Positions 1 through 64,000 of a stretch of DNA of 64,000 bases are shown here, in pieces. The notes under the pieces are model-generated. The model searched no databases, was not told the DNA's origin, and saw only the letters and a list, made by a program, of their open reading frames with translations. The DNA comes from Craspedostauros australis (Eukaryota > Bacillariophyta > Bacillariophyceae > Mastogloiales > Achnanthaceae). Position 1 is the first letter of the stretch. Every line of letters starts with the position of its first letter. The stretch is taken from assembly GCA_026770025.1 (NCBI GenBank), contig JAMXDE010000019.1, positions 1,054,001-1,118,000 of the forward strand. Reading direction: 5' to 3'. The position numbers and the translations under genes are program-made.

Positions 1-1
1 T

Positions 2-1123
2 GGTCTCACCATAGCTCCCAAGCTATGGTATCAGCATCTCGTGCGCGCACTCCTTGCGGAAGGGTTTCACGCGTGTGATCAAGAGAAGTGCCTGTTCATG
101 CGCGACGGCATGATGATCGTTCTCTACGTGGACGACGCTGGCATCGCTTCGCGTACGGAAGAAGAGGCAGACGCATTCATCGAGTCCATGCGCAAACGCG
201 GATTTGATCTCACACGCGAAGGCACGTTCACGGAATTTCTGGGAATATCACTGCACCGAGACCCCAAAAACAACACCATCCACCTCAAGCAAACCGGGCA
301 AATCAACAAGATCATCGAGGCCACCGGCATGCAACACTGCAAACCAAACGTGACACCAACAACACAACTCGCCCTTGGCGCCTCAACCGACCAACCGCCA
401 ATGAAGGAAGCATGGAACTACCGCTCCATCGTCGGCATGCTGCTCTACCTAACTACGAACACACGCCCCGACTTGGCCTTCGCCGTCTCTCAAGTGGCCC
501 GATTCAGCAACGATCCTCGCCAACCGCACGCAAAGGCTATCAAGATGATCGTGCGATACCTCCGCCACACCAACACCATGGGCACCATCGTACGACCAAC
601 GGGCCAACTCAACCTGGAATGCTACGTCGATGCCGATTTTGCTGGTCTATACAAGCGCGAGTCCGACGATTCCCCCAACGCAGTACGCTCACGTACCGGC
701 TATGTCATCATCCTCGGTGGCTGCCCGCTCGTGTGGAAATCGAAGCTGCAGACGGAGATCGCCTTATCGACAATGGAGTCGGAATACGCCGCGTTGTCTC
801 TTGCCATGCGCGCCCTCATCCCCATGCAACAACTCATCAACGAAGTGAATGCATCAACACACCTCAACCAACCGCTGCAAACCAACATTCAATGCACCGT
901 TTTTGAAGACAACGAGGCGTGCATCTCACTGGCAACAAACCACAAGGTCACGGCGCGAACCAAACACTTTCTCACCAAATGGCACTTCTTCTGGCACTGG
1001 GTCAAGGAAGGCTTCATCCGAATCCTACACGTACCAACACCACATCAGGTCGCTGACATCTTCACCAAGGGCCTTGCGCGGGATGCATTCGAGCACCTGC
1101 GACAAATGCTCATGGGATGGTGA
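2..1123 (+). CDS. Ty1/Copia pol, C-terminal part (reverse transcriptase end and RNase H), cut by the window edge
   Basis: The frame is open from base 2, so the real start lies upstream. The visible ~373 residues are the end of a Copia polyprotein. The RT active-site motif YVDD lies near residue 42, followed by the connection region. The RNase H domain shows CYVDADFAG, then STMESEYAAL and FEDNEACISL, which supply the acidic metal-binding residues. The ending VADIFTKGL is typical of Copia. The protein would copy element RNA into cDNA and degrade the RNA strand inside a virus-like particle. No stop or frameshift is visible in this part, so the element may have been intact. It is on the opposite strand to element Y, and its sequence differs clearly from that of element K. 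Confidence 0.93.
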   Translation, partial: GLTIAPKLWYQHLVRALLAEGFHACDQEKCLFMRDGMMIVLYVDDAGIASRTEEEADAFIESMRKRGFDLTREGTFTEFLGISLHRDPKNNTIHLKQTGQINKIIEATGMQHCKPNVTPTTQLALGASTDQPPMKEAWNYRSIVGMLLYLTTNTRPDLAFAVSQVARFSNDPRQPHAKAIKMIVRYLRHTNTMGTIVRPTGQLNLECYVDADFAGLYKRESDDSPNAVRSRTGYVIILGGCPLVWKSKLQTEIALSTMESEYAALSLAMRALIPMQQLINEVNASTHLNQPLQTNIQCTVFEDNEACISLATNHKVTARTKHFLTKWHFFWHWVKEGFIRILHVPTPHQVADIFTKGLARDAFEHLRQMLMGW

Positions 1124-1208
1124 TGGCACCACAAATTGTGAACTGTTGATCGAACGATGGAGGTTTTTACACCGGGGACATGCTTCGCACTACGCCGAGA
1201 GGGAGAGT

Positions 1209-1675
1209 TGGGACAGACTAGCTCCGGGACTGACTCGGGACTTGACTGTCCATTCCGCGTACACGGTATTCGGTACCCAAGACCGATACTGTGATGAAAG
1301 GCTACCACACACACGATGTGTAGTTGAACTGCAATCCATGCGTTGCTCGCCCTCCAGCTCATGCACCCCTGCCACCTGTCCAGCTCGTCACTCTGCCGAA
1401 CATGCACCCATCTTGAAGCATATCCATGTGAATGGATCAGCTGCTGCTCTATGGGTGACGATACTGGAAGACTGTATGTGTGCAGGATCACCACGGCATG
1501 CTGCTGCGCAACAAAGAACGGCTGAAGTACGACAGCACGAACCCCACCTTTTTACTCGATCGTCCTATCAATAGTTAGCTTAACACATAAAACAAGCAAT
1601 CAGAAACATTCTTACCAGCTTACTTCCAAGTCTACTACAGTTACATCATCGTCCGATACAGCTTTGTTCTCAACA
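1209..1675 (+). repeat. Probable 3' LTR of the left-edge Copia element
   Basis: A purine run (GAGAGGGAGAG, about 1197-1207) suits a polypurine tract. It is followed by TGGGACAG as a possible LTR start. CTCAACA at 1669-1675 is a possible end and resembles the ends of the two proven LTRs in this window (TTTCAACA in K, TTCCAACA in Y). The partner LTR is outside the window, so neither boundary can be proved by comparison. Size (~467 bp) and distance after the pol stop fit. Confidence 0.4.
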
Positions 1676-2420
1676 TCAAACGGCGTCAAAACCGGTTGAA
1701 GGACAAACCATCCTCCTGACAACGTGCAGAAGACACGGAATACTAACTCTCCTCACCGCTTCTGGCGAAAGGCAACAGAGCGTTTTGTCGACTTGTCGCT
1801 CCGATAGTTCGCCGCTTCCACATGGTCTTCGTCGAGGCTTCTTCGTTTGTGTTTGTGTCCCTCTCATCTGATCCGACCTTTCAGCAATGATCACTTCAAT
1901 GCAAGTCCTCATCACGGTTGTTATCTTCCTCCTGCATTCGGATCCTGTCTGCATCGCAGCACCAGCAACTGCTACAAATGCTGCTACAACTATTGAGATG
2001 GTAGCGATAACTCGTGTGATTTGAAGTCGTCACTATTGTATTATATCTACTATTGCTGTTGCCAATGTCGTGGCTGCTTCGTGATGGTGGCTTGAAGTCC
2101 TGCTGTTGCTGCGATTGCTGTCGTTGTTGTCGATGCCGTGGTTGATTTGGGTTGGCAATCCTTTGGCTTCTGTTGATGATGCCACGCTTTTCCGTGAACG
2201 ACCGCATCCTCCGTGCTCTGCATGCCAACGTGGTCACTTTATTTACTCCTCCTTGCGCGTTTCGCTCTCGCGCTGCGGATCATGTACTAATTGGCAATGA
2301 CGATGCGGTGGCTATTTGGCACGTGTGCAGTATCGCCAAGCGTTCCTTCACACTCATGAGCAAACAATGCAATTGAGCCCATCACAGGGCATGTAATCGT
2401 AGTATTCATATTGTTGCGCG
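1676..2420. other. No gene seen; CTG/TTG-rich low-complexity stretch
   Basis: Only short reading frames occur. About 1950-2150 is rich in CTG and TTG triplets, which gives a glutamine-rich reading on the minus strand (1896-2237) that I regard as compositional. The left end of the diverged X copy probably lies in the right part of this interval, but I could not place it. Confidence 0.5.
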
Positions 2421-2921
2421 ATGCGCAGATTGCACTTGGTGGTGATGGATGACTGCGAGCAGAGTAAGTCGGTGTGGTCAAGTGCATCATGCGTAGAACA
2501 GAGCAGGTGTGATTCCATGATGGCAAAGCAGCCTATTTGCACTCATGACTGATACCACTGGTTGCCTGATCCGCGCACCGAATGAAACAACACAACAGTA
2601 CTCGCAAAGGAGATGATGCGAAGAAATGCCAATAGAGTGCGACCACCAGCACAAGCATGAGTGGCAAGCAAGACCTGTGGTTGGTTTCCACGTATTCACA
2701 AAGGTGGAGAGATACAGGTTATGCTGGAGTGGAACAAAGTAGCGTAGTGCAACGCCCGTGTTTTGATACAAGCGAGAACGTGAAGAGCGCCAGCACAAGT
2801 TTCAGTGTGCCGCGTATCGTTTTTGGGTTGCCATCACATCGCCGCACACGAAAATTGCACTGCGCACCCAAGTTGGCGTGCGGGGGAGCGTCACAGAAGA
2901 GGCGACGCGGAGAAATGTGCT

Positions 2922-3680
2922 AGTTGCAATATACCATGATGTCACTGAAAAATTGCTGAAAATTGGTATTTTCCCTTCATGTCCCCATTGACCGGTGACC
3001 GAATTGTCTGTACTACCACCAGTACACACGATTGAGCAACAAATGGACAGGCACTCTACCTCCAAAAGAGACTACATATGTGAAGGCATCTGTCTGCAAG
3101 AATACAAGTGCATGGCTCATCCTGCATGCACAGTTGATGCTTCTCACTTGCCTCTTTGCCATGTGTTCCAAGATTACATATGTATGAAACTGACATCTTC
3201 CATGCAGGATGTGCCGGTCTTGGATCAAAAGCAAGACTATCCTGCAAAATTGGAACAAGACTAAGACATGGAACACTCGCACCTTCACTCCAACAATTGG
3301 AGAATCAGCTCTCAAACCTGCCAAGAGCGATGAAGCATCGTGGTTTCATCGCCTGGGGATTGTGGAGCAATTTTTCAAATGTACAAGACCATGAACAGCG
3401 ACAACCAACAGCAGAGCAGTGTGATGACCAGCCCATCTCGTTTTCCTCTCCAACCTTCAACCAAAACAATCTCATAAAAACAACAATCTTACAAAACTCA
3501 AGCTTTACAACCACCAAATCAACTCAAAACACATTCTCAATCGTCTCATCTACGTTCGTGGTCACACTACGTTTAACCGCGCTGACGTTGGCAGTTTCAC
3601 TTCCCCTTTTGACCTGCCAAAGTCCGACACTGGAAGGCAAAGCCGGACACAACCGGACTTCATTTGCCCTCTATTCTCGC
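2922..3680. mobile_element. N1, 759-bp insertion in X', type unknown
   Basis: X copies read continuously across this point, whereas here 759 bp intervene. The direct repeat TGTGCT occurs at 2916-2921 and at 3681-3686 and is single in the related X copies, so a 6-bp target duplication is likely. I see no clear terminal inverted repeats and no convincing reading frame. The frame at 3156-3692 runs across the boundary and is judged fortuitous. Confidence 0.5.
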
Positions 3681-4040
3681 TGTGCTGTTTGATTGCCGCT
3701 GGGACAGAACGCTTCCAAGTTCTCCAAGTCACACAGAGTCCCCAACACTGTCCGAGTATTTGGTGAAGCACAAATATGCTCTTCTCCAGGGAGCAACGGT
3801 AAAAAATGAAAATTACCATAGGTCGGAAAATAAGCTGAAATGAAACACGTACGCTACAGCGGCTTGGACTGAATAGCATGACCGGGGCAACCAGTGTTGG
3901 AGTGCGGAGAGCGAAGCAACTCACAAACCCGAGAAGCACCACTCCTGTGTTGTTGGCAACTGCTGGTTTTGCTGATTAAGTGTGCATTTGTTCGTGTTGT
4001 GGTTGATTGACTTGTGTGGGACTATTGATGTGTGGAGTAA

Positions 4041-5946
<1,906 letters not shown>

Positions 5947-6359
5947 GATCTCGAAATGTGAGGCTTGCAACTTGCCTACACCTTTGCTCTGCTCACACGC
6001 AGTGGCAACACAAGACAATCCTCAGATGGCAGTGCTGTCTGAATCAGCCGCGCTCCACATCAGCTGCTGTCATTGCTGCTCATTCGTTTCAAACCGCAGT
6101 CCTATCAACTAATTCAAAACAGCGATCAACAGCAACTGTCACTTTCAGATACAAACTGCAGGATGCCTACTTTGGATACCAGGCAGACTACGAGTGAGCA
6201 ACACGATCAACAATTCAGTTGGTACATCTACACACACTATTCAAGGCCAAGATTGGCATTCATCGATGCGTTCATCGGCAGTTTTCCTCGCGCGCCGACG
6301 GGTGGGTGGGCTGTGGGAAGCAAAATGTGAGTTTGGGAAAATGTGGACACGCATGCCAA

Positions 6360-6722
6360 ATGAGAAGTGTCGCATGGGAAAAAATAACGCTCCATGGGAA
6401 AAAATAACGTTCCATGGGAAATTTGTCTTCATGCATGGGATATTTCTGTGTTCCCATGGGAGCGCAGCGTTCTGTTTTCCCATGTGTTTGAGACGTACGT
6501 AGGTGGCAGTACAGTTTATACGATCGATTGTCTTGGACTCCGTGGGAAACAATGCATCAAAATTCCCACGCGACAGCCTTGATTTCCCACGCGACAGCCT
6601 CGATTTCCCATGCGACAGCCTCGATTTCCCATGGAATCGATTCGTTTTCCCATGGAGCAAGCCCGTTCTCCCATGCGGCTGGCTCGTTCTCCCATGCGGC
6701 TGGCTCGTTTTCCCATGTGGAT
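6360..6722. repeat. Cluster of CCATGGGA-type motifs in opposed orientation
   Basis: About sixteen copies of CATGGGA or its complement TCCCATG, some varied to TCCCACG, lie within 360 bp. Copies in the left half mostly read CATGGGAAA and those in the right half TTTCCCATG, so the cluster is roughly inverted about 6500. The right half has a ~20-bp period (CGACAGCCTCGATTTCCCAT type). The reading frames in this stretch are built from the repeat. It lies between the two divergently arranged genes of E1. A role in binding the transposase or accessory protein is a guess. Confidence 0.75.
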
Positions 6723-7614
6723 GACTTGATTCCTTCGCATGCCTCCTCTCAGTTGTCCATGTGAGACAAATCCATGCCACATTTTGATGTGGCCCACCCG
6801 AAAACCCACCGCTCGCAACACCCGATGCTGCGCAAAGCACAATCCAGCCGAACCATCAGTACAGCACCATGCAGGACATCCCACACACTGTGAGACATGG
6901 CACACAAGCATGCTTGCAACAACAGCACTTGTACAAATGCTCTTCTGCATGTATGTATAGTTGTATTCTGTTTCAATTTGAATAATAGTAGTTGCAACTG
7001 TCCGTGGGAGGCTGCGAATTCGTGTGGACAGGCATGGCAAGAGGAGAGTGCTTGTTCGGTACAGTCGCAGCTGTTCGTTGTTGTGTGCTGCTGCATGTGG
7101 CGACATGGTAGGTATCCCTGAATGTATGCTGTGCTCTAGCCCAGCGATGTTGGCTCGCCAATACGGTATCGCAGATCAGAGTAGAATACAGCGAGTACTC
7201 GTAGTCACATGTGGTGGTCGTGAGCTACTCGGCCAATCAACTGATCTGAGCCAACAGAGCGAAAGAGATGACAACACGGCAACCATCGTTTGCAACTGTG
7301 TCACGTCAGCAGCAGCCAGATCCACGATACGTACAAGCACAGTGGGTCACCAAGCAAGCTTGCAACAACATCAATCACGAGCACACTCCAACAGCAGTGT
7401 CGGTGTTGACCGTGCTCATTGCATCATTACCACAACAGTTGGATAGCATCAACATCACAGTACCATCCACAGTGACATCAACTCCATCAGTAGCATCAGT
7501 ATAAACAACAACAACAACAGTAAAAGGAGGAGGCAACAGCAGTGCAGTTGCAGCAACGAGCTACTGACTGACCGATCGAACAAACGAAAAGCAACATCGC
7601 TTGCAACAAGCATC

Positions 7615-8757
7615 ATGGTGAGTTTTGTGATGGGTGTTTGTTTGTGTGGTGACATGATGTGGTGCGCAGAGCTTGACGGACCGAGACAAAGCGCAGCGAC
7701 CCGAAACACGACCTCACACAAACCCTTTGTTGTCTGCCGCACAACGCCACACTCTGCTGCTTTTGACTGTGACACGGCGCACTTGCGGAACAATCAATCA
7801 AAGCGCTACGACTTGAAAGACATAACCAGAATTGGATTGGACATTGTGGGGCATAATGCGTCGTATGACCCAGTGAAACCAGCAACACAAACAAAATTTA
7901 TCTCTCTGTACGGGCTTTCTCCGCGCATGTGCCTAGTTATGTGGAGCTATACTTGTGGTGTCCCGAAATGTCATCCCAAGCATTTATATTGGACCTTGTA
8001 CTTCTTGCGACACTACGATTGTGTTCTTGCGCTGTCGTCAAAAATGTCTGCAGACCCCAAAACGCTTAAGAAGTGGATTTGGCTTCTGATGGATGAAATT
8101 CAGAAGGGATACAAAGGCGTGGTAAGTGAAGAACACCCTTCCGATTGATACATCTCATGATAACACTTACATAACGACGACTCACATCACCTTTTTGAAT
8201 ACTTATGCTGTCGCTAATTTGTACAACAGATTAAATGGAGGAATCGCTTGAAGAATGACAAACAGCGAACGTGCAAAGTCACGGTGGATGGGACTGACTT
8301 TCGCATCCTCGAACCTCAGCCCTTTTCGAAGAAGTGGTACAGTCACAAATACAAGGGCGCTGGTCTGCGGTACGAGGTGGCGATTTGCATTCAAACTAGT
8401 GACATCGTTTGGTGCCATGGTCCATTCCCGTGTGGTGAATGGCCTAAGCAAAAGATCTTCAACCGTTCGCTTGCGGGGAAACTTGCTCCTGGTGAAATGG
8501 TGGAAGTGGACGGAGGGTACGGCGGCCCTCTCGTACGCAAACCAAAGGACTACGTTACTCACGCAGACAGGGATGGCAAGAAGCAAGCAAGAGCAAGACA
8601 CTAAACCATCAATCGTCTCTTCAAGAAATGGAAGATCTTGTATGAACCATTTCGCCACAACATGAAGCTTCACAAGACAGTGTTCAAGGTGGTTGCCATG
8701 ATCACACAGCTGTCCATTGATGAGGGCTTCTTCCAGCCTTCCCAAGTCAGTTACTAG
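7615..8757 (+). pseudogene. HARBI1-like (PIF/Harbinger, IS5-like DDE) transposase of E1, catalytic Glu replaced by a stop
   Basis: The family cuts and pastes Harbinger elements. Exon 1 (about 7615-8121) holds the N-terminal helical region. The intron 8122-8229 (GTAAGT...CAG) lies at the same point as in the H2 transposase, just before I-K/R-W. Exon 2 has VDGTDF (first Asp, ~residue 189), KWYSHKYKGAGLRYE, and VDGGYGGP (second Asp). At 8602-8604 the expected RARHE is RARH followed by TAA, a single-base change from GAA that destroys the third catalytic residue. Behind it the frame stays open to TAG at 8755-8757 (TINRLFKKWKIL...) with good family character. The break is therefore one point mutation in an otherwise intact reading frame. 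The start is uncertain, because GTGAGT directly after ATG 7615 could be a splice donor. Confidence 0.85.
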
Positions 8758-9356
8758 AGAGACGGCGACTAAACAAGTAGAGCAGACCAGAGAAATTGGT
8801 TGTACACACAGGAACAATGCATCGCGCAGGAGACCCATTTTGCCTGTCGTGATTTTTGTTTGTGTGGTTGCCAATTCGAATGAATCCCGTTGGGTCTTCG
8901 ATTTTTGACCTGAGGGAAATTATCTATATTACCATGGCTCCCAGTGCCGCACACACAGAGTTGTGCATTTCGTCCCCAGAAGACCATCGTCACAGACGTG
9001 GCGGAAATAGAACAATGCTGTGTGCATAGTACTTATCCTGGAAAGAGGAGGACAGCATGCGTGTTGCAATTGCGGCGTTGTTCTTCTCAATGTCATGGCT
9101 GCGCTGCTTCCCCACGACAGAATAATCGGAGGAAATTCACGAACCAGCACCGTCCGGTACTTTTGTTAGTCGTGGATAAAATAGACAATTTTCCATTCGA
9201 CTCAATAGACTACTATAGCACCAGTTTCGTGGGTTCATGTTTCAATTCTGTGGATACACATTTCCATATTGATTATAACGGTCAACTCAAACCTATAACG
9301 TTCAGAGAGCAGGACAGGCCAACCAACACGGAACGCTTGAGTGTCTTCCTGTCACC

Positions 9357-9452
9357 GTTCTGAATCAAACCCCCCGTTCTGAATCAGACAGCTCATTCTG
9401 GATTCAGAATCAGAACTTCTGAAGTTCTGAATCCGTTCTGACTCGATTATGT
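9357..9452. repeat. TTCTGAATC repeat cluster, left subterminal region of H2
   Basis: Several copies of CCGTTCTGAATC and its variants, plus the complementary ATTCAGAATC, lie about 200 bp inside the left end of H2. The same words recur near the right end (13914-14050). Subterminal arrays of this kind are often transposase-binding sites, but that role is inferred only. Confidence 0.7.
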
Positions 9453-9719
9453 TGTCTGAATGCTCTTGCGGACGAGGGCCGGGTGGTTTACAAGATTGTC
9501 ACCATTTTAAACATGACACATAACGTATATTAACGCCTTTCAAACACAACAAGTTGGTAACACAACAACCACTTCATTGCTATTTGTTGCCGAGCGCTCG
9601 CACGCACATCATCGATAGCTGCTCCATCGTCGCTGTCGCTGTCGCTGGTACTGTTGCTGTTGCTGCGCACTTGCAAGTCTTCACATATCATACCACGAGT
9701 ACACCCTCTTCGATTCACA

Positions 9720-10674
9720 ATGGCTGATGTGATCACAGCTGATCAAACGCTCCACATGGGGCTCATGGTGGTGAGCTCCTGCTATGGTGAATTCGACGGT
9801 AAGAGTATGATGGCCAAGACCAGCTGCTTCCGGTCGCATTTTGGTGTCGGGCCTGCAGCTGTCGCGGCTCTCTACTTTGACGTCCAATCACTCAACAAGG
9901 AACACGCGTTCGCGAGAATCTCTTTGCGCAGGCTGCTCATCACTCTGTTCTGGATGAAGACGTACAGCACGGAGACCTTGATGGCCAGCAAATTCCACCT
10001 CTCCGAGAAGACGATTCGAAAGCATTGCCTCGCATACGTGCAATCGATTGCTGCGCTGCGACAGCACAAGGTAAGATAGTCCAGAAGCATCTACATATGC
10101 GAGAATGTCGTCAATCTCATCAAGTCACTGTGAACTCACCATCTTCCAGATTCGTTGGACTCAAACCGTTGCTGAAAATGATCAAACTTTTATTGTCACT
10201 GTGGATGGTACACACTGCGAGATCAACGAGCCTCGAGATGATCCAAGCTCCAAATGGTTTTCGCACAAATCACATGGTCCTGGTCTTGCGTATGAGCTGG
10301 CAATCTCCATCCGTGAGAGCAGGTTGGTCTGGATCAATGGCCCATTTCCTGCCTCTGTGAACGACCGCACAATCTACAAAATGGAGAATGGTTTGCGATC
10401 CATTATCCCTGATGGCTGCCTTGGCATTGGTGATGAAGGATACACAAACGAGGACAAGCTGAGCACAGCGAACTCTCTCGATAGCAGAGAATTGGCAGAA
10501 TTCAAGCAAAGAGCACGCGCGCGTCATGAGATCTTCAATGGAAGACTGAAGGTGTTCAACGTGCTGAAAAATAAATTTCGCCATCACCGCGATCGCCATT
10601 TGGCAGTCTTCGAGACATGCTGTGTTCTGGTACAATATGACATGGAGAATGGAAATCCTCTGTTTGATGTGTAG
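9720..10674 (+). CDS. HARBI1-like DDE transposase of H2
   Basis: Exon 1 9720-10070 and exon 2 10150-10674 are joined in frame by a 79-bp intron (GTAAGA...CAG) to give 291 residues. The N-terminal ~117 residues are helical (FGVGPAAVAALY, LLITLFWMKTY, SEKTIRKH). Exon 2 opens with IRWTQ. The DDE core reads VDGTHC (Asp136), SSKWFSHKSHGPGLAYE, INGPFPASVND, GDEGY (Asp212) and RHEIFNGRLK (Glu244), so the full triad is present. Length and motif spacing fit the PIF/Harbinger (DDE_Tnp_4) family. It would excise and insert H2, probably together with a DNA-binding partner, in the nucleus. The intron position matches that of E1. I see no defect. Confidence 0.92.
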
Positions 10675-11014
10675 CAACTATAACATTCTCTATAGCACTC
10701 ATTAGAATCATCAAGCAACATCAGTGATCTCTATTTGCGCAGTTGTGTGGAACGTTGGAGGAATTTGCGTCTTTGTGAGGAATCGTGGTGTGGATGTGAT
10801 TTGGTGCCGTGCACGAACAAATATCCACGACTCGCGCCAAACAACGGCTCGACACAACACCACAACCAAGATAATGCGACAAAATGCAATAAAATGCAAC
10901 GCAATGCCACACAGATGCACATTCGTTTGTTCTGTTGACATCAATCCTAATTATACTGTTGCCAGAGAATAAACTACTGTTCTCCATCTCATGCCTTCGC
11001 TAATGAGCGATCAT

Positions 11015-12767
11015 TTATGCATCATCATCATCATCATCATCGCTGTCCTCGTTCATGCCTGTGTTTTGGTCAGCAAGGGGGATGCTCCCAAGGGACTCCT
11101 CGAGAGCCGCCAACTCCAGACTAGTCAAACCAGGCGGGGTGCTCTTGCGGCCACGAGGATGATTTGTTGTGTCGTCAAGCTCTGCAATCGTGCGCTTCTT
11201 GTGGTTTGTTGCATCGTTCATGATGGCATCGTTGCTTCCGACTGTGGTGGCGGCGAGAACTGCAACAGGCGGGGTGATGTTTTTGTGACCAACTGGCCCA
11301 GTTGGCACGTTTGGAAGGAGGAGAAGAGGGGCGCTGGGCACGTCTGGCATGCGAGGAACGTTGGCGGTTGGTGTGGTGGTTGCTCCGCCAGAAGCGCGGT
11401 TGCTTGTGGAAACGTTGTTCGCCACTTTGTCCGAGAAATTGCGGCGTCCGGAGCTGTTCACAAATGGGCGAGGAATGCTCTTGTGCCCGCTTCCTCTGCC
11501 AGCATGTGTGGAGCCTCCGCCACCCTCCGTCTTCGTGGGTGGAGCTTCTCAGAAGAGCACAACAGTAGAGTAGAGTAGTGTAGTAGAGGAGTAGAGTGTA
11601 GTAGAATAGAATTGTTCTGTTAGTGTTACATGCACTCAACTTGATCACACACCATTGCTTCACTTGTATTCACTCACGTTTCACGTTGCCTGCGCCAAGA
11701 TCGTCATCATCGTCGTCATCCTCAGCGGTTCGCACAGCACTGGTGTCTGCAGTTGTATTGGCCACAGCCACATGCCAGAAGACCTTGATGAAGGAGTCTG
11801 TGGCTGCCCCTGGATTGGCGTCCTTGCTTGACAGCTCAATACGTCGGCTGCAGCGCTTCAGGGAGTGGTTGGTGGGATCCTTCCGCACATTGTAGAACTC
11901 CTTGCAGAACTCCATCCCATCTGGGGGCACAAGAGTGGTCTCCATGAGCGGACGGGATCCTTCAGTCTTGTCCAACCGATTGGAGAGTTTGAAGTACTCC
12001 TCCTTGGCCTTGGCGCAGAAGATGGCCTGGGTTCTTGTGGTTGCAATGGCCGTCTTGTCCCGAACGTCAACGAGCGGAAACACTGGCTCAGTGATGATGA
12101 TAGACCTGTTATCATCGCCCAGGATGGCGGAGTAATGGCTGATGTCGCGAGAGTCGGTGACAAGCTTCGAGATGACCACCTTGTCGACGACGAGATTACC
12201 GTCAGCCTTGGCAGATGCGACGTAGATGGCGATTCCGCCAGGGATCATCATTGCGCCATCTCCATTGAGGGTGAAGCTGGTGCGGAAGACGATGTTCTTG
12301 GACATGGTTGCTGGTGCTGGTGCTGGTGCTGAGGTGATGAGGCAGTCACTGGCTCGTGGGTGGGTGTTGGATTGTTGGTTGTGATGCTTTCGCTTTTTGT
12401 GTGGTGATTCGATGGCGTGATTCTGGAACATGGAGCACAACTCATCCATGTCATTGCCTTGTGATGCACTCACGGTTTTCTCCAAGTAGTTCTTTCTATT
12501 GTACGCTCTCTTCCGCTCAGGTGACCGCGCCAGGCCAAAGAGGAAGACATTCTGATCACAAAATTTACTGAATTTGCCGTGCTTGGATGGGTTTTGAATG
12601 AAGCTCAGAATTTGCGTGTCGGTGGCACTGGTTGGGGCCTTCGTACCTTTTCGCTTGCGCGCTTGTTTCTCCTGAGAGTCCTCCATGGTTGGTTTGTTTT
12701 GAACTAGTATATTATGATGCTGATCAGCATTTATTGTGGATACAGTTGAGCCTAGGTTCTGATTCAT
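11015..12767 (-). CDS. Two-exon accessory protein of H2 (540 residues), function unknown
   Basis: Exon 1 12767-11678 and exon 2 11547-11015 are joined across a 130-bp intron with GTGAGT donor and CTGAG acceptor, which keeps frame (...NVK-QAPPTKTEGGG...). I chose the first in-frame ATG; METs at ~12686 and later are alternatives. Residues ~30-45 are basic (QARKRKGTKAP). About 50-100 contain FIQNPSKHGKFSKF and a KRAYNRKNYLEK segment. A Lys/His-rich linker follows. The central ~200 residues (from MSKNIVFRTSFTLNG) are β-rich in character and look folded. An acidic run, a Gly/Ser/Pro-rich region and an Asp-rich tail close the protein. Its place in H2 corresponds to that of the E1 accessory gene, also on the minus strand opposite the transposase. 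A role as DNA-binding partner or nuclear import factor for the transposase is inferred from element organisation only. Confidence 0.7.
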
Positions 12768-13105
12768 TGCGTGTTGGGTATACTTGTGTTGCCGTCACAA
12801 GGATCACTATCTGTGAGACTGAGCTGGTTGGCACGATTGTCATGGCCCTGTTTTGGTGGGAAGATCAAGCAGTCTTGTGTGCATCGCCATTTGTGACAGT
12901 TTACAAACAAGCAACGGATAGTTGCTGGTGGGGCTACCGAACTCGTTGTAGTTGCTCATGCTGTTCTCTTCGTATTGATTGTTGGGTGTTATCTCGCAGA
13001 TATGAGTGGTAGAGTCCGCTTGGTCTCACTGCGACTCTTGCCCAACGTCACAACAGGTCTCACACACAAACTACAACAGAACAACATCTCGACTACTTGT
13101 TAATC

Positions 13106-13642
13106 ATGCCTCGCAGCAAGTTGTGGCCAGCGGTCAAGGAGACTCTTCGTGATGATCTCCTGCATGGAAGAATCACGGACGACATGAAACCTCGTGCTGT
13201 CTATGAACTGCGAGTCGAATACAAGCAAATCAACTACGTCAACTTCCGTACCAATCTTCGAACTCTTCGCAAGGCATGGGATGAACAAAAGCGACGTGCA
13301 CAAGCTGATGCCCAGGCTTTCGAACGATTCAAGGCCCTTCCACCAATTGTGCACACTCGCCCTCGATGGAAGGGATCAAATGCAGAGGCACAGCTGGCAA
13401 CTGACTTCGATGAGGGTCTGCACCTTGCCAAGAAGCCCAACGATCTCTACGAGTTGAATGTCGTGTACCACCAGTTCACGCTGAAGCAACTTCGCGATCA
13501 CATCTATCAACTCAAGCGAAGCAAGATGGCATCGACGTACTGGTTGCAGCGACGCAAAAATGAGGAGGAGAATAGGAAAGCAATGCGCGAACAACTCCTC
13601 AGCGCAGCACGCGCAGTCAACCAAGAACAGAATACTGAGTAG
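13106..13642 (+). CDS. Small basic protein of H2 (178 residues), two-repeat putative DNA-binding protein
   Basis: The ATG at 13106 (MPRSKLWPAV) is preferred over the upstream non-ATG codons. I see two internal repeats of ~60 residues. Repeat 1 runs from W-P-A-V-K through LHGRITDDMKPRAVYELR to NYVNFRTNLRTLRK. Repeat 2 runs from RWKGSNAEAQLATDFDEG through KPNDLYELNVVYHQF to LKQLRDHIYQLKR. Each follows the scheme W-K-x-s-x-A, an acidic helix, K-P-x-x-L/V-Y-E-L, then a basic helix. The C-terminus is a charged helix (RRKNEEENRKAMREQLL). The pattern suggests a small helical DNA-binding protein, possibly the counterpart of the Myb-like second protein of other Harbinger elements. A similar segment begins the E1 accessory protein. 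Confidence 0.7.
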   Translation: MPRSKLWPAVKETLRDDLLHGRITDDMKPRAVYELRVEYKQINYVNFRTNLRTLRKAWDEQKRRAQADAQAFERFKALPPIVHTRPRWKGSNAEAQLATDFDEGLHLAKKPNDLYELNVVYHQFTLKQLRDHIYQLKRSKMASTYWLQRRKNEEENRKAMREQLLSAARAVNQEQNTE

Positions 13643-13913
13643 ATTACCATACTAGTTGTCATTGTCATACTGCCTACAATATCTTTTCTGGCGCCAAGAT
13701 GTTTCTACTTGTGGTCATGTTGTTGATGTCACACCCAGTATGTTGGCTGTTGCTCTCTCTGTGTTTGTGTTTGTGTACAGTAGAGCATTCGTATTTCTGT
13801 GTGGGCGAACAACATGAGCGGAAATGACGCACCCGGACAAGCCAACAGACAGAAGGAAACTTGTGTGTGTCTGCGACAAAGCCCCCACAGGGATCACTTG
13901 GAGGGACACTCTC

Positions 13914-14050
13914 GATTCAGAATCAGAATGGAAAAATTCTGAAGTTCTGAAGTTCTGAAGTTCTGACTCGATTCTGAATCCGTTCTGAAAGTCTGAATCC
14001 GTTCTGAAATTCTGAATCCGTTCTGAATCGGAGCCTGATTCTGAATCAAG
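13914..14050. repeat. TTCTGAATC repeat cluster, right subterminal region of H2
   Basis: There are at least three TTCTGAATCCGTTCTGA units, three GAAGTTCT units and a few complementary copies. The array lies ~200 bp inside the right end and matches the cluster at 9357-9452 in the same orientation on the plus strand, so it is a direct rather than inverted copy. Confidence 0.75.
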
Positions 14051-17000
14051 CTGAAACACGCCAGCCGTGCTCTCTGACACGGAAACAGACTGACACGCGT
14101 AACGCTAATATAACGTCTATACAAATTCAAATTATTGCTTCAGCACGAAGTTTGGTTACGCGGGACTCGATTGGAAACGTCATTGGGTTCCATGGACGGT
14201 CTGTCCGTCGTATTTATCCATGACTAATCCAAGTACCGGACGGTGCAGCCCTTTTGAAGTGCCGATTTCCACCAACCAGCCTGTTTTGACACTATTTAGT
14301 GGCTCAAAACGTCCAGATGTCCATACGACATCTCATGGACACAGAGGTTTCCCATCGACTTGGAAGGTTAGTATATAAATATAGACTAACTACACCACAC
14401 AGGAAAAGTACAAGCCACGTCATATATGTTTGTCATGAATGCCATAGAATGCATGTAAATAGTCCATACGAATATATAACATCTAATTAAGGGATAATTA
14501 CTACTTTAGTTTGTTGGTATGTGCATAATCCACCTGTTTGCTCCGCCTCTTTGCGTTGTGGATCGTATTCTGACCAAACCTTCATTGAAAAGGATAAAAT
14601 GCGACATTCTAACAAGATCGGCGCATCGAGGGCATTCCCATGGGTATAAATCCAGCTTGCAAGTGACTGGATCCAGCTAGAAGGTGTTGCAGATTATACG
14701 CGATCACATCATGTGATACCGCACAGTGACTGTGTGCGGTGTGCAGAGCTTTACCCAAACCTTCATATGAAAGATCCAACATTTAGAATTCTGCCAACCC
14801 CATCATTGCGGCGGCGCTTCAATGGGCACGGGAGTGGCTTGGGAGGATCTGGATCCTTCTTGAAGAAGTGCTGGTATCCAGATCTGCGGATCTTGTGATC
14901 CTGTGCGGCACACATGATGCTGTTCTCTATTCCAAGTATATATGCATTCCACAGGCTGTTTTGAGAGATCCGACCAACCACACCACTCCAAGCGTGCCAC
15001 ATAGAATCCGAACATGGAGTTTGAAGTCATGGATCCGCCAGGAAGGGATCGAAATCTGCAAACGTGAATATCATGCAGCACTGATCGTTGCACATCAAGC
15101 TATACGATGTTCTGAGCACATGTACGCAGAAAATTTCGATCACATACCAATCCAACGCTTTGTCCACTCCAAGCACATTCCAAAGAGTACGATCCTGGAG
15201 TTTGGGGTCCTAGATCTGTACGGCCATTATCGATATCTGCAGATGCCGATATTCCCCAGCACTGCGCGGGCCGGGAGTGTGCGATACGAATCGCACTGTA
15301 CAGTATTCCGCATATCTATGCATCCGGCCAGCCGTCTTGAGAGATGCGACCAGTGAAGCTACTCCAAGCAGACTCCGAAGGCGATGACCATGGAGTTGAA
15401 AGATCAAGACCTGTTTGGAAAGATGTAATTCTACAGATGCTGATGTCCAGTGGCACTTGGCAGCGCCGTGACATGTGAATCACCTGGGCGCATGCCGATA
15501 TGCCTTGTTGACGCCTGTACGGCATCAAACAATATATCTGTACTCTGTGGAGTGTGTTGTGAGCCATCGAAGTATTGTATTGAAATATGATCGACATTTT
15601 CTATGCACGTATGCTCAGAACACTGTACAGCTTGGTGCGTACCGTTCAGTAAGTACTGTGTTATATTCATACCTGCAGAATTAGATCGCTTCCAGACAGA
15701 TCTAAGACTTCAAACTCCATGGCTGTAGTCTTTGGAGTGTGTTTGGAGTGGTGTAGCTGATCGGATCTCTCAAAACGGCCTGCCAAATGCATAGATATTC
15801 AGAAGACTACAGCACGATGCGTATCACACAGTATTACAATATTCACAGATTTGGATACCAGCATCTCTTCCAGACAGATATAGACACTCGCAAGTTGGTA
15901 TTTTTCCGATTGGAATGCCCTCAATGCGCCGATCTTGTTAGAATGTAGTATTGCTATCTTTCCCAATGAAGGTTTCGTCTGAATACGATCCACAAGCAAG
16001 CACTTGGAGCAAACAGACGGGTGATGTGCTTATCTATGACTAAAACAGGCATTGATTCCCTTCATAAGATGCTATTCATTCTTGTGGACTAATTAATGGC
16101 ATATTGTTACGAGTATTAACAAATAAATATGCTGTGGCTTGTACTTTTCATGTGTGGTATTGGCAGTCTAAATTTATATACTAGCCATACGGGCCGACGC
16201 GAAACCTCTGTGTCCATGAGATGTCGCATGGACATTTTGACGGTTTGAGTCGGTAAGCAACACAAAACAGGCTGGTTGGTGGAAATCGGCACTTCAAAAG
16301 GGCTGGTTCGTGAATTTCCTCGAATAATCGCATGCGCTATGCGGAGAAAAAGGAATGGTGCGACATCCGACGTTCGTGTTCGTTTCGGAAGAGCATCACA
16401 GATCTGCATCGTGGCATACCAAGGATTCTCGCAGGGAAGCATGCATTTGTTCCGACCACAAGCATAAATATGTTTTGCAAACTGATTGGTCATGATGCAG
16501 CAACAAAACGATTGTTGATGTGCTTCAAAAGTGCACGACGGACCTGCGTTGGTGCCCAAGTTGCTGCCCGCACGTCTCTTTTGCGACCTGATTGCTTGCG
16601 TCATTGCGCATGCGCAGTAAATGCACGACGTGCACATGTGCAAGTGCGGGGCAAGCACCATGCGCACGGAAAGTACACGCGCAGTGCATGCGCAGAAATC
16701 ACCAACGCGTCTCCTGATGTGCGCATCTGCGGCGCGTTTCCCCAACTCCATGCATCTTCGCTTCATCCGCACAATTCCCAACGGTGGCCATTCATCGGTG
16801 CATCCGCACAATTCCCACGACATCACTGCGACACTGTTCGGTCATGACTGTGACATAAATAATGTTCTAGATCTACACAAGACTGAATAGACTAACATCA
16901 TTGATCACTGAAAAGAATCATAAAACGACGAAAAGGCTGATTCTGTTCAATTTAATCGCTATCTAATGGCCAAGAACACTAGTAATTTATTTGATGCTCT

Positions 17001-18654
17001 GTTGTTTATTGCTTTTGAGCACTAAAAGTTAAAGTGGAAGTGACACCGTGATGGCAAGAGGTGGGATCGGATTCATGTCGTATCGGACTTGCACAAGACA
17101 TGAGAAAGACATATTTTTGCATCAAAACGCGAGACGACACGAATGTGCAGAGAATGTGCAGATCGTCGGGAAGATGTTGACAAATGTGCGGATGCGCGGA
17201 AAATGTGCAGATCGTTGGGAAGATGCTGACAGATGTCCGGGGAGCAGGGGAAATAGACGACATTTTCCCGGATGTAGGGAAAATGTCAGCATTTCCTGTT
17301 ATTGTTTTCCTGTATTTCCCAAGATTGCAAAACGAGTCCCATTGCATCTGTTTGGCATCATGTGTAGTGCTTTGTAAGAACTTCACATGTACCATGTCGA
17401 CTGCTCCATGTGTTGTACAATGATACCATCAACTTTGTGTATCGCGATTTCCGAGACACGTTCAAGTCGTGTTGTTTTCGTTGTTCCAACAAACAGTTGC
17501 CGGTTGTGTGCAATTCTACTCGTATTTGCAAAGAGCGTTTTTGGATTGTTCTCGCTTAGTCGCTTCGCCCATGCACGTTTCTTCGCAAATCCGATTGCTG
17601 TTGCGCGATACACAGATGGCACTCATTGGTGGTGGATTGCTGCAAGCAGAACAAGTGTGCGCATTCACGTGCGTCATGCGGAGAACAGAGCAGTTGTGAT
17701 TCAAAGACGGCGGAGCGGTCTATTTACACTCATGACTGAACACCTGGTTGTCTGATGTTTGCTTGTATTCATAAGGGAAGAGAGATACAGAGTATGCGGG
17801 AGTGCAGTAGAGTGGAGGAGTACAGCGCCTGTGTTCTGATACGAATGTGAATGTGAAGAGTGCCAGCATGAGCATTCATGGTGCCATGTATTGGTTTTGG
17901 GGTTGGTACTCACACATTGCCGCACACTAATGTCACGCTGCGTGCCCAAGGTGCATGCGAAGAAATGTGCTGTTTCATTGCATTGCCGCATACCCAGCAC
18001 TGTCGGAATGTGTGGTGAAGCGCGAGCATGCTCTTTTCCTTCCACCACACAGAGAAAGTTCTGGCATTCCCGTTCTCAACCTCAACTTGGCATCCTGATG
18101 CAAGGCGAGACCCGATGTGGAGGATGTGAATGCAGAACACCATTGTTACAGACGTGGTAACAAAGAACAATGTCCTGTGCATACTTATCCTGAGGATGAC
18201 GACAACATGTTTGCGACAATTGCAGTGTTGCTCTTCTCCGCTTGCACTTGGGCTTGTTCCTTGACAACGGAATAGTGGTGTGCGCTATTTGCAGCCAAGC
18301 AATGGCGCAACATCTGACATTCGTGTTCGTTTCAGCAAAGCATCACAGGTCTGGAGGACAGGGTAAAATGATTCTTGTATGGAAGCATGCGTTTGTTTCC
18401 GCCACAAGCATAAATGTCATTCGCAAACTGGTTGGTCATGATGCATCAACAAACGCGATTGTCGATGTGCTCCAACAGTGTGCGACGGACCTGCGCCGGC
18501 GTGCAATTTGCTGTCCATGTGTCGCCCCGCACGTCTGATCGCTACGTCATTGCACACGGAAAGTGGATGCGCAAGCGCAGCCAAAGTGCACGTGCAGCGG
18601 ATGTCCGGCGGATGCGCAACACAAGTGCAATGCATGTGTTGCAGTTGTGCGCAC

Positions 18655-18990
18655 TCCACATGCGCTTCGACTGCACATGCACATGCACATGCACATGCAC
18701 TTTCCGTGCACATGCACTTGCACTTTCCGCGCACATGCAGATGCACACGCACTTTTCATGCACATGCACATGCACATGCACATGCACATGCACTTTTCCT
18801 GTGCCTGCATTTTCCCTGCTCATGCACATGCACATGCACATGCACAGCACTATTCCTGCGCCTGCATTTTCCCTGCTCGTGCGCATGCACCGCACTTCGA
18901 CTGCGCTTTTCCTTGCGCCTGCATTTTCCCTGCGCATGCACTGCACATGCACATGCACTGCACTTTTCCTGCACATGCATTTTCCCTGCA
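18655..18990. repeat. TGCACA low-complexity block of X0
   Basis: Alternating TGCACATGCACA and TGCACTTT words fill ~330 bp and give cysteine/histidine-rich frames on both strands that are not genes. The block is present in each X copy with a different length. Confidence 0.9.
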
Positions 18991-19006
18991 GATGCATTTT
19001 CCCCTG

Positions 19007-22000
19007 GGAGCAGGGGAAATAGACGACATTTTCCCGGATGTAGGGAAAATGTCAGCATTTCCTGTTATTGTTTTCCTATATTTCCCAGCACTACAAAACG
19101 AGTCCCATTGCATCTGTTAGGCATCATGTGTAGTGCTTTGTAAGAACTTCACATGTACCATGTCGACTGCTCCATGTGTTGTACAATGATACCATCAACT
19201 TTGTGTATCGCGATTTCCGAGACACGTTCAAGTCGTGTTGTTTTCGCGGTTCCAACAAACAGTTGCCGGTTGTGTGCAATTCTACTCGCATTTGCAAAGA
19301 GCGTTTTTGGATTGTTCTCATTTAGTCGCTTCGCCCATGCACGTTTCTTCGCAAATCCGATTGCTGTTGCACGATACACAGATGGCACTCATTGGTGGTG
19401 GATTGCTGCAAGCAGAGCAACTGTGCGCATTCAAGTGCGTCATGCGGAGAACAGAGCAGTTGTGATTCGAAGACGGCGGAGCGGTCTATATACACTCATG
19501 ACTGAACACCTGGTTGTCTGAAGTTTGCTTGTATTCATAAGGGAAGAGAGATACAGAGTATGCGGGAGTGCAGTAGAGTGGAGGAGTACAGCGCCTGTGT
19601 TCTGATAAGAATGTGAATGTGAAGAGTGCCAGCATGAGCATTCATGGTGCCGCGTATCGGTTTTGGGGTTGGTGCTGACGCATCGCGGCGCACCAATGTC
19701 ACGCTGTGTACTCAAGGTGCATGCGAAGAAATGTGCTGTTTCATTCCATTGCCGCATACCCAGCACTGTCAGAATGTGTGGTGAAGCACGAGCATGCTCT
19801 TCTCCTTCCACCACACAGAGAAAGTTCTGGCATTCCCGTTCTCAGCCTCAACTTGGCATCCTGATGCAAGGCGAGACCCGATGTGGAGGATGTGAATGCA
19901 GAACGCCATTGTTACAGATGTGGTAACAAAGAACAATGTCCTGTGCATACTTATCCTGAGGATGATGACAACATGTTTGCGACAATTGCAGTGTTGCTCT
20001 TCTCCGCTCGCGCTTGGGCTTGTTCCTCGACAACGGAATAGTGGTGTGCGCTATTTGCAGCCAAGCAATGGCGCAACATCTGAAGTTCGTGTTCGTTTCA
20101 GCAAAGCATCACAGGTCTGGAGGACAGGGTAAAATGATTCTTGTATGGAAGCATGCGTTTGTTTCCGCCACAAGCATAAATGTCATTCGCAAACTGGTTG
20201 GTCATGATGCATCTACAAACACGATTATCGATGTGCTCCGGCAGTGTGCGACGGACCTGCGCCAGCGTGCAATTTGCTGTCCATGTGTCGCCCCGCGCGT
20301 CTGATCGCTGCGTGATTGCACATGGAAAGTGGATGCGCAAGCGCAGCCAAAGTGCACGTGCAGCGGATGTCCGGCGGATGCGCAACGCATGTGCATTGCA
20401 GTTGTGCGCGCTGCACCATGGACTTCGACTGCACATGCGCATGTACATGCACTTCGGCTGCACATGGTCTGCACTGCACATGCATTTCGGCAGCGCGTGG
20501 ACTGCACTGCACATGCACATGCACTTGCACTTGCACTTTCCGCGCACATGCACTTCACATGCAGATGCACACGCACTTTTCATGCACATGCACTTTCCGC
20601 GCACATGCACTTCACACGCAGATGCACACGCACTTTTCATGCACATGCACTGCACTGCACATGCACTTCGACTGCGCATGCACTTCGACTGCGCGTGCAC
20701 ATGCACTGCACTGCACATGCACTTTTCCAGCGCCTGCATTTTCCCTGCTCATGCACATGCACATGCACTGCACTTTTCCTGCGCCTGCGTTTTCCCTGCT
20801 CGTGCGCATGCACTGCACTTCGACTGAACATGCGCATGCACTGCATTTTCCCTGCAGATGCATTTTCCCTGCGCATGCATTTTCCCTGCGCATGCATTTC
20901 CCCTGCGCATGCATTTTCCCCTGCGCATGCATTTTCCCTGCACAACTACAATTCCCACGACATCACTGTGACACTGTTCGGTCATGACTGTGACACTGTT
21001 CGGTCATGACTGTGACATAAATAATGTTCTAGATCTACACAAAACTGCATAGACTAACATCATTGATCACTGAAAAGAATCATAAAACGACGAAAAGGCT
21101 GATTCTGTTCAATTTAATCGCTATCAAATGGCCAAGAACACTACTAATTTATTTGATCTTCTGTTGTTTATTGCTTTTGAGCACTAAAAGTTATAGTGGA
21201 AGTGGCACCATGATGGCAAGAGGTGGGATCGGATTCATGTCGTATCGGACATACACAAGACATGAATAAGACATATTTTTGCATCAAAACGCGAGACGAC
21301 CCGGATGTGCAGAGAATGTGCAGATGAACGGGAAGATGTTGACAAATGTGCGGATGCGGGGAAAATGTGCAGATCGTTGGGAAGATGCTGATAGATGTCC
21401 GGATGAGCAGTACGAATGTTGACGAATGCGACGTTGTGCACGAAATGTGCAGATCGCAGGGAAGATGTCGACACATGCGCGGATGCGCGGAAAATGTGCA
21501 TGATGTGCAGTGCATGCGCGAGGAATGATGTGTGGAGGATGTTGTTGTAACGAACATGCACTGGCACCATCCGCATGCAAATAGCCTGCACTGCGCAGTG
21601 TGTTCGATGACAACCACACATGCGGAGAGGCGCATGACGTCGAACACGTGCATGCGAATGCATGAAGTGTTGGTGACAACTGATTTGTGCAGAGCAAGAG
21701 TCGATTCACGTTGTGCAGAGACGCATCACTCTTTTCGCAGGACGCATTGACATCTTCGTCGAATGTGCACACCCCTGTTCTGCAAAAAGGTCATGAAGTG
21801 CTGGTTCGCATCTCTTTTTCCTCCCCCATGACACAATCACTGATTGGTAATTGTGCCACGGCGTTCCGACGGAAATTCTTTTTCCCACCAAAACAGAGAA
21901 TACGATCAGCTCAATCGCGCACCATTGCCACATCCACGCCTTGAAGAAGGAGGATCCGTCTTCGATGTACATGTCCGCGCTTCCCATGCAGTCATCACAG

Positions 22001-23435
22001 ATGCAGTCATCACAGATGCAGTCACAAAAATACAGAAGTGCAACACACTTCTCTTTTGCGATGCCGTGCTGGTGATGATTTAACTTTTGTGATTGCCGCC
22101 TGCAGCGACTCCCCATTGTCCAAGCCCAACATCGCTGTGTTTCTCGCGAAAAGAGGGAGAATTGTTCAGGCGCATGTTCGATCGGAGGGGAAGAACGAGA
22201 TCACAATGATGTTGATGTGGTTGGACTTGTTGTGTTTGGCCGAATTCTTCCCCAATTCCTCATGCGCGTGTCAGCTCCAATGCAGCCGTCGCCACCACCC
22301 ACGTCATACCATCCGAATGCGTTGAAGTACGACTAACGCAGAACCTCCTCGTGTCTGGCCATCGGCATCGGCATCACTGATCGCAGGTATCACACGTGTA
22401 TGCGTATCGCAGCAGCACACACTGTCACACACGGCAAGCCCGCCGTGACACCAGCCAGTTGCGTGCGGGCTTGTGCACAAGTCGCGTCATCACGTTGTGC
22501 ACTGCAGTGATACGTGAACAATCATGTCATCGCAACCATACCAGTACAATACAAGCCAAGATGAGCAGTACTATTCGAATGACAATCATCTTGCTATTGC
22601 AACAGACAAGTGCAGAAGTGTCTGTACAATACACCACATCAATGGCAACTGGTTTGTGACCTGAATAGAGTGCGAGCAGAGCAGGGTGGAGTAGAGTATT
22701 GGAGGAGGAGAGGAGTAGCTATCAGTGCAACAATGCACGAATGTGCCAACAACAACGGTTCACTTCCATTTTGTGACGACAGCAGCAGCATGTTTGTGTG
22801 GTGCTGCTCTCGTGACACGTTGTGTGTTGTGTTATTTGGCGCACACTGAGATGGACAAACTCGCACCACGGAGAACACATGCTTTGTCGCCCTCTTCGAA
22901 ATCGAAGAACACTTTTCGTGACCAAAGGGTTTGCGTGAGAGGAGTATTACTTGAAGTTCGCTGGACACTGTCGCCACCGCAAAATGGACTGCAACCTGGC
23001 ACGGCAAATGACACAGAAACGAGACAGCAAGCGCACGCTTGTGAGTTCACAGAAGGATGACCAGGAACCACGAGCAGGTGATTCCTCTATTTGTGTTGGC
23101 GATTTGCGTGCATGGAACAGAGACACCGAATGCATGACTGTGGGTGTCGCGCCCGTCGGATGACAACGAAAGCGGGTCCAACGCCGAGAAACACTCGGTG
23201 CTGTGTGAAGGACATGAACGACGCAGAAACCAACGCAGAACCAAACGACCACAGTAGGCGCCACCAAAACCACAAACGCCAACAACAACTCCCATTGGAG
23301 TACTATCGATACCACTTGCGTGTTTTTTGCATCGTCCTGACAGCATTGGTCGTATCAGTCTGATGCGGGGAAATGCTCGTGAACAAGTGCATAAAAACAG
23401 CCTTTTTTTTGAGCGACGACTATTTCCCCTGCTCC
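19007..23435 (+). mobile_element. X1, full-length non-autonomous X element nested in X0
   Basis: The 4429-bp element has termini GGAGCAGGGGAAATAG and CTATTTCCCCTGCTCC and is flanked by CTG at 19004-19006 and 23436-23438. X0 continues across the site, which lies in its TTTTCCCTGCGCATGC array. The element contains, in order: a terminal block, the block starting CACATGTACCATGTCG (19150), the block starting CACTCATGACTGAAC (19492), the TGCACA block (20400-20840), the CATGCATTTTCCCTG array (20842-20940), an AT-richer middle (20980-21250) and a right half. No transposase is present. The terminal GGAGC and the CWG duplication are shared with Harbinger element E1, which suggests cross-mobilisation. 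Confidence 0.87.
20400..20945. repeat. TGCACA block and CATGCATTTTCCCTG array of X1
   Basis: The TGCACA-rich block (about 20400-20840) is followed by five or six tandem units of CATGCATTTTCCCTG (20842-20940). Insertion of X1 into X0 occurred in the matching array of X0. Confidence 0.88.
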
Positions 23436-23904
23436 CTGCGCATGCGTTTTCCCCTGCGCATGCATTTTCCCTGCACAACTACAATTACCAAGACACAACT
23501 ACGACATGATTCGGTCCTTACTGAGACATGAAATCATATTCTATTTCTAGTCAATATTTCATAGACTAACATCATTGATCACACGAAAGAATCATACAAA
23601 AGAAGAAAAGGATGCTTGAATTCAGTTGAGACCTTAGCTATTTCCCCAATACACTAGTACGAACCTTAATTCTCTGTTGTTTGTTGCTAATTAGTACTAA
23701 AATTAAAGTGGAAATGATGCTGTGATGGCCAAGAGGCAGGATCGTATTCATGTCCTATCGGATATAAAACAGACATAACTAAGACATAAATACGTATGAG
23801 AACATGAGATGACCCGGATGTGCAGAGAATGTGCAGTTTGCAGGGAAGATGTCGACGCATGCGTGCATGCGCGAGGAATGTGCAGTTTGCAGGGGCGCAC
23901 GGTA

Positions 23905-24960
23905 AATTGTCCCCAGTAGGCCCAAACGAGAAGGTACTTAGATAGACCTATAATGTTTTAGGCCTACGGCGCGCGCCAGCCAGTCGAGGAACGCGCCGGC
24001 ATGGCCATGTGCTCACTATCCGTGTCTCACCGAACTGGTAGAGTTACGCGTATTTGTGGTATCATCGATATTCAAATTTGGGTCTATGAAAGTACCATAT
24101 TACCCACATATAACGTTACGCGCCAGCCGGCTTTTCTTCGCGCCAGCATGGCTGCGTGTTTTGCATCCGAATACACGTGACTGAATGTCCCCCTCGACGT
24201 CCACCTGAATGTCCCCCTTCGCTTTTTGCCCCCCTCAATGTCCCCCTCAACGTCCCCCTTCGCTTTTTTGTCCCCCTCAATGTCCCCCTCAACGTCCCCC
24301 TTTGCTTTTTTGTCCCCCTCCATGTCCTCCGTGGATCTTTTGCTTGCGGCAGCTTGCATTTGTCATGTGTAACTTGCACATCCGCACGTTAACAATGCGC
24401 CGGATTAATGAGATTCCCGACAACTCTCCTCGCCACACTTACACGATTTTGATGCTGATGTTCGTGCCACCTGTTTCTCTCTCTTCCTCTTGAGCCAACA
24501 AGAAAGCAATTGAAGATGAACAACAGCAGCGATCATCACTCCTGATGACAAAACAACATACTGTCAGGGGACATTCGATGGACACGGAGGAGGACAAAAA
24601 AGCGAAGGGGGACGTTGAGGGGGACATTGAGGGGGACAAAAAGCGAAGGGGGACATTCAGGTGGACGTCGAGGGGGACATTCAGTCACGTGTATTCGGAT
24701 GCAAAACACGCAGCCATGCTGGCGCGAAGAAAAGCCGGCTGGCGCGTAACGTTATATGTGGGTAATATGGTACTTTCATAGACCCAAATTTGAATATCGA
24801 TGATACCACAAATACGCGTAACTCTACCAGTTCGGTGAGACACGGATAGTGAGCACATGGCCATGCCGGCGCGTTCCTCGACTGGCTGGCGCGCGCCGTA
24901 GGCCTAACACATTATAGGTCTATCTAAGTGCCTTCTCGTTTGGGCCTACTGGGGACAATT
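23905..24960. mobile_element. M, hairpin-forming non-autonomous element inserted in the left TIR of T
   Basis: The 1056-bp element starts AATTGTCCCCAGTAGGCCC and ends with its complement. It is flanked by TA (23903-23904 and 24961-24962), the single TA of the T terminus GGGCGCACGGTAAGACCC. The arms (about 23905-24340 and 24570-24960) are near-perfect inverted repeats, so a single strand can fold into a ~400-bp hairpin with a ~230-bp loop. The left arm has extra ~42-bp units of the GTCCCCCTCAACGTCCCCCTT type (24180-24320) that the right arm lacks. A TA duplication suits Tc1/mariner-related foldback elements. Confidence 0.88.
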
Positions 24961-24962
24961 TA

Positions 24963-25120
24963 CGACCCAGGTCAGTGAGTCGACCAACCGTTTGTAAAGT
25001 AGAGTGGCACTTTTTCTTCGATTACCACCAAACTAAGCATACCAACCTACTCATTATAGTGTCCATAGCAACAGGAAAATTACCCAGAATCTCAAAGTCT
25101 ATAGTTTAGGTTTTATGGAC
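24963..25120 (+). repeat. Inner part of the left TIR of T
   Basis: It matches the complement of 30475-30632 with about four mismatches. The first 12 bases of the TIR lie at 23893-23904, before M. Confidence 0.9.
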
Positions 25121-25611
25121 AATCCAATATTTGAGGTCGTATGGGTCAATCACGTGCGTTCCACAATGTAGTTTTTCTGAAAGTTCTTTGCTGTTCTGAG
25201 TGAATATCGCAAGGTGCCCATTCACGTTAGTGTCTCCAGCTTTTTCCTTCCTCCTCGATCGTTTCGAACACGTTAAACAACGTTAGCGGCTCCAGAGTCC
25301 ATTGACATTTCCCGTTTGTGGACATCACACACATCACGCACATCATCGCCGCATGCGTATGACCACATCGTCGCCACGCAGACACAAAACTCCCGTCACA
25401 TTTTGGAGTCATTCCAAAGCTTCCTCCGCCGATGCAATGCTCATTCTATCTGTTGTGCTGCGGTTGTAGTGTGAGTAGTGAGAGTACTGGTTGCATTGGC
25501 AGTTGTGGTCGCCGCTGCTGCATCCAACACCTCCTCCACTCGCTTTCATTCCGCGTTCTCCAGTGCAATTCGTCGATCAATCAATCAATCTACTCTGTTA
25601 CCATCAACACC

Positions 25612-28600
25612 ATGTCCTCCACCGCCGCCAAAGCCTCCATCAAGAGTGACAACCCATCTCCTCGTAAGAAGCCTCGTTCCTGTGCTGCCCCTCTCGATTC
25701 TCCGTTTGATTCCGATGGCAACTTGGCACCTACTCGTGAGCAGCTGTTGCCTGACAAGCTGTCTGCTGGATTGCGGAAGCTAACCAACATCACTCATGCG
25801 ATCGAGGTGAAGCCGATGCTTCCAGTGGACAGCAACCTTGTTCCAACTTTGGCGCATGTCGATGCTGCCAACTTGCGCGTCGACGTGCGCCTGTCCAGTG
25901 TGGCTGGTGTCATTTTTGACACACCGACGGTCACACTGCGTACGGTGGGACAAGGTGTCGGTGCTATCACAGTGGTGGACGTCAGCGTGAACGTGCCACC
26001 TCCCGTCGAGTCTCCTGCCAAACCGACTACCCGCGCAAGCACTTCACGACACGCAAACGCTGTCGCTGGAGGCTCTTGCGCTCATGTTGATGTTGACAGC
26101 GACGACGACTACGTGGATGGCCGTGATCGCAGGAGGAAGCGAACAGGTCGCAACAGAATCATCAAGAAAACGGTGAGAGGATGGCGTCGCGATGCGTTGG
26201 CCGGCGTCGCAGGGTTGGTTAAGTCTGGTCTATCTCCAAAAGTGTTCGACTCTATGCCAAAGACGGGCTTCGTACTCGGTGGAAAACACGATAGGCAAGT
26301 CTGGAGCAACATCAAACGGCTGTGGGCACCAATTGCTTCTGCGCTCTGGGATGTGTTGCTCCCAAAAGCAGCCACACCGACTCGCCAGATGCATGAGGTG
26401 GTGCAATTCGTCCGAGCTGGGCAACCACTGCCACCAATGAGGCTTGCACCTAATCTGTACCGCATATGTGTTGGAGGGAGCAAGGTCATGCACCTCTGCG
26501 CGAGAGCCGTTCTCGCGCAGTCTGCGTCTCCAACAACATGCACAGACATTCTCACTGGATACGCCAATGGATTGCCGGAGGAAGAACGCGTGCGTGTACA
26601 TGGTAATCGATTAACTGTCACTAAAAGCCAACATAACACATTGCATCGTTACCACGACATGTTGAGCGACGGGGAAACCATTCCTCCCAAAGTTCTTCAA
26701 TATCGTGTGACTGCGTGTGCTTTGTCTGGTGTGGTGTCCTTTCTCTGCACTACGACCACGTACAAGGCTGGCTTGTGCCACGAAGTGGAGTGGGAAGGAG
26801 TCGTATTCGAGAATGTTCCTGTCTTCGATCGTGGAGGGAAAAGCATCATGGCGCTATTCGACATGTACAAGACAACCACCACCAACCCAGTGGGCAAGCC
26901 AGCATTTAAGGAGATGACGAAGCTACTAACACGACGTGGCAAAGTGAACACAGGGCTGTCTTCCTTCGAGAGCCACTTCTTGCTGGCGATGTTAACTCTC
27001 AAACGCACGATCTCGCGCCTCGTCACACTTTTGAAGGCTAAGTATCCCGCAACAAACGATGCCGAGGACATGAATGACGTGATTTCCCAACATCTACGCA
27101 CAGCCGAGTCTCTGTTGTACGCGTTGGAACTTCTTGTTGTCTTCGTCAAATGGGAATTCACTGCCTCTCACATGCAGATGGAGTGTGATGACCCACTGCA
27201 CTCGGCTCAATTCGCGCTCACGCTCAACAAGGAGAAGAAGAAAACAACGAAACGATCCCAACCAACCCGAGCACGTACCAACAAGCACAAGCTCCGTAAG
27301 AAGAGTACTCGAACCAACGACATCCCTTCAGTCACCAATGACATTCCATCCATCGCAATTGATATCCCGGACATCACTCGTGTGACAGATACTGCTGCCA
27401 ATGACACCGCCACTGCCAACAACGAACAGCCTCGCGTCCCCACAGACAAACAGCACACTGGAGTATGCAACCGTTGTGCAGGGGCGATGCGTTTTGTGGA
27501 TGACCGATATGTCCCCTTCGTCACGATGCTTATGGAAGATCACCTTGCGGAACACGCAACAGAATTGGAGTCGATGCTCAATGCCGCACCAGGGTTCAAC
27601 AACGAAATACTGTGGTACATGGCACACAAAGTGCGCAGCAAGGTGCAATTCGGACAAATTGAGCAGTACCTCCAAAGTATCAACAACCGAGAGGATCGCG
27701 CACATGTGGTGCTGGACCACAAACAGAAAATTCTTCCGACTGGCCAAGGCGAAGCTCAACAAGAATACTGGGGCAAGAAGGGCATGTCTCTGTTGGGTGC
27801 GATGGTGATCACATGTCACAATGACACATTCACTTATCGCTTCATCGATATCATTGTGAAGGGGAGGCCAACTCAAGACACCCTCCAAGTTGGCGGGCTT
27901 CTCGAAATTGTGCAACAACAGGTGAGAAAATTGCTTCCATCAGTCACCGAAATCGTCATCCAATCCGACAACGCGTGTTGTTTTGCGAGCCACGAGCACA
28001 TCCCGCTGATCACCTCGGTGCTCAACAAGAACCTTGGAACGCGAAATGTCCCCAAGATCGCGGCCTGGATCTACACCGAAGCCCAAACCGGAAAAGGCCG
28101 CCTTGACACGCACTTTGCGTACATCACTGTTGTGTTGCGAGCGTATGTGCTGGAGGACAACGACATCAAAACGGAACACCAACTTTTCGACGCATTGGAA
28201 GCTGGCAACATCGCGGGAACAACGACGGTTTTGGTGGATGCAGAATGCCTGGAGGGGCGCGTTGTGAGTTTCCCCGGCATGCCGAAGAAGCGTTTCTGCG
28301 CGAAAGGCCAAAAGGTACGCCAAACGCACGAGATCAAGTTTGGAGAAGACGAGGCCAATTTGGTGGCGGCATCTGGTGTCACAGACGATGTTCTCGTCCA
28401 GTGCGCTGAATGGAAAGAATGGGAAATTAACCAGCTGGTCATCCGCACCATCGCGACGCACACGTCAGGAAAGGAACCATTCACCGCGGAATCGCCGAAG
28501 AAGAAGAAGAAGACACGAAAGCGCGGATCTACTGCAGTGGAGAGCAAAGCGCTCGTCTTTCGCGACGCACTGAATATGGGACAAGGAGAGCTGCCACACG

Positions 28601-29250
28601 ACCACACCGCAGAATTGAAAGACCAGACCGCGGAAGCAGAAATCCCTCGACTCGCGGTGAAGGGCTGGGCAGTGAAAACCACGCGCAGCAACGCGGAGTT
28701 ACCATGGTACGTACTGCAGAAATTGGATGAAATGAGCACGGCAGCCAAAGAGGACCCGAAAAATCGACCAACAGAACACGAAGCGCACCGTCGACTGATG
28801 GAGCTGGAGGGAACAGCGACCGATTGGTATATCCAGTTGCACGCAAGTCCAATGCGCGTAAAGTCGTACTTGACTGCAGCATACAACAACGCACAGCGCG
28901 CGGCAAAGAAAACAGCCACGGCACCAACTACGACCGACAACAACACAAAAATGGCATCCACATCGTCACCGTCACCACCATCACCATCACCATCACCACC
29001 TGCAACAGCAACAGCAACAGCCGCAACTGTCGCGGATCCAACAGGTACGAAGCCAGCAGAGCAGCAGAAGAGCGAAGAAGAGGAAGAGATGGAAGAAGAG
29101 GAGCGAGAGAATAGAATGTGGTGCGAGGCCAACACCACCAGGAGGCACGCGGAGAACGAAGACAGGGTCCCGGAAGAAGTGAGGGATGCGATTCGCGCGA
29201 GGATGAGACGGAGACTGATGGCGAAAATGGAGCAACAAAATAAGGACTAA
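25612..29250 (+). CDS. Candidate DDD/E transposase of T (1212 residues), family not named
   Basis: The ATG at 25612 (MSSTAAKASI) is preferred. The frame is open 180 bp further up, but with weak composition. The N-terminus is Ser/Pro/Lys-rich. A strongly basic stretch (DRRRKRTGRNRIIKK, ~residues 170-185) could be a nuclear signal or DNA contact. Residues ~185-600 are an unrecognised helical region, followed by a Lys-rich linker. A CNRC motif lies at 619-622. The catalytic-looking core follows: VVLDHKQK (Asp702), YWGKKGMSLLG, IQSDNACCF (Asp786) and TEAQTGKGRLDTHFA (Glu823, Asp832). The order D...GKxG(M/I)S...SDNAxC...(S/T)E-Q-GK--D resembles a widespread, poorly described RNase-H-fold family in animals and algae, as I recall it. 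The tail (~1100-1212) is Ser/Pro-rich and then acidic. Position between long TIRs argues that it is the transposase of T, although the family assignment remains open. Confidence 0.8.
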   Translation: MSSTAAKASIKSDNPSPRKKPRSCAAPLDSPFDSDGNLAPTREQLLPDKLSAGLRKLTNITHAIEVKPMLPVDSNLVPTLAHVDAANLRVDVRLSSVAGVIFDTPTVTLRTVGQGVGAITVVDVSVNVPPPVESPAKPTTRASTSRHANAVAGGSCAHVDVDSDDDYVDGRDRRRKRTGRNRIIKKTVRGWRRDALAGVAGLVKSGLSPKVFDSMPKTGFVLGGKHDRQVWSNIKRLWAPIASALWDVLLPKAATPTRQMHEVVQFVRAGQPLPPMRLAPNLYRICVGGSKVMHLCARAVLAQSASPTTCTDILTGYANGLPEEERVRVHGNRLTVTKSQHNTLHRYHDMLSDGETIPPKVLQYRVTACALSGVVSFLCTTTTYKAGLCHEVEWEGVVFENVPVFDRGGKSIMALFDMYKTTTTNPVGKPAFKEMTKLLTRRGKVNTGLSSFESHFLLAMLTLKRTISRLVTLLKAKYPATNDAEDMNDVISQHLRTAESLLYALELLVVFVKWEFTASHMQMECDDPLHSAQFALTLNKEKKKTTKRSQPTRARTNKHKLRKKSTRTNDIPSVTNDIPSIAIDIPDITRVTDTAANDTATANNEQPRVPTDKQHTGVCNRCAGAMRFVDDRYVPFVTMLMEDHLAEHATELESMLNAAPGFNNEILWYMAHKVRSKVQFGQIEQYLQSINNREDRAHVVLDHKQKILPTGQGEAQQEYWGKKGMSLLGAMVITCHNDTFTYRFIDIIVKGRPTQDTLQVGGLLEIVQQQVRKLLPSVTEIVIQSDNACCFASHEHIPLITSVLNKNLGTRNVPKIAAWIYTEAQTGKGRLDTHFAYITVVLRAYVLEDNDIKTEHQLFDALEAGNIAGTTTVLVDAECLEGRVVSFPGMPKKRFCAKGQKVRQTHEIKFGEDEANLVAASGVTDDVLVQCAEWKEWEINQLVIRTIATHTSGKEPFTAESPKKKKKTRKRGSTAVESKALVFRDALNMGQGELPHDHTAELKDQTAEAEIPRLAVKGWAVKTTRSNAELPWYVLQKLDEMSTAAKEDPKNRPTEHEAHRRLMELEGTATDWYIQLHASPMRVKSYLTAAYNNAQRAAKKTATAPTTTDNNTKMASTSSPSPPSPSPSPPATATATAATVADPTGTKPAEQQKSEEEEEMEEEERENRMWCEANTTRRHAENEDRVPEEVRDAIRARMRRRLMAKMEQQNKD

Positions 29251-29263
29251 TTAATTCAAAATA

Positions 29264-30362
29264 GAGGCCTATCGCATTTCACATTCACACCCCTGTGCTC
29301 ATGTCACATGTGGCACTCACGTTCGGATTTCACATTGGTACTCGTGACTAGTTCGTGATCTACTCAGAAAGACGACCAACATGACTGAATCGGCTTCTCT
29401 TCTGTAGAATAGAGCTCTAGTTTAGACTGCTCTGATATGAATGCTCCTTGCATGTTATCGCATCACTTGTTGAGACCAAAGGTTGATAGGATCATTAATG
29501 GGTGTGCTCTGAGTTGCACGCAACGCACATCCCTCTTTCTTCTCTTAGGAGCTTCGTGTTCTGAGAGTTTCGCTGCCATCTCTTCTGTCTCAACTTTGCT
29601 ACTAACAGAGGTCCGGTAACATATGCGCAAGCACTTTGTCCCTGCTGATTCATAGCTTGTTCAAGGCTCTGTTGCCAATATCGATGACAGAGACCTCTTG
29701 ATCACTGTATCATGGAGATGGATCAGCAGTTTGTTGTCCAATAGAAGGTCTCCACGCAGTCTACACAGAACTATTGCGATTGCGCGTTGGGTTGGTTGGA
29801 GACCAACAACGACTTCCGATATGGCAGTCAGGATCTCCAAAAGATGCAAAATGCGCGTTGGTCGAAGTCCCTGGTCGTATCTGACTACACTAGTCCTCAG
29901 AGCATCAGGAACACGCCGTGGATGTTGTATCGGGTGAACTAGGATATGAGCAAAGATTCCTCAGCTGGATCATGAAGGGGTCCTTTTATATTTGCGCGTA
30001 GATATCATATGTGAAGCTTACAGGCATATTCGACATCTTAATCGCTCTCTATCGCTCCATGCACCTCTCATTCGGAATGCTAGTTTCATCATCACTAGCA
30101 TCTCAAAAAAATATCATTGTTACGACAAGGACGACTCAACATTTCTGCAAATGAAGAGAAATGATTGGCCATTCGTTTCGTTCCAACACGTGGAAGGTTG
30201 GATTGCCGGGACTGCAATGTGAAACTCAATTGTGTTTTTGGCTCCTAAAACGCAATCGAGTTTCACTTTCCGAGGGGGAAGTTCGCATGTTGCCCCTCTA
30301 AAAATATCATTATCAGGTTATTTTGTACCGTGGGACTCCCAATGTGAAATGCGATAGGCCTC
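29264..30362. mobile_element. U, 1.1-kb non-autonomous element with TA duplication, inside T
   Basis: The ends are perfect 22-bp inverted repeats beginning GAGGCCTATCGCATTTCAC, flanked by TA at 29262-29263 and 30363-30364. The element lies 13 bp after the stop codon of the T gene, so it probably forms part of that gene's 3' region. It shows no coding capacity beyond short frames. Confidence 0.85.
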
Positions 30363-30474
30363 TAATGTGAACAAATTCGCCAAAACCAAGAACACAAACA
30401 CGTTATTTTGGATCGAACTTGTCGGATGTCTATCGCCCAGTTTAGGAGTAGTCCAAAAATGCGCACATTGACGG

Positions 30475-30644
30475 GTCCATAAAACCTAAACTATGGACTT
30501 TGAGATTCTGGGTAATTTTCCTGTTGCTATGGACACTATAATGAGTAGGTTGGCATGCTTAGTTTGGTTGTAATCGAAGAAAAAGTGCCACTCTACTTTA
30601 CAAACGGTTGGTCGACTCACTGACCTGGGTCTTACCGTGCGCCC
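30475..30644 (-). repeat. Right TIR of T
   Basis: This is the inverted copy of the left TIR, intact here and ending CCGTGCGCCC before CAG. It serves as the empty-site reference for the insertion of M. Confidence 0.9.
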
Positions 30645-31814
30645 CAGGGAAGATGTCGACAAATGTGCGGATGCGGGGAAAATGTGCAGATCGTTGGGAA
30701 GATGCTGACAGATGTCCGGATGAGCGTACGAATGTTGACAAATGCGACGTTGTGCACGAAATGTGCAGATCGCAGGGAAGATGTCGACACATGCGCGGAT
30801 GCGCGGAGAATGTGCATGATGTGCAGTGCATGCGCGAGGAATGATGTGTGGAGGATGTTGTTGTAACGAACGTGCACTGGCACCATCCGCATGCAAATAG
30901 CCTGCACTGCGCAGCGCGTTCGATGACAACCACACATGCGGAGAGGCACATGACGTCGAACACGTGCATGCGAATGCGTGAAGTGTTGGTGACAACTGAG
31001 TTGTGCAGAGCAAGAGTCGATTCACTTTGTGCAGAGACGCACCACTCTTTTCGCAGGGAGCAGGGGAAATAGACGACATTTTCCCGGATGTAGGGAAAAT
31101 GTCAGCATTTCCTGTTATTGTTTTCCTGTATTTCCCAGCACTACAAAACGAGTCCCATTGCATCTGTTAGGCATCATGTGTAGTGCTTTGTAAGAACTTC
31201 ACATGTACCATGTCGACTACTCCATGTGTTGTACAATGATACCATCAACTTTGTGTATCGCGATTTCCGAGACACGTTCAAGTCGTGTTGTTTTCGCGGT
31301 TCCAACAAACAGTTGCCGGTTGTGTGCAATTCTACTCGTATTTGCAAAGAGCGTTTTTGGATTGTTCTCGCTTAGTCGCTTCGCCCATGCACGTTTCTTC
31401 GCAAATCCGATTGCTGTTGCACGATACACAGATGGCACTCATTGGTGGTGGATTGCTGCAAGCAGAGCAACTGTGCGCATTCAAGTGCGTCATGCGGAGA
31501 ACAGAGCAGTTGTGATTCGAAGACGGCGGAGTGGTCTATATGACCCCATTCAGGATACGATAGTATACAAATGCGGATTTTTAATATTTTTATTTAAATC
31601 ATCCTATTATGTTGTAGATAGTATATGGGGTAAGTTACAAGCTTCTGGGCCTTGTAGTTAAAAAGTTTATATTTTTCGCATTAGTCTACGACTAAACACG
31701 TGAGGCATGCGAACGTAGAGGGGCAACTTGGATTCGAAATTCTCAGTCGTGTTTTGACCAATGTCCAGTCGTGTCCTTCATCGACACACTCACATTTCGC
31801 GTGGGTGAGGCGGG

Positions 31815-32420
31815 TTGTTGCGAAACAATGCCGAGGATTGGGCAGTGGCAGTAGGCATGCTGAAGTTGCTGCTTTATCTGGGCTGTGGATCAGTTGTCGA
31901 GATCCAGAGTTGTGGGTTGGTGTGTAATCCAAAGCCTGACCCCCACCAAGGCTGTCACACTGCCTTGTTCTCGGTTCTGCCACCGTTCATGGCCCAACAG
32001 GTTGAGCTTCGTCCACGTCCCATTCAGCACACATTGCCTTCCCTCCATGTACCCACTCAATTGTACAGCCTCGTCCTTGCTTCAGGTCTATTCCCTGCCT
32101 GTGTGCTTGGACCTCCTCTCTGCTGGTCGTCGCGAACAGTCATTGTTGGCTTCTGGCTGTTGTTCATTTGCTCTCCTCTCAACTTCTTGTTTCAGTGTCA
32201 GTGAACCTGCAACACTCACATCACAACACCAGAAACAACAAGTAAAACCACTGCCGCCACCAGTCTCTTTTCACACCATGCCAACGGCTCAGTAGATGGC
32301 CATGGCGTCCCATGTCCATTGGAGCAAAGCAGGTTCAGCAGGACTTTGTATTTACAAACAAACCTAAGTGTTCAACAAAATATATTTTTCATACCAAAGG
32401 ATAAGTCACTGTGCTTCATT
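31815..32420 (+). mobile_element. Z tail, plus-strand copy in S
   Basis: This stretch is similar (roughly three bases in four by eye) to the complement of 57044-57690. Shared words include CCTCGTCCTTGCTTCAGGTC and CTCTGCTTGTCATC/CTCTGCTGGTCGTC, and the shared end is AAAGGATAAGTCACTGTGCT. Both copies end at the same place, as expected for the 3' end of a non-LTR-type retroelement. I cannot name the family. Confidence 0.6.
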
Positions 32421-32729
32421 GCACTATATATATAACCCATGGATTAAGTTGATTAGTGTGTGCCCAGCCTGCGCTGTAGGCTTTTTACACTGCCTGCTTT
32501 TATCTCGTGTAGGGCACGAGGCAGAACGGCTATTGAGTCAATATGTATGCACGCTCAGGGGATCACGACAGCCTCTACCTATCCTGCTCTCCACTATTCG
32601 TGGCTCTCTGGTAATATGTAAGGTGTATGTATTTGTGTACTCATGCAGGGAAATCCAGGGACAGCCTCGTTCACGATGGCCAGCTACCGCCATCGGCGGA
32701 GCCAAGTTCGGACTTCAACAGGAACTTTA
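32421..32729. other. No gene seen between Z and R in S
   Basis: AT-rich at the start (ACTATATATATAACCC), then unremarkable. It may be the 3' untranslated tail of R. Confidence 0.4.
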
Positions 32730-35700
32730 TTGCCTGGTATCTGCAGCACTCGGTGCACTTGTCCAAACCATATTGCGACCATTCCCATATCTGTGGCTCC
32801 TTTGCCTGACAGCTGTAGTCAGGCCCACATAGCCATGCTTGCCCCTCGTAGTTGCGCTGCGTCTTGCAGGGTTGAGCTGTAGTCTCGCATCACCTGCCTC
32901 ATGTGAGCCTCTGGCCCCTCATCAGTGCGATGCATCGCCTGATTGCGTTGGTGCCAATGCTCCCATGCCACCTTCCAGAGCTTGCGCACAATCTGTGCCG
33001 CCCACCTTGCTGTGGACAGCCTGCAACCGATTTGCGCGTAGTACTGCTCCTGTAACCCAGTCCATGACCCCACGATCACGCCCGTGACCAGCCAATCCCA
33101 TCCTGCCTCCTGTTGATTGTCCATCAGCTTTGCCTCAGCCCAGTTTGTGCATATGCGTCCAACAGGTCCCAGCCCTCTCAACACTTGCTTGACATTGCTC
33201 AACCGTATTATCGCAATGGCAGGATGAGTCAGCATCTTCCACATTGTGATCCTCAGCCATTTCCGCTGCACTTTCCAAAATGCCATCGATTCCAGTGAGC
33301 AGCAGACCCAGAGGTGGCCATGAGTTTCCATCTTGCCGCACCTGGGGCAGCTGTCACTCGTCCTTGCCTTCTACCAAACCATCTGCATTCCCACAGCCAC
33401 CTCCTGTATTGTGAGGTCCATGGTGAGCACCCTCTGTGTATTGGTGAGCTTGCCCGCCACCCGTCGTTGCACGCTTTTGTTGGCATCACCACCAATCACC
33501 TTCATGCCTCGCTCCACCCTGACCCTCGCCATGTCCGCCTCCACCACATCTCCAATGACACTGGCATACATGATGCTCGACCTGTGAACGCCTTGCCTTG
33601 CAATGTGCCACGATCACGTCCCTGTGTTCTGGTGAGAGCTCCACGCATCGCCCTCTTTGAGTATTCGTCATCGCTGTACTGCGATCTGGTCTGTAATGAC
33701 ATTCATATGCTCCCACACATCAAGTTTGTCAGGCTTCTTGTGCTCGTCCTGATACCCACGCACGTGTCATCCCACAAGCGTTGTACTCAGCTGGCTTCGG
33801 CCCCTCATGGCAGCCACCATCATGTCGTGACCAGGACTCACCAGATCCGGTTCATGTACCCACTCCAGCACCTTCAGGGCTTACAGGTTGTCACAGCTTT
33901 AGCGCCCCCGTCCGTCTTGTATTCCAAACCTCTCCTCCATTTCCCAAACCTTCATTGGCGCACCGTAGATTCCCGCCAACTCCGCTTGCTGGGATGATGT
34001 CAGGCCCTCCCTCCGCGGAGCCTCAAAGGTTCTAAACACTGTCACCTCCAGAGTCTCATTAGTGGTCATCGCCCATGCCGACATTCCCTTGCCATTTCTG
34101 GCAGACCTGTCACTTCTGCCGACTGCTGTCTCTTCTTGTATACTCTGGGCCATATCTCTCCAGTCGACCTCGCATCTGATGTGTTTCACAGCCCACGACT
34201 TGGCCTTGCCAAGACCTTCCCAGCCATTCTCCATCCCCTGGGTACCTGCCACCACGGTATCATCCCATTCGCCAACTGCCAGCATCAGTATGCCATCTCC
34301 TTGCTTGTAGCTATCCAAAGGGACCCTTCTCCATTTCCCACCACTCCCAGCACTTGCTAAAACAGCTTCCTTCTTGACTTCATCGGAACCTCCCTCCCTC
34401 CATTCCATCCCATCCATCCATTGCCATGGACCTGAAGCCTCCCAGTTTGCTCATTCTACCTCATGGAGGCCGCACTGCCTGCCCTGCTCCACTTGCCCAG
34501 CCGTAAACGATCCTGCAGCACGCTATTCCAACCCAGCATCTCCTTGAGCTTGGACCTCCATGTTGCCCAATACGCTTGCTTGAGCCGCCCAACTCTAGGC
34601 ACGTTCACTTCACTGGCTTCCACCATCGCTCCATCATCTTCAAGGATCGCCTTCAGAATGCCTGTTCTGTCCGCCGAAACGATCTCAGACATCCAGAACA
34701 ACTTCATTGACCTTCGACACAGATTCACTTGTCGCATTTCCTCCCTGTTGTACAGCTCCGCAATGGCTTCCATTATCGGGCAATCACCCTGCCTCCTCGG
34801 TTGTATCAGATCCTCCACCGTTCGCACTTCCAGCTGTGCTGCAGATGCTTATTTGGCCACACTTGCCCACCACGACTGTGGAACCACCATTGACCACTTG
34901 CTTCCTACCACCTGGAAGATTCGCATCATACCTGCACTTGTCGCCACGGCCTGGTAGGATGTTCACTGGAGCCTCCACCATGCGTCGCTTCATGACCGAC
35001 TTGATAGGCTTGTCGAGCGCCGTCCCTTTTCGACTGGTGTGCGTTGTGAACAAGTATGCACTTTTGTTGTCAAGCGCCAGCAGTCGAAATGACGATCCTT
35101 CCACCACTTCGAGTCCTTTGATGTCGACATCCGGAAAGTTGTCTGCCACCATCAACATCGATTCGATCTGGAGCACCACGTACTTCCCGGTCTTCTCGTC
35201 GTACTGTACCTGATGCACCTTGGCTTGCTCAGTCAGAGTGAACCAGTTCGCGCTGGTGGCTCCCACTTCCCATGTGCACCTCGCTGCCAGGGTGTTTACG
35301 ATCGCCTCTGCCCTCACCAGATGCTCTGGGAGCATGTATGCATAGGCGATGTCGGTCTTGCCATTCCAGGGCACCTCCTGCTTGTCAACGTGGATAAACA
35401 CCGGCCTCTTTGTGATCAGATGCACCTGATTGGCAAGGTTTGATCTCAGTGATTCCTTGAATCCGTCGTGTCCAGCTCATCAAGGTCTTTGACCCCTCTG
35501 ATTTGCAGTTCCATCATCCTTCCCATTCCCACTTTGTGTTTCCGTAGCATCTTCTTCATGGCTGCCACTCCATCTGGGCCCAACGTCATTGCCATTGGAT
35601 GGGGGATGAATCTGTTGCAGAGTCCTCCTGGCCCAATCTTGGAGATGTCATTGAACATCTCACAGAGGATTTTGGCGATTCTCACATGGAAGCAGTTGTC

Positions 35701-37352
35701 AGCTTCAAGCCTGAGAGCTTGCCAAGGTTGCACCTTGAAACTCCTCCCCATAGCTTTATGAGCATCTTGCCATTCCTGGCTGATCATTCCGTCCGCCCTG
35801 ACTCTTCCCCCAACTTCGCCTTCGACTCCTGCAGCCTTCAGACGCTTGTTGATGATGGCACATATAGCAGGTCCATTGGAAAAGTTCCCCATGTAGGTGA
35901 GCATTCCAATTTGCTTTGTGTACTCCGCTTCATCCAGTAGTCTCTTGTACAGAGTCTGTCCAGTCGACTGGTAGAAGAAACTCAGCTGCGATCCTGACTT
36001 TGACACGATGTCCTTTGGATCACATGTCATAGCAATACGCACTTGTGCTGCCACTGTTCGACCATTCAATGTTGCCTTCATCCTGCTCACGTACACCATC
36101 AGCTCCTTCTCAGTTGATGGAAATTGGTTGGCTTTGCCAATCACCTCAGTGGTGTCTTGCACCTTCCACACTATGAGGAAGATCGTGTCGGCGTGATCCT
36201 TGAGCGCCCCTAGCCATTGTTAAGTGGCTTCAGATACCTCTTCACTGGATTGCGGCCTGATTTGACCAGTACTGTCATGTCAAATCTCTTCACTACCATG
36301 CCTTTCTTCAGCGTATGCGTGGTCTTGCTCTCCACGGATGCATCGTTATCACTGTCTTCATCCGTTTTTGCACTGCTTGTGCTCCCTTCACTCTTGCATG
36401 ACTCCTCATCTTTGTCGGACTCCTCACTCTCACTACTTGTGTTGTGCTCCATCGCCTTTGCCAAACGCTGTCCCTCCACCTCTATCGCGGTTGGTGTGCT
36501 GGTCATGAATTTGATTTTCTTCTGCTTGAGGTTTCTTGGTTGGACGATGTCGCTATCTCTCGTCTTTCACTTCTTTCCGCTCCCTTCTGCGGTTGTGCTC
36601 ATCATGCTGCTTTCGGTTTCCCCCATTACCGCATCTTTGCCTTGGGGAACGAACGTGATGTCTGGGTACCGTGACCCCAACACGTTCACAGCCGCTCTCC
36701 GCACAATGATGATCTCAGTCTTCCTCAGGAGCCCTCCTGAATTGGGAATCATCATGTCTTTCAGCACCATGTTTGGATCTGTCATGCTCAAGTCAGCAGC
36801 GAGTTGTTGGATCTGCTGTCGTCGTTCGTCTGTTTTGGGCACTTGCGCCACACCAAATTTTTCTTTTCTTCCATCGATGACCATGCAGATGAACACCTGC
36901 ACTTCCTGCACTGGGATAGTGTGTCCTGTTTTTGCAGTCGCCTTCCCGGTCCACCGTTATTGTTGATTCATCATCCCTTTCACCAGGATATGGATCGACC
37001 TGCCTTCCTCTGCCATCACTTCACGGTAGGAGAACGAAACAGCTACCTTGTGGATTTCTCCTGGCAGAGATTTCCACATGCTTGTCGTTGTCTTACGTGC
37101 AATGGAGACTCCTGCCTCGTTTTCTCCTTCCACAAGTGTCAGCATCTTATCCCGTTTCTTGCTCCCAGCCTTCCTTGGCATGGTCTTGACAGCCCTTGTT
37201 TGTGACTGTCCTCCTCTGCTTATGCCGTTAGCAGTCTCCTTATGATTTACCATTGCTTTTCCTGCCATTGTTGCTGATGTTGGCCTCACTTCTGTATCTT
37301 TTCTATGGTTGACACCCGTTGACGTCGGTGCTGTGTCGGTGTTTGCATTCAT
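32730..37352 (-). pseudogene. R, decayed diatom-type retroelement gene with RNase H and CPRC-H-C domain
   Basis: A chain of minus-strand frames reads from 37352 down: a Lys-rich leader; MVIDGRKEKFGVAQVPK; an acidic Ser-rich piece (36506-36210); 36171-35446; 35425-34784 (FVFTHTSRKGT-type region); RTVEDLIQPRRQGDCPIMEA with NLCRRSMKLFWMSEI (34827-34456); and an RNase H region. RNase H is marked by NGKGMSAWAM, SSQQAELAGIYGA (34417-33899) and HVRGYQDEHKKPDKLDVWEH (~33765-33705). Then come SCPRCGKMETHGHLWVCC (~33362-33309) and LWKVAWEHWHQRNQAMH. The order RNase H, CPRC...H...C, LW--AW--W--RN is one I associate with diatom retroelements. Several stops and frame changes separate the pieces, and I did not find a reverse-transcriptase palm. 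Confidence 0.7.
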
Positions 37353-38759
37353 TTTGTAGAATACTATCTTTACATGTTTCTACTGTGTTTGTTTTCCTGG
37401 TCCCTGGTGTTATGCTCCATAACACAATACTATATTATTATATGATACTATATGATATAATATTATGTTGTGTCATATTCGCAAGTGTTGCTATTGCCGT
37501 GAACGTGGAAGTGGACGTGTAGGGATGCCACCACCAACACCGTGCTGTTTGACATCCCACGCACAAAGGAGGTAACGCACACCAGAGCCAAACCATCGAC
37601 AACACAAGGAATGAACGTAACACTGAACCTTTCACAACATCACCATCGAGGCCGCTGGATACCATCTCAGTCTGGCATCGACCGTCCATGACGTCACCAT
37701 TTTCGTCCACGGTGAGGACAAGCCAGCCATGTACTTGTGTCGTAGAAGCTAGCTAAATATATCTAACCCTAATAGACAACACGAAAAATTGATGTCTAAA
37801 AATATCACGTCTCAGTATCTCAAATCCGCAGAATAATACTCGACTTCGCTGAATGGGGCCATATACACTCATGACTGAACACCTGGTTGTCTGAAGTTTG
37901 CTTGTATTCATAAGGGAAGAGAGATACAGAGTATGCGGGAGTGCAGTAGAGTGGAGGAGTACAGCGCCTGTGTTCTGATAAGAATGTGAATGTGAAGAGT
38001 GCCAGCATGAGCATTCATGGTGCCGCGTATCGGTTTTGGGGTTGGTGCTGACGCATCGCGGCGCACCAATGTCACGCTGTGTACTCAAGGTGCATGCGAA
38101 GAAATGTGCTGTTTCATTCCATTGCCGCATACCCAGCACTGTCAGAATGTGTGGTGAAGCACGAGCATGCTCTTCTCCTTCCACCACACAGAGAAAGTTC
38201 TGGCATTCCCGTTCTCAGCCTCAACTTGGCATCCTGATGGAAGGCGAGACCTGATGTGGAGGATGTGAATGCAGAACGCCATTGTTACAGACGTGGTAAC
38301 AAAGAACAATGTCCTGTGCATACTTATCCTGAGGATGATGACAACATGTTTGCGACAATTGCAGTGTTGCTCTTCTCCGCTCGCGCTTGGGCTTGTTCCT
38401 CGACAACGGAATAGTGGTGTGCGCTATTTGCAGCCAAGCAATGGCGCAACATCTGAAGTTCGTGTTCGTTTCAGCAAAGCATCACAGGTCTGGAGGACAG
38501 GGTAAAATGATTCTTGTATGGAAGCATGCGTTTGTTTCCGCCACAAGCATAAATGTCATTCGCAAACTGGTTGGTCATGATGCATCAACAAACGCGATTA
38601 TCGATGTGCTCCAACAGTGTGCGACGGACCTGCGCCGGCGTGAAATTTGCTGTCCATGTGTTGCCCCGCGCGTCTGATCGCTGCGTGATTGCACATGGAA
38701 AGTGGATGCGCAAGCGCAGCCAAAGTGCACGTGCAGCGGATGTCCGGCAGATGCGCAAC

Positions 38760-39340
38760 GCATGTGCATTGCAGTTGTGCGCACTGCACATGGACTTCGA
38801 GTGCACATGCGCATGTACATGCACTTCGGCTGCACTGTACTGTACTGCACTGCACATGCACATGCACTTGCACTTGCACTTTCCGCGCACATGCACTTCA
38901 CATGCAGATGCACACGCACTTTTCATGCACATGCACTTTCCGCGCACAAGCACTTCACATGCACTTCGACTGCACATGCGCTTCGACTGCGCGTGCACAT
39001 GCACTGCACTGCACATGCACTACTACACATGCACTTCGACTGCGCATGCACTTCAACTGCGCGTGCACATGCACTGCACTGCACTGCACTGCACATGCAC
39101 TTTTCCAGCGCCTGCATTTTCCCTGCGCATGCACTTCGACTGCGCATGCACATGCACATGCACTGCACTTTTCCTGCGCCTGCATTTTCCCTGCTCGTGC
39201 GCATGCACTGCACTTCGACTGAACATGCGCATGCACTGCATTTTCCCTGCAGATGCATTTTCCCTGCAGATGCATTTTCCCTGCGCATGCATTTTCCCTG
39301 CGCATGCGTTTTCCCCTGCGCATGCATTTTCCCTGCACAA
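38760..39340. repeat. TGCACA block and CATGCATTTTCCCTG array of X2
   Basis: These are the same two arrays as in X1, with different unit order and number (more TGCACTGCAC words, fewer TGCACATG runs). Such arrays explain the overlapping Cys/His-rich frames on both strands. Confidence 0.88.
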
Positions 39341-42300
39341 CTACAATTCCCAAGACATTACTGCGACACTGTTCGGTCATGACTGTGACATCAACAATGG
39401 TCTAGATCTAGACAATACTGCATAGACTAACATCATTGATCACTGAAAAGAATCATAAAGCGACGAAAAGGATAATTCTGTTCAATTTAATCGCTATCTA
39501 ATGGCCAAGAACACTACTAATTTATTTGATTCTCTGTCGTTTATTGCTTTTGAGCACTAAAAGTTAAAGTGGAAGTGACACCGTGATGGCAAGAGGTGGG
39601 ATCGGATTCATGTCGTATCGGACTTACACAAGACATGAGAAAGACATATTTTTGCATCAAAACGCGAGACGACCCGGATGTGCAGAGAATGTGCAGATCG
39701 TCGGGAAGATGTTGACAAATGTGCTGATGCAGGGAAAATGTGCTGATGCAGGGAAAATGTGCAGATCGTTGGGAAGATGCTGACAGATGTCCGAATGAGC
39801 GTACGAATGTTGACGAATGCGACGTTGTGCACGAAATGTGCAGATCGCAGGGAAGATGTCGACACATGCGCGGATGCGCGGAAAATGTGCATGATGTGCA
39901 GTGCATGCGCGAGGAATGATGTGTGGAGGATGTTGTTGTAACGAACGTGTACTGGCACCATCCGCATGCAAATAGCCTGCACTGCGCAGCGCGTTCGATG
40001 ACAACCACACATGCGGAGAGGCGCATGACATCGAAAACGCACATGCGAATACGTAAAGCCGGACAAACAACTGCATGTGACGGCGTTTCGTTGCGGAAAT
40101 TGCGCAGACTAAGAGTTGATTCACGATGCGCGCCCTGTTCTGCAACAGGTCATGGAGTGCCGGTTCGCATCTCTTATTGCTCCCCCATGACGCCATCACT
40201 GATGGGTATTTGCGCAACGGTGTTTGGATGGAAGTGCTGTTCTGCACCAAAACAGAGAATACAATCAGTTCAATCACGCACCGTCACCACATCTGCGCCT
40301 TGACGACGGGAGATCCGTCTTCAGTGCACATGTCCGCGCTTTCCACCCAGTCATTGCAGACACAGCTGCAACAAATACAGAAGCGCAACACCCTCTTGTG
40401 CTGTGGTGACCCTGTTGATGCTGATCCGGCTTCTGCCAATGGTGCATGTGGTGACTCCCCATTGTCCAAACCTGACGTTGCTGTGTTTCTCACGAAAAGA
40501 GGGAGAACTGTTCAGGTTGCCGCAATGCTCGTGCGCATGACATCATTGTGATATTTTTGTATGGATGCAAGCGCAACTTCGATCGGAAGGGAAAGAAAGA
40601 GATCGCGATGATGTTGATGTGGTTGGGCTTGCTCGATTTCTCCAACTTCTCGTGCGCGTGTCAGCTCCGATCCAGTCGCCGCCGCCCATGTCATACCATC
40701 CGCATGCATCGATGTACGACTAACACAGAACCTCCTTGTGTCTGGTCATTGGCATCTTGATCACTGTTCGCCAGTATCGACCGCGCGCGAGGATTGCAGA
40801 AGTACGCGCTGTCACGCAGAACAAAACGGAGGAGAGCCAACGCCCGCAGTCACACCGCGTTGTGCTCTGCAGTGGTACGCGAATGATCACACCCTCGCAA
40901 CCATACCAGTGCTATTCGAATGACAATCATCTTGCTATTGCAACACACAAGTGCGAAAGTGTCTCAATGAAACACTACATCAATGACAACTGGTTTGTGA
41001 CCTGAATAGAGTGCGAGCAGAGCAGGGTGGGGTAGAGTATTGTAGGAGTAGAGGAGTAGCTATCAGTGCAACAATGCACGAATGCGCCAACAACAACGGT
41101 TCACTTCCATTTTGTGGCGACAGCGGCAGCATGTTTGTGTGGTGCTGCTCTCGTGACACGTTGTGTGTTGTGTTATTTGGCGCACACTGAGATGGACAAA
41201 CTCGCACCACGGAGAACACATGCTTTGTCGCCCTCTTCAAAATCGAAGAACACTTTTCGTGACCAAAGGGTTTGCGTGAGAGGAGTATTACTTGAAGTTC
41301 GCTGGACACTGTCGTCACCGCAAAATGGACTGCAACCTGGCACGGCAAATGACACAGAAACGAGACAGCAAGCGCACGCTTGTGAGTTCACAGAAGGATG
41401 ACCAGGAACCACGAGCAGGTGATTCCTCTATTTGTGTTGGCGATTTGCGTGCATGGAACAGAGACACCGAATGCATGACTGTGGGTGTCGCGCCCGTCGG
41501 ATGACAACGAAAGCGGGTCCAACGCCGAGAAACACTCGGTGCTGTGTGAAGGACATGAACGACGCAGAAACCAACGCAGAACCAAACGACCACAGTAGGC
41601 GCCACCAAAACCAAGGAGCACAAACGCCAACAACAACTCCCATTGGAGTACTATCGATACCACTTGCGTGTTTTTTGCATCGTCCTGACAGCATTGGTCG
41701 TATCAGTCTGATGCGGGGAAATGCTCGTGAACAAGTGCATAAAAACAGCCTTTTTTTTGAGCGACGACTATTTCCCCTGCTCCCAGGACGCGTCGACATC
41801 ATCGAATGTGCACATCCTGCGCCTGTTCTGCAAAACGGTCATGAAGTGCCGGTTCGCATCTCTTTTTGCTCCCCCATGACGCCATCACTGATGGGTATTT
41901 GTGCAACGGCGTTTCGACGGAAATTCTTTTCTCCACCGAAACAGAGAATACGATCAACTCAATCGCGCACCATCGACACATCCACGCCTTGACGAAGGAG
42001 GATCCGTCTTCACTGCACTTGCCCGCGCTCCCCATGCAGTCATCGCAGACACAGTCGCAACAATACAGAAGTGCAACACCCTCTTGTGCTGTGGTGACGT
42101 GTTGATGGCGATTTGACTTCTGCCAATGGTGCATGTAGTGGCTCCTCATTGTTCTCCCTGACGCCGCTGTGTTGCTTGCGAAAAGAGGGAGAATTGTTCA
42201 AATTTCTGCAGTGTGCATGGAGATCGCGACATCATTGTGAGATTATTGGATGGATGCCTTGTTCTTCCCCAACTCTTCGGGTGTGAGCGTCAACTCCAAT

Positions 42301-43681
42301 CCAGCCGTTGCCACCACCCACGTCATACCATCCGAATGCATTGAAGTACGACTAACGCAGAACCTCCTCGTGTCTGGCCATCGGCATCGTCATCACTGAT
42401 CGCAGGTATCGCACGTGTATGAGTATCGCAGCAGCACACACTGTCACACAGGGCAAACCAAAGGAAAGCCAACGCCCGCGGTGACACCAGCCAGTTGCGT
42501 GCAGGCTTGTGCACAAGTCGCGTCATCGCGTTGTGTACTGTAGTGATACATGAACAATCATGTCATCGTAACCATGCCAGTACAATACAAGCCAAGATGA
42601 GCAGTACTATTGGAATGACAATCATCTTGCTATTGTAACACACAAGTGCAGAAGTGTCTGTACAATACACCACATCAATGGCAACTGGTTTGTGACCTGA
42701 ATAGAGCGCGAGCAGAGCAGGGTGGAGTAGAGTATTGGAGGAGGAGAGGAGTAGCTATCAGTGCAACAATGCACGAATGTGCCAACAACCATGGTTCACT
42801 TCCATTTTGTGACGACAGCGGCAGCATGTTTGTGTGGTTCTGCTCTCGGGGCACATTGTGTGTTGTGTTGTTTGGGGCACACAGAGATGGACAAACTCAT
42901 ATCACGGAGAACACATGCTTTGTCGCCCTCTTCGAAATCAAAGAACACTGCCCGCGACCAATGAGCTTGTGTTCGAGGAGGCACAGTTGAAGTTCGTCAA
43001 ACACTGTCGTCGCCGCAAAATGTACCGCAACCGGACGGGGCGAATGGCACAGAAACGAGACTACTGGCGCGTGTTTTTGGGTCCGCGCCAGAATGCCGCA
43101 CGAGATCAACGCACAACAGAAATGGCTCAAAACCACCACCAAACCATGCACGACGCAAGCCATGGCAACGCAGTGGGGTCGGCATCGGTGGTGTATTGCT
43201 TCAAAACATGCATCACAATGCATTCGTTGACAGGAGGATGATCAGCAACCACGAGCAGTTGATTCCTCTATTTGTGTTGGCGATTTGCGCTCGATCGAAC
43301 AGAGACACCGAATGCATGAGTGTTTGTTTCATGCCCGTCGGATGACAGTGCAAGCGAGTCCAACGCCGAGAAGCACTCGGCGCTGTGTGAAGGGCATGAA
43401 CGACGCAGAAACCAGCGACGAACCAAACCACCACAGTTGGCGCCACCAAAACCAAGGAGCACAAACGCCGACAAAAGGAAGCAGGACGACAAACGCGAGC
43501 TCTGCTTGTTCGAAATCAGCTGTGTGGAACTCGCACAGAAATACTATCGATACTACTTGCGCTGAACTGCATTGTCGCAATTGTGTTGGTCATATCAGTC
43601 CAAAGTTAGGGAAGCAGTCCGTGAACAAATGCAGAAAATACGCTCTTTTTTTTGCAGGACGTCTATTTCTCCTGCTCCCCG

Positions 43682-44152
43682 TTGTTGTTGCTGTTTTGAG
43701 CTGTGGTCCTCGAAATTGTGTGTTCTCTCCTGCTCTGGAAGGATTCTGTTGCTGACACATGCTCACGGACGTAGCCACTTCTATACCGGTGGCGCGTAGG
43801 AGTCATTGCACAAGACCGGATGACTGCACCGGTCGATTGCCAGACGGTCCGACTCGGATGATCTCACAACACAACTACCTGGCTGGCTTGTCCTCAACGC
43901 GGACAAAAGGCATGACGTCATTGACGGTCAATGTCAGACTTCGATGGTAACCAACGGCAATGATGTTGCGACAGGTTCGGTGTTGCGTTGATTCCTCGCG
44001 TTGTGGACGAGTTGGCTCTGTTGTGTGCTTTCTCTGGTGTGTATTGTGTCAAGCAGCAAAGCATTGGTGGTGCCATCACTACATGTTGGCCACAACAGCC
44101 ACACTTGTGAATACTACACAACATGATATTATGTAATGTATTGGAGCACAGT
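43682..44152. other. No gene or named repeat seen between X0 and Y
   Basis: Short frames only. The last ~20 bases (GAGCACAGTGACTTA) are the complement of the Z terminus and belong to the Z copy interrupted by Y. The rest should be X' sequence if X0 simply landed in X', but it is not recognisable as such. Confidence 0.4.
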
Positions 44153-44158
44153 GACTTA

Positions 44159-44723
44159 TGTTGGAAATCCGGGGTAACCCAGCCTTATTAGTTATATCTG
44201 GTTACCTATTCCTGTTGTTGCATTCTTGGAACTGTGAGCATAACATCTTCAGCTCTTCCAATTCCATTTGCCATAGCATGTATAATCCACAGTAACATCA
44301 TGTCATACTGTTGCCTTCATGCTGTCTTCATGCTGTCTTCATCATGCATTCTCGCCTGTATTCATCGATCCTTTCATCAGGCATCTCCATCATGCATCTC
44401 ATCATGCATATCATCATCTACATTCATGCGGTACGATTCCACAGTCATGCGTTTCTCTCTTGGTCTCCTGACACCATTTCTTACGATTGGTGTCAAGCTT
44501 GATGTCCTTTCTGAATTGTTCTAGTCCGTGAGTGGCACGTGTTTCGGTTCTCCTGATGGGGTGATCACAGACCTGCTGGTCATCGATGTTTCTCCTGTGA
44601 CGTCGTTGTTTGGATTTTCTTGTTAGAGGAGGACAGGCTTGTTTTCTTGTCAAGACTGAGATCAGTCACGTTTGTCTTGAGTCACGGGTGTGATCAACAA
44701 GACTCAAAGGTGTGATCAACAGG
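44159..44723 (-). repeat. LTR of Y (3' LTR), larger part; remainder at 50571-50654
   Basis: It matches 56395-56959 nearly base for base. K inserted after AACAGG at 44718-44723, and the remaining 84 bp of the LTR follow at 50571-50654. Confidence 0.93.
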
Positions 44724-45241
44724 TGTCGAGATTTGGCATGACGTCACCGACCAGACGAAGGCGGGACTCGGATCGAGACTGAAAACTCACGGAGGTCAGA
44801 TGAATCGTGTGTCTGTACCACGACCGAAACTGTGACCGAATGTAGTGATCTCAATACTTTACCCCAGTGTGCAGAATGCAAGATTGAACATGACACTTGC
44901 AAACACCTTGACATTGGAGGACTCCCCATGTGTGTCCTTATGTGTTCAGATTCGGAACATCAACATTGCAATCTGTGAGCAAGATGGAATCACAGATGAA
45001 TGCACCAATGGTTCCGAGTACGAATGGGATTGCTCCATAGCCGGAAGCAACATGGATACACAAGATAAGATCAGCAGAGTGGCTGATGTACAACACGAGA
45101 TCACGATAAGCAGAGCAGCAGAGAGAGAGAGCAGAATCGGAAATAGAATAGCTCATAAAACTGACAGAGAAAAGGTTACCAACCCTCAACAGAAACAGTC
45201 TACTTTTACCAACAAGTCTACAGCACCCGGACATTTCAACA
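44724..45241 (+). repeat. 5' LTR of K
   Basis: It begins TGTCGAGATTTGG and ends TTTCAACA, the usual TG...CA ends, and matches 50047-50564. It should contain the promoter. Immediately inside lies the palindrome CGTTTGATCAAACG (45242-45255), where a primer-binding site is expected. Confidence 0.95.
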
Positions 45242-45334
45242 CGTTTGATCAAACGATTAGTCTGAAATCGTCCTATGAAACTACCACGTGATCCAACACC
45301 TACCAAACAACAACCCCAAAGCCAACCATCTACC

Positions 45335-48300
45335 ATGAGTGAAGAAACAACCATCAAAGAGCATTCCACCAAGTACTTCGAGTTCTCAGGAGAGAAGACC
45401 GAAGCCTGGTACGAGTGGAAGAGCAAGGTGATGTCGGTCGCCCACAACAGGGGATGGGCAGAAGCCTTAGAGACGGACATGTCTCACAGCGCCATCGAGA
45501 CTACCAAGCTCGAAGAAGGTCAACTGAAGGAGGTCAAGATGAACAACGCAGCACGCAACTACCTCACCGTCGCCTGTACCAACAAGGCATTCATCATCCT
45601 GGACCTCAACGGATCAGCTGACTACGAACCCGACATGCATCGCCACAACGCTCACCTCGGCTGGAAAGCTTTGTGCAAGAAGTACGAGCCGGATTCCGAC
45701 GATGCATACGTTCGTGTGCTCGAGGAGATGAACAAGGCGTGTACCATGACCAAGAAGGAAGACCCGGAGGACGTCATCAACAACATCCTCATCGTGAACA
45801 AGAAACTCCATGCCATGAAGAAGGCGAAGCCAATGGCTGAACTCAAGGCCATGATCCTCGCTATGATCCCAGACGCATACGAAGCTATCAAGCGCAACGC
45901 TCGCCGTGACTCTACCATGGGACTCGACGACCTAATGGATGAGCTTCATGACCGCTGGACCGATCTCTACGGCAGCAAGAAAGGAGACACGGAGAAGGCG
46001 TTCTACACGAACCACACCAAGAAGACCAAGGTGTTCTGCCGTTACTGCGGAAAGCAGGGACATACCAAGGCAGTGTGCCGCAGCCATGCCAGTGACCAGA
46101 AGAAGGGGACTGTTCATGAGGACCGCGGAGACAACACCAACACCACCACCACCACCACCACCAACAACAACAATAACAACAACAACAACGGAGGTGGCAA
46201 AGACAAGAGCCATGTCAAGTGCTTCCGATGCGGTCAGATGGGACACTACGCGAACAAGTGCCCACAGAAGGACAGTGATACAGGACTTACCGCGTACGTC
46301 CTCATGGCGGAGGATATCCGTGATGATGGCACCAATGGAAAGGATCCGACGGACTTTGTCTGTCAGGCAGATCCTGATCCTACCGATCGCAAGTGGCTTT
46401 TGGACAGCGGGTCTACGCTGAACATTTGTGCATCCGACACCCCACTCATCGATGAGAAGCCAAGCTCCCACAAGATCAGAGTTGGGAATGGAGAATGCGT
46501 CGTGGCCCAAAGCGAAGGATTCGTGGATATGGTCGATGCCGAGACTGGCAACCCAATCCGCATCCGTGTGGTCAAGGCACCGCAGTTCACCAAGAACCTC
46601 ATCAGCATCAAGAAGTTGAAGCAAGGGGGATATAAGGTGGAGTTCGATGACGACGTCGCAATTGTCACTCACAAGGCATCAGACAAGACAGCCTTCAAGT
46701 GCACCACTGCCGAGGATGGCATGTACTACCTCAACCCTGACTTGGACCAAGCACATTGTGCCCAGCTGATCACTACGGCACGAGCTCGATACCACCAGGC
46801 AGGAATGACCACTACCAACCCAGCGACTACCATGTCGAAGGAGGTTGATACCACCATGAACACTGAACATGTTCCTACCGATGATCCCAACATGGTACCA
46901 CCCCATGATGTGCCCACCGATGACCCATCGAACAAACCGAAGGATGTACCAACACCAAACGACGTCACCCCAGTCCGATCCAAACACATGGACATCAACG
47001 AAGCCCATGACAAGTTCGGACACATCGGCCGCCGTCTCCTTGAGAAGACTGCACAGCAGTTCAACATCAAGTTGACAGGAGAGTGGAAGGCATGCGTCGC
47101 ATGTGGGTTGATGAAAGGCAAGCAGAAGAACGTGCCTAAGTCCACAGCAACTCGATCGGTTGTCAAAGGGGAGAGAATCTTCGTCGATACCACTGGACCC
47201 TTTTCACCTGGGATCGCAGGCAATCGGTATGCATACGTGATGGTCGATGACTGTACCCGATACAGCTGGGTATACTACAGCTCACACAAGACTGAGATGT
47301 CTTCGCATGTGGAGCAAGTCTCACTCGACATCCAACGTGCAGGAGGCCAACTGAAGTACATTCGTGCTGACAATGCCGGAGAGAACGTGGCGCCATTGGA
47401 GAAGTGGAGTCAACGCACCGGAGTCTCACTTGAGCTGACAGCCCCGTCCACACCGCAGATGAATGGAGTCGTGGAGCGACGCATTGCACTGTTGACCGAG
47501 AAGGCCAGAACGCTGGTCACAGCTGCCAAGTTCACCACAGAGGCTCGGACAAAGCTCTGGACCGAGGCCTACACCGTGGCCAACATCCTCACGAACATCA
47601 CCAGCACCAATGCCGACGACGTCTCATCCTTTCAGAAGTGGACTGGCAAGCCATCCAAGCTGGTACCTCACCTCGTCCAATTTGGCAGGATTGGCATGGT
47701 CGCGGATCGGGAACTGATCAAGGGCAAGTTTCGCCACAGAGCCAGGAAGATGGTGATGGTCGGGTATGCGCCTCATCATACGGCTGATACCTACCGCTTC
47801 TTCAATCCGGCAACAAAGATGGTCAAGCTATCTCGCGATGTGCAATGGCTGGACTGGGAGCGAATCCATCCAAAACAGGGCATGCAAGTCTTTGAGGAGG
47901 AGGAGGATGATGACGCGGACGACATCCAACGTCCAACAGGCACTCCAAGTGATGATGGAGATGGGAATCCGGGCAGGGAGGACCCAGTGACCGTCACACA
48001 ACCGAGTCAAGCAACAGCAATGACGGATGCCGACGTTGCAGTGGGGAGGAATGACACCCCACAAAGCGGGTCTGGCACTCCACCGTCTGGCAACCAATAC
48101 CGAACCCGGTTCGAGCGATTTGCCAATACCAAACCAGGCAAGGCCGCTACCTTGGCTCAACACCATCCAGCAGCTCGCAAGATGCTTCAGGCAGTGCAGC
48201 AGCGCGAAGCAATGCGTGGCACGGACAAAGTGGATTCGGTGGAGCAGCAACTCAACTCACCAACTCCTGATCACCCAAGGGCAACGATGGATCGACAGAT

Positions 48301-50158
48301 CGTGGTCCACCAAGCACCAACTGGGGAGGACCAGGATGAAGAGGTTCACTTCGTATTCTCTACACAGGAAGACGATACCCCCACCACCGTGCGACAGGCT
48401 CTATTCGGACCAGACCGAGAACAATGGGCACCATCCATGGCCGAAGAGGTCATGAACTTCTTGTCTCGGAAGGTGTGGAAGAAGGTTCCACGCAAGGTCG
48501 CAAACAAGGTCGTCAACAAGATCATGCGAACCAAATGGGTCTTTGTGAAGAAGCAACTCTCAGACGGCTCCATCAAATACAAGAGCAGGTGTTGCAACAA
48601 GGGATTTGACCAAGTACCAGGAGTGGACTTCGAGGAGAGCTTTGCACCAGTGGCAACTGATGCATCCATACGGCTTGGACTCAACATCTACCTGTTCCAG
48701 GAGGACTGGACAATCGAGATGATTGATGTCAAGGCGGCATTCCTTGAAGGGACCATGGACCGACCAACCTTCATCGAGATACCTGAGGGACTACATGAAC
48801 TGGGCTTTGTCACCAAGCAAGACAGAACGGACAATGTCTTCATGCTCCTCAAGTCGATGTATGGCAATGTCGACGCAGCCATCAAGTGGTTCAAGACCTA
48901 CCATGACATGATGGTCAACGCCGGACTCACCCAATCCAAGGCGGACCCATGCGTTTTCTACAAGCGGGTCAATGGCGAGACAACACTCATCGTCATGTGC
49001 TTCGTGGATGACACCATGCTGATCGGTGAACAATCCGAGGTCAACTGGTTCAAGGCAGAAGTCGGAAAGCATTTCCAATTCACCGACGAAGGGAAGCTCA
49101 AGAAGCATCTTGGAATCATGTACGAGTTCCATCGTGACAAGAATGGACAGGAGTACATCGAGGCAAGAATGAATCACCTTGTGCAGAAGATCACCTCAAC
49201 ATTCGAGAGACACAGCGGTAGACCAGCGAAGAAGTACAACACACCAGGTACACCAGGAGTCACCATGATGAAACATGAAGGGGAACCCATCCATCACCAC
49301 ATGTACCGGAAGATTGTGGGACAGATCATGTATCTTGTGACGAAGCTACTACCAGAAGGAGCAAACGCAGCTCGAGAGCTCACCAAACACTTCTCGAACC
49401 CAGGAGAGCAACAATGGAAGGAACTGGAGCGCTTCGTTGGGTATCTTCTTTACCTCGGTGATGACATCAAGCTCACCTACCGGAAACCGAAGGAACTACG
49501 GGTGTTATCCATGGTGGACAGCAACTACGCCACAGACAAGGATACACGCCGAAGTGTCAGCGGAGGAATCCACACCATTGGAGGCAGCATCGTCAGCTGG
49601 ATCTCCAAAACGCAACAAGCAACCACTCTGTCAAGCACCGAAGCAGAGTATGTCTCTCTCAGCATTGGAGCACAGGAAGTCAAGTTCATCCAAATGCTCA
49701 TGGAGGAGATACTCCACATCACAACACCAGACATCATACTTGAGGACAACACGGGGGCGATTTACCTTGTGAAGAATCAGCAAGTCAGCCAGAGGACGAA
49801 ACACATCGACGTTCGCTATCACTTTGTGCGAGAACTCTACCAAGACCAAAAGATCACAGTGAGATTCGTTCGGTCAGAGAGCAACGCAAGCGATATCCTC
49901 ACGAAGAATGTCACAGAGAAACTGCAGACATATCACGGGAACAACATCAGACACGGTACGGTATACGGGTACGTATATTGGGAGGACATTGTGGAGGAAG
50001 TGTATGATAACGCACGCCACTTGTTCGACGCGGTACAGAGGGAGGATGTCGAGATTTGGCATGACGTCACCGACCAGACGAAGGCGGGACTCGGATCGAG
50101 ACTGAAAACTCACGGAGGTCAGATGAATCGTGTGTCTGTACCACGACCGAAACTGTGA
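45335..50158 (+). CDS. Gag-Pol polyprotein of Copia element K (1607 residues)
   Basis: The start is at ATG 45335 (MSEETTIKEH). The frame is open from 45275 and an earlier ATG there is possible. In order: Gag of the UBN2 type (~1-225, KYFEFSGEKTEAWYEWK); zinc knuckle 1 CRYCGKQGHTKAVC (~235); a Thr/Asn linker from ACC and AAC triplets; knuckle 2 CFRCGQMGHYANKC (~296); aspartic protease LLDSGST (Asp357); the integrase HHCC (HDKFGH...CVACGL, ~557-590) and DDE residues Asp618 (FVDTTGPF), Asp679 (RADNAGE) and Glu714 (NGVVERR); reverse transcriptase (TKWVFVKK...CFVDDTMLIG, Asp1225); and RNase H (SMVDSNYATD, SSTEAEYVSL, LEDNTGAIYL). All motifs are present and I see no frameshift. The last 36 codons and the stop lie inside the 3' LTR. 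Confidence 0.96.
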   Translation: MSEETTIKEHSTKYFEFSGEKTEAWYEWKSKVMSVAHNRGWAEALETDMSHSAIETTKLEEGQLKEVKMNNAARNYLTVACTNKAFIILDLNGSADYEPDMHRHNAHLGWKALCKKYEPDSDDAYVRVLEEMNKACTMTKKEDPEDVINNILIVNKKLHAMKKAKPMAELKAMILAMIPDAYEAIKRNARRDSTMGLDDLMDELHDRWTDLYGSKKGDTEKAFYTNHTKKTKVFCRYCGKQGHTKAVCRSHASDQKKGTVHEDRGDNTNTTTTTTTNNNNNNNNNGGGKDKSHVKCFRCGQMGHYANKCPQKDSDTGLTAYVLMAEDIRDDGTNGKDPTDFVCQADPDPTDRKWLLDSGSTLNICASDTPLIDEKPSSHKIRVGNGECVVAQSEGFVDMVDAETGNPIRIRVVKAPQFTKNLISIKKLKQGGYKVEFDDDVAIVTHKASDKTAFKCTTAEDGMYYLNPDLDQAHCAQLITTARARYHQAGMTTTNPATTMSKEVDTTMNTEHVPTDDPNMVPPHDVPTDDPSNKPKDVPTPNDVTPVRSKHMDINEAHDKFGHIGRRLLEKTAQQFNIKLTGEWKACVACGLMKGKQKNVPKSTATRSVVKGERIFVDTTGPFSPGIAGNRYAYVMVDDCTRYSWVYYSSHKTEMSSHVEQVSLDIQRAGGQLKYIRADNAGENVAPLEKWSQRTGVSLELTAPSTPQMNGVVERRIALLTEKARTLVTAAKFTTEARTKLWTEAYTVANILTNITSTNADDVSSFQKWTGKPSKLVPHLVQFGRIGMVADRELIKGKFRHRARKMVMVGYAPHHTADTYRFFNPATKMVKLSRDVQWLDWERIHPKQGMQVFEEEEDDDADDIQRPTGTPSDDGDGNPGREDPVTVTQPSQATAMTDADVAVGRNDTPQSGSGTPPSGNQYRTRFERFANTKPGKAATLAQHHPAARKMLQAVQQREAMRGTDKVDSVEQQLNSPTPDHPRATMDRQIVVHQAPTGEDQDEEVHFVFSTQEDDTPTTVRQALFGPDREQWAPSMAEEVMNFLSRKVWKKVPRKVANKVVNKIMRTKWVFVKKQLSDGSIKYKSRCCNKGFDQVPGVDFEESFAPVATDASIRLGLNIYLFQEDWTIEMIDVKAAFLEGTMDRPTFIEIPEGLHELGFVTKQDRTDNVFMLLKSMYGNVDAAIKWFKTYHDMMVNAGLTQSKADPCVFYKRVNGETTLIVMCFVDDTMLIGEQSEVNWFKAEVGKHFQFTDEGKLKKHLGIMYEFHRDKNGQEYIEARMNHLVQKITSTFERHSGRPAKKYNTPGTPGVTMMKHEGEPIHHHMYRKIVGQIMYLVTKLLPEGANAARELTKHFSNPGEQQWKELERFVGYLLYLGDDIKLTYRKPKELRVLSMVDSNYATDKDTRRSVSGGIHTIGGSIVSWISKTQQATTLSSTEAEYVSLSIGAQEVKFIQMLMEEILHITTPDIILEDNTGAIYLVKNQQVSQRTKHIDVRYHFVRELYQDQKITVRFVRSESNASDILTKNVTEKLQTYHGNNIRHGTVYGYVYWEDIVEEVYDNARHLFDAVQREDVEIWHDVTDQTKAGLGSRLKTHGGQMNRVSVPRPKL

Positions 50159-50564
50159 CCGAATGTAGTGATCTCAATACTTTACCCCAGTGTGCAGAAT
50201 GCAAGATTGAACATGACACTTGCAAACACCTTGACATTGGAGGACTCCCCATGTGTGTCCTTATGTGTTCAGATTCGGAACATCAACATTGCAATCTGTG
50301 AGCAAGATGGAATCACAGATGAATGCACCAATGGTTCCGAGTACGAATGGGATTGCTCCATAGCCGGAAGCAACATGGATACACAAGATAAGATCAGCAG
50401 AGTGGCTGATGTACAACACGAGATCACGATAAGCAGAGCAGCAGAGAGAGAGAGCAGAATCGGAAATAGAATAGCTCATAAAACTGACAGAGAAAAGGTT
50501 ACCAACCCTCAACAGAAACAGTCTACTTTTACCAACAAGTCTACAGCACCCGGACATTTCAACA
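50047..50564 (+). repeat. 3' LTR of K
   Basis: It matches the 5' LTR. Its first 112 bases also encode the end of the polyprotein, so pol overlaps the LTR. Confidence 0.95.
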
Positions 50565-50763
50565 AACAGGAGTTGATTTCAGTCGTGATTGATAATTTTG
50601 GGAGGTGCGGCAATCATGGGTATCTTGACAAAGTCGTACCCCCGATTCCTGACACCCTTCCATTGTCGCATCGACAACATATCATTCTGACTTCATACTC
50701 CCTTGACTCTCATCACCAATACTTCTCTCTCTCTCTCTTTTATCACCTTTACTTCTCTCTCTC

Positions 50764-53700
50764 TCACACCATCGTCATCAATCCATTGCTAACCGCAATC
50801 AGATGATGTGGCCCTTGTGTCTTCAACCCGATGTTGTTCATCAGTTGATTCTGGAAGCGGATCTCATTTCCAGCCTCCGATAGTGCGACGTGCTCTGCCT
50901 CCGTTGAGCTGAGTGTCACACTGTGCTGTGCCCTCGATCTCCAAATGATCGGCACTCCTTGTAGTAGGACGATATGTCCTCTCATGCTGATGCGATTGTC
51001 CTTGTCACCACCGAATTCGTTGTTGGTGTAGATCACAACCTTTCATGCATCGTTCTCCAATGGACTTGGCTTCATCCGTAGTCCATATTCTTTCCTGTGT
51101 CCGACATGCACTTCATGATCCTCAGAATTTCCTTGTATGCTGCGGCAGTTGGCTCCATCCAACACCTTGGTCAGTCCGTGCACTGCGTTGGCGATGTTGG
51201 GTTGCGAGTGCTTCATTTGATATAGCAGCATACCTACTCCACTTCAGTATCTGCTGTGTTGGTCTCTGTCCTCCTTGGGCGAATCGCTATCCCTTGTTGG
51301 ATGCCTTGCCCTGGTGTTCCTGGTGTACCATACCATTGCAGTTTTATCACGTCGCGGTTGGATACGATCTCGCAGCTGATGTGGTCTTCCAGATCATCCT
51401 CCACCTTGATACCGAACCGCTCTGCTTTGATATCTTCCATGAGTTTCTTCAACTCCTGTTCATCCTTGATGCATAGGCAGTCGTCGACATGGGTTCTGAT
51501 CAATAGCAGTCTCCCTTCTTTGATTCCGAATCAGAAGGCATGGATCAACTCGGCTTGGTCCGAATCCCAATTCGAGTAGGATGTCGACCAGCTTCTTCCA
51601 TTGTCTTGCCCTTTGCACGAGTCCGTTGATCGTCTTCTGGATGGTTGCCATGGTTGGTGCGGTATCGGGACCTCCTGATCCGCCATAGGTGTCGTCCTTG
51701 TGTTACTGGAGGACAGGCTATCCTCCTCGCGGTAGTACAGGTGTTAATCACGTCCGTACCCTTAGTCATAGTCATAATGACATGGCATATAAAGGTGTGA
51801 CAAATAGTCTCCGAACATGTGACGAATAGTATTCAAAGCTGTGACGAATAATGTTGGGAGGTGCGGCAATCACGGGTATTCCGACAAAGTCGTACCCTCG
51901 ATTCCTAACATGCTCCATGCCCTTCCGGCAAAAGCATGTAGACCTCCTCTTCGAGATGTCCATGTAGAAATTCTGTCTCAAGGTTGATAGTGGTGCTGTC
52001 CAATGTTCAGTAGCATCTTCATTGTGAGCATTCTGCGGTAGGTTGCATCATGCATCATGGGTGTGTTGCGTTGAGGAGTCGACTCCTGCGATCTGTGAGT
52101 ATCCGCATGCAATGAGTCTGGCGATGAATACGCTGTTCCTCTTCTCCTTGAATACCCCCTTTTTCTTCACGCATCGCCGATCTCTCGGCATCTCACTCTT
52201 CTTGATCTTCTGCCAGACTCCTTGTCTGACCATAGCGTAGAACTCCTTGTTGATGGTCTCCTGCCATTTCTTTCGTTTCGCTGGATCCGCATGATCCCAG
52301 CATTCTTCGAATGTAGTGGGGTCCAGCATCATAGCCATGTATGCATGCTCGGACGTCTCATCCCTTCTCTCGTGGTTGCTGGGGTCTTCTCAGATACCTC
52401 AGCCGACTCACCATCTCCACTGCTTGAATCTGAGTAGGAGTGGTGTTCTGGCGTGTTGTTGTGCGGTGCCAAGCCGCGTATCATCCGTGGCATCCTCGCC
52501 ACTGGTCTCATGGGATAGTACTCGAGGTCCGTGCCTTCAGCAGGTTGCCTCCGAGTCACTCGTACTTCGTCCCTTCCGCTAGTCAGGATCCACATGATCC
52601 TATCATTCCTTAGGCGCATATAGACTCGGCATCATTCCAGTGTTGATGTGCACGAATCTCTCTCGCCGTCGCGTTCGCTCTCAACATCATGACTCGCAGC
52701 GATGAAGTCGATCACTCTCATCCTTCATTGGATAGCATCGATCCTCGTGCCTGCGACGTTCTTGTTGATGATTGACCCGTCTGTTTCGAAGTTGGGTCCG
52801 TCTGTTGCCACTGGAGCGGTCATTGTCTCCTGTGCAGTTGCGTAGCCATCGTCATCTCCTGATTCTGATGCTTCATTCGTCACCCTCGTTGGGTATTGGT
52901 ACATTGTGGTCAGCTGCCAGCTCTGTCGTCGTGTTGCCTTGCAACCATGTTGTCGATCGCCTTCATCCTCTTCTGGATAGCATCGATTCATCATGCTGCA
53001 GCTTCTTTGTCATGGGAGTTGTTGGTGGCCTCCTGCCATTCATCCTTCATTCATCTGAGGTTCCTCCCTTCCGGCTCTGTCATTGGATTCTTCATCCGAC
53101 ATGCCCGCGTTTCTCATTGCTTGTGTATCGACGTATCTTGACTCACTGTATCTAGAGTCTGCCTTCCGTGGCTTTTGGTCTCATAGCTTGGTCCTCTCCA
53201 GATCCGAGTCTCTCTCGTCGATTTCATTCTCATCGCACACCGATTTCATATCTGTGCTTGTGGTATCTCGCCAATCATTCGGCGTCCGGTTCCTCTTGAT
53301 CATCTACCATGCTCATGCTGTGGCCATATTACTGAACCGTTCTATCATGGCCTCCCGCCATTCATTGCTCTTCTCGGGATCCACATGACCCCGTCATTTG
53401 TTAATTGTGGTTGGATCCAGCATCATTGCGACATTTGGTTGCTCGGATCCCTCTTTGTTCTGTTGATAGTTCAATGCTTGGTTCGCAGTGATGAAGTCAC
53501 CCAAGCTCATCCTCTCATGAGTGGTGCCAATCATCATGCCTGCGATATCTCTGTTGAATGTTGACCCTTCTGTGTGAATGTTGGGTCCTCCTGTCGCCGG
53601 TAGTGTGGTAGTCGTCTCTTGAGTGGTCTCATAACCCTCATCATCCTTCTGATTCTGATTCTCCACTTGATCCAAGTTCTCGCTCCTCCTTTGGATGGGT

Positions 53701-54302
53701 GTATTATTGTACCCCGCGAGAGCACTTAGCATCCTCGGCATGCGCGCAACAGGTTCTGCGATTGGGACCGTGCTTGGTTCGTCTTCGACCATATCGTCTC
53801 GTCCCGTCTCATCGTCCCTTCCGGATTCATCGCCGTCGTCATCGTACGATTCATCATCCCCTTGGGTAGGGAGCAAGTCATCTTGCCCGCGAGCAGCGTC
53901 TTCTGTATCTATATCTTCTCCGGCTCTTCTGCTCTGATCAGCGTCGTCGGTCTCCATGCTTCGGATGGTATCCGATCGTCGCTCCCAAGTCACTCTTCTA
54001 TCTGGGGAACCGTCCCCTGATGTAGAGTCGTCATCTCCCAGGTCTATCAGTACTGACCTGTTGGCATTCTTAATACTCTCGAATCGCCCATATGACTTAT
54101 CCGCCCATATCATGTCTCTCATGGTTAGGATTCTGGTCGTTGCCAGGTTCACTCGTGCGGTCCATACCGCTTGCTTGCAACTCATGTATCCAATCAGCAT
54201 CTGTTGGATCAGATTGAGGTTGCTGTTCTTCAGCATGTCGCTAATTGCGTACGCGTTGCGAGCCACATCCAGTGTGCTCCGCACGCCAATCTCATGCATC
54301 AT
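50764..54302 (-). pseudogene. Broken Copia pol of element Y
   Basis: On the minus strand, from the 5' side: a long acidic linker frame (54302-53394) that begins after LATTRILTMRDMIWADKSYGRF; a weakly preserved repeat of it (52994-52725); RT N-terminal part FEECWDHADPAKRKKWQETI...ARLIACGYSQIAGVD (52338-52048); RT piece LRQNFYMDISKRR (51981); then after a foreign LTR fragment GLVQRARQWKKLV...DPCLLI (51651-51550) and THVDDCLCIKDEQELKKLM (51500-51440); and RNase H VTLSSTEAEHVALSEAGNE (~50930-50870). Many stops and frame changes occur. Gag, protease and integrase are not clearly found, so the element depends on others. Parts of the acidic linker occur twice (DPTTFEECWDHADPAK, DPTTINK), which points to internal duplication or a chimera of two related copies. 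Confidence 0.8.
51703..51911 (-). repeat. Diverged fragment of a Y-type LTR inside the Y reverse transcriptase
   Basis: GGGAGGTGCGGCAATCACGG and GACAAAGTCGTACCCTCGAT parallel the end of the Y LTRs (GGGAGGTGCGGCAATCATGG, GACAAAGTCGTACCCCCGAT). GGAGGACAGGCT further left parallels 56862-56875. The fragment separates two adjacent pieces of RT, so it is a later insertion, cut short at 51703. Confidence 0.75.
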
Positions 54303-54588
54303 CTAGTGCAACGCGCGTGTGTACACGCACCTGCACAGTCAACTTTCGAAGTCATCGATCGCATCATAGTAGATCGTCGAAGACTCGAAGTGCACATCGT
54401 TGGCAAGCATCATGTTGCTCAACGGATATCGAACCGAGAGGCAGATCGGATCTGCATCCATGAGCAGTCCTCTGCACTCCTCCCTTTCCGCTTCGGTCCG
54501 TGGGATCGCTCCTCTTGGACCGTCCGGAATCTGAATAGAGAATGGGATCTCTGGGTAGTCTATGCGCCATGCATTCGATGGTCCGCGC

Positions 54589-55002
54589 TTAAAGCGACGG
54601 ACACCATGCGCTGTTCATGTCCCAGCGCGACGCCTCATCGATCTTCCTGTCGAGGAAGCTCCGAATTGAGGTGAGATTATGTACCGGCACTTGGATGGCG
54701 CGGTCAATCTCCTCGTCCACGTTCACTCCATTCAATTCCATTTCAATCTCGTCTGCGCCCACTTCACTTGATACGCCTTCGTAGTACTTGGCATCCTCCT
54801 CGTTGTCGTGAGTGCGGCCGCCTTTCTCTTTATTCTTGGATGGAGAGAGTTCTCGGTTGATCAACTCTTCGTGGTCGATCGTAGATCCGTAGTAGCCATG
54901 CACTCCCAAAGTGTACTCGGCTGTCTCCTCCCTGGTCCACTCATAGTCATTGAATGGTGTTCCGCTGTCAAAGTCGGAGACATCATCATTGTCAGTTGTC
55001 AC
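54589..55002 (-). pseudogene. Acidic frame in the 5' half of Y, origin uncertain
   Basis: 137 residues, rich in Asp/Glu (NDDVSDFDSGTPFNDYEWTR, NEEDAKYYEGVSSEVGADEI), with a continuous frame. It lies where Gag or the Gag-Pol linker of Y is expected, but no zinc knuckle is visible. It could be a decayed Gag part. Confidence 0.4.
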
Positions 55003-55009
55003 GAGTATC

Positions 55010-55265
55010 CATCGTGTAGTTTCCCGTGGTCACATTATTGTTTTGTTGTTCGCGATTTCGGTGATGACCACGAATTTCGCGTTGGTCGTCGCGCATCATC
55101 GCGTGGTTTCTGATGGTCACATTTTTGATTTGCTGTTCGCGATTTCGGTGGTGACCACAAATTACGTGCTGGTCACATTTTTGATGTCGACCGCGTTTTT
55201 GTTGTTTGCAGTTTCGGTGGTGACCACAAATTTCGTGTTGGTCACATTTTTGATGTCGGCCGCGC
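55010..55265. repeat. Minisatellite with ~60-80-bp units inside Y
   Basis: Four imperfect units of the form CGCGATTTCGGTGGTGACCACAAATT...TTGGTCACATTTTTGATGTC follow each other. The minus-strand reading alternates CDQHEICGHHRNCKQQ-type peptides. Confidence 0.85.
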
Positions 55266-56382
55266 ACATCAACTCGTCAATGATGAGAGCCATGTCATCC
55301 ATCCCGTCAATCGCGACGTTGGTCGACTCAGCCTCCTGCATCGCGGCCTTTGTTTGTCATCGCGGTTGCTCTGCCTCTTGGCATCACCGCTATTCTTGCG
55401 TCATCTCACTGTCGTGGGCATCGCGGTTAGGACTGTTACTCCCCAACCGATCGATCCGTAGCCAGCATCATCTCGCTCTCACTACTGTTGCCTCGTGCGC
55501 GCTTATAACCGTTTTGGATACGGTGGCGATCGTAGATGAGGCTCATAGCTGCGCGGATGTTCCGAATCGTTGTCTTCCCCGATGCGAGGATACCTCCTGT
55601 TCCTCGGCTTCCGTCTCGAGCGTGGGATCGAAGCGCGGTCGGACCTCTCGTCCGCCTTGTTGCAGCACTGTCCCTTCTCATCGAAGCACACACTTCCTGT
55701 GTTGCTATTTTTATTGTTGTCGCCAATTCATGGCTGGTAGGTTACATCCTTACCTCCGCGATCATATCGCAGCAGTATTCGCAGCCAGCACTCGAACCTG
55801 TATCACCCGATGGCCAACAGCGCCATGTGATCATCTCGGTGCTTCCATTGCTGCTCCTCGATTGCATCTCGTTGAGCTCCTTCAGCTATCTCGCCTTCAT
55901 GGCGCAGTCTGCTGAGTCTGATGCGTCCGAGAGCGTGGTCAGCTGCGTTCGAATCTCTTCTTGCGTGCAGCTTGCTCTCGTGCTCCAACCTAGCCGTGAA
56001 GGTCTCCGTGCCATCCTCGACTTCATGGTCCCATGACCATGGACAGTTCTTCCAATGCGTGTGTCGAGCGCCTCCTTGCTTCCAGTAGTACATGCAGTGC
56101 TTGCGCTTACCTCAGCTGCGGTCTCCACTCTGCTGGTGGACTCGCGGGGGCGCTCGATTCGATCATCATCATCGTCTCGACGTCGTCGCTCGTGTGGGGG
56201 TTGCCGTGCCGTTCTTGGCGTCCATTGGCAAGGAGCACCGTGCTCCAGAGCGTCCTGCTCTCCTTTCTCTCGACACAGGGGACCATTACTTGCGATAGTC
56301 TTCGGTGTGGTTGATGGTCATGTCGACGATGGTGATGTTGGCTAGTGTTGGTGGTGATGGAAACGTTGGATTTCAATCATAA
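55266..56382. other. Degraded 5' interior of Y, no gene recognised
   Basis: Only short frames on both strands (for example 55436-55726 and 55803-56093 minus, Arg/Ser-rich). This interval should hold the leader and Gag of Y on the minus strand, but no conserved motif is visible. Confidence 0.45.
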
Positions 56383-56394
56383 CGTTTCGAAACG
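56383..56394 (-). promoter_or_regulatory. Palindrome at the primer-binding position of Y
   Basis: CGTTTCGAAACG directly abuts the 5' LTR of Y (minus strand). The same place in K carries CGTTTGATCAAACG. The shared CGTTT...AAACG frame in two Copia elements with otherwise different LTRs suggests a functional site. Confidence 0.5.
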
Positions 56395-57043
56395 TGTTGG
56401 AAATCCGGGGTAACCCAGCCTTATTAGTTATATCTGGTTACCTATTCCTGTTGTTGCATTCTTGGAACTGTGAGCATAACATCTTCAGCTCTTCCAATTC
56501 CATTTGCCATAGCATGTATAATCCACAGTAACATCATGTCATACTGTTGCCTTCATGCTGTCTTCATGCTGTCTTCATCATGCATTCTCGCCTGTATTCA
56601 TCGATCCTTTCATCAGGCATCTCCATCATGCATCTCATCATGCATATCATCATCTACATTCATGCGGTACGATTCCACAGTCATGTGTTTCTCTCTTGGT
56701 CTCCTGACACCATTTCTTACGATTGGTGTCAAGCTTGATGTCCTTTCTGAATTGTTCTAGTCCGTGAGTGGCACGTGTTTCGGTTCTCCTGATGGGGTGA
56801 TCACAGACCTGCTGGTCATCGATGTTTCTCCTGTGACGTCGTTGTTTGGATTTTCTTGTTAGAGGAGGACAGGCTTGTTTTCTTGTCAAGACTGAGATCA
56901 GTCACGTTTGTCTTGAGTCACGGGTGTGATCAACAAGACTCAAAGGTGTGATCAACAGGAGTTGATTTCAGTCGTGATTGATAATTTTGGGAGGTGCGGC
57001 AATCATGGGTATCTTGACAAAGTCGTACCCCCGATTCCTGACA
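56395..57043 (-). repeat. LTR of Y (5' LTR), intact copy
   Basis: On the minus strand it begins TGTCAGGAATCGGGGG and ends GGATTTCCAACA. 649 bp, with the partner at 44159-44723 plus 50571-50654. It includes the empty-site sequence for K (GATCAACAGGAGTTG). Confidence 0.94.
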
Positions 57044-57690
57044 GACTTATCCTTTGATATGCACAACAAAATACAATACAAAATAATACTTAACTTAGTT
57101 TGTGAAATGTTCTACATAGTCCTGCACAACCTGCTTTGTTCTCCTTGGACATGGGACACCATGATCATCTGCTGAGCTGTTGACATGGTGCAGAAAGAGA
57201 CTGGTGGCAGTAGTGTTGTTTTCCTTGTTGTTTCTTGCATCATGATTCAAGTGCTTGCAGATTCAATACCACCAAAACAAGAATATAGAGGGGGAGCAGA
57301 TGAACAACGGTCAGAAGCCAATGATGGCCGTTGGTGATGACAAGCAGAGAGGAGGTCCAAACACACAGGAAGGGAATAGACCTGAAGCAAGGACGAGGCT
57401 GTACTATAGAGTAGGCATATGGAGGGAAGGCAGCATGTGCTGATTGAGATGTGGACAAAGCTGAACGTCCTGGTCCATGAACAGCGGCAGACCAAGAACA
57501 AGGCATGATACAGGTCAAGGTAAGGGAGAGAGCAAAGGTTGAATTGGGGTGTACCTCCTGTGGGTAGCATGGAGCCTGCAACCCACTCACCACTTTATGC
57601 ATTCTTCTCCACATGGCTTCCATTGATCCAAAGCCAGATGAAGCACCAGCCTTGGCATGCCCACCGCCACCACGCAATCCTCAGCATTTC
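57044..57690 (-). mobile_element. Z tail, minus-strand copy, interrupted by Y
   Basis: The complement of this stretch parallels 31815-32420. The last bases of Z (about 20 bp ending AGTCACTGTGCTCC) lie on the far side of Y at 44140-44158, so Y landed close to the Z terminus. Overlapping minus-strand frames (57677-57240) exist, but their reading frame is not shared with the other copy, so I treat the region as untranslated. Confidence 0.6.
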
Positions 57691-58282
57691 GTCACAAGTA
57701 ACTGCCTCCCCCTCTTTCTCTCCTCCATTCACGAATCCATCATGACTCAAAATATGACCAACCTGACTCACACCTCACCTTGGGAACTATATGCTCCTCA
57801 GATCCTTTCACTACAACATACCTTGATTCCCTCCATGCCAATGACTACTGCATCACTGCCATAGTCCTGACATGTATATCCAACCTGATTCAACTCAAGC
57901 AAGGGAATCCAAGAGTGCACTCCAGCCACAACCATTGCTTCATGACCACTTCCATTGAGTGTCATGACCTACACTGCAGTGTGTCTACATGTGAGGAGAG
58001 CAAGAAACTGCAATAATCGCCTGCCCTCAAGCACTGAACCAAGTACATCAGTGCAGGGTCCTATCAAGCTGTGTGACATCATTTCTTCATCCTACTAACA
58101 CTACCAACTAACTCATAATAAACAGACAAGGATTAGTTACAAAGCACTCTTCTACTCATCGTTACAGTAACAACTCTTCAATCAGTACACCTCTCTTGAA
58201 CTGCATTACACGGCTATCTCGAAGCTGGCAGATTCAGGAGGCATCCTCCACCGATTCGCGCCGACCAAGCCCGAATCCTAAC
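57691..58282. other. No gene recognised; possible upstream part of Z
   Basis: Short plus-strand frames (57780-58016: MGTICSSDPF...) with no motif known to me. The far end, 58200-58282, resembles nothing else in the window. Confidence 0.35.
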
Positions 58283-60107
58283 TAGTGTCTTTTGGCTTGG
58301 GTGGAGGCCAATTTTTTTGGTAACCATTGGTAACAATTGGTAACTAGTCGTATGAGTCAATTTCGCCGTAGACGCTGGTACATTTTGTACGTCAGTCCCA
58401 CTCGAAGCGGCCCAAAAAACACCTTTTCTGCCACAAACCTCCTCGGCAAGTTCATGCCGCTCCTTTTGTTTGAGCTCTCCTTTTGTGATCATTCGCATGT
58501 GTGGCTTTTAATCACCCTCTCCAAGTTTGGCGGCGATTGGATGGGTAGTTGTCTAGATCTGCTCGTTTCTCTGGGGCCACCACTCCATATTGTCATTCAC
58601 GAATGCCAATCACCGCGATGTATCGTGGCGAATTTTGTGTACCCCACCGCGTGTTAACACGCGGTGGAAATGATCACAAAACAATGTGATCCAACCGATG
58701 TGTTCCTCACATGCCATGATCAGTTCCTTACATCCTGATATCATCCATTGTGGCTTCGTTCATCGTATTGCATTGTATTATAGTTGATGATATGGTTGAT
58801 ACTTTCTACAATATCGTTTCACTTATACTCCAGAATACTGTACACCAGCAACAGTCTTGGCAACAACAACTTGGGTGCATGTGTATTGTTGCATCAATCC
58901 TGCTTGGGAGAGCAATGATCCCTTGGTTAGCAGCAGCACACAATAGCAGTCCAGAATAGACCAGAGTCGACTGTTTCACACTGAGGAGTCCCACCTCGCC
59001 ATGCTCTCACCGCTCTTCGTTGGATCTTCCGCATCGCTGAGCATGTGCAACTGCGCCGCGCAAAATTTCCACGCCATGTGCGCGCATTTTAGCATGTGTC
59101 ACCTGCGCAATGTAGAGGCCGGTGTTCGATTGGCCATAGTTGTGCTGGAGATCAGTATAGAACATCAGGCTACCTGCACAGAACGGTTCGAACGCGGTTT
59201 GATAGAGCACGAACAGCAACTGCGTCAACGACCCTGCCCATCGCATGAGTGTAGCAACCGGTGTCAATGAAGACAGTTTTGGCGCCTGATCAGGAAGCGA
59301 TGTTTCCTCGCGAGGATAGTACACGATAATAGTGACGAAAAACTTGCAATTGGTATATCTTTGGAGGAAGTGAGATTCGAAGACCAAGGCTACATGGGCA
59401 GGTGCAAGAGAGGATTCTGCGTCACCTGAAAGCAACGGAACGATGATCCGACGTCAGGGCGATGCACAACCTTGCATAAAGTAAAGAGACTCCTGCGAAC
59501 AAGACAGTTCGAATCAACAACACGTAAAACCACACGATAATTTTTGGCGCGAACTTTTGCGCGTTCACGGATTGATGATCATGGCTGTCACGAGCATTAG
59601 TGACTAACTTCAAACACCCAAAGCAACACACAAAGGCATCCTGGACCGCTGACCAACACACCACCCGAAGCATAATGAAGCGACGAATACAACCATGCCA
59701 TTCACTTGAGCAATTGACGAAGCAGATTTGGATGCGGGTCTTTGGAAGGCAGTCGGTCGCTATTGGACCAAAACGCCACAAATTTCTGTACCAGAACGTC
59801 GTAGACTCTACGTGGTTACCAATGGTTACCAACGAAAAAATTCCGAAATCGCGTCCGTACGTCGTCCGTGCGAAAAAGGCCGATAAAGGGTAAAAAGAGG
59901 CATCGAGATGAACGGAAAGCGGAGATCGTTTGCCAACAATGAACACATCAACAGAGAGCTCTCACTCTCCTCTTTCTAATAATGTAAAGATGTCAGGCAA
60001 CGGCCATCAACTCATCGAATGGTTGCTTGTGCCGTCGGCGATATGCCAATGGTTACCAATAATTACCAATAATTACCAAAAAACCGGAAATTAGCCAATA
60101 GCCACTA
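58283..60107. mobile_element. W, 1.8-kb inverted-repeat element, non-coding
   Basis: The left end TAGTGTCTTTTGGCTTGGG and right end, read inward, TAGTGGCTATTGGCTAATT begin alike. They continue into TTTTTTGGTAAC-ATTGGTAA repeats on both sides (58316-58345 and 60047-60081). Copies of ATTGGTAAC also occur at 59810-59835. CTAG lies at both ends, so the target duplication may be CTAG or TA. Frames at 58337-58657, 59007-59435 and 59422-59946 have no family character that I recognise. The boundary with host sequence at 60108 is sharp. Confidence 0.6.
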
Positions 60108-60370
60108 GGAGGTCGTTTCTCTGTTCCGTTGGATTTTTCATTTTTCAGGCATCATTGGGGGTGGCAATCACCAACACAACGCATGCGTCGCGCACGTGTG
60201 AGGGACGAAATCAACTCTGCGATGAAAGGGCACGCAATTTCGAGGCCCACTGTTGCAACCAGTAGCGACAACAGAACCAACAACAACACAACAACTCACA
60301 AAATACAGCGCACGCATAGTTGCTCGTGCACGTGCAAACATCGAAGAGCCTCCACATCGAGCTCTTCATC
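60108..60370 (+). promoter_or_regulatory. Upstream region of the sulfotransferase-like gene
   Basis: 263 bp between W and the start codon, with AC-rich stretches (ACAACAACACAACAACTCAC) usual for leaders in this window. No TATA-like element stands out. W sits immediately upstream, so it could influence the promoter. Confidence 0.35.
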
Positions 60371-62104
60371 ATGGATGCCCATTCCAACAGAGTGGATGGA
60401 ATGACAGGCATGCACAAGCGACTCAACCAGCCGAACCGAAACACTGTCGTCACACAGCGTCATCATGGCAGCAACCCAAATCTCTCTGGCCAACGGATGG
60501 ACAATGACAACAGGATCGAAGGCCGCCAACAAGCAAGGAAGCGCCGATCCATCACGACAGCCACGATGGTGGCGGTACTTGCTGTGGTGGTCGTTTTCTC
60601 TTGGTTCCTGCTATCCTATGAGATGCAGAGCATGAATTGGCAGACTTCGTCCTTTGCGATGGATGAGACACTGGCAGCAGCCGCTACCGTCGAGATGGAG
60701 GGCTCATCTTCGACTGTCAAAGAGATCCAAGCTGGCATGCGCATGGGCGTGCCAGGAATGGATACGGCAACGCTTCCGCCGACTGAGAATAGTCTCAAAG
60801 AAAGGAAGAACCGGCTGGTGCTTCATTTTGGCCCACCAAAGACGGCCACGACCTCGCTGCAAGAGGACTTAGTGGAACTCAGAGAAAAGGAAATCCTTGC
60901 CGAAGACCGCTATTGGGATTCAGGAATACTGTGCTCGAAAGATCCATTTACAGCTGAGCACCTCGATTTATGTTCTTTGGAGGTCGCATTCCATTGGCAA
61001 TTCATGCGTGACCCATATACGAAGTACAGGAAGCAAATGACAAGTCAGCAGTTGTTGATGAACAACCATGCACGCGCAGACGGCACACCCGCAGCAACAT
61101 CAGCGCCGCAGCCGTCCTTGCGATCGCTACCGAAGATGCCACTCCGGCTGGTGGAAACACAAAGGCTACTTGACGCAGCAAGGCAACAAAACATCTCGCT
61201 GATATTCAGCAGCGAGAAGCGAGGCTTCAGGTTCAATTACCCCGCAGACGGTTTGTTCCAGAGCCCTGATTACTTTGCCAACCTGCGACACCTGCTCAGA
61301 GGCTGGGATGTATCCATAATCGTCACCTACCGACGTGTCTTTGACTGGATGATCAGCACTTCGAAGCAAATATTTGGGATGGAGGTGGAGTATGACGGGT
61401 CAGCATCTCAGTGGCCCCGTGAAAATGGCACAATGCATGGAAATGCTTGGTCGTCGATTCGAGCTTGGATGAACATCAGTTCACACCCGTACAAGGGTGG
61501 CTCCATCACGATGACTGTTGCGGAAGATTACATATTCATAGATGGCATCATCTCATCATGGAAACAAAGCAATTTCCCTATCCACATCATGAACTTCCAC
61601 GACAAACGGGATGTCTCGAAGCAGTTGCTCTGCGACATCATCCCGGACATGCCCAACTCGTGCGAATACCTGCAGCACAAGAAGACGACCACTCACAGCA
61701 ATTCCAGGACAGTGATCTTTTTCATGCTCAACGACATTGTGTTTACGGCAGCGCAACGAGGTATGATCAGCGAAGCTATGCAGGTCAACAATACCAGGCT
61801 GGACATGACTATTTGGCTGCAGAACTATTACAAAGACGTCCTGAACAAGACCATTGGAGATCTTCCCTTGGACTGTCCGCCGAATCATGAACTAGAGGAG
61901 CTTCTGGAGATGTCGCTTGAGATCGAGAAGAAATGGATGCCGGAATGGTATGCCTCTCTTGATGGTGAAGTGGCACATCGCAAGGCATTCCATCGCACTG
62001 CGTACGTGAAGCGCGAATTCTGCAGTGTGGACAAAGAGCGATTGTTCGAGGGTGTTGTCACGTGGGACGGGCTGTTGGAAAAGCTGAACCGAACATGGGT
62101 GTGA
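60371..62104 (+). CDS. Sulfotransferase-like type II membrane protein (577 residues)
   Basis: The ATG at 60371 (MDAHSNRVDG) is the first in frame; upstream codons of the frame are non-ATG. A basic cytoplasmic head (ARKRRS) precedes one membrane segment at ~64-83 (TMVAVLAVVVVFSWFLLSY), so a Golgi type II topology is likely. After a Ser/Thr-rich stem, LVLHFGPPKTATTSLQ (~149-164) is the 5'-phosphosulfate loop of PAPS-dependent sulfotransferases. IIVTYRRVFDWMISTSKQ, some 160 residues later, fits the 3'-phosphate-binding region. The rest (EDYIFIDGIIS, FPIHIMNFHD, LLCDIIPDMP, C-terminal KREFCSVDKERL) resembles large, lineage-expanded sulfotransferase-like families of diatoms. The acceptor may be a glycan or a protein. 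The frame is undisturbed and no intron is needed. This is one of only two genes here not linked to a mobile element. Confidence 0.82.
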   Translation: MDAHSNRVDGMTGMHKRLNQPNRNTVVTQRHHGSNPNLSGQRMDNDNRIEGRQQARKRRSITTATMVAVLAVVVVFSWFLLSYEMQSMNWQTSSFAMDETLAAAATVEMEGSSSTVKEIQAGMRMGVPGMDTATLPPTENSLKERKNRLVLHFGPPKTATTSLQEDLVELREKEILAEDRYWDSGILCSKDPFTAEHLDLCSLEVAFHWQFMRDPYTKYRKQMTSQQLLMNNHARADGTPAATSAPQPSLRSLPKMPLRLVETQRLLDAARQQNISLIFSSEKRGFRFNYPADGLFQSPDYFANLRHLLRGWDVSIIVTYRRVFDWMISTSKQIFGMEVEYDGSASQWPRENGTMHGNAWSSIRAWMNISSHPYKGGSITMTVAEDYIFIDGIISSWKQSNFPIHIMNFHDKRDVSKQLLCDIIPDMPNSCEYLQHKKTTTHSNSRTVIFFMLNDIVFTAAQRGMISEAMQVNNTRLDMTIWLQNYYKDVLNKTIGDLPLDCPPNHELEELLEMSLEIEKKWMPEWYASLDGEVAHRKAFHRTAYVKREFCSVDKERLFEGVVTWDGLLEKLNRTWV

Positions 62105-62531
62105 GATGGGAAGCATTGTACTGTATTGTAGAATACAATAACAACGGGTACAGGTACGAATTAGAGAATAGTATTGACGTTCCATCAGTCTCTGAGCAGG
62201 TGCATCTGTTTGTCTATCTTTCCATTCATCATCTCCGCCGCACAGGGGAGTCCAATGGTGGGTTGGACGAAAATGATCCCAGTCGTGTATCATGTCAACC
62301 CAGTCGTGCCAATGGATTCTCTCGTTCCGAAACAGTACAACATGTGCACAGCTCGCGCGAGGAGGTGGGGTGATTGCCTTCGCAGACCATCCACTTCCCT
62401 GCGAGATCGCCTCGAGCGGCTGCCATAATCTCAGGCTCCCGGTTCGTTGGTTACCATCCCATACCATCCCATCCACACTGCAAGACGATACAATACGTGT
62501 TGCGCGAAGCAGGTATTGCGCGCACCTCAAC
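62105..62531. other. Intergenic region between the two host genes
   Basis: It contains the 3' region of the sulfotransferase-like gene and the leader of the next gene. Repeats of CCATCCCATACCATCCCATCC (62454-62474) are the only peculiarity. Small frames on both strands look random. Confidence 0.5.
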
Positions 62532-64000
62532 ATGAGTGCCGCAAGCCAACGTGCAATCGATGCCCATGGATCGACGCGTGCCGGGTTGCGCAGGGAGACG
62601 AACCTCTTCCGCTTGATCCCGCCGCACTATCAGCAGCTGCCTCGGCAGTCACCGGCCGTCAGCAACCATGATCGCAGCAATGGTGACGTGCAAGCCCCCG
62701 ATGCGGACGAGCAGTCAAATGCGGGCGAGATTGTCTCCATGCCGATGATTGCGCACTACGAATGTCCCATCGATCGCATCGATTGGCAGCAGGTCGACGG
62801 ACAGATCGCGATCAACGGTGCGGAGCTGTCTCGGCCGTATGATCCAGCGCAGCAAAAGTATTGGGCGAAGCCCAGGCTGCCTCGATTGCATCCGCATCCA
62901 TCTGATTTGGAGGTCTTGGAAGCCGATGCTGACAGTTTGAATGAACGTGGGGACTCTTCGCACAGGGACGAAGACGACGATGATGATTCGCTGGACCGGT
63001 TCGAAATCACGCTCTTCCAGACCATCCTGTGCCACGACCCTCCATTGCAGACCGTGCGGCTCGCCATGCAGCACTGTCCGGAGTCGCTCGATTTGCTGTT
63101 CCATCGGCCATCCCCGCTGGCGTTGGTGGCGCGGTTCGAGGCGTCGCGCGATGTCATTGTCTACTTCCTCCACGAGACCTTGAAGGGCATGGATTTGGTC
63201 GGCATGGTCCTGTCGCCCATCGAATGGGTGGCGGAAGGGTACATTGGCTACGATTCCGCGCGCGTCATCATTCAGAACTACCCGCACGAACAGTTTCGGC
63301 GGCACTGCGCCGACAAGATCCTCGTCAATGAAATCGTGTCCATCTACGATTCTCCCATTCGGTTGGGCGCGTTGGAGATGGATGATCTCTGGGATGGATC
63401 GGAGGATTGGTGGAACGAATCCAGGCGCAACGTGTGGCGCAAGCTCCAGCTCGTGCTGTCCAAGATCTTGCAGTGTCGGCAACGGTCGCGGCACGACGCA
63501 GGTGGAGATCAGGAAGACAACTCTGGCCCTCTTCCACAACAGGCGTTGCCTAAATTGCAATGTCTCTTTCAGACAGCATCGCTGTGCAAGCGACGACGAC
63601 GCAGGGTGGACACCGGCAGGAGCACTTCGACATTCCTGCAACATTGCATTGGAGAGGCCAAATTGGAACCAATCTACGAGATCTTGAAAGATACGCGGCG
63701 ATGGGATCCTCAGCAGTTTCGTACATGCGAAGACGCATCCATCCCGACGTACCCGCTCCACACCATGCTTGGCATGTACCTGCTACGACCCACAAATAAG
63801 AAGAGGAAGCTATGGATGGAATCCAGTGATGCAATCACGACGGAGAATAATCACTTCAGCGACATTGGCATTTTGCACAACGAGGTGGAACCGGAACCAC
63901 CGCAGTCGGAAGAAATGGATCAAGCGAAGAATGCGATGAAGCTGATGTTGGAGGCGTATCCCGAGGCGGTCACCCTTCCTGATGCGAAGGGTATGCTTCC
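62532..64000 (+). CDS. Hypothetical protein, possible ankyrin-type C-terminus, runs off the window
   Basis: From ATG 62532 (MSAASQRAIDAHGS) the frame has no stop to base 64000, giving 489 residues without an end. Residues ~1-75 are disordered. About 76-135 (MPMIAHYECPIDRIDWQQVD ...) look folded, followed by an acidic Asp run. From ~150 there are helical segments of the type found in solenoid proteins (FQTILCHDPPLQTVRLAMQH, PLALVARFEASRDVIVYFLH). Near the end PTYPLHTMLGMYLL and MLEAYPEAVTLPDAKGMLP resemble the start of the degenerate ankyrin repeats common in diatom proteins. Partner and role are unknown. A long minus-strand frame (62715-63761) overlaps it; I prefer the plus frame because it is open for the full 1469 bp, starts at a sensible ATG and has a less biased composition. 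Confidence 0.72.
   Translation, partial: MSAASQRAIDAHGSTRAGLRRETNLFRLIPPHYQQLPRQSPAVSNHDRSNGDVQAPDADEQSNAGEIVSMPMIAHYECPIDRIDWQQVDGQIAINGAELSRPYDPAQQKYWAKPRLPRLHPHPSDLEVLEADADSLNERGDSSHRDEDDDDDSLDRFEITLFQTILCHDPPLQTVRLAMQHCPESLDLLFHRPSPLALVARFEASRDVIVYFLHETLKGMDLVGMVLSPIEWVAEGYIGYDSARVIIQNYPHEQFRRHCADKILVNEIVSIYDSPIRLGALEMDDLWDGSEDWWNESRRNVWRKLQLVLSKILQCRQRSRHDAGGDQEDNSGPLPQQALPKLQCLFQTASLCKRRRRRVDTGRSTSTFLQHCIGEAKLEPIYEILKDTRRWDPQQFRTCEDASIPTYPLHTMLGMYLLRPTNKKRKLWMESSDAITTENNHFSDIGILHNEVEPEPPQSEEMDQAKNAMKLMLEAYPEAVTLPDAKGML

Follow-up and report, generated by a model that had tools for sequence, protein, structure and literature searches.

The stretch of DNA analysed here (64,000 nt, positions 1054001-1118000 of contig C17; hereafter the window) contains a transposon, T, at 24964-30631, which is ~4.6 kb long once a later insert is subtracted. 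We found that T is very probably (roughly 85%) an autonomous cut-and-paste DNA transposon with a 1212-aa protein as its transposase. The ends of T, its target duplications, its many copies with conserved ORFs and the order in which it and its neighbors are nested were all shown, and we infer that the 1212-aa protein moves the element. In the mechanism we propose, this protein would bind the ~157-bp terminal repeats (first bases GACCC or GAGCC), T would be excised by the DDD/E active site of the protein, and the element would be joined to a target with a central TA by means of a 4-bp stagger that leaves NTAN duplications. The genome searched was the 74.8-Mb assembly (90 contigs) that includes the window; its uL3 protein is of the eukaryotic 60S type, with similar scores against many chains.

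Three nested elements between 23893 and 30644

The interval 23893-30644 consists of three mobile elements, one inside another: a foldback element, T within the foldback, and a 1.1-kb non-coding insert within T. Two sets of long inverted repeats are present in 23700-30800, one with 384-nt arms and the other with 160-nt arms. The 384-nt arms (23902-24285 and 24580-24963, 98% complementary) are those of the foldback, which is ~1.08 kb long, starts GGGCGCACGGTAAATTG..., and occupies 23893-24963 on the forward strand (left arm, spacer and most of the right arm, the host of T) along with 30636-30644, also forward, where its last bases, CGTGCGCCC, match the ends read in other copies. Coordinates 23893 and 30644 are thus the exact outer limits of the foldback and not of T. 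A CAG duplication flanks the foldback at 23890-23892 and 30645-30647. The foldback also carries internal tandem repeats of the GTCCCCCTCAACGTCC type.

The first 201 bases of the foldback match the genome at 15 places, of which two are in the window itself, and most copies elsewhere are 97-98% identical over these bases. Since several copies are this similar, the foldback has been recently active. Both ends were read for four other copies (L002/L003, L004/L005, L006 and L008; the remaining matches are outside this count), and all four start with GGGCGCACGGTAAATTG, end with CAATTTACCGTGCGCCC, have CAG on each side, and are without T. In the window, T separates the two parts of this right end (CAATTTAC-[T]-TTACCGTGCGCCC), and CAG follows. 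Because the uninterrupted form, CAATTTACCGTGCGCCC, is read in the other copies, T inserted into the foldback; because of how the end is split, T has a 4-bp TTAC duplication (24960-24963 and 30632-30635). Hence, T is a later insertion in the right arm of the foldback.

The earlier note had assigned a CAG (CWG) duplication and the terminal word ACGGTAA to T. Given the CAG flanks and the intact CAATTTACCGTGCGCCC|CAG junction in 4/4 other copies, both features are those of the foldback, and T itself has GACCC/GAGCC ends. The foldback is probably mobilized by a Harbinger-type transposase. The note had further suggested, from the CAG flanks of 23893-30644 and from ACGGTAA at its ends, that T might be a Harbinger-type vehicle whose gene had been replaced. 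This reading, like that of T as a relative of Harbinger, falls since the CWG target came from the CAG-duplicating foldback that T entered, whose other copies have the signature without having T; T copies elsewhere show NTAN duplications and GACCC/GAGCC ends. The T protein also has no DDE_Tnp_4 match, unlike the window's ORF at 10105-10671, and an hhalign profile comparison of the T core with that ORF found no similarity. We therefore regard a Harbinger origin of T as extremely improbable, and the note's statement that the protein is not of the HARBI1 type holds. The nesting of the insertions, which is visible because other copies keep the site uninterrupted, removes the apparent puzzle of a non-Harbinger protein between Harbinger-like ends. 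The ORF at 10105-10671 is itself a fragment of a Harbinger-type DDE_Tnp_4 transposase, perhaps the element called E1 in that note.

The innermost element (29263-30363, 1101 bp, starting AGAGGCCTATCGCATTTCACATT...) is non-coding, has imperfect inverted ends (AGAGGCC...), and lies within T after the ORF, with AAT on both sides (29260-29262 and 30364-30366). It is absent from 6/6 other T loci that were aligned across the site (L014, L017, L018, L028, L034 and L048), and L028 has the uninterrupted site, CAAAATGTG. Compact T copies are ~4.54-4.57 kb; the copy in the window is 5668 bp because of this insert.

Ends, target duplications and copy number of T

The second set of inverted repeats (24961-25120 and 30475-30634) is 160 nt long and 98% complementary, which agrees with the long terminal repeats described earlier; 157 nt of each repeat are in T and 3 nt are in the target duplication. 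The left terminal inverted repeat (GACCCAGGTCAGTGAGTCGACC..., 24964-25120, forward) and the right one (30475-30631, reverse) thus set the limits of T, with termini that begin GACCC or GAGCC.

Searching the genome with the left repeat gave 40 scored matches (of 71 first-look candidates), including the window's two. Thirty ends were fetched (L009-L038); they include both ends of nine copies, one of which is the T of the window. We found an exact 4-bp duplication in 9/9 of these copies: TTAC, ATAC, ATAG, ATAA, TTAG, ATAT, GTAT, ATAG and TTAT, where the ATAT pair is read with the terminal G of its left end changed to A. In all nine, the four bases just before the element are the same as the four just after it, which fixes the length of the duplication at 4 bp. 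A 2-bp TA duplication is ruled out, as the outer two bases are also duplicated in every copy. Such pairs were read in the first subfamily only.

Of the 29 readable ends, 28 abut NTAN (the exception is CAAT at L038, and the thirtieth end, L037, is eroded and outside the 29). The ends are not all independent, as the nine pairs account for 18 of the 29 and L012 and L013 share a flank. In comparison to the central TA at 28/29 ends, TA makes up a fraction of 0.030 of the dinucleotides in the window. The 4-bp match and the central TA are more than chance. Hence, T is a genuine multi-copy family in its own genome and behaves as a 4-bp-duplicating cut-and-paste transposon. The earlier note had called for a genome search for further copies bounded by terminal repeats and CAG/CTG flanks; the repeats and duplications were there in all nine two-ended copies, which supports its view of a TIR transposon, but the duplication is NTAN rather than CAG/CTG.

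Two left ends, L012 (C48:444890) and L013 (C5:4964), have an identical 80-base flank, so they are probably one insertion duplicated together with its surroundings. The C5 copy is less than 5 kb from the start of its contig. The 28-kb interval C5:4964-32955 at first resembled a giant T with cargo, a reading that we rejected, as the interval holds a T copy split by other sequence with long ORFs. Compared with the window, this copy is 98% identical in two long stretches and 93% identical in a 410-base middle one. In this stretched copy (L046, L047 and L048; C5:4950-33150), the interrupting sequence has stop-to-stop frames of 1420, 1614 and 1787 residues, and one long frame within the interval looks Copia-like.

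The T protein, its relatives and its putative active site

The ORF at 25612-29250 (forward) is uninterrupted and encodes the 1212 residues previously reported, or 1272 residues from an upstream in-frame ATG. The words D...GKKGMS...SDNACC...EAQTGK noted before are present in the protein, and a CxxC is at residues 619-622. The protein occurs in its own genome in at least 39 rows, which fall into at least 16 at 88-100% identity (one of them the window's), at least 22 at 58-60%, which form a second group, and one short fragment; these counts are lower bounds, as the best candidates were scored, and some rows are partial. We found 32 of 38 rows to be free of internal stops (stops in 4/16 and 2/22).

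L039, an 1170-aa protein that belongs to the second subfamily, is 59% identical to the T protein overall and 82% identical over a 168-residue core, and the identity between the two subfamilies is highest, at 93%, in a 60-column segment of the alignment that starts at residue 700. NG86 (Nei-Gojobori) dN/dS was 0.21 for the whole protein, 0.08 for approximately residues 618-910, 0.29 before this part and 0.24 after it, values that are rough because dS exceeds 1 (saturated) in all four partitions; with YN00, the parts on either side of the core came out at 0.13 and 0.33. The T protein thus looks to be under purifying selection, with dN/dS well below 1 and lowest in the core.

The second subfamily has its own terminal inverted repeats (152 bp, 86%) in an element of ~6.06 kb (one copy, C20), and one end each was read in three of its copies, next to GTAG, ATAA and ATAG. 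For a third subfamily, two copies were fetched of 15 matches starting at base 11, and these have the start of a protein that is 54-55% identical. The left ends of both copies follow ATAC and ATAG, and their terminal word, GAGCCCCTCGAG, differs. Over long alignments, the DNA of the third-subfamily loci L043 (C39) and L044 (C27) is 85-86% identical to that of the second subfamily.

Could the protein be cargo and T be moved by an unseen transposase? We consider this very unlikely. The 1212-aa ORF is by far the longest of the window's T (the next, 355 aa, is antisense within it), the protein is retained in two subfamilies whose terminal repeats differ, it is apparently under purifying selection, and its conservation is highest around the putative catalytic words; the point in favor of cargo is that the RNase H fold expected of a transposase depends on poor models.

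The candidate catalytic residues of the T protein are D702, D786 and D832 (or E823). D702 ends a hydrophobic, strand-like stretch, D786 is in SDNACC after another such stretch, and the third acidic residue is ambiguous between E823 and D832, both in EAQTGKGRLDTHF. Given the two strand-like stretches and the later acidic residue, a DDE/D enzyme is expected. D702, D786 and D832 are identical in the two proteins aligned (T and the second subfamily). We infer an RNase H-like core at approximately residues 695-870 in which D702, D786 and D832 would be catalytic.

Two single-sequence AlphaFold models, with mean pLDDT of only 40 and 46, place strands at 697-701 and 780-783, adjoining D702 and D786, and both predict two long strands and a helix in the interval from the first of these strands to the second, as in RNase H folds. 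The models conflict at residues 813-826, which form a strand in one and a helix in the other. None of the 50 Foldseek rows listed for each of these low-confidence models is a DDE/D transposase; the best E values were 0.16 and 0.08, and herpesvirus capsid chains and further unrelated folds made up most of the listed rows.

We found no match of the T protein above the cut-off in Pfam or NCBIfam, whose weak rows were taken as chance, and chance-level rows only among PDB sequences. The protein thus has no credible match in these libraries, in line with the earlier note, which had placed it outside the familiar transposase families. An hhalign comparison of the T core with the integrase region of the window's Copia element found no similarity. 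In viral contigs, three scans for relatives gave 234, 51 and 108 pattern-matching stretches with 0 confirmed, and degenerate patterns gave 0 matches in two scans and one in the third (L049), a chance match in an unrelated frame. Similarly, prokaryote genome contigs gave 48 pattern-matching stretches with 0 confirmed, and a pattern scan gave one match (L042), which lies antisense to another open frame and is due to chance. For plasmids, tblastn with the 188-residue core alone returned 12 records with a best E of 2 and nothing related.

These searches bear on whether T, together with its two sister subfamilies, represents a superfamily of DDE/D transposases not described before. The lack of a credible match in Pfam, NCBIfam and PDB sequences and of a relative in viral contigs, prokaryote contigs or plasmids (core alone) would fit such a superfamily. 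However, this absence is weak evidence, since the collections hold few eukaryotic transposases and the contig scans used short exact patterns that would miss distant relatives, and a known superfamily, Sola, matches the anatomy of T. We consider a new superfamily rather unlikely. Its traits, tentatively, would be a ~1200-aa single-ORF protein in which a CxxC precedes a D-(83)-D-(45)-D core; they might also include, with similar doubt, ~150-bp terminal inverted repeats (GACCC or GAGCC), near-strict NTAN targets and recent activity in a eukaryote.

Comparison with known transposon superfamilies

T, which we favor as a cut-and-paste transposon moved by its own protein, can be set against known superfamilies by its duplication. 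The target of piggyBac and of Kolobok is TTAA; both are ruled out, as TTAA is found at 1/29 readable T ends. PIF/Harbinger elements duplicate CWG or TNA. T resembles them by neighborhood alone, in that it sits in a CAG-duplicating foldback, and differs in duplicating a 4-bp NTAN instead of 3 bp and in having no DDE_Tnp_4 match. For PIF/Harbinger relatives, the portions of the literature at hand give duplications of 0, 2 or 3 bp. T shares the central TA of its target with Tc1/mariner, but it duplicates 4 bp in 9/9 copies and not the 2-bp TA.

Zisupton (KDZ) and hAT have 8-bp duplications, as stated in the excerpt of the source available (PMC12730594), and on that account are ruled out by the 4-bp duplication of T. 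Ginger1 and Ginger2 duplicate 4 or 5 bp according to the section of the source available (PMC10045372), and T is like them in its 4-bp duplication. In contrast to Ginger, the T protein has no integrase (rve) row in Pfam, and Ginger is ruled out on this ground. As a control, the window's Copia ORF gives an rve row at E 1e-6, itself below the Pfam curated cut-off. This ORF (45275-50155) is a Copia-type polyprotein of 1627 aa with no stop (RVT_2, SH3 and CCHC, with rve and gag rows below the cut-off), and part of another Copia-type polyprotein is at 41-1120.

In a limited survey of the literature, from which we do not claim absence from print, nothing was recognized as describing NTAN elements. 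T represents a well-populated and apparently recent family of transposons, missed by the domain libraries that we searched. If the protein is unrelated to Sola, the family would be a further lineage of transposases, one whose targets follow a simple 4-bp rule.

Among known superfamilies, Sola is the best fit by anatomy (4-bp duplication and a possible D-D-D triad), and we put membership of T in Sola, possibly as a divergent group, at about even odds. The likeness considered here is one of anatomy. Dictyostelid Sola2-type elements have AT-rich 4-bp duplications, which fits T in length; however, these are AWWT in the part of that report available (PMC3627910), whereas those of T are NTAN. Sola is described, in the passages available from a further source, as having a DDD transposase, a 4-bp duplication, terminal inverted repeats of 11-1124 bp and a length of 2-9 kb for most elements (PMC10741241). 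In comparison, T has a 4-bp target duplication in 9/9 first-subfamily copies and a possible DDD in D702, D786 and D832, identical in the two aligned proteins, though the fold models are poor. Its 157-bp terminal repeats and ~4.6-kb length, like the 152 bp and ~6.06 kb of the second subfamily, are within the Sola range as given there.
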